A stretch of 37,459 bases of DNA from Syntrophaceae bacterium (GTDB lineage: Bacteria > Desulfobacterota > Syntrophia > Syntrophales > Smithellaceae). The stretch is from contig JAFGLS010000161.1 of assembly GCA_016927935.1 (NCBI GenBank), positions 1 to 37,459 of the forward strand, written 5' to 3'. A program made the position numbers and the translations under genes. The notes under the pieces are model-generated. The model had not been told where the DNA came from, did no database searches, and saw nothing but the letters and a program-made list of their open reading frames with translations. This document shows, in pieces, positions 1 to 37,459 of this stretch. How positions within the stretch are numbered: position 1 is the first letter of the stretch; every line of letters begins with the position of its first letter.

Positions 1-96
1 CATCCTAGATCATAACATATTAAAGTGACTACTCTTTTAATTTATTTGTCTTAATATTACCAACACTTTACCTACCTTTATACCCGATATGACAAT

Positions 97-882
97 TTAT
101 TTTAGGGACACGGCACCGGAAACCTTTATGCCAAAAAGGTTAATCGCATTGATAGATGTTTCTTGTGCCACTTCTTCCCATGATATTTTTTTTATTTCCG
201 CTACTTTTTTAGCGGTATGAATAATAAAAGAAGGTTCATTTCTTTTGCCCCGATAGGGAACAGGCGCCAGATAAGGCGCGTCTGTTTCCAGCAGCAGCGA
301 AGAAAGGGGCACGCGTTCCGCGACATCACGAACTGTCTTCGCCTTATCAAATGTCACCACGCCGGGAATGGAAATGAAGAATCCAAGATCAAGACATTGC
401 CTAGCCATGGCATAATCACCGGAAAAACAATGAAACACCCCCCGGCGGACATTCGATATTTTAATGATTTTAATTATTTGTTCATGAGCGTGGCGATCAT
501 GGATAATTACCGGCAAGTCAAGTTCGTGGGCCAGTTCCAACTGCCGGGCAAACACCGCCGTTTGTGTTTTTCGTGGTGAAATATCGCGGAAAAAATCAAG
601 TCCTATTTCCCCATAGGCTACGACCTTGGGGTTTTGAGCAAGTTTTCTCAGATTTTCATATATTTTCTCATCGGCTTCCACAGCGTCGTGGGGATGTATG
701 CCCACGCTCGCGTAAATATTATTATAACGTTGGGCAAGTTCAACCGCTTTAAGACACAAGTCGGGACTTGTTCCCACTGTAATTATAAAATCCACTCCCA
801 CTTCTACCGCGCGTTTAATCACTTCCTCACGGTCTAGGTCGAATTCGTTCATTTCCAGATGAGCGTGGGAATCAATGAGCAT
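97..882 (-). CDS. tatD: TatD family metal-dependent hydrolase
   Basis: Cytoplasmic TIM-barrel hydrolase of the TatD/YcfH family, usually a 3'-5' DNase or RNase-type phosphodiesterase. At 261 residues it has the full family length. Metal ligands are visible in order: the HxH pair H6/H8 in SHAHLE, E92 in GEIGLDF, H128 in the IIHDRHAH region, H151 in VFHCFSG, and D201 in LETDAPYL. The ATG lies 5 bp after the stop of a small upstream gene (888-1055) and has no strong Shine-Dalgarno of its own, so it is probably translated by coupling. Family assignment is secure. The natural substrate cannot be read from sequence. Confidence 0.95.
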   Translation of the reverse strand: MLIDSHAHLEMNEFDLDREEVIKRAVEVGVDFIITVGTSPDLCLKAVELAQRYNNIYASVGIHPHDAVEADEKIYENLRKLAQNPKVVAYGEIGLDFFRDISPRKTQTAVFARQLELAHELDLPVIIHDRHAHEQIIKIIKISNVRRGVFHCFSGDYAMARQCLDLGFFISIPGVVTFDKAKTVRDVAERVPLSSLLLETDAPYLAPVPYRGKRNEPSFIIHTAKKVAEIKKISWEEVAQETSINAINLFGIKVSGAVSLK

Positions 883-887
883 AAAGT

Positions 888-1055
888 TTATTTTTCTTTT
901 TCTTCTATAGTAACTTCCTCAGCATTTTCAGAAACATCAGGAAGTTTTTTCAAAAGAGCCTCTATATCTTTTTCGGAAATTTCACCCTGTAAAAGCTTTC
1001 GCGACAAAATCCGTCTATCGTTACTGATTGATTCTGCGTTAACTTTTTTTGTCAT
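888..1055 (-). CDS. small hypothetical protein (55 aa) upstream of tatD
   Basis: A short reading frame of 55 codons starts with ATG and is preceded by a clear Shine-Dalgarno, AAGGAGAG, 5 bp upstream. It ends 5 bp before tatD. The protein is charged, predicted soluble and helical, with motif RRILSRKLLQGEISEKDIE near the middle and an acidic C-terminal tail. I do not recognise a domain. The good ribosome site, tight coupling to tatD and codon use like the neighbours argue that it is real. A TATAAT-like -10 element lies on the minus strand at 1094-1099, about 40 bp upstream of the start. No convincing -35 accompanies it. Function unknown. Confidence 0.65.
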   Translation of the reverse strand: MTKKVNAESISNDRRILSRKLLQGEISEKDIEALLKKLPDVSENAEEVTIEEKEK

Positions 1056-1145
1056 ATTGCTCTCCTTACCTTAAATTGAACGGTGTGATTACTATTATAT
1101 TTTTTAGATTTAATCAAGACTGAACAATATTTACTATGCGACTTT

Positions 1146-2108
1146 TTACCTTTTCAGACGCGGATCAAGTAAATCCCTTACTCCTTCTCCCAAAAGATTA
1201 TAGCCGACCACTGTAATCAAAATAGCCAGTCCTGGATAAAGGGATAGCCACCAGGCAATATCAATATACGAATAACCACCTGTCAGAATATTACCCCAGC
1301 TTGGCGTAGGCGGTTGCACGCCAATGCCCAAGAAACTTAAGGCCGATTCAGTAAGTATCGCGCCAGCTACTCCTAACGTAGCCGCAACCAAAATTGAAGC
1401 CATAGAATTGGGAAGTATATGCAGAAAGATAATCCGTATATCACCTGCTCCTATTGCTTTCGCGGCTTTAACAAAATCCCTTTCCCGTAACGAAATGAAA
1501 TCGGCCCGCACCAGCCTTGTTACGCCCATCCAGCCGGTCAAACCTATTATTATCATAATATTCCAGATGGATGGTTCCAGAAATGCTATAACGGCCAAAA
1601 TCAGGAAGAATGTAGGAAAGCACAGCATGATATCCACAAACCGCATGATGATCGAGTCAACCCAGCCGCCGTAATATCCCGACACCGCCCCCAGAATTGT
1701 TCCTATAATGATAGCGATGCCGGTAGCCACGAAACCGACTAGTAATGAAATTCTCGCTCCCCAGATCATCCTAGAGAGAACATCCCTACCCAGAGGATCC
1801 GTCCCGAAAAGATGTTTCATGGAAGGAGGTGCCAAAATATTATTTAAATTTATTTGTCCCGGATCGTAAGGGGCCAGCCAAGGCGCCAGAATGGAAATGA
1901 TAAAGATCAGTAAAACCAGTCCACTTCCCGTGAGCATTAATTTGTTGTGAGACTTAAATTTCAAAAACGAAGTACATTGAAATTTGTAAGTCGAACAATC
2001 CCGCACAGCGGAGGGTATAATACCCCGCAGCTTGCTGCGAATTTTTGCACAAAACTTACTTTGGGGTTTATACCCGTGATTTTTATAAAGCGCTTCCCAG
2101 AAATTCAT
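1146..2108 (-). CDS. oligopeptide/dipeptide ABC permease, DppC/OppC type, with a repeat-derived N-terminal insert
   Basis: Inner-membrane permease subunit of a peptide/nickel-type ABC importer, 320 residues. It shows the family N-terminal motif APWLAPYDP at 75-83, FGTDPLGRDV at 101-110, several membrane helices, and the EAA loop that contacts the ATPase at about 208-234 (RERDFVKAAKAIGAGD). Only 15 bp separate it from the DppB-type gene, so the two form one operon. No ATPase or binding protein is present in the window. Odd feature: residues about 17-53, between the usual NFWEAL start and the KSHNKLML segment before helix 1, are encoded by a palindromic repeat (1948-2040) that also occurs at 17.5-17.7 kb. 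It is read in frame, so the protein is probably still functional. Confidence 0.93.
   Translation of the reverse strand: MNFWEALYKNHGYKPQSKFCAKIRSKLRGIIPSAVRDCSTYKFQCTSFLKFKSHNKLMLTGSGLVLLIFIISILAPWLAPYDPGQINLNNILAPPSMKHLFGTDPLGRDVLSRMIWGARISLLVGFVATGIAIIIGTILGAVSGYYGGWVDSIIMRFVDIMLCFPTFFLILAVIAFLEPSIWNIMIIIGLTGWMGVTRLVRADFISLRERDFVKAAKAIGAGDIRIIFLHILPNSMASILVAATLGVAGAILTESALSFLGIGVQPPTPSWGNILTGGYSYIDIAWWLSLYPGLAILITVVGYNLLGEGVRDLLDPRLKR
1948..2040. repeat. palindromic repeat, copy A, inside the dppC-like gene
   Basis: The core at 1948-2001 aligns without gaps to the complement of 17654-17707, with about 41 of 54 positions identical by eye. It begins TGAGAC and ends GTAAGTCGAAC-A-ATCC. It contains arms AAATTTCA (1956-1963) and TGAAATTT (1978-1985). 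It is followed by two small GC-rich hairpins, CCGC-ACA-GCGG (about 2001-2011) and CGCAG-CTTG-CTGCG (2026-2039). The whole stretch is open in the permease frame and adds about 31-37 residues. The mode resembles Rickettsia palindromic elements that insert in coding sequence. Relation to those is not implied. Confidence 0.7.
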
Positions 2109-2123
2109 CTTAAAATACTTTCA

Positions 2124-3095
2124 TTATATCCTAATCCGCGGATCCGCTACCGCATACGACACATCGGCAATCAAATTACCCAAAAGCGTCAAAATAGCGC
2201 CAATCAGCAAAATGCCCATTATCGTCGGATAATCTCTCGCCATAACAGACATGTAAAAAAGCTGTCCCATTCCGGGAATGGCAAAAATTGTTTCAAAAAT
2301 AATACTCCCACCGATAAGACCGGGAATGGAAAGCCCCAAAATGGTTATGGCCGGTAAAAGAGCGTTGCGCAGCGCGTGTTTATAGATGACATCTCTTTCA
2401 CTCAATCCCTTGGCTCGGGCGGTCATAATGTAGTCCTGTCTGACAACTTCCAGCATGTTGGCTCTCATATAGCGGGAAAGTCCGGCCAGTCCGCCGAAAG
2501 CAGAAACAAAAACCGGTAAAATCAAATGGCTCAACAAGTCAACAAATTGATTCCATACTCCTAGATATTCATAATTCAAGGAACGAATTCCCGAAATCGG
2601 CAGCCACCCCAGTTGAATACCGAAAAAAATCATCAGCAGCAAAGCCAGCCAGAAAGTGGGCACTGCAAAACCTATAAATACCACTATGGTGGTAACCTTA
2701 TCGAAAATCGAATCTTTATGGACCGCGGACAAAACGCCCAGCGGCACCGCCACGGCAATGATTATCAAAAGTGACAGAAAATTTATTATAATCGTTATAG
2801 GAAGTCTTTCCATAATTTTAGCGGCAACTGGACGATGATCGGTCGAGAAAGATGTTCCCAAATCCCCCCGGCTTATCTTTTTAAACCATAACCAATACTG
2901 CACGTGAATCGGCTTGTCCAGCTCATACAAAGCCCGGAGACGTTCCTTCATTTCCGCCGAAGCCTTCGGATTCATTTCCGTCTGTAAATCGGTGGGAGAT
3001 CCGGGAGCCAGATGCATAACAGAAAAACAAATAATTGTAATCCCCAGCAAAAGCGGAATCATAAATAATATTCTTTTTACCATATATCTGAACAA
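2124..3095 (-). CDS. oligopeptide/dipeptide ABC permease, DppB/OppB type
   Basis: Inner-membrane permease partner of the DppC-type protein, 323 residues, matching family length. The N-terminus [18 protein letters not shown] is the usual first helix of OppB/DppB. The EAA loop appears near residues 220-250 ([25 protein letters not shown]), and the C-terminus ends VADPRIRI as in the family. The start chosen is TTG at 3095 because AGGGGA sits 5-6 bp upstream and the family N-terminus begins there; an ATG at 3083 is the alternative. It follows the isomerase-like gene by 30 bp. Substrate could be peptides, nickel or opines and cannot be decided without the binding protein. Confidence 0.93.
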
Positions 3096-3125
3096 CGCAT
3101 TCCCCTAAATAAGGATAAAAAAATT

Positions 3126-3917
3126 TTATCTAAAATTTAAAAGTTCCATGCTCTTAATATTATTCAGCGACTCCCACAGATTATTCTGATTATGAGCCTC
3201 CGCTGTGACAGTTGGATTTTTTTTCATTTTCCGGATAGATTGAAAAAGCTCGGCAAAAGGGAAATTACCGCATCCTACAGGAAGATGCTCATCATTCCCT
3301 CCAAAATTATCATGCAGATGCAAATGGCCTAAATATTTTCCTAATTCCGTAAGCCAGACACCCAATGGCTCATGCGAAAAAACGTTAAAGTGCCCTGTAT
3401 CAAAACAAAAGCAAATCCTGTCGCAAGGCAGAGCTTCGAAGAGACGGCGCAAAATACGCGGATTTTTTTCATAGACATTCTCCAGGGCAATAATTACTTT
3501 ATCAGCTTCAGCCAAGGCGATTAATTCTTTCCAAGTTTTCACGCTGGCCTCCAGCCACAAATCATCACACGATACATAATATCGATCATCAAAAGATGCG
3601 TGGCATATAATCTTTAGAGGGCTAAAATAAGATGTAAGGTCAAAAACCTGCTTAATTCTTTCAACACTTATTTGTCGGATTTTATCATCTAACGCTCCCG
3701 GACGTAAATCCATAAAAGGAGCATGAAAAGTTATCTTTAAATCAGCATCAGTAAGAATTTTAGCTGTTTCTATACATTTCTTTTTATTCAAGCTCTGCAA
3801 AGCCCAGTGATTAAAATATATTTCAAGGTTAAGTTTTTGTTTAAGAATCATCTCCAGATACTTCGGAAGAAGATGATAAGGCATATGAGCATGAACTTTG
3901 TTAATAATATCTTTCAT
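3126..3917 (-). CDS. sugar phosphate isomerase/epimerase-like TIM barrel (AP endonuclease family 2 fold)
   Basis: A 263-residue protein of the xylose-isomerase-like superfamily (the fold of endonuclease IV and many sugar epimerases). Recognisable metal-site strands are ITFHAPF, IICHASF, IALENVY, CFDTGHFN and the HLHLHDNFGGNDEHLPVG block, with a final TAEAHN; these supply the Glu, His and Asp ligands typical of the family. The ATG at 3917 is chosen over the TTG one codon upstream because AGGA lies about 7 bp before the ATG. It is the first gene of the minus-strand group with the peptide permeases. True substrate is unknown; endonuclease IV activity is less likely given the short length and weak motif match. 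Confidence 0.8.
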   Translation of the reverse strand: MKDIINKVHAHMPYHLLPKYLEMILKQKLNLEIYFNHWALQSLNKKKCIETAKILTDADLKITFHAPFMDLRPGALDDKIRQISVERIKQVFDLTSYFSPLKIICHASFDDRYYVSCDDLWLEASVKTWKELIALAEADKVIIALENVYEKNPRILRRLFEALPCDRICFCFDTGHFNVFSHEPLGVWLTELGKYLGHLHLHDNFGGNDEHLPVGCGNFPFAELFQSIRKMKKNPTVTAEAHNQNNLWESLNNIKSMELLNFR

Positions 3918-3999
3918 CAAAAAATCCTATATTAATCAACGTAATTTGACGGGAAGACTGATTTATCATAACTGATTACAAATGCAACAATTTTAGCCC

Positions 4000-4028
4000 T
4001 TGACAAGTTATGAGCATATGCTTACTCT
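4000..4028 (+). promoter_or_regulatory. sigma70-type promoter with palindromic operator in the spacer
   Basis: A consensus -35 TTGACA (4000-4005) is followed after 17 bp by a weak -10, TACTCT (4023-4028). The spacer holds a perfect 10-bp palindrome, AGCATATGCT (4013-4022), extended by T/A at the ends. A dyad between -35 and -10 is a typical repressor site. The downstream DUF134 protein is a candidate autorepressor. Inferred from position only. Confidence 0.5.
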
Positions 4029-4051
4029 ACTATGCAGAGGAATAATTAAAA

Positions 4052-4399
4052 ATGACCAGGCCGAAATGCTACCGCAGAATTTGTGGAATACCTGACAAAA
4101 ATTATTTTAAGCCACAGGGAATACCTACTGTAGATCTTGAAGAAGTCGTGTTGAATCTGGATGAATTCGAAGCCGTGCGCCTGGCTGATTATGAGCAGTT
4201 ATACCAGGAAGAAGCTGCATCTAAAATGAACATATCCCGCCAGACTTTCGGCAGAATAATTAAATCAGCTCACGAAAAAATAGCGGACATTCTGATAAAC
4301 GGCAAAGCACTCAAAATCGAATGTGAAGAAATTGCGATGAACAAAACAAAGTCACGGAAGTATGTAAAAAGAAAAAGAGTAGGGGAAAATAATCTTTAA
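4052..4399 (+). CDS. DUF134 (UPF0251) family HTH protein
   Basis: A 115-residue member of the DUF134/UPF0251 family, small proteins with a sigma-factor-region-4-like helix-turn-helix. Diagnostic motifs are MTRPKCYRRICGIP at the start, YFKPQGIP, LEEVVLNLDEFEAVRLADYE, and YQEEAASKMNISRQTFGRI, the recognition-helix region (about residues 50-75). Family members sit beside NifX-family genes in many anaerobes, as here. A role as local transcription regulator is inferred, supported by the palindrome inside its own promoter. The C-terminal 25 residues are lysine/arginine-rich and beyond the usual domain. Confidence 0.9.
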   Translation: MTRPKCYRRICGIPDKNYFKPQGIPTVDLEEVVLNLDEFEAVRLADYEQLYQEEAASKMNISRQTFGRIIKSAHEKIADILINGKALKIECEEIAMNKTKSRKYVKRKRVGENNL

Positions 4400-4432
4400 A
4401 GAAGATTTTACTAAAACGTTTTATTCCCCTAC
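4379..4432 (+). other. nested inverted repeat between the DUF134 gene and the thioredoxin gene
   Basis: Outer arms GTAGGGGAA (4379-4387) and TTCCCCTAC (4424-4432) are perfect complements. They enclose a second perfect pair, AATCTT (4391-4396) and AAGATT (4402-4407). The structure spans the DUF134 stop codon, has no T-run, and ends about 25 bp before the next ATG, so it could be an mRNA processing or stability element rather than a terminator. Confidence 0.45.
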
Positions 4433-4456
4433 CCGGAGTGGAGAGATTAAAATTTA

Positions 4457-4960
4457 ATGAATAAAAAAATGTTGCTTTTAATTTTTTTGATCATATTTAT
4501 TTTCCTAGCCATTTACATAGGACAAAATAAATCGGTCAATTTTTTTAAGCGAAAAAACGGTAGGGCACCGGACTTTTCATTGCAGGATACGTACGGTAAA
4601 AACTTTCAATTGAGCAGTATGAAAGGACATCCCTTAATAATTTTCTTCGGTACGACCTGGTGTCCCCAATGCCGCAGCGAAATGATGGCCTTGAAATCTC
4701 TTCACGACAAATACGCTCAGAGAAAATTAAAACTCATTTATATAGATATAAATGAGTCTGCTGAAAGAGTGGCTCTTTTTGCAAAACAAAATTCATACCC
4801 TGGAATTATTTTGCTGGATTTAGACGGCAGCGTAGCCTATGATTACGGTGTCATAGGGGTTCCCTCAATAATTCTTGTCAACGCTGAAGGTAAAATAATC
4901 GGAGAAGGCAAAGAGGTATCGGATTTATCTTTTGATGCGCTTTTACCTAATAAAAAATAA
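4457..4960 (+). CDS. membrane-anchored thioredoxin-like protein (TlpA/ResA type)
   Basis: A 167-residue protein with an N-terminal uncleaved or cleavable hydrophobic segment (residues 3-23), then a thioredoxin fold facing the periplasm. The redox motif is WCPQC with cysteines at residues 69 and 72, in the context FFGTTWCPQCRSEM, followed by the cis-proline region GVPSIILVNAEGKIIGEG. TlpA/ResA proteins reduce disulfides, often on apocytochrome c before haem attachment. The window also encodes ResB, CcsA and a multihaem cytochrome 25 kb away, which would suit that role. Its immediate placement between two regulators suggests instead a redox job linked to the island. Both are inference. Confidence 0.88.
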   Translation: MNKKMLLLIFLIIFIFLAIYIGQNKSVNFFKRKNGRAPDFSLQDTYGKNFQLSSMKGHPLIIFFGTTWCPQCRSEMMALKSLHDKYAQRKLKLIYIDINESAERVALFAKQNSYPGIILLDLDGSVAYDYGVIGVPSIILVNAEGKIIGEGKEVSDLSFDALLPNKK

Positions 4961-4980
4961 ATAGTCTATTTTTTGCAAGA

Positions 4981-6360
4981 ATGAAAATATTGAAAACTTA
5001 TATGAAAAAAGAACGTTTTGTTAAAATCGGCTCAGCCAAATCCAATGATGAACAAAACATCATTTTGGATTCCATTGCTGACGGAGTATTCACCGTGAAT
5101 AAGGATTGGCGGATAACTTCATTTAATAGTGCTGCGGAAAAGGTCACCGGTGTATCACGCCGTGAAGCCATCGGTCAGTTGTGCAAGGATGTCCTCAAAG
5201 CGGATATTTGCGAGAGAAACTGCTGTTTAAGAGCCACTATGAAAAACGGCAAACAAATCATCAATAAAAAAGTACATATCATCAATGCGGAAGGACGCAA
5301 ATTACCGATCAGCATTTCCACTGCGCTCTTGCGTGACAAAAAAGGAAATTTGCTGGGTGCCGTGGAGACCTTCCGTGATATCAGCATTGAGGAAGATTTA
5401 CGCAAGGTCATTTTCCAAAAATACAATTTTGCCGACATTATATCGAAGAACCACAAAATGCTTCAGCTATTTGACATGATTCCGGACATCGCCGACGGTG
5501 GAAGCACTGTTTTGATAGAAGGCGAAAGCGGCACAGGCAAAGAACTTATCGCCCGTGCGATACACAATCTGAGTCCCCGCAAGAAAGCTCCTTTCATTGC
5601 AGTTAACTGCAGTGCCTTACCTGATACCCTGCTGGAATCGGAACTTTTCGGTTATAAAGCGGGTGCATTCACTGACGCGAAGAAAGATAAGCCGGGCAGA
5701 TTCAAATTAGCGGAGAATGGAACATTGTTTCTTGATGAAATCGGGGAAATAACGCCTTCCATGCAGGTAAAGCTTCTGCGTGTTTTACAGGAGAAAACTT
5801 ATGAGCCTCTCGGTGGAACGCAGAGTATTCAGCATAATGTGCGGATCATTGCAGCAACAAATAAAAATCTGGAAGAAATGGTCAAAGAAGGTCGTTTCCG
5901 GGAAGATTTGTTTTACCGCATAAATGTATTTAAAATCAGCCTGCCGCCGCTGCGTGAACGTATGGAAGACATTCCTCTTTTGATTGGTCACTTTATAAAT
6001 TACTTCAACGCTCTGCAAAAAAAGAATATTGAAGGTGTCGATGAAGAAACAATGTCCGTCTTGATGAGTTACCATTATCCCGGCAATATCAGGGAACTGG
6101 CTAATATTATTGAGAGGGCTTTCATCCTTTGCAAAACAGGAATAATTGAGAAAAAACATCTTCCAGATTCTCTCTTTGCCAGTCCAGCAAAAGACAGCAA
6201 AAAAGAGGCAGAATCTCTTCGTGATGTTGAATATATTTACCTGACCAACATCCTTAAACAAAATAACTGGGACTGCCCTAAAGCGGCTAGGCAACTGGGC
6301 ATTCACAAAAGCACTCTTTACCGAAAAATCAAATCTCTCGGAATAACGATGTCCGAGTAA
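4981..6360 (+). CDS. sigma54-dependent activator (PAS-AAA+-Fis), probable regulator of the ORP-like island
   Basis: Enhancer-binding protein of 459 residues. A PAS sensor domain (about 25-140) contains a cysteine cluster C77-x3-C81-C82 (ADICERNCCLRATM), suggesting redox or metal sensing. The AAA+ domain has Walker A GESGTGKE at 181, a GAFTDA loop at 228-233 (variant of GAFTGA, the sigma54 contact), Walker B TLFLDEIGE, and RFREDLFYRINVF. A Fis-type HTH is at the C-terminus (CPKAARQLGIHKSTLYRKI). No response-regulator receiver domain is present. It lies directly upstream of a sigma54 promoter and two palindromic sites. Arrangement matches, from memory, the DVU2106 regulator of Desulfovibrio ORP operons. 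ATG 4981 lacks a clear Shine-Dalgarno; ATG 5002 is an alternative start. Confidence 0.93.
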   Translation: MKILKTYMKKERFVKIGSAKSNDEQNIILDSIADGVFTVNKDWRITSFNSAAEKVTGVSRREAIGQLCKDVLKADICERNCCLRATMKNGKQIINKKVHIINAEGRKLPISISTALLRDKKGNLLGAVETFRDISIEEDLRKVIFQKYNFADIISKNHKMLQLFDMIPDIADGGSTVLIEGESGTGKELIARAIHNLSPRKKAPFIAVNCSALPDTLLESELFGYKAGAFTDAKKDKPGRFKLAENGTLFLDEIGEITPSMQVKLLRVLQEKTYEPLGGTQSIQHNVRIIAATNKNLEEMVKEGRFREDLFYRINVFKISLPPLRERMEDIPLLIGHFINYFNALQKKNIEGVDEETMSVLMSYHYPGNIRELANIIERAFILCKTGIIEKKHLPDSLFASPAKDSKKEAESLRDVEYIYLTNILKQNNWDCPKAARQLGIHKSTLYRKIKSLGITMSE

Positions 6361-6367
6361 ACGTTTA

Positions 6368-6387
6368 TTGTCGCATTTTTGCTACTA
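6368..6387 (+). promoter_or_regulatory. candidate upstream activator site 1 (imperfect)
   Basis: The sequence TTGTCGCATTTTTG followed by CTACTA repeats the left arm and spacer of site 2 almost exactly but has a degenerate right arm. It starts 31 bp (about three helical turns) before site 2, so both would face the same side of the DNA. Likely bound by the adjacent sigma54 activator. Confidence 0.6.
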
Positions 6388-6398
6388 GCACGCAAATA

Positions 6399-6418
6399 TT
6401 GTCGCATTTTTACGACAA
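6399..6418 (+). promoter_or_regulatory. candidate upstream activator site 2 (perfect dyad)
   Basis: TTGTCG (6399-6404), an 8-bp spacer CATTTTTA, and CGACAA (6413-6418) form a perfect dyad. Its centre is about 110 bp upstream of the transcription start predicted from the sigma54 promoter at 6492-6507, a normal distance for an enhancer-binding protein. The gene for such a protein ends just before it. Confidence 0.68.
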
Positions 6419-6491
6419 CATTTTCCTGTTAATTTTTCAGGATACTCAACAAGTATTTAATATCTATCAACTATTTCCCTTCCAACTTATT

Positions 6492-6507
6492 TGGCACCAG
6501 TCTTGCT
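6492..6507 (+). promoter_or_regulatory. sigma54 (-24/-12) promoter
   Basis: TGGCACCAGTCTTGCT matches the sigma54 consensus TGGCAC-N5-TTGCW exactly, with GG and GC separated by the required 10 bp. Transcription should start near 6518, 32 bp before the NifX-family ATG at 6550. Together with the activator gene and the two upstream dyads this is a complete sigma54 control unit for the downstream island. Confidence 0.85.
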
Positions 6508-6549
6508 GTAATATTTTCTTCGGATATTGGTTTTATAAAAGGTATTTAA

Positions 6550-6942
6550 ATGAAGCTGGCTCTATCGGTATTTAAAGATTCTATTTCTACAGTTTTTGAT
6601 GCGGCAGATCAGATTTTGATTGTCGACACTGATGGAACAAATAACTTCACGAAAAAACCTGTTAAGTTTGTTTGGACTGATCCTGTGGAATGCACTGCCC
6701 AACTCAAGTGTATGGGAGTGGAAACTTTGATTTGCGGGGCTATTTCCTTTCCCATGCAGGCACTTATTATGTCACAGGGCATAAAGGTTCATTCGTTTGT
6801 CAGAGGGGAAGTAGACACAGTCATTAATGCTTATCAAAATAATCGACTTGCACAGGCTATATTCTCTCTTCCGGGATGTCGCAGGCGAAATATGAGAATG
6901 CGATCCGGCAAACAGCGCGGCAGGCGTTACACGTGGAAATGA
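6550..6942 (+). CDS. NifX/NifB-domain family protein 1 (dinitrogenase FeMo-cofactor domain), Arg-rich tail
   Basis: A 130-residue protein with the PF02579-type ribonuclease-H-like fold shared by NifX, NafY and the orange protein (ORP), which bind or carry metal-sulfur clusters. Seen: MKLALSVFKDSISTVFDAAD at the start, LKCMGVETLICGAISFPMQ (about 56-75), and GIKVHSFVRGEVDTVINAY. The last 25 residues are strongly basic (GCRRRNMRMRSGKQRGRRY). It is the first gene after the sigma54 promoter. No nitrogenase genes are in the window, so a FeMo-cofactor role is unlikely; a cluster-binding role like that of ORP is inferred. Confidence 0.87.
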   Translation: MKLALSVFKDSISTVFDAADQILIVDTDGTNNFTKKPVKFVWTDPVECTAQLKCMGVETLICGAISFPMQALIMSQGIKVHSFVRGEVDTVINAYQNNRLAQAIFSLPGCRRRNMRMRSGKQRGRRYTWK

Positions 6943-6996
6943 AGATTGGGAAAAATTAATAGTTGTTAAGTATATTCCGGCAAAGGAGAAAATAAA

Positions 6997-7545
6997 TTGA
7001 ATCAGCCCATACCAAGAGAATTATTTTTTACTAAAGGTGTCGGAACGCATCGTGAACAGCTTCATTCTTTTGAGCTGGCCTTGCGTGATGCGGGTATCGA
7101 AAAATGTAATCTTGTACAGGTTTCCAGCATCGTGCCGCCGGGATGCCGGATTATTTCCAGAACGGAGGGACTAAAAAAACTGAAACCGGGTGAAATTACT
7201 TTCTGTGTTATGAGCCGTTGTTGCAGTAACGAACCGCGGCGGTTGATTTCTGCTTCTGTCGGCTGCGCAATTCCCGTGGACAAAAAAACTTACGGTTACA
7301 TCAGCGAACATCATTCATTTGGTTATAATGAACGGCAGACAGGTGATTATGCGGAAGACTTAGCAGCGGCGATGCTGGCTTCTACCCTGGGAATTGATTT
7401 TAACGTCGATGAAAGCTGGGATGAGAAAAAAGAATTATTTAAAATCAGCGGTAAAATAGTCGGCACAAGAAATATAACGCAATCCTGTGTCTTAAGAACG
7501 AAGGATTATTCAACCGTTTTGGCAGCGGCAGTTTTTGTTTTCTGA
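6997..7545 (+). CDS. pdaD: pyruvoyl-dependent arginine decarboxylase
   Basis: Decarboxylates arginine to agmatine, a polyamine precursor, using a pyruvoyl group made by self-cleavage. The 182-residue length and motifs fit the PvlArgDC family: KGVGTHREQLHSFELAL near the start, the cleavage site VSSIVPPGC with Ser43-Ser44 (pyruvate forms from Ser44), SVGCAIPVD, and GYISEHHSFG containing the conserved Glu and His residues. The start is TTG at 6997, supported by AAAGGAGAA six bases upstream. It lies in the island between NifX-family protein 1 and a zinc-ribbon protein. Family annotation is firm; why it sits here is unclear. Confidence 0.93.
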   Translation: MNQPIPRELFFTKGVGTHREQLHSFELALRDAGIEKCNLVQVSSIVPPGCRIISRTEGLKKLKPGEITFCVMSRCCSNEPRRLISASVGCAIPVDKKTYGYISEHHSFGYNERQTGDYAEDLAAAMLASTLGIDFNVDESWDEKKELFKISGKIVGTRNITQSCVLRTKDYSTVLAAAVFVF

Positions 7546-7587
7546 ACATTATCTCTGATAAGTTAAAACCAAAAAAGGAGGAAAAAT

Positions 7588-7788
7588 ATGAGTGCCATAA
7601 ATAACAGAGGAAGGCAACAGGGAGGAAATCCCGGATCGGGCCGTGGTCGAATGGGTGGAAGGTTTGCAGCCGGACCAGGCGGCTACTGTATGTGTCCGCA
7701 GTGCGGCCATCGTGAAGTCCATGCAAGAGGAGTCCCCTGCATGAGGATAAAATGTCCTAAATGCGGGTCCTCAATGACCAGAGAATAA
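7588..7788 (+). CDS. small Arg/Gly-rich zinc-ribbon protein
   Basis: A 66-residue protein with two parts. The first half is rich in Arg, Gly and Gln (RGRQQGGNPGSGRGRMGGRF). The second half is a zinc ribbon with four cysteines: CMCPQCGHRE, then CMRIKCPKCGSSMTR. The Shine-Dalgarno AAGGAGGAAAA precedes the ATG. Related short zinc ribbons accompany NifX-family genes in anaerobes. Probable nucleic-acid or protein interaction module; function not known. Confidence 0.8.
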   Translation: MSAINNRGRQQGGNPGSGRGRMGGRFAAGPGGYCMCPQCGHREVHARGVPCMRIKCPKCGSSMTRE

Positions 7789-7814
7789 ACATTTTATGAA
7801 AGGAGGTTTTCTTT

Positions 7815-8171
7815 ATGCCTAGAGGAGATGGAACAGGCCCCATGGGAATGGGACCGCTGAGCGGCAGGATGGCCGGATTTTGCGCCGGTTATAATATGCC
7901 CGGCTACATGAATTCCATTTCGGGAAGAGGTATTGGAATGGGTTGGGGACGTGGTGGACGAGGTGGAGGTTTTGGTTTCCGAAACCGCTTTTACACCACA
8001 GGTGTACCGGGATGGGCATTTTATGGTAGCAGCATGGCCGCTCCATATCGCAATCCCGATCCGGAAACAGAAAAACAATTCCTCAATAACGAGGCGGAAT
8101 TTCTGCAACAGGAAATGGACGCGATAAAAAAAAGATTGAATGAATTGAGCAATAAACCGCAAAAAAAATAG
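7815..8171 (+). CDS. DUF5320 family Gly-rich protein
   Basis: A 118-residue protein beginning MPRGDGTGPMGMGPLSGR, the hallmark of DUF5320, followed by AGFCAGYNMPGYMN and a long glycine-rich stretch (about 38-60). The C-terminal third is a charged coiled-coil-like helix (EKQFLNNEAEFLQQEMDAIKKRL). AAAGGAGG precedes the ATG. The family is found beside NifX/ORP-like genes, and its role is unknown. The gene ends in an A8 run at 8161-8168 directly before TAG; in the -1 frame the reading frame stays open into the next NifX-family gene (see findings). Confidence 0.85.
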   Translation: MPRGDGTGPMGMGPLSGRMAGFCAGYNMPGYMNSISGRGIGMGWGRGGRGGGFGFRNRFYTTGVPGWAFYGSSMAAPYRNPDPETEKQFLNNEAEFLQQEMDAIKKRLNELSNKPQKK

Positions 8172-8286
8172 CCTCTTTTGCGAAGCCGGTACAGAGCTGA
8201 TCCGTGCACTGCGGCGACAGGGTGCTTCTCAAGCTTACATGCTGCCGCCGCAACCGGCAAATATTTTTAAAAAAGGAGTCGAGGTA

Positions 8287-8649
8287 ATGAAAATAGCACT
8301 TACAACATCGGGGGACGACTTAAACAGCCCTCTTGATCAGCGTTTCGGTCGCGCGCCAAAATTTCTCATCTACGACATGGATACAAATACCTTCGAGATG
8401 GTGGATAATGCCCAGAATCTTAACGCGATGCAGGGTGCCGGCATTCAATCCGCGCAAAATATCGCCCGGCTAGGTGTCGGAGCTGTAATTTCAGGACATT
8501 GCGGACCAAAAGCTTTTCGTACGCTTCAGGCCGCAGGCATTAAGATATACAATACCTCGGCCATTACAGTGACAGAAGCCCTGGAACAATACCGTGCCGG
8601 CACGCTAAACGAATCCTCATCTGCCGACGTGGATGGACACTGGGTATGA
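8287..8649 (+). CDS. NifX/NifB-domain family protein 2
   Basis: A 120-residue PF02579-type protein: MKIALTTSGDDLNSPLDQRFGRAPKFLIYD at the start (N-terminal strand-loop with the FGRA motif), GAGIQSAQNIARLGVGAVISG, then HCGPKAF with the Cys-Gly-Pro signature at about 79, and a C-terminal helix. The ATG at 8287 is chosen because GGAGTCGAGG lies just upstream. An in-frame ATG at 8239 would add 16 residues without a ribosome site. It overlaps TrmO by ATGA. Probable metal-cluster carrier. Confidence 0.9.
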   Translation: MKIALTTSGDDLNSPLDQRFGRAPKFLIYDMDTNTFEMVDNAQNLNAMQGAGIQSAQNIARLGVGAVISGHCGPKAFRTLQAAGIKIYNTSAITVTEALEQYRAGTLNESSSADVDGHWV

Positions 8650-9137
8650 TCAACAAACAAATAATATATAAGCCAATCGGAATAATTCACAGCGAACATA
8701 CGATAGCAGCAAAAACACCCATTCAGCCGGTTTACGCCCGCGGTTGCATGGGACAGGTGGAAGTTTTCGAAGAATTTAAAGCAGGACTGCGCGATCTGGA
8801 GGGGTTTTCGCATATTTACCTGATTTATCATTTCAATCAGGCGCCACCATTTAAATTACTGGTCAAACCTTTTCTTCAGGATGTGGAGCGGGGAATATTC
8901 TCCATACGTGCGCCGGGACGTCCTAATCCCATAGGGTTGAGCGTTGTGGATCTCATTCGGATTAAAGACAATATTCTGGATGTTGATAATGTAGACATAT
9001 TGGATGGAACACCGTTGCTGGACATCAAACCATATACGGCAAAATTCGATCTGCATGATGTCCGAAAAAATGGCTGGCAGGATGAGGTTGACGAAAAAAC
9101 CGCTAAAAAAAGGGGGGAAAGAGGTTATCGTTCATGA
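8646..9137 (+). CDS. trmO: tRNA (N6-threonylcarbamoyladenosine37-N6)-methyltransferase TrmO family
   Basis: SAM-dependent methylation of t6A37 in tRNA is the known activity of TrmO (YaeB/TsaA). The 163-residue single domain shows the family markers: YKPIGIIHSEH at the start, FEEFKAGLRDLEGFSHIYLIYHFN, SIRAPGRPNPIGLSVVDL (the conserved RxPxRPNPIG block, about 90-105), and LDGTPLLDIKPYTAKFD. The gene overlaps the NifX-family gene upstream by ATGA and the DUF89 gene downstream by 4 bp, so it is translated with the island. It lacks the C-terminal extension of longer enterobacterial forms. Confidence 0.92.
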   Translation: MINKQIIYKPIGIIHSEHTIAAKTPIQPVYARGCMGQVEVFEEFKAGLRDLEGFSHIYLIYHFNQAPPFKLLVKPFLQDVERGIFSIRAPGRPNPIGLSVVDLIRIKDNILDVDNVDILDGTPLLDIKPYTAKFDLHDVRKNGWQDEVDEKTAKKRGERGYRS

Positions 9138-10018
9138 AAATGTCTCTGGATTGCATCCCGTGCTTCATCCGACAGGCCGCTGATGCGGTCAGAATGTCCG
9201 CTTCATCCGCTGAAGAACAAAAGCATCTGATGCATAACATTCTGCAATGGATGGGAGAAATTGATTTAAATCAGTCACCACCGGCAGCATCCCAGATGAT
9301 TCACCGGCGGTTGCGTTCTCTTTTAACGACAGACGATCCATATCGTCTTGCCAAGGACCAGCATAATCAATTGGCAGCTGCGCTGATTCCTTCGATCCGG
9401 CAATATATTAAATCGTCAGCTGATCCCCTGATTATGGCCGTACGCTACGCCATTACCGGAAACATCATTGATCTAGGTGCGAAAAATAAAATCGGCTACG
9501 GGGAAATTTACGCCGATTTGCAAAGCGCATCTATGCAACCTGTCTATGGTAATATGGATTCTTTTAAAAAGGCTGTTCAAGAAGCAAAAACAATTCTCTA
9601 TTTGGCGGATAATGCCGGTGAAATATTTTTTGACCGTTTGTTAATTGAGCAGCTGTCCCGTGTCAGAATAACAATGGCCGTGAGGGGAGCTCCTGTCATC
9701 AACGATGCCACCATATCGGACGCGGAGGCGGCTGGTATCTCTGAAATAGCTGATATTATTGACAACGGCTCTGACGCTCCGGGAACAATCCTTGATGACT
9801 GCAGTAATGAATTTCGCCTCTGCTTTAAAAATGCAGATATGGTCATTTCCAAGGGTCAGGGTAATTTTGAAAGTCTTTCCGAAGAAAAGCGCGAAATCTT
9901 TTTTCTGTTTCGAACAAAATGTCCGATTATAAGCCGGCATTCCGGATTTTGTGTGGGAACTTACGTTGCTGCAAATCTTTCCGCCATGCCCAATTATTCT
10001 TCAGGAGCCATCCTATGA
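9134..10018 (+). CDS. DUF89 family protein (damage-control phosphatase-like)
   Basis: A 294-residue member of DUF89. Members with the N-terminal CxxC are bacterial/archaeal metal-dependent damage-control phosphatases thought to hydrolyse harmful sugar or nucleotide phosphates. Visible: SLDCIPCFIRQA with C7 and C10, LYLADNAGEIFFDRLL, VRGAPVINDATISDA, GTILDDCS, ISKGQGNFESL (Asp and Asn metal ligands lie in these blocks) and FLFRTKCPII. Gene ends overlap both neighbours by ATGA. Substrate not predictable from sequence. Confidence 0.9.
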   Translation: MKMSLDCIPCFIRQAADAVRMSASSAEEQKHLMHNILQWMGEIDLNQSPPAASQMIHRRLRSLLTTDDPYRLAKDQHNQLAAALIPSIRQYIKSSADPLIMAVRYAITGNIIDLGAKNKIGYGEIYADLQSASMQPVYGNMDSFKKAVQEAKTILYLADNAGEIFFDRLLIEQLSRVRITMAVRGAPVINDATISDAEAAGISEIADIIDNGSDAPGTILDDCSNEFRLCFKNADMVISKGQGNFESLSEEKREIFFLFRTKCPIISRHSGFCVGTYVAANLSAMPNYSSGAIL

Positions 10019-10629
10019 AGGCTGGAATTATCGCGACAGAACTTAAATTGCATGCGCCCTTCACGATGTTTGGCACAGCAACGGGAATAGTCATTATGGC
10101 GATTTTTGTGCATTTCTCTATTTCGAGGGAAATCTCGTCTGTTTTTTTCTGGACGTTACATCCTCTTCATGTGCTTTTGAGCGCACTGGTCACCACAGCC
10201 ATGTACCGTCTGCACACCGGCAAGGGATTTCTGCGCACGATTCTTATCGGATATTTTGGTTCCATCGGAATTGCCACGCTCAGTGACTCGCTCATGCCTT
10301 TCACCGGCGAATGGCTGCTGGATATGCCTCATCGGAGCATACATTTGGGATTTATTGAAAAATGGTGGCTGGTTAATCCACTGGCTTTTGCGGGAATTGC
10401 CATTGGATATTTGTGGCCGAAAACAAAAGTCTCCCATGCGGGACATGTTTTTTTAAGTACATGGGCATCTCTGTTTCATATTCTTATGGCCATCGGCTCC
10501 TCACCTGATGTTGCGACGATGGTGCTCATTGCCTTCTTTTTATTCCTGGCGGTCTGGATCCCCTGTTGCACCAGCGACATAGTCTTTCCTTTACTTTGGA
10601 TTAATAAAAAGGAGGGCGAAAGCGCATGA
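10015..10629 (+). CDS. conserved-looking polytopic membrane protein of unknown function
   Basis: A 204-residue inner-membrane protein with about six hydrophobic segments (near residues 15-35, 45-62, 70-90, 115-130, 140-160, 165-190). Histidines lie at or in the membrane: HAPFTMFG near the start, LHPLHVLLSALVTTAMY, PHRSIHLG, and SHAGH. A histidine-rich core could bind metal or haem, but I do not recognise the family. Start ATG 10015 overlaps the DUF89 stop; a much earlier in-frame start would lie inside DUF89 and is rejected. It overlaps the MinD-like gene by ATGA, tying it to the island. Confidence 0.8.
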   Translation: MKAGIIATELKLHAPFTMFGTATGIVIMAIFVHFSISREISSVFFWTLHPLHVLLSALVTTAMYRLHTGKGFLRTILIGYFGSIGIATLSDSLMPFTGEWLLDMPHRSIHLGFIEKWWLVNPLAFAGIAIGYLWPKTKVSHAGHVFLSTWASLFHILMAIGSSPDVATMVLIAFFLFLAVWIPCCTSDIVFPLLWINKKEGESA

Positions 10630-11495
10630 AGATAGCCGTTGCCTCAGGCAAGGGAGGAACAGGAAAGACCACTGTCAGCGTCAATCTGGCACGTGTTTTC
10701 AATACAGACGTGCTGCTGGCGGACTGCGACGTGGAAGAACCCAATGCCCACTTGTTTTTAAAAACATCCGGTCATAATAAACAAATCATCGGCATACCAG
10801 TACCGGAAGTTAACGAAGAGCTCTGCAACAGCTGCGGTGAGTGCGCCAAAATCTGCCAGTTTTCCGCTATCGTCACCTTCGGCACGCCGCCGCTTGTTTT
10901 CCCGGAAATGTGTCACGGATGCGGTGGCTGCACCCTGATATGTCCAACCAAAGCTATTAGCGAAAAAAACCGTCGAATCGGTGTTGTTGAAACATCACAG
11001 ATGAAGAACATCACCCTGGTTACCGGAAGACTTGACGTTGGTGTTGCTTTGGCTCCGCCTCTTATTCGTGCCGTAAAGAATGCTCTGCCTGAAAACGTCA
11101 CCACCATACTGGATGCGCCGCCCGGTACCTCCTGTCCGGTGATTGCCACAATCAGGGATTCGGATTTTGTTCTGCTGGTAACGGAACCAACTCCTTTCGG
11201 GTTGCATGATTTGACCCTGGCGGTGGATATGGTCAGAGAACTGAATCTGCCCTTCGGAGTGATCGTCAATCGGATGGGAAGTGGAGATAATCGCGTCCAC
11301 AAATTCTGTGAGAAGGAAAATATTCCCATTTTGACGGAAATTCCCGATGATCGGCAGATCGCCGAAAATTATTCACGGGGGATCCCGATAATAGACTCAC
11401 TTCCCCGATACAGGAAAATTTTTGAGGACATGATTGAAAAAATAACTGACTTTAAAAGGAAAGGAATCACAAAAAATGCCGACTTACGAATATGA
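10626..11495 (+). CDS. MinD-type ATPase with inserted 2[4Fe-4S] ferredoxin domain (1)
   Basis: A 289-residue P-loop ATPase of the MinD/Mrp group. Deviant Walker A GKGGTGKTT at 8-16, DCDVEEPNAH (switch I), then a ferredoxin insert with CNSCGECAKIC and CHGCGGCTLIC (two 4Fe-4S motifs, about 68-107), then Walker B LDAPPGTSCPV and VTEPTPFGLHDL. The pair of such proteins in this window parallels, from memory, DVU2103/DVU2104 of the Desulfovibrio ORP complex. It likely couples ATP hydrolysis to a cluster- or cofactor-related step. It overlaps the FmdB-type gene by 20 bp. Confidence 0.93.
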   Translation: MKIAVASGKGGTGKTTVSVNLARVFNTDVLLADCDVEEPNAHLFLKTSGHNKQIIGIPVPEVNEELCNSCGECAKICQFSAIVTFGTPPLVFPEMCHGCGGCTLICPTKAISEKNRRIGVVETSQMKNITLVTGRLDVGVALAPPLIRAVKNALPENVTTILDAPPGTSCPVIATIRDSDFVLLVTEPTPFGLHDLTLAVDMVRELNLPFGVIVNRMGSGDNRVHKFCEKENIPILTEIPDDRQIAENYSRGIPIIDSLPRYRKIFEDMIEKITDFKRKGITKNADLRI

Positions 11496-11733
11496 ATGCA
11501 CTAACTGCGGTATATTCTTTGAGAGACAACAAAGCATCCATGACGAACCTTTATCGGTCTGCCCGGAATGTAATGGCGAAGTAAAACGGCAGATCAGCGG
11601 TGGAAGCGGTTTCATAATGAAATCGACAGGCTTCAGCCGACGCGATCAGACGAGTGGGTGTTCACTGGAAGAAACGGGTAAAACCTGCTGTGGAGCAAGT
11701 CAACGTTGCGATAAACCGCCCTGTGGAGATTAA
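11476..11733 (+). CDS. FmdB family zinc-ribbon protein
   Basis: An 85-residue protein with the FmdB/CxxC-CxxC zinc ribbon: MPTYEYECTNCGIFFERQQS with the first CxxC, then VCPECNGEVKRQISGG with the second. The C-terminal half adds further cysteines (SGCSLEETGKTCCGASQRC and KPPCG), beyond the usual domain, possibly a second metal site. The ATG overlaps the MinD-like gene by 20 bp and has AAAGGAAAGGAATC upstream inside that gene. FmdB-type proteins are described as putative regulators, but direct function is unproven. Confidence 0.88.
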   Translation: MPTYEYECTNCGIFFERQQSIHDEPLSVCPECNGEVKRQISGGSGFIMKSTGFSRRDQTSGCSLEETGKTCCGASQRCDKPPCGD

Positions 11734-11734
11734 A

Positions 11735-12688
11735 ATGCCTGAAAAAGTTTATAAATATCTATATGGACCGGTACCCTCTCGCCGATTGGGAAGATCTCTT
11801 GGCGTAGACATAGTGCCTTATAAGACCTGCACCTATGACTGTATCTACTGTCAGTTGGGAAAAACAACAAACAAAACGACTGAAAGACTCGATTATGTTC
11901 CTGTTGCGGATATTTTATCGGAACTAAAAGAAAAACTGTCGGCAGGGGTTTCCTGTGACTACATAAGTATCGCCGGTTCCGGCGAACCGACACTGCACGC
12001 ATCAATCGGTAAAATAATTGACAAAATAAAGGAAATGACGAGTATTCCGGTAACAGTTTTGACCAACGGGTCTTTACTTTTCCTGCCGGAAATACGCCAG
12101 TCATTGATGAAGGCAAATATCGTCATCCCCTCGTTGGACGCCGGCAGTGATCAACTCTTTAAATATGTCAATCGCCCACACAAGGACATTTCTTTTGACA
12201 GGATGGTTCAGGGGCTGATTGATTTTTCGCATCAATATACCGGCCGTATCTGGCTGGAGGTTCTCTTGATTTCCGGAATTACCGGAATGGAAGCGGAGGT
12301 AAAAGAAATAGCGGCGCTGGTAGAAAAAATACGCGTGGAAAAAGTTCAGCTCAACACGGTAAACCGACCGGCTCATGAAGATTTCGCCTGTGCCGTAAAT
12401 TCAGAACAAATGAAAAACTTAGCAGGTTTATTTCCCGTAACGGTGGAAGTTCTGGAAAGTACTTCATCCATCGGTTTTGACGGATCAACTCAATCGGAAA
12501 CGACTGACAAAGATATTCTAAATTTACTGGCTAGAAGATCGTGCACGTTTGACGAAATAAGTTTGGGACTGGGATTACATCCGCATGAAGTGGCAAAAAA
12601 AATAAAAAGTCTCATAGATAAACAACTTATTTCTTCAACGCGCACCGATCACCGCTTATTCTATAAAATAAAGGAGAAAATAAGATGA
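11735..12688 (+). CDS. radical SAM protein (COG0731/wyosine-synthase-like)
   Basis: A 317-residue radical SAM enzyme. The cluster motif is C32-x3-C36-x2-C39 in YKTCTYDCIYCQLG, preceded by YLYGPVPSRRLGRSLGVD, a signature of the COG0731 family. SAM-binding glycines follow in SIAGSGEPTLH and TNGSLL. The C-terminal 65 residues resemble a winged helix (LLARRSCTFDEISLGLGLHPHEVAKKIKSL). ATG 11735 is chosen because TGGAGAT lies just upstream and the family N-terminus matches; an earlier in-frame ATG sits inside the FmdB gene. The stop overlaps metK. Product unknown. Confidence 0.88.
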   Translation: MPEKVYKYLYGPVPSRRLGRSLGVDIVPYKTCTYDCIYCQLGKTTNKTTERLDYVPVADILSELKEKLSAGVSCDYISIAGSGEPTLHASIGKIIDKIKEMTSIPVTVLTNGSLLFLPEIRQSLMKANIVIPSLDAGSDQLFKYVNRPHKDISFDRMVQGLIDFSHQYTGRIWLEVLLISGITGMEAEVKEIAALVEKIRVEKVQLNTVNRPAHEDFACAVNSEQMKNLAGLFPVTVEVLESTSSIGFDGSTQSETTDKDILNLLARRSCTFDEISLGLGLHPHEVAKKIKSLIDKQLISSTRTDHRLFYKIKEKIR

Positions 12689-13869
12689 GCAAATTGAGAA
12701 CAAGACATATTTATACATCGGAATCAGTTTCCGAAGGACACCCGGATAAAATATGCGATCAGATATCCGACGCTATTCTGGACGCATGTCTGGAGAAAGA
12801 TAAAAATTCCCATGTTGGTTGCGAAACGGCGGTTGGACCTAATCTTGTAGTAAATCTTGGAGAAATATCCTGTAAGAAATGGAATGAAATCAATTCTGGT
12901 GTAATAGCGCGCGAAGTAGTGAAAGATATCGGGTATGATAATCCCTCCGAAGGATTCAGCTGGGACACTTTCAATTACATTTCTGCCATTCATAGGCAAT
13001 CTGAGAATATCAACCAGGGCGTAGATCGCGGCACACCGGAAAAGCAGGGTGCGGGTGACCAGGGCATGATGTTCGGCTACGCGTCCAACGCTACGCCACA
13101 AATGATGCCTGCTCCAATAATATATGCGCACAGTTTATTGGAAAAATTGACCGAGGTTCGCAAGCGAAAAGCAATTGAATATCTACGACCGGATTCCAAG
13201 GCGCAAGTCAGCGTACTTCATGAAGATGGAAAGGCTGTTAAAATTACAACAGTCGTAATTTCTCATCAGACTCATGATGTCCCACTGAAACGAATTCGTA
13301 AAGATTTGATAGAAGTCGCTCATCAGGTTCTTGATAAAACAGGAATGTTGAGCAATCAGACCGATTTTTTTATCAACCCGACCGGCAAATTTGTAATCGG
13401 CGGTCCATGCGGCGATTCAGGTGTCACAGGCAGGAAGATTATTGTTGATTCGTACGGAGGTGTGGGATCTCATGGCGGAGGTGCTTTTTCCGGCAAAGAT
13501 CCTTCAAAGGTAGACCGTTCAGCAGCCTATTATGCGCGGTATGCAGCAAAAAATATTGTTGCCGCTAAGCTGGCTGAAAAATGCGAGATTCAGATTGCAT
13601 ATGCAATAGGTATTGCAAGACCGCTTAGCATCAATATCAGTACTTATGGTACAGGAGTAATTCCCGATAATAAAATTGAGAAAATTCTTACAGAAAGCAA
13701 GATATTTGATTTCCGTCCGGCTATGATGATTAAGGAGCTGGGACTTACAACACCCCAAGGATGGAGCTATCGCAATAGCTGTATTTATGGGCACTTTGGA
13801 CGTAAAGGCTTCCCTTGGGAAAAAACGGATAAGGTAGAAGCTCTACGAGAAGCTGCCGGATTAAAATAA
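12685..13869 (+). CDS. metK: S-adenosylmethionine synthase
   Basis: Makes SAM from methionine and ATP. The 394-residue length is standard. Signature blocks: YTSESVSEGHPDKICDQISD (12-31), GAGDQGMMFGYASN (about 126), the P-loop-like GGGAFSGKDPSKVDRSAAY (about 262), and the C-terminal GWSYRNSCIYGHFGR. Shine-Dalgarno AAAGGAGAAAATAAG precedes ATG 12685, which overlaps the radical SAM stop by ATGA. Its position next to a radical SAM enzyme, TrmO and two methyltransferases places the SAM supply beside its consumers. It looks like the ordinary housekeeping enzyme. Confidence 0.98.
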   Translation: MSKLRTRHIYTSESVSEGHPDKICDQISDAILDACLEKDKNSHVGCETAVGPNLVVNLGEISCKKWNEINSGVIAREVVKDIGYDNPSEGFSWDTFNYISAIHRQSENINQGVDRGTPEKQGAGDQGMMFGYASNATPQMMPAPIIYAHSLLEKLTEVRKRKAIEYLRPDSKAQVSVLHEDGKAVKITTVVISHQTHDVPLKRIRKDLIEVAHQVLDKTGMLSNQTDFFINPTGKFVIGGPCGDSGVTGRKIIVDSYGGVGSHGGGAFSGKDPSKVDRSAAYYARYAAKNIVAAKLAEKCEIQIAYAIGIARPLSINISTYGTGVIPDNKIEKILTESKIFDFRPAMMIKELGLTTPQGWSYRNSCIYGHFGRKGFPWEKTDKVEALREAAGLK

Positions 13870-13908
13870 GTATAATTTACTATTATATAAAGAGAGGATT
13901 TTTCAACT

Positions 13909-14550
13909 ATGAAAGATAACAAAATACCAATAGCTATTGAAGGGTGGCCATTTATTCTGCCGCCGGCAATTGCCGCGGTTCTTTTATTTGCCTTTGATTG
14001 TATGACATCCGGTTTTATATTTATCGCACTAACGTTTTGTTTTATGTATTTTTTTCGGGATCCTCAACGTTCAGCACCGGAAGGAACAAATCTGGTCGTC
14101 TCACCGGCAGACGGCAAAATAGTAGCAATAAAAGATTCTTTTGAATCGGATTATCTTAATAAACAGACTCAACAGATTAGTATTTTTCTTTCCATTCTTG
14201 ATGTGCATGTAAACCGTTTCCCGATCAGCGGTTTGGTTGAAACTATCGATTATCATCAGGGAAAGTTTAATCTTGCATTTCTGGAAAGGGCATCTTTAGA
14301 AAATGAACGAACAGCAATGGTTATTGCGGATGGAAACAGGAAAATACTCGTAACACAGATTGCCGGATTTATCGCAAGACGCATCGTCTGTCATGCCCAA
14401 CCCGGCGATTGGATTCAAAGAGGTAAGCGCTATGGCATGATTTGCTTTGGCTCACGGGTTGATATTTTTCTTCCAAAAGATACAGAACTAAAAGTGAAAT
14501 TAGGTGATAAAGTAAAAGGCGCAAAAGATATTATCGCCGTATTAAAATAA
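13909..14550 (+). CDS. psd: phosphatidylserine decarboxylase (short, pyruvoyl type)
   Basis: Converts phosphatidylserine to phosphatidylethanolamine at the inner membrane. The 213-residue short form has two N-terminal membrane helices (about 14-30 and 33-48), then YFFRDPQRSAPEG, VVSPADGKIVAI, LDVHVNRFPISG (catalytic His), and the self-cleavage site FGS at Gly181-Ser182 in ICFGSRVDIFLP, which yields the pyruvoyl group. AGAGAGGA precedes the ATG. The usual partner pssA is not next to it here. This is the second pyruvoyl enzyme in the window. Confidence 0.95.
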   Translation: MKDNKIPIAIEGWPFILPPAIAAVLLFAFDCMTSGFIFIALTFCFMYFFRDPQRSAPEGTNLVVSPADGKIVAIKDSFESDYLNKQTQQISIFLSILDVHVNRFPISGLVETIDYHQGKFNLAFLERASLENERTAMVIADGNRKILVTQIAGFIARRIVCHAQPGDWIQRGKRYGMICFGSRVDIFLPKDTELKVKLGDKVKGAKDIIAVLK

Positions 14551-14582
14551 AATTTTTATTTAAAAGGAAGACCGGTTGGATA

Positions 14583-15197
14583 ATGATCGAAAACGAATTG
14601 ATAGAAAATCATCAGCGTTATCTGGAATGGGCGGAACTTTATCGAAAATTTGGATATGATGTTAATGACGAACGCGCTTTTATAATTAATAAATCCCAGC
14701 CTATTGCCGGCAACATTCTGGAAATTGGCACGGGCAAGGGATATTTTACGCTGGCACTGGCGCGGGCTGGATTTAACTTTTTCTCCTTTGACATTTCCGA
14801 GGTTGAACAACGATATGCCCTGTTGAACCTGATGTATTACGGACTGCAGCAACACGTTACTTTCGGCGTGGCTGACGTTGAATGTATTCCCTGTGATGAC
14901 GGCTTTTTCGACGTTATTTTCGCAGTCAACATGATTTATCATCTTTTCTCTATCCACAAGATCTGTGATGAATTTATCAGAATTTTATCCTCTAACGGGA
15001 AAATAGTATTAAGTGACTTTAACAAAAAAGGACTTGAGATATTGGACAAAATTCACAGTGTCGAGGGAAGACAACACGAGGTGAGCGGCGGCACACTTAA
15101 TGAAGCAAGCGCTGTATTAACCAATCGCGGATTCAAACTAAAAGAGTATCATAGTGAAACCCAGGACTTAATTGTTGCCAGTCCTATAATGAACTGA
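14583..15197 (+). CDS. class I SAM-dependent methyltransferase (1)
   Basis: A 204-residue Rossmann-fold methyltransferase. Motif I is ILEIGTGKGYFTLALARAG (about 45-63), motif II acidic strand FFSFDISEVE, ADVECIPCDDGFFDVIFAVNMIYHL for motifs III-IV. Ribosome site AAAAGGAAGACC precedes ATG 14583. Substrate cannot be inferred; the family (Methyltransf_11/25-like) includes quinone, tRNA and small-molecule enzymes. It lies in series with a second methyltransferase and a J-domain gene. Confidence 0.87.
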   Translation: MIENELIENHQRYLEWAELYRKFGYDVNDERAFIINKSQPIAGNILEIGTGKGYFTLALARAGFNFFSFDISEVEQRYALLNLMYYGLQQHVTFGVADVECIPCDDGFFDVIFAVNMIYHLFSIHKICDEFIRILSSNGKIVLSDFNKKGLEILDKIHSVEGRQHEVSGGTLNEASAVLTNRGFKLKEYHSETQDLIVASPIMN

Positions 15198-15244
15198 ATT
15201 GTTAAAATAATAGTAACTTCTGATAAGATGCATTGGAAAACGGC

Positions 15245-15883
15245 ATGAAAAACGCAAAAGAGACAAAAAAATATGTGGAGACCTGCAAGGAAACATTCTG
15301 GCAGAATGTTTTCCGGATTGAAACAGACTATCTTGTTTCATATCTGCAGGAGGCGCACGATATATTAAGCGTTGGTTGTGGACCGGCGATTATTGAAGGC
15401 AAATTAAGTGAAAAAGGTTTTAATGTCACCGGATTGGATATTTCCGCTGAAGCTTTAAAATGTGCACCGGACAATGTAAGAACTGTGGCAGGTCGGGTGG
15501 AAGAAATGTCTTTTCCGGAATTGTCTTTTGATGCCGTTATTTATGTTGCTTCTATTCAATTTGTAGAGAATTACCGTGAGGCATTGCGACGATCATTCAA
15601 AGTTTTGCGCCCAGAAGGCAAAATTATCGCCATGCTGCTTAATCCCCAATCTGATTTTTTTAAAAATAAGCGCATAGAGCCTGAATCATACGTAAATTTT
15701 ATCAAACACACGAGCTTGAATGAGATTGAAAGTTTTATGGCTAAACTTTTTTCCATACAAACAGAGTATATTCTTGGAATAGATGGTGAGAAAATATTTG
15801 AAAGTAAAAATCCCCGTAAAGCAGCCCTGTATGTTATAAACGGACGGAAAAATCAGACAATGGAGCAGAGAGAAAAACTATGA
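15245..15883 (+). CDS. class I SAM-dependent methyltransferase (2)
   Basis: A 212-residue methyltransferase with motif I ILSVGCGPAIIEGKLSEKG, acidic loop VTGLDISAEAL, and SFPELSFDAVIYVASIQFVENY, then VLRPEGKIIAMLLNP. ATG 15245 is chosen because GGAA lies about 7 bp upstream; TTG at 15233 is an alternative adding four residues. It overlaps the J-domain gene by ATGA. Not a copy of methyltransferase 1. Substrate unknown. Confidence 0.85.
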   Translation: MKNAKETKKYVETCKETFWQNVFRIETDYLVSYLQEAHDILSVGCGPAIIEGKLSEKGFNVTGLDISAEALKCAPDNVRTVAGRVEEMSFPELSFDAVIYVASIQFVENYREALRRSFKVLRPEGKIIAMLLNPQSDFFKNKRIEPESYVNFIKHTSLNEIESFMAKLFSIQTEYILGIDGEKIFESKNPRKAALYVINGRKNQTMEQREKL

Positions 15884-16230
15884 GCCGTAACCGCAAAGTG
15901 GATAATGCAAAGAAATTCTTGGGAATTCCTAAAAATGGAACGGCTGAAGATGCAAAAAAACAGTATAAGATTATGGCCAAAATATGGCATCCAGATGTTA
16001 ACCGAGAAAAAGATGCGCATATAAAAATGCAGGTCATAAATGAGGCCTATGCTTTCTTAATGAAAGAAGAGTTCGGCATTCTTGACCCGTGGGAAGATTA
16101 TAACAGATGGTGGTGGCGGCAATACGGTAATGATCCTATCTGGGGCAATTATTATCCCGAAGAAGGACCTAAAAAAACGGTGAGGTCAAATAAAATGATA
16201 TCTAAAGATCTTCAGGGGAAAAGCAAATGA
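15880..16230 (+). CDS. small J-domain protein (DnaJ-like)
   Basis: A 116-residue protein whose N-terminal 70 residues form a J domain: AKKFLGIPKNGTAEDAKKQYKIMAKIWHPDVNREKD with the essential HPD at 37-39. The C-terminal part is rich in aromatic residues (DPWEDYNRWWWRQYGNDPIW) and lacks zinc-finger or client-binding domains of full DnaJ. Such proteins recruit Hsp70 to a specific client. Its ATGA overlaps on both sides place it directly before the second MinD/ferredoxin ATPase and the NifU-like scaffold, reminiscent of HscB, the J-protein of Fe-S assembly. That analogy is inference. Confidence 0.88.
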   Translation: MSRNRKVDNAKKFLGIPKNGTAEDAKKQYKIMAKIWHPDVNREKDAHIKMQVINEAYAFLMKEEFGILDPWEDYNRWWWRQYGNDPIWGNYYPEEGPKKTVRSNKMISKDLQGKSK

Positions 16231-17108
16231 AAGAACTCGTAATTATCAGCGGCAAGGGGGGAACGGGGAAAACCAGCGTTACGGCTTCTCTGGCAGTGCT
16301 GGCCAAGCGCTCAGTCATCAGCGACTGCGACGTGGATGCGGCCGACCTGCATCTGGTGCTTACACCGCAAATAAAAAAGGAACATGAATTTATCAGCGGT
16401 CACGAAGCGGTTATTCGACAAAACGACTGCATTGGATGCGGTATTTGCAAAGATGTTTGTCGCTTTAACGCGATTAAATGCAAACAGACTTTTCAGGGCG
16501 AACTTCTATTTTCAGTTGATCCGATTACCTGCGAAGGCTGCAAAGTGTGTGTGGAAATGTGCCCGGAAAAAGCGATTGATTTTCCCGATTGCAACTGCGG
16601 CAAGTGGTTTGTCTCCGAAACACGTCTGGGGCCGATGGTGCACGCGCGACTGGGCGTGGCCGCTGAAAACTCCGGGAAACTGGTTTCAACAGTACGGCGG
16701 GAAGCTCGTCTGATCGCGGAAAAAGAAAATTATGAATTAATCATTGTTGATGGTCCCCCCGGCATCGGCTGTCCGGTCATTGCCTCGGTTACGGGAGCTT
16801 CTCAGGTTCTGGTGGTCACCGAACCAACGGTTTCGGGAGAGCATGATCTGGAACGTATACTGGCACTTACCCGACATTTTCAAATTCCGGCGGCTGTCTG
16901 TGTCAACAAATGGGATATTAATCCCGAGATGACCGCCCACATTGAAGAAAAAGCCTCCAATTTGGGTGCCCAAATTGTGGGACGCATTCGTTATGATAAT
17001 GCTGTAACACAGGCACAGATTCAGCAAAAAGCAGTAGTAGAAATGGAGACGGCCGGAGCCGACGATATTCGACAACTTTGGCATAATCTCAAAATCAAGG
17101 AGGAATAA
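16227..17108 (+). CDS. MinD-type ATPase with inserted 2[4Fe-4S] ferredoxin domain (2)
   Basis: A 293-residue paralogue of the ATPase at 10626. Walker A GKGGTGKTS at about 9-17, DCDVDAADLH, ferredoxin motifs CIGCGICKDVC and CEGCKVCVEMC (about 70-115) plus an extra DCNCGKW, Walker B VDGPPGIGCPV, and VTEPTVSGEHDL. It has the same architecture as the first copy but is clearly diverged. Having two matches ORP-type loci, where two MinD/Fe-S proteins work together. Followed after 8 bp by the NifU-like gene. Confidence 0.93.
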   Translation: MKELVIISGKGGTGKTSVTASLAVLAKRSVISDCDVDAADLHLVLTPQIKKEHEFISGHEAVIRQNDCIGCGICKDVCRFNAIKCKQTFQGELLFSVDPITCEGCKVCVEMCPEKAIDFPDCNCGKWFVSETRLGPMVHARLGVAAENSGKLVSTVRREARLIAEKENYELIIVDGPPGIGCPVIASVTGASQVLVVTEPTVSGEHDLERILALTRHFQIPAAVCVNKWDINPEMTAHIEEKASNLGAQIVGRIRYDNAVTQAQIQQKAVVEMETAGADDIRQLWHNLKIKEE

Positions 17109-17116
17109 GATTAAAA

Positions 17117-17569
17117 GTGAATGAATTAGTAAATCTGGAAGAATTTTATCCTACGGCAAACAAGCATGCCGACAAGCCGTATAATATGGGTAAACTTGAA
17201 GATTTCAACGGACACGCAAAAATCACCGGTCCCTGCGGCACTACAATGGAGTTCTGGCTCAAGGTACAGAATGACAAAATAAAAAAGGTATCTTTTATCA
17301 CGGATGGTTGCGCCTCTTCAATTGCCAGCGGCTCGATGACAACCTGTCTGCTAGAAGGAAAACCCTTTAAAGAAGCAATGGCTATCAGACAACAGGATGT
17401 TCTCCATGCGCTCGAGGGACTGCCCAAAGATAATGAACACTGCGCTCTTTTGGCTACAAACACTTTAAAAGCCGCCTGTGAAGACTACCTGTCAAAAGAA
17501 AAGATGAACAACCCCGCCGCAACCAGCGGGTTATCCAAAGGAACTACGCCCCAAGGGGCGGGGAATTAG
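17117..17569 (+). CDS. NifU/IscU-type Fe-S scaffold with repeat-derived C-terminal tail
   Basis: A 150-residue single-domain scaffold. The three cluster cysteines are C40 (ITGPCGTTMEF), C65 (ITDGCASSIASGS) and C109 (DNEHCALLATNTL). The Asp that usually follows CG in IscU is Thr42 here. Proteins of this subtype accompany Mrp and NifX-family genes in anaerobes and may pass clusters to them. The start is GTG at 17117, with AAGGAGG 12 bp upstream, an unusually long spacing. The last 20 residues, from about M130, are encoded by GC-rich hairpins of the repeat that fills the gap downstream, so the natural end of the protein was probably near residue 130. Confidence 0.87.
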   Translation: MNELVNLEEFYPTANKHADKPYNMGKLEDFNGHAKITGPCGTTMEFWLKVQNDKIKKVSFITDGCASSIASGSMTTCLLEGKPFKEAMAIRQQDVLHALEGLPKDNEHCALLATNTLKAACEDYLSKEKMNNPAATSGLSKGTTPQGAGN

Positions 17570-17708
17570 ACCCACATTTATCCCACTCGGCCTATAGTGA
17601 CCTTTATGTTATTCGCCTCGGGGATAATTCCCAATCCCGATAAATCGAGGATTGGATAGTTCGACTTACAAAATTCAGTTCACGATGTTCCTGAATTTTG
17701 GGTCTCAT
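17510..17708. repeat. palindromic repeat, copy B, spanning the NifU-like 3' end and the gap before mrp
   Basis: The core at 17654-17707 (read on the minus strand) aligns to copy A at 1948-2001. Its arms are AAAATTCAG and CTGAATTTT. Relative to copy A at least two arm positions change in a compensated way, so pairing is kept. Upstream parts are GC-rich hairpins, CCCGC-N8-GCGGG (near 17516-17530) and CGCCCC-AA-GGGGCG (17547-17560). A further imperfect dyad around 17632-17655 holds CCAATCCCGATAAATCG and CGAGGATTGG. The gap 17570-17726 contains nothing else except the mrp ribosome site. Confidence 0.65.
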
Positions 17709-17726
17709 TAAAAGGAGGATAATAAA

Positions 17727-18623
17727 TTGGAAGACAAAAAAACGTGTGATACGTGCGGCGATTCAAGCTGTTCGGCCAAAAAACAGAAAAAAGACGAGAG
17801 CACGGAAGATTATGCCGAACGCCGTAAGCTTCAGTCAACACTCTGCCGCATCCGGGAAAAAATCGTAATCCTCTCCGGTAAAGGGGGAGTTGGCAAAAGC
17901 ACTGTAGCGGTTAATCTGGCCACAGCGCTTGCGCTAAACGGTTTGAAAGTGGGATTATTGGATGTGGATATTCATGGACCCAGCGTGCCCACCATGCTGG
18001 GACTGGAAAAGGAAACGCTTAAAGGTGGTCCAGGCGGACTTTTCCCTGTTGAACTTGGCGGGTTGAAAATAATTTCTTTGGGCTTTTTACTGCAAAATCC
18101 CGATGACGCGGTAATCTGGCGCGGTCCGATGAAAATGGGAGTGATCAAGCAGTTTCTTACTGATGTGCAATGGGGCGACCTGGATTATTTGATCGTTGAT
18201 GCTCCCCCTGGCACAGGTGACGAGCCTTTATCAATCTGCCAGTTAATTCAACCGCTGGACGGCGCTATAATTGTCACAACACCACAGAAAATAGCGGCAA
18301 TTGACGTTCGTAAAGCCATCAGTTTCTGTCGGAGACTTACCGTGCCGGTTTTGGGTGTCATTGAAAATATGAGCGGATTTGCTTGTCCGAAATGCGGCGA
18401 GGTTACACAGATTTTACCCGCCGGCGGCGGAAGAAAAATCGCCGATGATATGAATGTAAAATATCTTGGCGCGATTCCAATGGATCCGGCCATAGCCCAA
18501 TCCGGCGATTCCGGTAAAGCGTTCGTTTACTATTTTTCCACAACAACAACAGGGGAAATTATGCAGGATATCATTCATCAGATCATTGATGATCTCGACA
18601 AAACAAAAAAACTAAATTCATAA
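17727..18623 (+). CDS. mrp: Mrp/NBP35-type Fe-S cluster carrier ATPase
   Basis: A 298-residue P-loop ATPase of the Mrp/ApbC/NBP35 group, which holds and transfers Fe-S clusters. An N-terminal cysteine segment (C7, C10, C15) as in NBP35 precedes Walker A GKGGVGKST at 51-59, LDVDIHGPSVPTMLG, Walker B VDAPPGTGDEPLSI, and the C-terminal cluster pair in SGFACPKCGEV. Start is TTG 17727 behind a perfect AAAGGAGG. Neighbours are a NifU-like scaffold and NifX-family protein 3. Corresponds in type to DVU2109 of the ORP operons (from memory). Confidence 0.94.
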   Translation: MEDKKTCDTCGDSSCSAKKQKKDESTEDYAERRKLQSTLCRIREKIVILSGKGGVGKSTVAVNLATALALNGLKVGLLDVDIHGPSVPTMLGLEKETLKGGPGGLFPVELGGLKIISLGFLLQNPDDAVIWRGPMKMGVIKQFLTDVQWGDLDYLIVDAPPGTGDEPLSICQLIQPLDGAIIVTTPQKIAAIDVRKAISFCRRLTVPVLGVIENMSGFACPKCGEVTQILPAGGGRKIADDMNVKYLGAIPMDPAIAQSGDSGKAFVYYFSTTTTGEIMQDIIHQIIDDLDKTKKLNS

Positions 18624-18636
18624 GGAGAAAAAAATC

Positions 18637-18975
18637 ATGAAAATAGCCATACCTTTAGCTGATGGAAAACTGACGATGCATTTCGGACATTGTTCCGGTT
18701 TTGCTCTTGTAGATGTGGACCCGCAAACAAGAAAAATTATCAAAACTGAAAAACTGGACGCGCCGCCTCATCAGCCCGGACTTCTGCCTTCCTGGCTGGC
18801 CCAGCGCGGCGCCACCATGATTATTGCGGGGGGAATGGGTCAGCGCGCTCAGCAGTTGTTTGCCCAGCAGGGCATTGAAGTGATTATCGGAGCTCCTTCT
18901 GAACCCCCGGAGAAACTGATTACCGATTATTTCGCAGGCACACTGGAGGTTGGGGAAAACATCTGCGATCATTAA
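18637..18975 (+). CDS. NifX/NifB-domain family protein 3
   Basis: A 112-residue PF02579-type protein: MKIAIPLADGKLTMHFGHCSGFALVDVD with the FGHC motif, then GATMIIAGGMGQRAQQLFAQQGIEVIIG, the usual glycine-rich turn. The pattern HFGHC with PPHQPGLLPSWL is the subtype that travels with Mrp. Shine-Dalgarno TAAGGAG lies 8 bp upstream. It follows mrp by 13 bp. Likely binds a metal-sulfur cluster or works with the Mrp ATPase. Confidence 0.92.
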   Translation: MKIAIPLADGKLTMHFGHCSGFALVDVDPQTRKIIKTEKLDAPPHQPGLLPSWLAQRGATMIIAGGMGQRAQQLFAQQGIEVIIGAPSEPPEKLITDYFAGTLEVGENICDH

Positions 18976-18999
18976 ACTACCATAAGGAGGATTAGCACC

Positions 19000-19953
19000 A
19001 TGACGAAAATCGCTTTAAAAGCTGTGGATAAGGCTGAGATTCTGACGCTTCAGGACAATTATATCGATATGACGGCAATGGATGGAAGTGAAGTCATCAC
19101 GCGTGCCCTACCAATTAAAGACGGTGAAATTCGAGACTCCATTCTGGCAGAACATGGTTTTTCGGCGATGGTTAAAACAATGTTTAACGGTAAATTTCAT
19201 ACGTTGCTTTTCGATTTCGGATTTTCAAAAAACGGCGCAGCTCAAAACGCAGCAACATTAGGTGTTGATATGACTGAAGTTGAAGCTATAGCGCTTTCTC
19301 ACGGACATATAGACCACACGGGTGGAATGGAAAGGCTCGCAGCCATGATTAATAAAAGCAATATTCCCTTTGTTGCTCATCCATCTGTGTTTAAATCGCC
19401 GCGTTATCTCAAATTCGGAGAGGAATTCAAAATTTACTTCCCAAAATTCTCCCGTGAAATGGTCAAAAAGGCAGGGCTTACTTTATTAGAAACAGATAAG
19501 CCTTACCCCATGCTCGACGACACTATCCTTTTTTTAGGCGAGATTCCCCGCCAAACAGACTTCGAAAAAGGCTGGCCTATTGTTCATTGTCAAATAGAGG
19601 GTAAGGAAGTCTGGGACGCCATAGAGGACGACACATCCATAGTTATAAATCTCAAAGATAAAGGATTGCTAATACTTTCCGGATGCGCGCATGCCGGCAT
19701 CATTAATACCGTAAAACACGCAATGAATGTTACGGGTATTGACAAAGTCCATGCTGTTATGGGAGGATTTCATCTGTCGGGACCATTTTTTGAACCAATT
19801 ATTGATCGCACAACACAGGAACTTCAGAAAATTAATCCGGTTTATATAATTCCGACGCACTGTACAGGAAGAAAAGCGATTATGACAATGGAAAAACAAA
19901 TGCCGGATAAATTCATTCTTAATATGGCGGGAACAAAACTGACATTTGGTTAG
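19000..19953 (+). CDS. MBL-fold metallo-hydrolase (dihydropterin-ribofuranosylaminobenzene synthase-like subgroup) (1)
   Basis: A 317-residue metallo-beta-lactamase-fold protein. Metal ligands: SHGHIDHTGG with H101, H103, D105, H106; LSGCAHAGIIN; AVMGGFHLSG; and IPTHCTGRKA. The combination SGCAHxGI plus MGGFHL marks the subgroup annotated as 7,8-dihydropterin-6-methyl-4-aminobenzene phosphate synthase-like, whose activity in bacteria is not established. AAGGAGG lies 10 bp before ATG 19000. These proteins often sit beside NifX/Mrp/DUF134 genes, and a second one is at 36549. Confidence 0.9.
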   Translation: MTKIALKAVDKAEILTLQDNYIDMTAMDGSEVITRALPIKDGEIRDSILAEHGFSAMVKTMFNGKFHTLLFDFGFSKNGAAQNAATLGVDMTEVEAIALSHGHIDHTGGMERLAAMINKSNIPFVAHPSVFKSPRYLKFGEEFKIYFPKFSREMVKKAGLTLLETDKPYPMLDDTILFLGEIPRQTDFEKGWPIVHCQIEGKEVWDAIEDDTSIVINLKDKGLLILSGCAHAGIINTVKHAMNVTGIDKVHAVMGGFHLSGPFFEPIIDRTTQELQKINPVYIIPTHCTGRKAIMTMEKQMPDKFILNMAGTKLTFG

Positions 19954-20050
19954 ATTTGTTTAGTTAGCAACGAATTATATTGCGTCAAATAAAATTAACA
20001 TATAAAATTTCAGGCCAAGCAATAGAAATAAAAAAGGAGGACAATAATTG

Positions 20051-21112
20051 ATGGCTAATTTTAACAAAGAAGGACGCCAGAAACTTTGGCAAAAATATTC
20101 TAAGAACATACCTCAGGACAATTATTCCCTTTCCTTTAGTTGCATCCTTGGCAGTTTTTATCCGGCTTCGGAAGTTATGGTAACCAAGGTGTATGATCTT
20201 CTGGGCGTTAACTGGAAAATAACCAACGATTCCAATTCAGGATGGTCATGCTGTTCCGGCATCGGTTATCATGGTGACATCATGCCAATTGAATCAACAC
20301 TTTTGACCGTTGCCCGATTATGGTCACTTGCGCAGAAAGAGTCTGTAGAGGTAGTTACGCCGACTTGTGTTACATCATTCGGTGTCCATTGCGAATGCAA
20401 GGATCTTCTGGAACATGAACCTGAATTGCGTGATCGGATCAATCGTCTGCTGGATCAAACCTGCGGAAGAAAATTACATATACCGGAATATATCGTTCAT
20501 GTCAGCGATGTTTATTATCGTCACAGAGAACGTTTAAAAGAACATTTCAAATATAGTTTAACAGAAAAGAAAACCGGACAACCTCTAAAGGTAGTTGATC
20601 ATGTTGGTTGTCATTACAGCAAATTGTTTCCTGTGCGTCATTCTCACGGAGGCTCTGAATATTGTGAGGTTTTAGCGGGAATGGTCAAGTCATGGGGCGC
20701 TGATAATATTGATTATCCGGAGCGCCGTCATTGTTGTGGAATGGGATTTCGTCAGTGTATGATTTCGCCCAACCGTGGAGCAACACTTTCCAGTGTATAT
20801 AAGAAAATGAAAAGCATGGCGCCTTTCCAGCCCGACCTTATCGTTACCAATTGTCCGGGTTGTCAGGTTTTTATGGACAAGGAACAATGGGCAATTTTTG
20901 AAGTAACGGGTGAAAAATACTTTATTCCCGTTTTGACCTATCAGGAAGTAGCCGGACTTCTTTTGGGTTGGGATCCCTATGATGTTGTAGGTATTGACTC
21001 GCACACAGCTCCTGTTGAACCTTTGCTGGATAAAATAGGAATTCCCTATGAACAAGGGAAATCAATGCATAATAATAATGCAGAAGATAGAGATACGGCC
21101 GTCGGTTTTTGA
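20051..21112 (+). CDS. HdrB-like (CCG-domain) protein
   Basis: A 353-residue protein resembling subunit B of heterodisulfide reductase, which carries noncubane 4Fe-4S clusters. Two cysteine-rich CCG regions are visible: SCILG, WSCCSGIG and TPTCVTSFGVHCEC in the first half; DHVGCHYSK, RRHCCGMGFR and VTNCPGCQ in the second. No HdrA or HdrC neighbour is present. AGGAGG at 20035-20040 serves either ATG 20051 or TTG 20048. It likely acts in cytoplasmic thiol/disulfide electron transfer; the partner is unknown. The last 20 residues (Asn/Asp-rich) lie outside the domain. Confidence 0.87.
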   Translation: MANFNKEGRQKLWQKYSKNIPQDNYSLSFSCILGSFYPASEVMVTKVYDLLGVNWKITNDSNSGWSCCSGIGYHGDIMPIESTLLTVARLWSLAQKESVEVVTPTCVTSFGVHCECKDLLEHEPELRDRINRLLDQTCGRKLHIPEYIVHVSDVYYRHRERLKEHFKYSLTEKKTGQPLKVVDHVGCHYSKLFPVRHSHGGSEYCEVLAGMVKSWGADNIDYPERRHCCGMGFRQCMISPNRGATLSSVYKKMKSMAPFQPDLIVTNCPGCQVFMDKEQWAIFEVTGEKYFIPVLTYQEVAGLLLGWDPYDVVGIDSHTAPVEPLLDKIGIPYEQGKSMHNNNAEDRDTAVGF

Positions 21113-21129
21113 TTAACAAAGGAGACATA

Positions 21130-21612
21130 ATGGAGAAAAAAGCGTTTCAGGATTACTATACCGACGATTTAAGCCACTGTTACGGTTGCGGACGTCTCAA
21201 CGAACATGGTCTGAAAATAAAAAGCTATTGGGACGGAGAAGAATCCTTCTGCATTTATCAACCGGATCCCCGTTACATGGCCATTCCAGGAATGGCTTAC
21301 GGCGGGCTGATCGCTTCACTGATTGATTGCCATTCCACAGGAACAGCCGCGGCGGCAAAATACAGGGCGGAAAACCGTGAAATGGATACATTGCCGCCCA
21401 TCCGTTTTCTGACTGCCTCTCTGCACGTGGACTATCTTTTGCCCACGCCTCTGAACGGACCGCTTGAAATTCGCGGAAAGGTCAAGTTGATCAAGGGACG
21501 TAAAGTCGTTATCGAATCCAGATTGATCGCTAACGGTCAGGTATGTGCGACAGGCGAAGTTGTCGCCGTTCAGGTGCCGGAAAACATATTATCATCTCTT
21601 ACAAAAAAATAA
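21130..21612 (+). CDS. PaaI-type hotdog-fold thioesterase
   Basis: A 160-residue hotdog protein: HCYGCGRLNEHGLKIKSYW at the start, AIPGMAYGGLIASLIDCHSTGTAAAA (the catalytic-helix region with conserved Gly-Gly and Asp), LTASLHVDYLLPTPLNGPLEIRG and a C-terminal strand pair. Members hydrolyse acyl-CoA thioesters. ATG 21130 has AAAGGAGACATA upstream, so the earlier TTG 21109 is rejected. The CYGCG motif near the N-terminus is common in one branch of the family. Confidence 0.87.
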   Translation: MEKKAFQDYYTDDLSHCYGCGRLNEHGLKIKSYWDGEESFCIYQPDPRYMAIPGMAYGGLIASLIDCHSTGTAAAAKYRAENREMDTLPPIRFLTASLHVDYLLPTPLNGPLEIRGKVKLIKGRKVVIESRLIANGQVCATGEVVAVQVPENILSSLTKK

Positions 21613-21701
21613 TTTTAGAAAAAATTTAACACAAATTGCCGCGGCTAAACAGAAAAGTTCATTGAAATATAAAAACCAAACAAGAAAGGAGGATAATACA
21701 C

Positions 21702-22016
21702 ATGCCGGAATTTGGAACACCTTTTTCAGGATTGACAAAGGACAGGAACCTCACTAAAGAAGAACTTATCAGAGCCATTCGTTTCATGGTGGCAGCGGAG
21801 TATGAGGCAATTCAACTTTACATGCAACTTGCGGAGTCAACAGACAACAGGCTGGCCATAGAAGTGCTTAAAGATATCGCTGATGAGGAACGCGTTCACG
21901 CCGGTGAGTTTTTGAGACTGCTTCATGAGCTTGCCCCCGACGAGAAAAAACTCTATTCCGAAGGAGCAAAAGAAGTAGAGGAAGAAATCAGAAAGATTAA
22001 GAAATTAGAAAAATGA
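21702..22016 (+). CDS. ferritin-like/rubrerythrin-like short protein
   Basis: A 104-residue two-helix ferritin-like protein: LTKEELIRAIRFMVAAEYEAIQLYMQLAE and VLKDIADEERVHAGEFLRLLHEL. Candidate iron ligands are E33, E62/E63 and H66. Being half the usual four-helix bundle, it would have to dimerise to build a di-iron site, as encapsulated ferritins do. No encapsulin is present in the window. AAAGGAGG precedes ATG. It is next to two peroxiredoxins, suggesting an oxidative-stress role. Confidence 0.85.
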   Translation: MPEFGTPFSGLTKDRNLTKEELIRAIRFMVAAEYEAIQLYMQLAESTDNRLAIEVLKDIADEERVHAGEFLRLLHELAPDEKKLYSEGAKEVEEEIRKIKKLEK

Positions 22017-22058
22017 AGTAAGAAATCAGGGGAACTAATTGAAAGGAGGCAATAATTT

Positions 22059-22784
22059 ATGCCTGAAGAAATTAAAGCCGGATGCGCCAGGCCCACCGGC
22101 GGACCGGTCGGTGAAAAACCGGAAGCAAAAAAAGAGACGTCTCAACAAACACCTGTAAAGGAGGTCAAAAATATGGTTACAGCAGGAAAGAAAGCGCCTG
22201 ACTTCACGGCGCCCGCGTATCACAAGGGCAAATTCATCTCCGTGAAACTGTCCGAATATCTGGGCAAATGGGTTGTTTTATGTTTCTATCCCGGAGATTT
22301 TACATTCGTCTGAGCTACCGAAATCTCGACGGTCGCCGAGAAATATCCAGAATTCAAAAAACTGGGCGTGGAAGTTTTATCCATGAGCGTGGACAGCGTT
22401 TTTGTCCACAAGATGTGGAACGATCACGAGCTATCCAAAATGGTCAAAGGTGGCATTCCCTTCCCCATGCTCTCCGACGGAGGCGGCAAGGTTGGAGATG
22501 TCTTTGGCGTTTACCTTCAGGATGCCGGTGTCGAGGCACGCGGACGGTTCATCATCGATCCCGATGGAATCATCCAGGGATTTGAAGTTCTTACACCTCC
22601 TGTCGGACGCAACGTTAATGAAAGTATCCGGCAGATTCAGGCCTTCCAGCATGTCCGCAACAGCAAGGGAACCGAAGCCACTCCTTCAGGATGGCGTCCC
22701 GGAAAACCAACTCTCAAACCCGGCCCGAATCTTGTCGGCAAGGTCTGGGAAGTCTGGAAAACAAAGATGGCGTTTGACGACTAA
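22059..22784 (+). CDS. prxU: selenocysteine-containing peroxiredoxin (PrxU type); UGA at 22311-22313 = Sec85
   Basis: A 241-residue peroxiredoxin read through an in-frame TGA. Before it stands [13 protein letters not shown] and [17 protein letters not shown]; after it comes [20 protein letters not shown], so the TGA occupies exactly the peroxidatic Cys of the family (FTFVC-x-TE). Homology on both sides is in one frame. A SECIS-like hairpin follows (22324-22341). No Cys follows Sec; C9 in AGCARPTGG and C78 are the only cysteines. Two starts each have a perfect Shine-Dalgarno: ATG 22059 (AAAGGAGG) and ATG 22173 (AAAGGAGGTC), so two forms are possible. PrxU is a known selenoprotein family of anaerobes. 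Confidence 0.93.
22311..22341 (+). promoter_or_regulatory. SECIS-like element of prxU
   Basis: After UGA (22311-22313) a 5-bp stem TCTCG (22324-22328) and CGAGA (22337-22341) closes an 8-nt loop ACGGTCGC. The loop GG lies 18-19 nt after the UGA, within the 16-37 nt window known for bacterial SECIS elements. Confidence 0.65.
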
Positions 22785-22797
22785 TTACTTACAAACA

Positions 22798-22831
22798 ATG
22801 GCTGGCGGGACAACCAAAGACCGCCAGCCAT
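22798..22831 (+). terminator. hairpin between the two Sec-peroxiredoxin genes
   Basis: Arms ATGGCTGGCGG (22798-22808) and CCGCCAGCCAT (22821-22831) are perfectly complementary over 11 bp with a 12-nt loop. Only a weak T-rich stretch follows, so it may be a leaky terminator or an mRNA-processing hairpin. It lies 14 bp after the prxU stop and overlaps no gene. Confidence 0.6.
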
Positions 22832-22853
22832 CTTGTACTATCATTGGAGAAAT

Positions 22854-23423
22854 ATGCGAACACCAAAATTATTTTTTATTGTACTATTATTTTTTGTTTT
22901 ATGGGCTTGCGCTTCAACAGGCTCAAAAAGCTCTTCCCATATCACCGGACAGAACGCTGATGATTTTACCCTATCCGATCAAAACGGCAAATTGTGGAAG
23001 CTGAGTAATGTTCTCAAAAATAATCGCGCCGTAGTTCTTGCCTTTTACCCCAAAGACGACACAAAGCTTTGAATTCGTGAGTTTGTTGAGTTTCAACAAA
23101 ACATTGAAAAATACAAAGCAAGAAAGGTTAAAATTCTCGGTCTTTCGCGGGATTCGGCGGAATCGCATCGGAAGTTTATTGCCAAGCACGGTCTTAAAAA
23201 CATGACCCTGCTGGTGGATGAAAAAGGAAAGATTGCCAAAATGTATAACGCAGACCACTGGCTGCTCCCTCTATCGAAACGCGTGTATGTGATTATCGAT
23301 AAAAAAATGAATGTCATTTACAGGAATGACATGGGATTCGCACTGCTGCAGGATCAAACTCAAACGCTCATCGCGGAAATTGACCGCATTGCCACTAAAG
23401 AAGAAAAAGTAAAAGCACCTTAA
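22854..23423 (+). CDS. lipoprotein peroxiredoxin with in-frame UGA (candidate Sec73)
   Basis: A 189-residue thioredoxin-fold peroxiredoxin of the BCP/AhpC-TSA type read through TGA at 23070-23072. Upstream: a lipoprotein signal (residues 1-18, FFVLWAC, so Cys19 would be lipidated), then ADDFTLSDQNGKLWKL and VVLAFYPKDDTKL. Downstream: IREFVEFQQNIEKYKARKVK, ILGLSRDSAESHRKFIAKHG and ITLLVDE-like core ending DRIATKEE. In BCP the sequence is FYPKDDTPVC-T, so TGA sits exactly at the peroxidatic Cys. Frame and homology are continuous, and a hairpin follows the TGA. ATG 22854 has GGAGA just upstream. Predicted outside the cytoplasm. No resolving Cys. Confidence 0.85.
23070..23100 (+). promoter_or_regulatory. 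SECIS-like element of the lipoprotein peroxiredoxin
   Basis: After UGA (23070-23072) a perfect 8-bp stem TTTGTTGA (23082-23089) and TCAACAAA (23093-23100) closes a GTT loop (or AGTTT if the last pair opens). The loop G is 18 nt past the UGA, the spacing expected for bacterial SECIS. Confidence 0.65.
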
Positions 23424-23465
23424 AATAAAAAAGAACGATCAATATAGTCATACAGGTACAGACCG

Positions 23466-23528
23466 ATATTCATAATATATTGAATATGCTGGATTTCTCT
23501 TGCAAATCTCGTGGCAGACTTATATAGA
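23466..23528 (+). promoter_or_regulatory. possible promoter and palindrome upstream of the deformylase gene
   Basis: A dyad ATATTCA (23466-23472) and TGAATAT (23481-23487) precedes TTGCAA (23500-23505) and, after exactly 17 bp, TATAGA (23523-23528), a plausible sigma70 pair. The deformylase ATG is at 23587. Moderate match only. The rest of the gap 23424-23586 shows nothing. Confidence 0.4.
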
Positions 23529-23586
23529 GTTTTGCTTCAACAAAATGACTAAAACATAATTAAAATAAAGTTTCTGGATAAATATT

Positions 23587-24126
23587 ATGGCTTTTATTCT
23601 TCCAACGCAAATAGGAACTCCACAAGGCGAATTGCTCTTTCGGAAGTCAGAAGAAATAACAGATCTTAATGAAGGAATAAAAATTATCAACTCATTGAGA
23701 GAAACTCTGGATTTTTATGGAGGAGTAGGCTTAGCTGCGCCTCAAATTGGCATTTCCAAAAAGGTTTTTATTGTTAATCTTCAACCTGCAAAAGATGATT
23801 CCGATTTACCTGATGTTGGTTTCAAAGCTTACATCAATCCGGAAATATTAAATGTTTCAACGGAAACTAATGTATATGCCGAAGGATGCCTGAGTGTTTT
23901 TTATGCAACTCTTTATGGATCAGTCATCAGACCGGATTGTTTAAAGATAAAATATCTGGATATTAAAGGGAAACAACATATTGACGAGATTTATCATCCG
24001 TTTCACGCACGGGTGATATTACATGAAAATGATCATTTGAACGGCAAGATATTTTTGCAACTGATAAAAACGGAAGATTTTTCTCAACTACACTGGAACG
24101 AAGATTTAGATATCAGAAAAAAATGA
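23587..24126 (+). CDS. def: peptide deformylase family protein
   Basis: Removes the formyl group from N-terminal fMet of new proteins. All three family motifs are present: GVGLAAPQIG (46-55), EGCLS (99-103, metal Cys101) and HENDHLNG (146-153, metal H146 and H150, catalytic E147). The 179-residue length is normal. Sequence between motifs is less typical (YAEGCLSVFYATLYGSVIRP lacks the usual aromatic/Pro context), so this could be a second, specialised deformylase rather than the housekeeping one. It is alone, not paired with fmt as is common. Confidence 0.88.
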   Translation: MAFILPTQIGTPQGELLFRKSEEITDLNEGIKIINSLRETLDFYGGVGLAAPQIGISKKVFIVNLQPAKDDSDLPDVGFKAYINPEILNVSTETNVYAEGCLSVFYATLYGSVIRPDCLKIKYLDIKGKQHIDEIYHPFHARVILHENDHLNGKIFLQLIKTEDFSQLHWNEDLDIRKK

Positions 24127-24274
24127 CGCCTTCAAAAATTATTGTTAAAAGAACAAAAGTTGTCTTGTGTCCATAGGAGATATGCAGTTAACCATTACAT
24201 GACTATGTCTATATTATTAATTATTCGTTTTATAAATCAATTTTTCATGTATAATTTGGTTTTTTTATTATTAA

Positions 24275-24574
24275 GCCTATAACTTCATATCGGCCGGCGC
24301 AGAGTTGATACTCTTAACAGGCGGCATGTCGGTGGATCCGAACGATCTAACGCCATCGGCAATACGAATAACTGGATCACGGCTTATTACGCAAGGCATG
24401 CCCATGCACTTCCCTACAACAAGCCTCGATGTCTTCCTGCCACGTGTGTTCGCCGGAACTGAAATAACCAAAGAGGAAATTGCCAGTTACGGCGAGGGAG
24501 GGCTATGCATAGACTGCAAAATCTGCACTTATCCGCTTTGCTGGTTTGGCACAGGACAACGCCAAATCGGATAA
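24275..24574 (+). pseudogene. remnant of a molybdopterin-binding (MoeA/MogA-domain) protein C-terminus
   Basis: An open stretch of about 100 codons without a proper start encodes ISAGAELILLTGGMSVDPND, then TPSAIRITGSRL, and ends in AGTEITKEEIASYGEGG plus LCIDCKICTYPLCWFG. The TGGMSVDPxDxTP and GGLCxxCxxCxxPxCxFG parts are, from family knowledge, the middle and end of a larger molybdopterin-binding protein. The section between them (cofactor-binding GxPGxxxxxYxxxxPVxGLPG region) is missing, as is everything upstream. No ribosome site is seen. A degraded gene is the simplest reading; it borders a metal/chelate importer. The remaining gap 24127-24274 is AT-rich and featureless. Confidence 0.65.
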
Positions 24575-24775
24575 CTATTTTAAAATTATACTAAAAAATT
24601 ATGACTCTCAACTTGTTGCTCAAAGTTTAAAATTGAAGCTAATTTCAATCTTCCTTACTTCACGCAGAAAAGTCTAAAAAGAAAATTTTCATCAGTGTTT
24701 ATCCGTCTCAACTTTCTCAACATAACTTAACATCTATAGTTAAAATGCATAAAAATATAAAAGTAGTGGCACGAA

Positions 24776-24793
24776 TGTAAATAAAATGTTACA
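24776..24793 (+). promoter_or_regulatory. palindrome upstream of the FecCD-type importer
   Basis: TGTAA (24776-24780) and TTACA (24789-24793) are separated by 8 bp. They lie 56 bp before the permease ATG and could be an operator for a metal-responsive regulator. No consensus promoter is clear around it. The rest of the 24575-24848 gap is AT-rich with no gene. Confidence 0.35.
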
Positions 24794-24848
24794 CTTATCA
24801 TTGCGTACAGGCACGATGATGAACAGCCCTGGCGTTGGAGAATAAAGA

Positions 24849-25976
24849 ATGAGTCATCTTGAAAAACCATCTTTAGGGAATGATTCGGACGTATTAAAAA
24901 ACCGTGAAACGTCTATAAGCAATCTTTATCAAAAGTCGATTCACAAAAAAATTATTTTGTTTGCTGCTCTGCTGCTCACCCTGCTGGTTTTGATCGTTTA
25001 TGCTATTATGGTGGGTCATTACGACATGTCCATACGTAGAATCATCGAAACGTTATTGGGATGTAACGCCGGTACGGAAAATATCGTGGTTTGGAATATT
25101 AGGATGCCCCGAATTATGGCGGCAATCGTTACCGGTTGCGCCCTTGGATTGTCCGGTGTTGCCATGCAAAGCCTTTTAAGAAATCCCCTGGCTTCGCCTT
25201 CCACCTTAGGCGTCAGTCATGGAGCCGCGTTTGGCGCATCCTTTTCCATTGTTTTTCTTGGCGCGGGCATTACACACGGCAACAATATTATAATAACCGG
25301 TGAAGAAGGGTTGATATTTAAAAACGTTTATCTGGTTACTTTATGCGCGTTTGGGGGCGCTATGATTGCCACGATCGTCATCCTTTTACTGGCCAGACTC
25401 AAAAAAATGTCTCCGGAATCCATTATCTTGGCCGGCATAGCCATGTCTTCCTTGTTCACGTCGGGAACGATTCTTATACAATACGTTGCTTCTGAAGTGG
25501 AAATCGCTTCGGTGGTTTTCTGGACATTCGGCGATGTTGCCCGTTCCAATTGGACAGAAATAGGTTTTTTAATTGTAGTCACTTTGGGGGTTATGGTTTA
25601 TTTCATTTTTGTCAGATGGGATCTTAACGCAGTTTCCGCCGGCGAAGATACGGCACAATCATTGGGAGTAAAGGTGGAACGCTTTCGCTTGTGGGGCATG
25701 CTTCTGGCGTCGCTCGTGGCGTCTCTAGCTACGGCTCTGCATGGCGTGATCGCCTTTCTTGGATTACTGGCCCCGCATATCGGACGCCGTTTAATAGGAG
25801 CCGATCATCGTTTCCTTGTTCCTTATTCATGTCTGATTGGTGCGTTGCTGTTACTGCTTGCCGATACCGTCGGTCGTTTCATCGTCGGTTCGGGAACATT
25901 GCCGGTGGGAGTGTTGACATCCTTTATGGGCGCCCCTCTTTTCCTTTATCTGCTGATTCGGGGATTAAAAAAATGA
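24849..25976 (+). CDS. FecCD-type ABC permease (iron chelate/cobalamin/molybdate-type)
   Basis: A 375-residue inner-membrane permease of the BtuC/FecCD family with about ten helices. Markers: RMPRIMAAIVTGCALGLSGVAMQSLLRNPLASPSTLGVSHGAAFG (about 84-128), VSAGEDTAQSLGV (about 266), FLGLLAPHIGRRLIGADHRFLVPYS, and the C-terminal GTLPVGVLTSFMGAPLFLYLL. An N-terminal cytoplasmic extension of about 35 residues is unusual. GGAG precedes ATG 24849. Its stop overlaps the ATPase start by ATGA. Substrate is open: siderophore, cobalamin, haem or oxyanion (MolBC are of this fold). Confidence 0.94.
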   Translation: MSHLEKPSLGNDSDVLKNRETSISNLYQKSIHKKIILFAALLLTLLVLIVYAIMVGHYDMSIRRIIETLLGCNAGTENIVVWNIRMPRIMAAIVTGCALGLSGVAMQSLLRNPLASPSTLGVSHGAAFGASFSIVFLGAGITHGNNIIITGEEGLIFKNVYLVTLCAFGGAMIATIVILLLARLKKMSPESIILAGIAMSSLFTSGTILIQYVASEVEIASVVFWTFGDVARSNWTEIGFLIVVTLGVMVYFIFVRWDLNAVSAGEDTAQSLGVKVERFRLWGMLLASLVASLATALHGVIAFLGLLAPHIGRRLIGADHRFLVPYSCLIGALLLLLADTVGRFIVGSGTLPVGVLTSFMGAPLFLYLLIRGLKK

Positions 25977-26734
25977 TACTAAAAGTTGACGGGCTGGAAT
26001 TTTCTTATTACGAAACTCCTATTTTGAAAAATATAGGATTTGAACTCAAGAAAGGTCAGATCACGGCAATATTGGGTATAAACGGAGCGGGAAAGACCAC
26101 CTTGCTCAAATGCTTGAATCGGATTCTTCACCCGAGGGAAGGAACTGTTTTTCTGAATGAAGAAAATGTCAAAAACATGAGCAGGAATCATATCGCCAAG
26201 CATTTCGCCTATGTTCCGCAAAACTACGAAGAAGAGCATTTGACCGTATTTGATGCCGTTTTGCTGGGTCGAAAGCCTTATATCAAATGGGAAGCCACTG
26301 CCCGGGATTTAAGCATTGTTGAGGCCATCCTCTTCCGTCTGAATATCGAACATCTCGCTCTCAGGCCTATTAATCAATTAAGCGGCGGAGAGATGCAAAA
26401 GGTTGTCATTGCCAGAGCGTTTGCGCAGGAACCGGAGGTTCTTCTTATGGACGAACCAACGAGTAATCTGGATTTAAAAAATCAACTCCAAGTTATGCAA
26501 TTAATCCGTAAAGCCGTCCGTGAGCATGATATGGCAGCCATTGTTTCTATGCATGATATTAACCTGGCTTTTCGATTCGCAGATTATTTTTTAATGCTTC
26601 GGGAAGGTCGGATTTATATATCAGCTTCCCAAAAAGAGATAACCGCGGAAGACATTGCGCAGGTTTATGGGGTAAAGGTGATTCTTGGGGAAATGAATCA
26701 TTATAAGATTGTCATACCAATAGACGAAAATTGA
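25973..26734 (+). CDS. ABC transporter ATPase (FecE/BtuD type)
   Basis: A 253-residue ATP-binding subunit. Walker A GINGAGKTTLLK (about 36-47), Q-loop FAYVPQNYEEEH, signature LSGGEMQKVVIARAF, Walker B VLLMDEPTSNLDL, H-loop AAIVSMHDINLAF. ATG 25973 overlaps the permease stop; an upstream in-frame start inside the permease is rejected. It is followed after 13 bp by the binding-protein gene. Confidence 0.95.
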   Translation: MILKVDGLEFSYYETPILKNIGFELKKGQITAILGINGAGKTTLLKCLNRILHPREGTVFLNEENVKNMSRNHIAKHFAYVPQNYEEEHLTVFDAVLLGRKPYIKWEATARDLSIVEAILFRLNIEHLALRPINQLSGGEMQKVVIARAFAQEPEVLLMDEPTSNLDLKNQLQVMQLIRKAVREHDMAAIVSMHDINLAFRFADYFLMLREGRIYISASQKEITAEDIAQVYGVKVILGEMNHYKIVIPIDEN

Positions 26735-26747
26735 TAAGGAGCATATT

Positions 26748-27851
26748 TTGAAAACATTAAGAAATTTATTAACCGTTTTTTTAGTTTTGGTTTTTATCAT
26801 CTTGATAGATTTGCATCCGTGTTTGGCGGGAGAAATGATCGAGATTACGGATATGACCGGCAGACAGGTTTCGGTTATCAAAAATCCGGACAGAATTATC
26901 TGCTTGGGAACAGGAACCATGCGGTTGATTGTTTATCTTCAATCGCAACATAAAATCATTGGGATAGAGGATTATGAAAATCGATTTCCTTTAGGGCGGC
27001 CTTATTGGATGGCGCGTGGCGGTGATTTGGCCCATTTACCTTCCATCGGACCCGGTGGTCCTGGTGCAATTAACAAAGAACCGGATTTGGAAAAAGTTCT
27101 GGCGGTTAAACCGGACGTTATCTTTATTACCTATCTGGATCGTGACAAAGCCGATGCCCTGCAAAAAAAGATCGGCATTCCGGTGGTCGTTTTAACCTAT
27201 GGTACGTTTGGAACGTTTGATGAGAAGATATATGAATCCATGCGTCTTTGCGGGAGAATTCTTGATCAACAGGACCGGGCTGAAGCCGTTATCCGTTTCA
27301 TTGAAAATTCCCGAAAGGATCTTTTGAAAAGAGTTGCAAAAATCCCTAAAACGAAAAAACCGTTCGTGTATATTGGAGGCATAGGGTTCCGCGGCGCCCA
27401 TGGTATTGAGAGCACGGAAACGGAATATATTCCTTTTGAATGGGTCAAAGCCAAACACGTTGCCAAACAAGGTGCTCAAAAAGGTCATATTTTCTTAGAT
27501 AAGGAAAAAATTCTGAGTTGTAATCCTGATATTATCTTTCTCGATGGCGGCGGCAATGAACTGATCCGTCAGGATTATGCAAAAAAAACATCTTTTTATC
27601 AAGCGCTTGGAGCATTTAAAAACAAAAAGGTATATATGCTCTATGCCTTCAATTCCTATATGACCAACATCGAGACCGTTATTGTTGATACGTATGCCGT
27701 GGGTAAAATTATTTATCCTGAAAATTTTAAGGACGTTAAAATGGATGAAAAGGCGGATGAAGTATATTCGTTTTTTCTTGGACGCCCGATTTATAAAAAA
27801 ATGGAAAAAACTTATGGGAAGATCGGAGAAAATCCTTCTTATTTACAATAA
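26748..27851 (+). CDS. periplasmic substrate-binding protein of the FecCD-type importer
   Basis: A 367-residue class III (TroA/BtuF-like, PF01497) binding protein with a Sec signal peptide (about 1-26, ending PCLAG). Core: MIEITDMTGRQVSVIKNPDRIICLG, IVYLQSQHKIIGIEDYENR, VLAVKPDVIFITYLD, and a C-terminal lobe with NPDIIFLDGGGN. The GGIGFRGAHGIEST motif is typical of binding proteins whose substrate is not a classic siderophore. TTG 26748 has AAGGAGC upstream. Molybdate or tungstate is possible given the adjacent molybdopterin-protein remnant, but this is conjecture. Confidence 0.9.
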   Translation: MKTLRNLLTVFLVLVFIILIDLHPCLAGEMIEITDMTGRQVSVIKNPDRIICLGTGTMRLIVYLQSQHKIIGIEDYENRFPLGRPYWMARGGDLAHLPSIGPGGPGAINKEPDLEKVLAVKPDVIFITYLDRDKADALQKKIGIPVVVLTYGTFGTFDEKIYESMRLCGRILDQQDRAEAVIRFIENSRKDLLKRVAKIPKTKKPFVYIGGIGFRGAHGIESTETEYIPFEWVKAKHVAKQGAQKGHIFLDKEKILSCNPDIIFLDGGGNELIRQDYAKKTSFYQALGAFKNKKVYMLYAFNSYMTNIETVIVDTYAVGKIIYPENFKDVKMDEKADEVYSFFLGRPIYKKMEKTYGKIGENPSYLQ

Positions 27852-28053
27852 ACCAGGTTTAACTTTTCAAATTCCCATTTCTCTGTTCTTCCATTTTGTT
27901 AAAAATCATGACAGACCACAATCGCATTTTTCTGGATAACAATGGCAGTAAAAAGCATTTTTACATGGGAAAATGCATAGTTATAGTGTTGCACGTAAAA
28001 CTTATGGTAAAAGTAACGGAAGAAATCAACGTGTTAAACTAACTTTGTGTATC
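27852..28053. other. convergent intergenic region with overlapping AT-rich hairpins
   Basis: Between the binding-protein gene and the oppositely oriented cytochrome b gene. Two mutually exclusive hairpins overlap: GTAAAAA/TTTTTAC (27948-27964) and GCATTTT/AAAATGC (27955-27976). Either could help end transcription from one side. Nothing else recognised. Confidence 0.4.
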
Positions 28054-28647
28054 TTATTCTCCAATTTCTTCTCGTCCGGTAATCATCGCCATAGTATATG
28101 ACAATGGAGTTTTCCCAGTAGTTGTCATATAGATATGTATCACCAGAAAGATAAGCATCAAAAATGCGCTGATCGTATGGATAATTGCGAACGTTTCAAA
28201 AGATATGGATAATCCCATAATCTGAAGTTCATTATAAAAAAAGCAAACCAGCCCGCTGATTATAAGAACCGGTAGTATAAATAACAGAATAGACAGGTAG
28301 CTGAGCCTCTGTAACGGGTTTAATTTTGCTTCAGGAGTTTTCTTATAGGGATGCGGTTCATCATAAAATATACCTATCAGGTAGCAGTGTATTACTTTAT
28401 CGATATCTTTTAGTGTGGGAATATATTGCCTCCACTCGCGGGTGCATATGTGCCAGATAATAGCAAAAATGGTTACTATTATCAGTATCCAAGCGGCCAG
28501 CGCGTGCATTTCATAGGTATTTTTATATCCGAATATTTCGTAAGTTCCGTGTAGTTCAAAACCGGTTAGCAGAAGAAAAATGATAAGAGCCGCCTGTAAC
28601 CAGTGCCATAATCTTTCAGTGCCTTTGTACATTATAACTTGTTTCAT
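28054..28647 (-). CDS. membrane cytochrome b (cytochrome b561/formate-dehydrogenase gamma-like)
   Basis: A 197-residue integral membrane dihaem cytochrome b (PF01292-like). Four helices are visible. Candidate haem histidines lie at H15 (ERLWHWLQ), in the EMHALAAWI helix, and in the AIIHTISAFLMLIFLVIHIYM helix, the usual pattern. A charged cytoplasmic loop (about 70-110) is rich in Lys/Pro (EPHPYKKTPEAKLNP). Its ATG is 1 bp from the octahaem cytochrome stop, so the two form a quinone-linked redox pair: cytochrome b takes electrons from quinol in the membrane and passes them to, or receives them from, the periplasmic cytochrome. Confidence 0.9.
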   Translation of the reverse strand: MKQVIMYKGTERLWHWLQAALIIFLLLTGFELHGTYEIFGYKNTYEMHALAAWILIIVTIFAIIWHICTREWRQYIPTLKDIDKVIHCYLIGIFYDEPHPYKKTPEAKLNPLQRLSYLSILLFILPVLIISGLVCFFYNELQIMGLSISFETFAIIHTISAFLMLIFLVIHIYMTTTGKTPLSYTMAMITGREEIGE

Positions 28648-28648
28648 T

Positions 28649-30265
28649 TTACTTTCTCCTTTTTAACCGAAAAATTATACGTCCAAAACCATGTGCCAAT
28701 ACACCAATGATTGTAAGAATCAATAAAGACCACCCAATTTTATCGAGCCATATAACACGATCACGTCCCGGCAGGTAGAAGCCGGCAACACTGGCGAGTC
28801 GCCCGTCACGAGCGTGGCAGACTGCACATTTAAGTGAGTTTTCTTTGGGGGCTACCATGTGAGTGACCGGCCAGTACATTACTGTATCAACAAAGCCTAT
28901 TTTCCCACTGAATTTTTCTCCGGATTCAGTCATGCCGATTTCCACAGACCTTTGCCAGTCGTAATCCGACCAGTAGGCTCCGCTTCCTTTGGGGCCAAAC
29001 AGTTTGCTTATCACCAAACGGTTGGCTTGGGCATCATAAACCTGACTTCCTTGGAAATATTTGAACGGGAAAATTCTTGCTTCTGGATCATTATAATCAC
29101 CCAGAGGTTGGTTAATTTTGACCGGACGTTCATCCGGCAGAGTGTCTTTCATGGTTGTATATTTCATCGCGCCATTATACCAGGCATAAATTGGGGTTAC
29201 ATTTTTTTCCCAGGTCATGTCCCCTTTCATTGTGTGATAAGTCGGTCTGCCGTCAGCATCTTTTTTTTCAATCGGTTTTTTATCATCCGTGAATTTTCCT
29301 GCAGTTGACCAATCCCACCGCATCATGGTGCTCACTTTACCCCGCGCGAAACTCGGGATGTGGCATGCCTGACAGGAGACTTTGTCAGTATGGTCATTGA
29401 GCTTGGCTGAGTCTTTATGAGGCGTAGCTCCGTGACAAGACTCACAGGAAAGATGGCTTCCCAGAGCTGTTGCTTGACGATTTAATGAAGCGCGCTGTTT
29501 ATAGTATCTACCTGATATTTCGTGATTTATTGTTGTATGACAGTCGGTGCAGGTAAAGTTCGCACCTTCTTTGGACATATGAACGTCCAAATCTCTTTTG
29601 GCCGAAAAGATGGAAGAATTCAAGTCCCCGTGCTTAACCCCATCACCGCCACCGCCATAGAAATGACAGGTGCCGCAATTTTTCAAACTGGTTTTCCCAA
29701 CCGTCTTGGCCGAAACATTAAGGTTAACGGGGCTAAATGTCTTTCCTCCGAAATTTTTCTCCGTATAAGCCGGATGACCACAGTCAGTTGGAAACTTCTT
29801 ATATTGACCTGAATGATCATGACACACAAGACAATCAATGTTTTTTTCAACCGTGAAATCAAAACTCTCATCTTTCCAACCATAACCGGAATGACAGCTG
29901 GTGCACCTGCACCAGTTCGTACGCGGAGATAGTCAAAAGTTGTTTATAATACGGGCTTTACCCATTCCCTCCTTCCCCATTTTGTCCAATCCCCAGGTCC
30001 AGTGGTAAGTATTTTGCACTTGTTTTGCAGCTTCAGTGTGGCAGGAAAGACATGCCTTGGTTGCATCAGGTCCTTGTTTCATAGGTTGATTAAGAATTCC
30101 AAATTTGCTGTGATCTGCAGTCGGTTTGGAAACAACCGGCAACTTCTGAGTATCAGATTTATTTGAATCCGAAACTGCCCAGCATACAAACGTAAACAAG
30201 ATTAATGACAAGCAGGCGATAACAATGCATATCTTTACGTAAATTTTGAATTTCCTTTTAATCAT
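28649..30265 (-). CDS. octahaem c-type cytochrome (tetrathionate reductase family) with in-frame UGA at 29933-29935 (candidate Sec111)
   Basis: A 538-residue periplasmic cytochrome when TGA is read through. Eight CxxCH haem sites: ACLSCH, RCTSCH, DCLVCH, NCGTCH, TCTDCH, SCESCH, SCQACH, KCAVCH; one before and seven after the TGA. N-terminal signal/anchor (9-30) and C-terminal membrane helix with KRRK. The DGVK motif (D208, K211 in GGGGDGVKHGD) is where the tetrathionate reductase family has its lysine haem ligand. In family members the TGA position is Cys (NNFC-x). The TGA lies in INNF-TGA-LSPR, three residues after Asn108. A SECIS-like hairpin follows. GGAGG precedes ATG 30265. If TGA were a stop the product would carry one haem. 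Confidence 0.85.
29898..29935 (-). promoter_or_regulatory. SECIS-like element of the octahaem cytochrome
   Basis: On the coding strand the hairpin CTGGTGCAGGTGCACCAG (29915 down to 29898) has a 7-bp perfect stem CTGGTGC/GCACCAG closing an AGGT loop. The GG starts 26 nt after the UGA (29935-29933). Stem top and loop closely resemble the apical part of the E. coli fdhF SECIS (GC-AGGTCT-GC). This is the strongest of the three. Confidence 0.8.
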
Positions 30266-30529
30266 AATAGCCCCCTCCCGATTTAACTATCCATGTGTAA
30301 CAAACAACAAACTTTTGTGATTAAACTAAATAATACTGTTAAAACACAGCACAAGATGAAATGAAGCCAACAAGATTTAACTAATGCTTCAATGGGTTTT
30401 GTATAGCAGTCATTTTACACTATTTCAACAACTAAAATTCATATCTGAATAAAAAATTTTAACTTATAAGAACTATGTACTTGACTGTTCTTTCTATTAT
30501 ATAGTACCTGAATTTTCCGGAAAAAAATT
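30266..30529. other. divergent intergenic region between the cytochrome operon and resB
   Basis: 264 bp, AT-rich, must hold promoters for both directions. TTGACT (30481-30486) and TATAGT near 30500 lie upstream of resB but with too short a spacing to call a promoter. A lone TTGTGA half-site of the HcpR/CRP kind is present near 30315. No open reading frame of note. Confidence 0.4.
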
Positions 30530-31855
30530 ATGGGAAAAAAAATATATAATTTATTCTCCTCTGTAAAACTTACAGTAATTCTTTTTCTTGTAATTGCCGT
30601 TAGCTCAATTTTGGGCACTTTCATAGAACAGGGTTTGACGCCTGAAAAATATAAGATAATATTCGGTAAAACAGCATTTCATGTCCTAAATTTTTTCAAT
30701 GTTTTTGATCTTTACCATTCCTGGTGGTTTACATTTCTTTTGCTTTTATTATCTGTAAACCTCATTTCATGTACCTTAAAACAACTTCCCCATATAGCCG
30801 ATATAACCTTTAAGGCAAAACAAAAAATCGACTATTCCAGGTTTAGTGCACCGCAGATCATTGAAACACTGCACTCTCAGAAAAACCTGTCGGTCATTGA
30901 ACAAAAGGTGATTTTATTTCTACAATCCATTTCTAGTTCTTTAATACGGGTAAATAAAAATGGTGTCTCTTATTTCTTTGCGGAAAAAGGCAAGTTTTCC
31001 AGGTGGGGAATGACTCTGGTACACTGCAGCGTGCTTTTCATACTTGGAGGCGGACTAATCGGGGCTATATGGGGATTCAGCGGCCAGATGAATTTGGTCG
31101 AAGGTGGGCAATCCGACTCTGTATATTTATTCGGAAATGAAGGCATAAAGAAACTGGGGTTTTATGTTGCCTGTAATGATTTTTCGGTAAAGTATTATGA
31201 AACCGGAACTCCGAAAGAATACAAAACCAACCTGACAATAATAAATAATGATAAAGAAGTCTTAAAAAGCGTGATCAGGGTAAATCATCCTTTGACTTAT
31301 AAAGGGTTTAAATTCTCTCAGGCATCTTTTGGTCTTGCCGGAGCTTACAATTTTAAAGTCAAAGTAATAAATAACATTACAAAAGAGGAAAAATTCTTAA
31401 CGGTGGATATGATGAACAAAGTCCCCGTTTCCGGGAACGATCTGTCTTTTGCCGTAGCCAGATTTGATTCTGATTACATGGGTCAGGGGCCTGCGGTGCT
31501 TGGTGTTTTAATCCGGCCGGGAAAACAACACGACATATTTTGGCTGCCGAAAAACTCGTCAATGCAGAGAGACAATTATGTTTTTACCTTGAAAAATTTT
31601 GATACCGTCTATTATTCCGGCATACAGGTTAATAAAGACCCTGGAGTTATCCTCGTTTGGATCGGATTTATCCTGATTATTGTTGGATTTATATTAAGTA
31701 TTTTTTTTGAACACATAAGAATATGGATTCGCATATCAAGGGATAAGGAAGGATATGAAATTTCTATTGCAGCTAATACCAGCAAAAATAAAAATGCCTT
31801 TAAGGAAAAAATAAACATAATGATTGCAGAATATCTGCAAGGTGAAACATCATGA
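30530..31855 (+). CDS. resB: cytochrome c biogenesis protein ResB/Ccs1
   Basis: A 441-residue membrane protein of system II cytochrome c maturation. The ResB N-terminus is recognisable: LFSSVKLTVILFLVIAVSSILGTFIEQG, then WWFTFLLLLLSVNLISCTL, a third helix MTLVHCSVLFILGGGLIGAIWG, a large periplasmic domain (about 180-370) and a fourth helix VILVWIGFILIIVGFILSIFFEH. With CcsA it carries haem across the membrane and joins it to apocytochrome. ATG 30530 lacks a strong ribosome site; no better start is visible. Overlaps ccsA by ATGA. Placed next to an eight-haem client gene. Confidence 0.92.
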   Translation: MGKKIYNLFSSVKLTVILFLVIAVSSILGTFIEQGLTPEKYKIIFGKTAFHVLNFFNVFDLYHSWWFTFLLLLLSVNLISCTLKQLPHIADITFKAKQKIDYSRFSAPQIIETLHSQKNLSVIEQKVILFLQSISSSLIRVNKNGVSYFFAEKGKFSRWGMTLVHCSVLFILGGGLIGAIWGFSGQMNLVEGGQSDSVYLFGNEGIKKLGFYVACNDFSVKYYETGTPKEYKTNLTIINNDKEVLKSVIRVNHPLTYKGFKFSQASFGLAGAYNFKVKVINNITKEEKFLTVDMMNKVPVSGNDLSFAVARFDSDYMGQGPAVLGVLIRPGKQHDIFWLPKNSSMQRDNYVFTLKNFDTVYYSGIQVNKDPGVILVWIGFILIIVGFILSIFFEHIRIWIRISRDKEGYEISIAANTSKNKNAFKEKINIMIAEYLQGETS

Positions 31856-32679
31856 ATGACGCATTTTTTATTAGCATAGTAACGTTTATTTATTTTCTTT
31901 CGTCTTTTATCTTTCTTATTTCTGTTGTTTTTCATAAAGTTACAGTGGAAAAGATAGCAACAGGTATTGCCTTTGGCGGTCTTATGCTCCATTCACTGGC
32001 GTTAATTATCCGATGGGTGCATTCGTATCAGTTAGGAATAGGCCATGCCCCTTTGTCAAATTTTTATGAATCTCTTGTCTTTTTTTCCTGGTCAATCGTC
32101 TTTATTTTCTTGATCATAAGAAAAAAATATAAAAACAATCTTATAAGCATGCTTTCTGTCTTTTTTGCTTTTTTAATACTGGCTTATGTATCTTTATCCG
32201 GTACTATTGATTGCCAAATTCAACCGTTGATTCCTGCATTGCAAAGCAACTGGCTTATAAGCCATGTGATTAGCTCTTTTCTCGCATATGGATGTTTTGC
32301 TATCGCGTTCGGCTTGAGCATTCTTTACCTTTTGAAAAAATTGACTAATAAAAATATCGTTAAGCTATTGCCGGACACGACTTTTCTGGACGAAGTAACT
32401 TATAAGATCATATCCATTGGATTTGTGTTGTTAACACTTGGGATAATAACGGGTGCCGCTTGGGCCGACCGCGCATGGGGAAGATACTGGGGATGGGACC
32501 CTAAGGAAACCTGGTCATTGATAACATGGTTTATTTACGGCGCCTTTCTTCATGCCCGCCTTGCGATGGGATGGAAAGGCATTAGAATGTCATTGATCTC
32601 AATATTGGGTTTTGCCTGTGTTATCTTTACTTACCTTGGAGTTAATTATATTCTTGCCGGCCTCCACAGCTACCTGTAA
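31852..32679 (+). CDS. ccsA: cytochrome c biogenesis protein CcsA/ResC
   Basis: A 275-residue polytopic protein with about eight helices. The haem-handling WWD motif is present as WGRYWGWDPKETWSLITW (about 209-226), and conserved histidines are HSLALIIRWVHSY, SHVISSFLAYG and the C-terminal AFLHARL. It forms the cytochrome c synthetase with ResB. ATGA overlap with resB means the two are co-translated. Membrane location, haem-binding face outward. Confidence 0.94.
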   Translation: MNDAFFISIVTFIYFLSSFIFLISVVFHKVTVEKIATGIAFGGLMLHSLALIIRWVHSYQLGIGHAPLSNFYESLVFFSWSIVFIFLIIRKKYKNNLISMLSVFFAFLILAYVSLSGTIDCQIQPLIPALQSNWLISHVISSFLAYGCFAIAFGLSILYLLKKLTNKNIVKLLPDTTFLDEVTYKIISIGFVLLTLGIITGAAWADRAWGRYWGWDPKETWSLITWFIYGAFLHARLAMGWKGIRMSLISILGFACVIFTYLGVNYILAGLHSYL

Positions 32680-33057
32680 ATATTACTGTGTAGTTGGCAA
32701 AAAAGATTATATTCCTAAAAACAATTACTTAATTCACGAAGAACTTGGCGCTTGGCAATCTGATAAATGGTAAAATCATATTAAGAATGTCTTGCCGAAC
32801 GAAGAAATGCGCTTGGCGTGCAATTAGCTGCTCTCAGGTTAAATATAATTCTCTAAGTAGCAAAACGCTGGTAAATTATATCGAACATGATTCGAAAAAC
32901 GAGTAATTTCAATCTCCACTTTTTTCACCAGAGTAATATAGGACTTTTAAAATTATTCTCTGTCCCGTCATTATATCATAAACAATCAGCAACAATCTTT
33001 TATCATATTATCAAGATTCATAATAATGGGAAGTTGAAATAACTGTCCGTTATTCTT
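32680..33057. other. 378-bp intergenic region, no gene found
   Basis: Lies between two converging genes (ccsA and feoB). It holds similar fragments, CTTGGCGCTTGGCAA near 32745 and GCGCTTGGCGTGCAATT near 32810, perhaps the trace of a decayed repeat. No start-codon plus ribosome-site combination with a sensible frame is seen on either strand. Confidence 0.5.
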
Positions 33058-34764
33058 TTATATTATCAGATTTAATAATCCTCCCGTTACTAAAGCTGCT
33101 GTAACCATTATAGTAGCTGATTTGAGCATGTTGATCACGCCAAGTTCTCTCAGGAGAACGACAAAGGTGGCTATACAGGGAAAAAACATGGCTAAAACCA
33201 CACACCCTACCACCAACTGTTTGGCCGTAAGCGCCAGAGGCGCCAGCATACCTACTGCCACATCTTTCCGCAGAAAACCAACAACCAAAGCGGTTACCGC
33301 CTCTTTTGGAAGACCAAGAACCCCATTAACCACGGGTGCCGTAAAATCGGCAATGGCTTCAAATACTCCCAGGAAAAATAACACATTAACCAACAAAATA
33401 GCCCCAAGAATCATGGGAACGGCTTCCATCAAAAAGCCGCGCGTTCTCATCCATAGCTTTTGCAGTGTCGCTTTCCACGGTGGCCAACGATATGGCGGTA
33501 TTTCAATAAGCAATTCCGGTGTGAAACCCTTTACGGCCTGACGAATTATTAAACCCAACACCATCCATACCACAAAAAGAGTGCCATAAACTATAGCTAC
33601 ATATTTCCATCCGTATGAGCCCAACAATCCGAAAATCATTGCCTGCAACGCGGCGCAGGGTATGGCAATGGAAATTAGCGTAGCGGCAATGAACCGTTCC
33701 CGCTTGCTTTCCAAAATCCTGGTGGACAAAATAGCCGGAACATTACAACCAAAACCCAGCAAAGTCGGAATTATCGCATAACCATGCAACCCCAATCGAT
33801 GCATGAAGGTATCCGCAAGAATGGCCAAACGCGGCAGGTAACCTGTATCCTCTAGCACACCGAGAACCAGATAAAATGAAATGATATAGGGCAGAACCAT
33901 GGCAAAGGGAACATAGAAACCACTGGATAAAAGACCAAAGGACTGGACAAAATCAACCTTACCTTCAATCAATGTACCGATCAGAATATTATGAAGAAAA
34001 ACTTTCCCTCCCAAAAGAACGCTAAAACTGGTCAACACCGGCGTCCAACAATTCTCAAAAAAGGGATCGAATACATAACTAATAAGTGTTTCACCGATAA
34101 AGCGAATGACAATAAAGGCCATTGCAAGAACAACCAATGCAATAATTGCCCCGGAAAAAGAACGGACACTCGCATCCGCCAGACGTTCGGAAAAGGTGTG
34201 ATGTCGATGGGTAACCTGTTGTACTTGCTCGATAATTTTCCCAACAGCAATCCAGCGCTCCTCATGACTGCGAGCTGGTATTTCAAGCGATACAGCTTTC
34301 GGTATATTTTCAACCAGTGTCTTAATCCCCTCACCTGTTGTGGCAACGGTCGGAATTACAGGGACACCTAATATCCTTAGCAGTGCGTCCAAATCAATGT
34401 TTATTCCCTGGTGGCGGGTATCATCCCACATGTTTAAAGCAACAATCAATTTAACTTTTCTTTCTAGCAGTTGCAGTGTCAGATATAGATTTCTTTCCAG
34501 ATTCGTGGCATTGACGACATTGATGATTACGTCTCCGGAATCAATCATCCGCAAGGCGACTTCTTCGGCTTCACAGGTCGGTTCTAAAGTATATGTTCCG
34601 GGAACATCAATAACTTCAACTTGATCTTCACCAAGTTTCATAGAACCTTGGGTATAACTTACCGTTGTACCTGTATAATTGGATGTAATGACATGTACAC
34701 CGGTCAATCGGGAGAAAAGAACACTTTTGCCCACATTGGGATTACCCATCAATAATATTCTCAT
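33058..34764 (-). CDS. feoB: ferrous iron transporter FeoB (short form)
   Basis: A 568-residue GTPase-membrane protein for Fe2+ uptake. G-domain motifs: G1 GNPNVGKS (7-14), G3 DVPGTY, G4 NMWD. The membrane part has the two Gate-type repeats (GYLPRLAILADTFMHRLGLHGYAIIPTLLGFGCNVPAI and TALVVGFLRKDVAVGML). It is about 100 residues shorter than typical E. coli-type FeoB, mainly in the linker between G domain and membrane core. ATG 34764 overlaps the feoA stop (34761) by ATGA. Confidence 0.95.
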   Translation of the reverse strand: MRILLMGNPNVGKSVLFSRLTGVHVITSNYTGTTVSYTQGSMKLGEDQVEVIDVPGTYTLEPTCEAEEVALRMIDSGDVIINVVNATNLERNLYLTLQLLERKVKLIVALNMWDDTRHQGINIDLDALLRILGVPVIPTVATTGEGIKTLVENIPKAVSLEIPARSHEERWIAVGKIIEQVQQVTHRHHTFSERLADASVRSFSGAIIALVVLAMAFIVIRFIGETLISYVFDPFFENCWTPVLTSFSVLLGGKVFLHNILIGTLIEGKVDFVQSFGLLSSGFYVPFAMVLPYIISFYLVLGVLEDTGYLPRLAILADTFMHRLGLHGYAIIPTLLGFGCNVPAILSTRILESKRERFIAATLISIAIPCAALQAMIFGLLGSYGWKYVAIVYGTLFVVWMVLGLIIRQAVKGFTPELLIEIPPYRWPPWKATLQKLWMRTRGFLMEAVPMILGAILLVNVLFFLGVFEAIADFTAPVVNGVLGLPKEAVTALVVGFLRKDVAVGMLAPLALTAKQLVVGCVVLAMFFPCIATFVVLLRELGVINMLKSATIMVTAALVTGGLLNLII

Positions 34765-35006
34765 GGGGAAGAATCCTCAACCGCAACTAATATTCTTTCC
34801 GCCATACCGAAACCTATGGCTATTTGAACTCTATTCACTTCGACAGTTACCGGACCTCCCATAGCTCCGGCACTGAGCTTTTTTATAATGCTCCCCGGTC
34901 TTATATCCAAAGCCGCCAACCGGCTGACCATCCTATGTCCACCATCAATTTGGGTTATTTTTCCACTTTCACCGGATTTCAAATCTTTAAGAATTTTTAT
35001 CTTCAC
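34761..35006 (-). CDS. feoA: FeoA family protein
   Basis: An 81-residue SH3-like protein that supports FeoB. Core: LKSGESGKITQIDGGHRMVSRLAALDIRPGS and MGGPVTVEVNRVQIAIGFGMAERILV, the family pattern. GTG 35006 is the likely start, with GAGGA 5-6 bp upstream; a TTG at 35027 would add seven residues without a good ribosome site. It is 48 bp behind fur and overlaps feoB. Confidence 0.93.
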   Translation of the reverse strand: MKIKILKDLKSGESGKITQIDGGHRMVSRLAALDIRPGSIIKKLSAGAMGGPVTVEVNRVQIAIGFGMAERILVAVEDSSP

Positions 35007-35054
35007 ATCATCCTCTTTTCTGACCAATCATTTTTTATAACCAACATTATATAA

Positions 35055-35480
35055 TTATTTCTTATCATTTTTGCACCTAGAACAATAACCTTCCATCTTC
35101 AACTGAACGGAAGTAATATAAAAATTATTATTCCTTTGAATTATTTTTACAGCTTTGGCAACCAGCGGACTGTTAAATTCGATAATCCGTCCACAACTTA
35201 AACAGACCAGATGATGGTGTTCTGCCGCTTCTTTAATTTCATAATGGGAATGAGTTTCGCCAAGATTGCTCTCCGAAATGAGGCCGAGATCCTTGAATAG
35301 TTTCAGATTACGGTACACGGTTGCCAAACTGATGCGCTTATTCCTCTTTTTTGCCAGCCGATACAACTCATCGGCATCGAGATGTTTATTGGCCTTTTTA
35401 ATAACTTCCAGAAGTAAGCTACGCTGATTGGTTGTCGGTCTACCTATTATTTGATCGCTTTTTTTGCGAATAGTTATCAT
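35055..35480 (-). CDS. fur: Fur family metalloregulator
   Basis: A 141-residue Fur/PerR-type repressor. Winged-helix DNA-binding part with ISLATVYRNLKLFKDLGL (50-67), regulatory metal site HHH at 88-90 and E81, structural zinc cysteines C93/C96 (CLSCG) and C133/C136 (CSRC). It heads the feoA-feoB operon, so it most likely senses Fe2+ and controls its own operon. PerR or Zur specificity cannot be excluded by sequence alone. Confidence 0.92.
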   Translation of the reverse strand: MITIRKKSDQIIGRPTTNQRSLLLEVIKKANKHLDADELYRLAKKRNKRISLATVYRNLKLFKDLGLISESNLGETHSHYEIKEAAEHHHLVCLSCGRIIEFNSPLVAKAVKIIQRNNNFYITSVQLKMEGYCSRCKNDKK

Positions 35481-35486
35481 TCTTGT

Positions 35487-35515
35487 TTATTAACAATCGT
35501 CCTTTTTTTTGTCAA
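35487..35515 (-). promoter_or_regulatory. sigma70 promoter of the fur-feoAB operon
   Basis: TTGACA (35515 down to 35510), 17-bp spacer, TAATAA (35492 down to 35487). The start of transcription would fall at or beside the fur ATG (35480), so the mRNA would be leaderless or nearly so; indeed no Shine-Dalgarno is seen before that ATG. The gap 35516-35727 shows no other gene. Confidence 0.6.
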
Positions 35516-35727
35516 GCATTAAGTTTTGCTGAAAGGCGACGATAATATGTTTTTAAAAACTATAACTCGGATAATTTGCGAAAAAACTTTGATCACGATG
35601 CAATATCGTTACTCTAATATTTGCATCTTTTGACGGTGTGGTGTATTCATAAAACAATCGGCAAAGAGAAAATGGTAAAGAAAATGTCAAAAATCAATCT
35701 GAAATCTTCTATCCATAAAAGGAATGT

Positions 35728-36516
35728 ATGACAAAGCAAGAACAGAATTCCCTGAAAAAATGGTTTGAACAATACATTAAACGTTTTCGCGATGATAACC
35801 GCATTTTACCAACAGCATTGGATCTTAAATACCGACACAGTCAGCGTGTGGCTGAAAACGCGCGTCTAATTGCTCAAAAACTGGAATTAGCGCCGGAAGA
35901 AATCCTGCTGGCGGAAGGATGCGGACTGGTGCACGATATAGGTCGTTTTCCCCAGTATATCCGTTACGGATCTTTCCATGACGCAGTCACAGTGGATCAC
36001 GGCCAAGAAGGACGAAAGACATTGGAAAACGAACAAATTCCAAAGAATTTTGACGTAGATGACTGGGAACACATTGCTTGTGCTGTTGAATATCACAATA
36101 AAAAAGTATCGGATATTCCCACAAATCTTAAAGACAGTGTAAAATTTTTTCTAAGGCTCATTCGTGATGCCGATAAGCTGGACATTATGGATCTGGTCAT
36201 GAAAGCTGTCGCCATCGACGGATTCGGCAAACTATCCGACATGCTTCCACACATTAGCACCGACCGTAAACTGACCCCCGGCGTGCTGGAAGAAATTCTA
36301 AAAACCAAAACGGTTTCTGTCGACAACTTGCGGACCTTAACAGATTTTGTAGCCATGCTCGCTTCCTGGTTTTATGATTTCAATTACGCTCCTACGCGGG
36401 CGCTAGCCGCTGATCGTCATATTTTGGAACGCATTGAGCATGAACTTCCGAATAACAAAGATATCCGCAAATTGCTTACCGATATGAAAAAAAAGTATAC
36501 GTCACTAAACGGATAA
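35728..36516 (+). CDS. HD domain phosphohydrolase
   Basis: A 262-residue protein with an HD metal-dependent phosphohydrolase domain: H37 in YRHSQRV, the HD pair H69-D70 in GLVHDIGRFPQY, histidines around VDHGQEGR and CAVEYHNKK, and the Asp in LIRDADKLDIMD. Such proteins cleave phosphate esters of nucleotides or related molecules. AAAAGGAA precedes ATG 35728. It lies 32 bp before an MBL-fold gene and probably forms an operon with it. Substrate unknown. Confidence 0.88.
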   Translation: MTKQEQNSLKKWFEQYIKRFRDDNRILPTALDLKYRHSQRVAENARLIAQKLELAPEEILLAEGCGLVHDIGRFPQYIRYGSFHDAVTVDHGQEGRKTLENEQIPKNFDVDDWEHIACAVEYHNKKVSDIPTNLKDSVKFFLRLIRDADKLDIMDLVMKAVAIDGFGKLSDMLPHISTDRKLTPGVLEEILKTKTVSVDNLRTLTDFVAMLASWFYDFNYAPTRALAADRHILERIEHELPNNKDIRKLLTDMKKKYTSLNG

Positions 36517-36548
36517 AAAATAAAGACCGTACTAAAGGAGAAAGTGGT

Positions 36549-37301
36549 ATGAAAGCCAACAAACGGCAATCCGCAAAAAATCAGTTGATTACTGTCATTT
36601 GTGATAATTATACGACCCGTGATGATTTGGAATCTTCGTGGGGATTTTCCTGTCTGATCAAACATAGAGGTAAAAATGTCCTCTTTGACACCGGCAGCGA
36701 TGGCATTGTTCTGGCGGCAAACATGTCAAAGCTTAGTATTGACCCGGTTTCAATTGATCTGCTGATGATATCCCACCAGCATTGGGACCACACCGGCGGA
36801 ATTTATTATATTCTGAACGCGAAACACAATATGCCGGTCTGCCTGCCATATTCGTTTTCCGCTCGTTTTAAAGAAGATATGAAACGCTACGGCGCGGAAC
36901 TGATTGAAGTCAAAAAAGCGCAGGCAATTTCTCCCGGCCTTTACAGCACCGGAGATATGGAAGGTCCAGTTCGGGAACAGGCGGCACTTTTGCAGAGTCC
37001 CGCAGGAACGATAGTTATCACCGGCTGTGCACACCCCGGCATTGTCAAAATCGTAAAAACAGCCGAGAAGATTTTACCGGATGATGATCTTGCCCTGGTC
37101 ATGGGCGGTTTCCATCTTTTAGACAATGAGAACGAAGATATTCTTAAGATAATCGAGCAATTCAAAAAAATGGGAGTCCGCTATACTGCGGCCTCCCATT
37201 GCAGTGGCCAGAATGCCCGCAAACTTTTCGCCCGAGAATATCAAGATCATTTTATTCCCCTGGGTGCAGGCACGATCATTAATTTGCAGCAGCTAAGATA
37301 A
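36549..37301 (+). CDS. MBL-fold metallo-hydrolase (dihydropterin synthase-like subgroup) (2)
   Basis: A 250-residue metallo-beta-lactamase-fold protein of the same subgroup as the one at 19000. ICDNYTTRDDLESSWGFSCLI at the start, LFDTGSDG, SHQHWDHTGG with H76, H78, D80, H81, ITGCAHPGIVK, LVMGGFHL and ASHCSGQNA. Trp79 replaces the usual small residue in HxHxD, common in this branch. AAAGGAGAAAGTGGT precedes ATG. Activity not established. Confidence 0.9.
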   Translation: MKANKRQSAKNQLITVICDNYTTRDDLESSWGFSCLIKHRGKNVLFDTGSDGIVLAANMSKLSIDPVSIDLLMISHQHWDHTGGIYYILNAKHNMPVCLPYSFSARFKEDMKRYGAELIEVKKAQAISPGLYSTGDMEGPVREQAALLQSPAGTIVITGCAHPGIVKIVKTAEKILPDDDLALVMGGFHLLDNENEDILKIIEQFKKMGVRYTAASHCSGQNARKLFAREYQDHFIPLGAGTIINLQQLR

Positions 37302-37352
37302 TTTGAATTTTAATTTAAACAAAAATAGCTTTTATTAATTTGCCTGAAAATT

Positions 37353-37459
37353 TTATTCCTTTTTACACTCCGCAAATTCTTCATCCAATATAGCAACAAT
37401 CTGCTCATTCGTCTGAATGCTGGATGTTGCCCGGACAACTTTTCCTTTATTGTAGTAAA
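37353..37459 (-). CDS. 3' end of a minus-strand gene (possibly exonuclease VII large subunit)
   Basis: A reading frame enters from the right window edge and ends at TAA (37353-37355), giving 34 codons: NKGKVVRATSSIQTNEQI then a tail ending FAECKKE. The pattern GKVVR followed by a short polar turn and strand resembles the C-terminus of XseA, but the fragment is too short to be sure. It converges on the MBL gene; the 50-bp gap is AT-rich without a clear terminator. Confidence 0.45.
   Translation of the reverse strand, partial: YYNKGKVVRATSSIQTNEQIVAILDEEFAECKKE

Follow-up and report, generated by a model that had tools for sequence, protein, structure and literature searches.

The octahaem tetrathionate reductase (OTR) of Shewanella oneidensis, whose structure is available as 1SP3, has an active-site haem that is ligated by a lysine located outside any CxxCK motif (PMC12285233). 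In TsdA, a cysteine attacks tetrathionate to give an S-thiosulfonate, from which electrons of the haem release thiosulfate (PMC5146829). Selenocysteine (Sec) was predicted earlier in a multihaem cytochrome, the ExtKL protein of Geobacter (NF040886; PMC5877670, PMC13188914), and Table 1 of a review of May 2026 (PMC13188914) lists, as annotated in GenBank, a Tetrathionate reductase family octaheme c-type cytochrome (TIGR04315) with one Sec, WP_331457571.1, in an entry that gives no motif, SECIS, phylogeny, active-site placement or discussion. Tetrathionate is not mentioned in a 2022 review (PMC9312934).

The window analyzed here, a stretch of 37,459 nucleotides from a Syntrophaceae bacterium (contig JAFGLS010000161.1), carries a gene that very probably encodes an exported, selenoprotein version of OTR, a reading that takes the UGA decoding and the proposed catalysis together as one explanation. 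Its product shares with 1SP3 the fold, the eight haems and the NNFC/NNFU and DxxK motifs, with about 39% identity in the structural match, but 1SP3 has Cys64 rather than Sec, and the C-terminal membrane helix of the window protein has no counterpart in the crystallized chain (the match ends at window residue 491). WP_331457571.1 belongs to the same family and likewise has one Sec, as far as can be compared from its listing. ExtKL and the window protein are both predicted Sec-containing c-type multihaem cytochromes, and the ExtKL gene cluster also includes a b-type cytochrome, but ExtKL belongs to another family, has five haems and has a role linked to the reduction of selenite/tellurite. TsdA and SoxXA (PMC5146829) resemble what is proposed for the window protein in combining a haem with a sulfur nucleophile and a covalent thiosulfonate intermediate, whereas they belong to an unrelated family, use the Cys as haem ligand and have no selenium.

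A first-pass annotation of this DNA had regarded selenium beside such a haem as new chemistry. This was overstated, since the family is listed in PMC13188914 and ExtKL had been predicted before (PMC5877670); the Sec form is thus not unprecedented and its novelty is limited. Apparently undescribed so far, in literature drawn largely from outside subscription journals, are the active-site placement, the SECIS, the repeated switching, the fossil SECIS and the distant subfamily with a Sec site of its own, and beyond PMC13188914 the same search yielded no paper meaningfully joining Sec with this octahaem family.

Gene structure, family and fold of the octahaem cytochrome

As the first-pass annotation had claimed, the gene forms one continuous frame with eight CxxCH motifs only if its in-frame TGA is translated (Table 1), and ordinary ORF calling splits it into ORFs of 110 and 392 aa. 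The joined 538-aa protein matched the full TIGR04315 model (positions 1-440) with 599.6 bits, against a curated cut-off of 375 bits, and a profile search matched its second half to PF11783. Its sole PDB relative by sequence was 1SP3, which was also the only significant match of the AlphaFold2 model (pLDDT 88.7) to solved structures (TM 0.88 by target, E 4e-46). Bit score, the eight CxxCH motifs, the aligned Lys, Asn and Asp residues and the OTR fold all place the window protein in TIGR04315, and the Cys usually found in this family at 1SP3 position 64, which is not a criterion of the model, is absent, TGA/Sec standing there instead. The AlphaFold2 model includes an N-terminal helix, predicted to be an export signal or anchor, and a C-terminal membrane-type helix (residues about 505-537).

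Table 1. Features of the octahaem cytochrome locus (positions in the window)
Feature	Position	Strand	Remarks
Cytochrome b561-type membrane subunit (PF01292; PhsC-like)	28054..28647	-	probable quinol-oxidizing partner
Sec-containing octahaem cytochrome c (TIGR04315)	28649..30265	-	538 aa + stop; Sec predicted
Haem motif 8 CAVCH (480-484)	28814..28828	-	
Haem motif 7 CQACH (298-302)	29360..29374	-	
Haem motif 6 CESCH (274-278)	29432..29446	-	
Haem motif 5 CTDCH (239-243)	29537..29551	-	
Lys211 (1SP3 K153)	29633..29635	-	invariant in 118/118 homologues; position of the OTR non-CxxCK Lys haem ligand
Asp208 (1SP3 D150)	29642..29644	-	mostly conserved
Haem motif 4 CGTCH (197-201)	29663..29677	-	
Haem motif 3 CLVCH (145-149)	29819..29833	-	
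Haem motif 2 CTSCH (121-125)	29891..29905	-	
SECIS-like hairpin CTGGTGC-AGGT-GCACCAG, loop 29905-29908	29898..29915	-	7-bp stem, starts 17 nt after UGA
Cys119	29909..29911	-	TGC codon inside SECIS stem
In-frame TGA, predicted Sec111	29933..29935	-	column of 1SP3 Cys64 by alignment
Asn108 (1SP3 N61)	29942..29944	-	invariant in 118/118 homologues
Haem motif 1 CLSCH (72-76)	30038..30052	-	
ResB-like gene	30530-31855	+	divergent; by sequence and place, no NCBIfam match
CcsB (TIGR03144)	31852-32679	+	divergent; cytochrome c maturation

Evidence for selenocysteine at codon 111

The codon at the Sec111 column was compared among the 119 non-redundant homologues of the alignment and tree set, and it was TGA in 37, TGC or TGT in 81 and ACT (Thr) in one. 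Cys therefore occupied this column in 81 of the 82 full-score homologues lacking TGA. 1SP3 has INNFC there, in agreement with the proposal that INNF-TGA in the window gene is the NNFC site of its relatives, and an in-frame UGA aligned with a Cys of homologues is one of the patterns by which bacterial selenoproteins are recognized. The 37 TGA-bearing genes span many genera, have frames and CxxCH motifs intact on both sides of the TGA and are free of further internal in-frame stops (the second TGA of L084 is its terminal stop). TGA at precisely one codon in 37 aligned genes is far beyond chance. Rather than sense codons followed by broken frames, the relatives within the clade of the window gene have TGA in 29 of 29 members, with intact downstream frames. 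This comparison, 37 TGA against 81 Cys at one column, was decisive, and UGA codon 111 is almost certainly decoded as Sec at the Cys64 column. The outcome of standard gene calling would also be that of a true stop, in a pseudogene, through a sequencing error or between two separate proteins, but the TGA at that exact codon of 37 genes from many genera with intact frames and haem motifs on both sides, together with the conservation of the hairpin codons described below, ruled this out and leaves it a probability close to nil. The Thr homologue (L152, genome G344) retains the active-site Asn and Lys, and a loss of the thiol step is possible in this protein.

In a survey of 395 genomes from the phylum of the window, 78 full-score TIGR04315 copies were listed and 31 of them had exactly one internal TGA, whereas in a control survey of 398 Pseudomonadota genomes none of the 54 full-score copies listed had one. 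Ordinary gene calling thus truncates a widespread respiratory cytochrome in the phylum of the window.

The first-pass annotation had made its reading depend on the presence of selA, selB, selC and selD, and all four were found in the genome of the window: selA (625 bits), selB (364 bits), tRNA-Sec (selC, 70 bits) and selD (387 bits), whose own reading frame includes a TGA (context AG-TGA-ACK). A tRNA-Sec of at least 58 bits was present in 33 of the 36 other genomes with a Sec-containing OTR, and draft gaps are the probable cause of finding none above 58 bits in the other three (G485, G169 and G223). Since most Cys-only genomes of the phylum carry tRNA-Sec too, this co-occurrence is uninformative inside the phylum, but it discriminates across phyla and for L026 (see below). 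TGA terminates 16 of the 41 listed window genes, so the genetic code is apparently standard. An open frame obtained by changing the code does not in itself show Sec, and the UGA might be read as Cys or Trp, by such a code or by readthrough, without selenium. Against this highly improbable reading stand the apparently standard code, selA, selB, selD and tRNA-Sec, the SECIS-like hairpin after the UGA and the in-frame UGA at known Sec positions in both PrxU (window) and SelD (genome); an altered code for the window genome was ruled out by the TGA stops and the sel genes. The PrxU peroxiredoxin gene (NF040737, 421 bits; 22059-22784, +) belongs to a known selenoprotein family and is the second selenoprotein gene of the window; its in-frame TGA (22311-22313) lies in the context FTFV-TGA-ATE, and ordinary ORF calling splits this gene too.

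The SECIS-like hairpin and residue 119

By the sequence evidence, decoding of the UGA is directed by the hairpin directly downstream. The first-pass annotation had rightly noted a hairpin with an AGGT loop but had placed it 26 nt after the UGA, whereas the hairpin starts 17 nt and its loop 24 nt after the UGA. It had also called the element very like the SECIS of E. coli fdhF. When the fetched fdhF sequence (GGTTGCAGGTCTGCACC) was set against the window gene (CTGGTGCAGGTGCACCAG), a similar core was indeed shared (GGTnGCAGGT...GCACC), but fdhF has its loop, GGTC, 18 nt after the UGA, so that the spacing is longer in the window gene, where the bulged T is absent. The bacterial SECIS check that had been suggested was run with the bSECIS model (PMC13188914), which specifies a loop of 3-9 nt, a stem of 4-16 bp, G within the first two positions of the loop, a distance of 16-37 nt to the UGA and an energy of at most -7.5 kcal/mol, and the window hairpin satisfied it throughout (7-bp stem with loop AGGT, 24 nt from the UGA, -12.2 kcal/mol). 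An Rfam scan of the window gave no match.

In a test against synonymous recodings, hairpin energy gave a mean z of -1.0 for Sec genes and -0.1 for Cys genes, a difference that separates them as a group and not gene by gene, and the window gene had a fraction of 0.067. Per-gene energies are only modestly better than those of recodings because the hairpin is by now prescribed by the encoded amino acids. As energy is a weak discriminator for single genes, codon invariance was used as the evidence for a SECIS. The hairpin codons AAC TGG TGC AGG and ACC were identical in 29 of 29 main-clade Sec genes; the hairpin Arg was AGG in 100% of this clade, while the top codon at other conserved Arg positions reached 50% at most, and codons for these amino acids were mixed in other parts of the genes. 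The Cys sister clade showed no such invariance at the hairpin codons. In L023, L070, L071 and L111 a different hairpin, GCAACGA-GGC-TCGTTGC, lies about 20 nt after the UGA as a second SECIS type.

The hairpin apparently rewrote the protein at residue 119. Most Cys forms have Pro there and none of the 81 has Cys, whereas 33 of the 37 Sec forms have Cys and the other four, those with the second hairpin type, have Ala. Because its TGC codon is an element of the SECIS stem, the simplest reading is that Cys119 is a by-product; alternatively, it may be a resolving Cys for Sec111. This distribution, and a position eight residues past Sec111 that could suit a U-C pair, would also fit a Sec that is inserted but serves a structural, protective or redox-switch function (for example, a selenylsulfide with Cys119) instead of direct substrate catalysis. 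We consider such a function rather unlikely, since the Ala119 of four Sec forms indicates that a partner Cys is dispensable, the by-product reading accounts for Cys119, and the Sec column is a conserved Cys in non-Sec relatives, alongside the invariant N108 and K211. Direct catalysis by Sec111 is the reading pursued below.

Gene neighbourhood

Directly downstream of the cytochrome gene, almost every member of the wider clade, whether a Sec or a Cys form, has the b561 gene. Because it directly follows, the window protein is likely to be a quinol-linked periplasmic reductase with a selenium nucleophile, and a membrane-anchored, outward-facing, menaquinol-fed enzyme is the natural inference. The divergent ResB-like and CcsB pair would likely supply haem attachment, and such neighbours are also found in close relatives (L009, L010, L013 and partly L012).

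Iron-uptake genes flank the cytochrome operon at 24849-27851 (+) and 33058-35480 (-), the set comprising a siderophore-type ABC transporter, FeoB with a FeoA-like gene and a Fur-family regulator. The window also encodes an EncB-family encapsulin ferritin-like cargo protein (NF058679, just above the cut-off) at 21702-22016 (+).

Active site and proposed mechanism

Sec111 is the likely nucleophile, as it replaces a conserved non-haem thiol adjoining Asn108. The roles given here to residues around the active haem, beyond lysine ligation, would follow from the alignment and from what Mowat et al. reportedly described in 2004. Retention of the Asp and Lys of the DGVK motif (D208 and K211), claimed by the first-pass annotation, was confirmed; across the homologues the Lys is invariant and the Asp mostly conserved. 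Its suggestion that Sec would replace the active-site thiol agrees with the 1SP3 alignment (C64, N61, D150 and K153, the Cys opposite Sec111 being residue 64 as numbered along that alignment) and with the known Lys ligation (PMC12285233). A literature search for Cys64 and Lys153 by name, with most subscription journals outside its scope, found none.

We hold with middling confidence a catalytic mechanism, built by analogy, in which Sec111 would be the nucleophile. After Sec insertion the chain would be exported, its eight haems would be loaded by a CcsBA-type apparatus, and the C-terminal helix would anchor the cytochrome beside the b561 partner, which would hand on electrons from menaquinol. 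The Sec111 selenolate, with Asn108 and Asp208, would then attack the S-S (or similar) bond of the substrate at the Lys-ligated haem, and electrons arriving through the haem chain would release the resulting Se-S (thiosulfonate-like) intermediate, as they do with the S-thiosulfonate on the Cys of TsdA (PMC5146829). Tetrathionate, polysulfide or nitrite might be guessed as substrates.

It is possible, if somewhat doubtful, that the Sec enzyme acts on nitrite/hydroxylamine or oxidizes thiosulfate instead of reducing tetrathionate/polysulfide. Shewanella OTR reduces both nitrite and hydroxylamine, according to the title of Atkinson et al. 2007 (cited in PMC8840924), and a related octahaem protein of orange Beggiatoaceae combines hydroxylamine/hydrazine oxidation with nitrite reduction (PMC6449678), whereas a thiol/selenol conserved at the active haem points to S-S chemistry and the b561 partner is similar to PhsC, a subunit of thiosulfate reductase, neither point being decisive. 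No dsrA was found in the window genome (91% complete), so the organism is not an obvious sulfate reducer and a role in sulfur respiration is without independent support. Selenium at position 111 would allow this likely catalytic residue to be followed specifically (75Se, Se EXAFS, 77Se).

Cys/Sec switching

Sec forms fell into four groups of the tree, a quick search with SH-aLRT support only: the window clade (29 rows, SH-aLRT 96), L071 with L111, L023 with L070, and L136, L137, L139 and L149 together. The Sec label requires at least five changes on this tree, four of them forced by starred branches, and the direction of each is unfixed. L026, from a Desulfatitalea MAG, is nested in the L023/L070 Sec group and has a Cys codon (TGT, 5070-5072) followed by the same hairpin as in that group, still intact, and its genome has no convincing tRNA-Sec (best about 45 bits). 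Most simply, L026 would be an apparent reversion from Sec to Cys that has kept a fossil SECIS.

A further independent Sec site is probably present in L155 (TGA 2113-2115, genome G210) and L156 (G320), members of a distant OTR-like octahaem subfamily (about 30% identity; 199 bits for L155 against TIGR04315), where the TGA aligns with a Cys of sister proteins (YTMC) and the HKHG lysine is kept. Their SECIS hairpin is less clear, and their first haem motif looks like CX4CH.

We tentatively suggest, at less than even confidence, that the Sec form is a distinct enzyme, in which a selenol at a Lys-ligated c-haem, through an Se-S or Se-Fe intermediate, would speed or redirect the reaction relative to Cys-OTR, S and Se having been switched several times, including in the L155 and L156 subfamily. 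This natural Sec/Cys series, with its switches, its fossil SECIS and some genomes holding both forms, lends itself to a comparison of S and Se at a haem active site. Cys and Sec octahaem copies occur in one genome in the cases of L068/L136 (G238), L069/L137 (G381) and L071/L139/L141 (G190).
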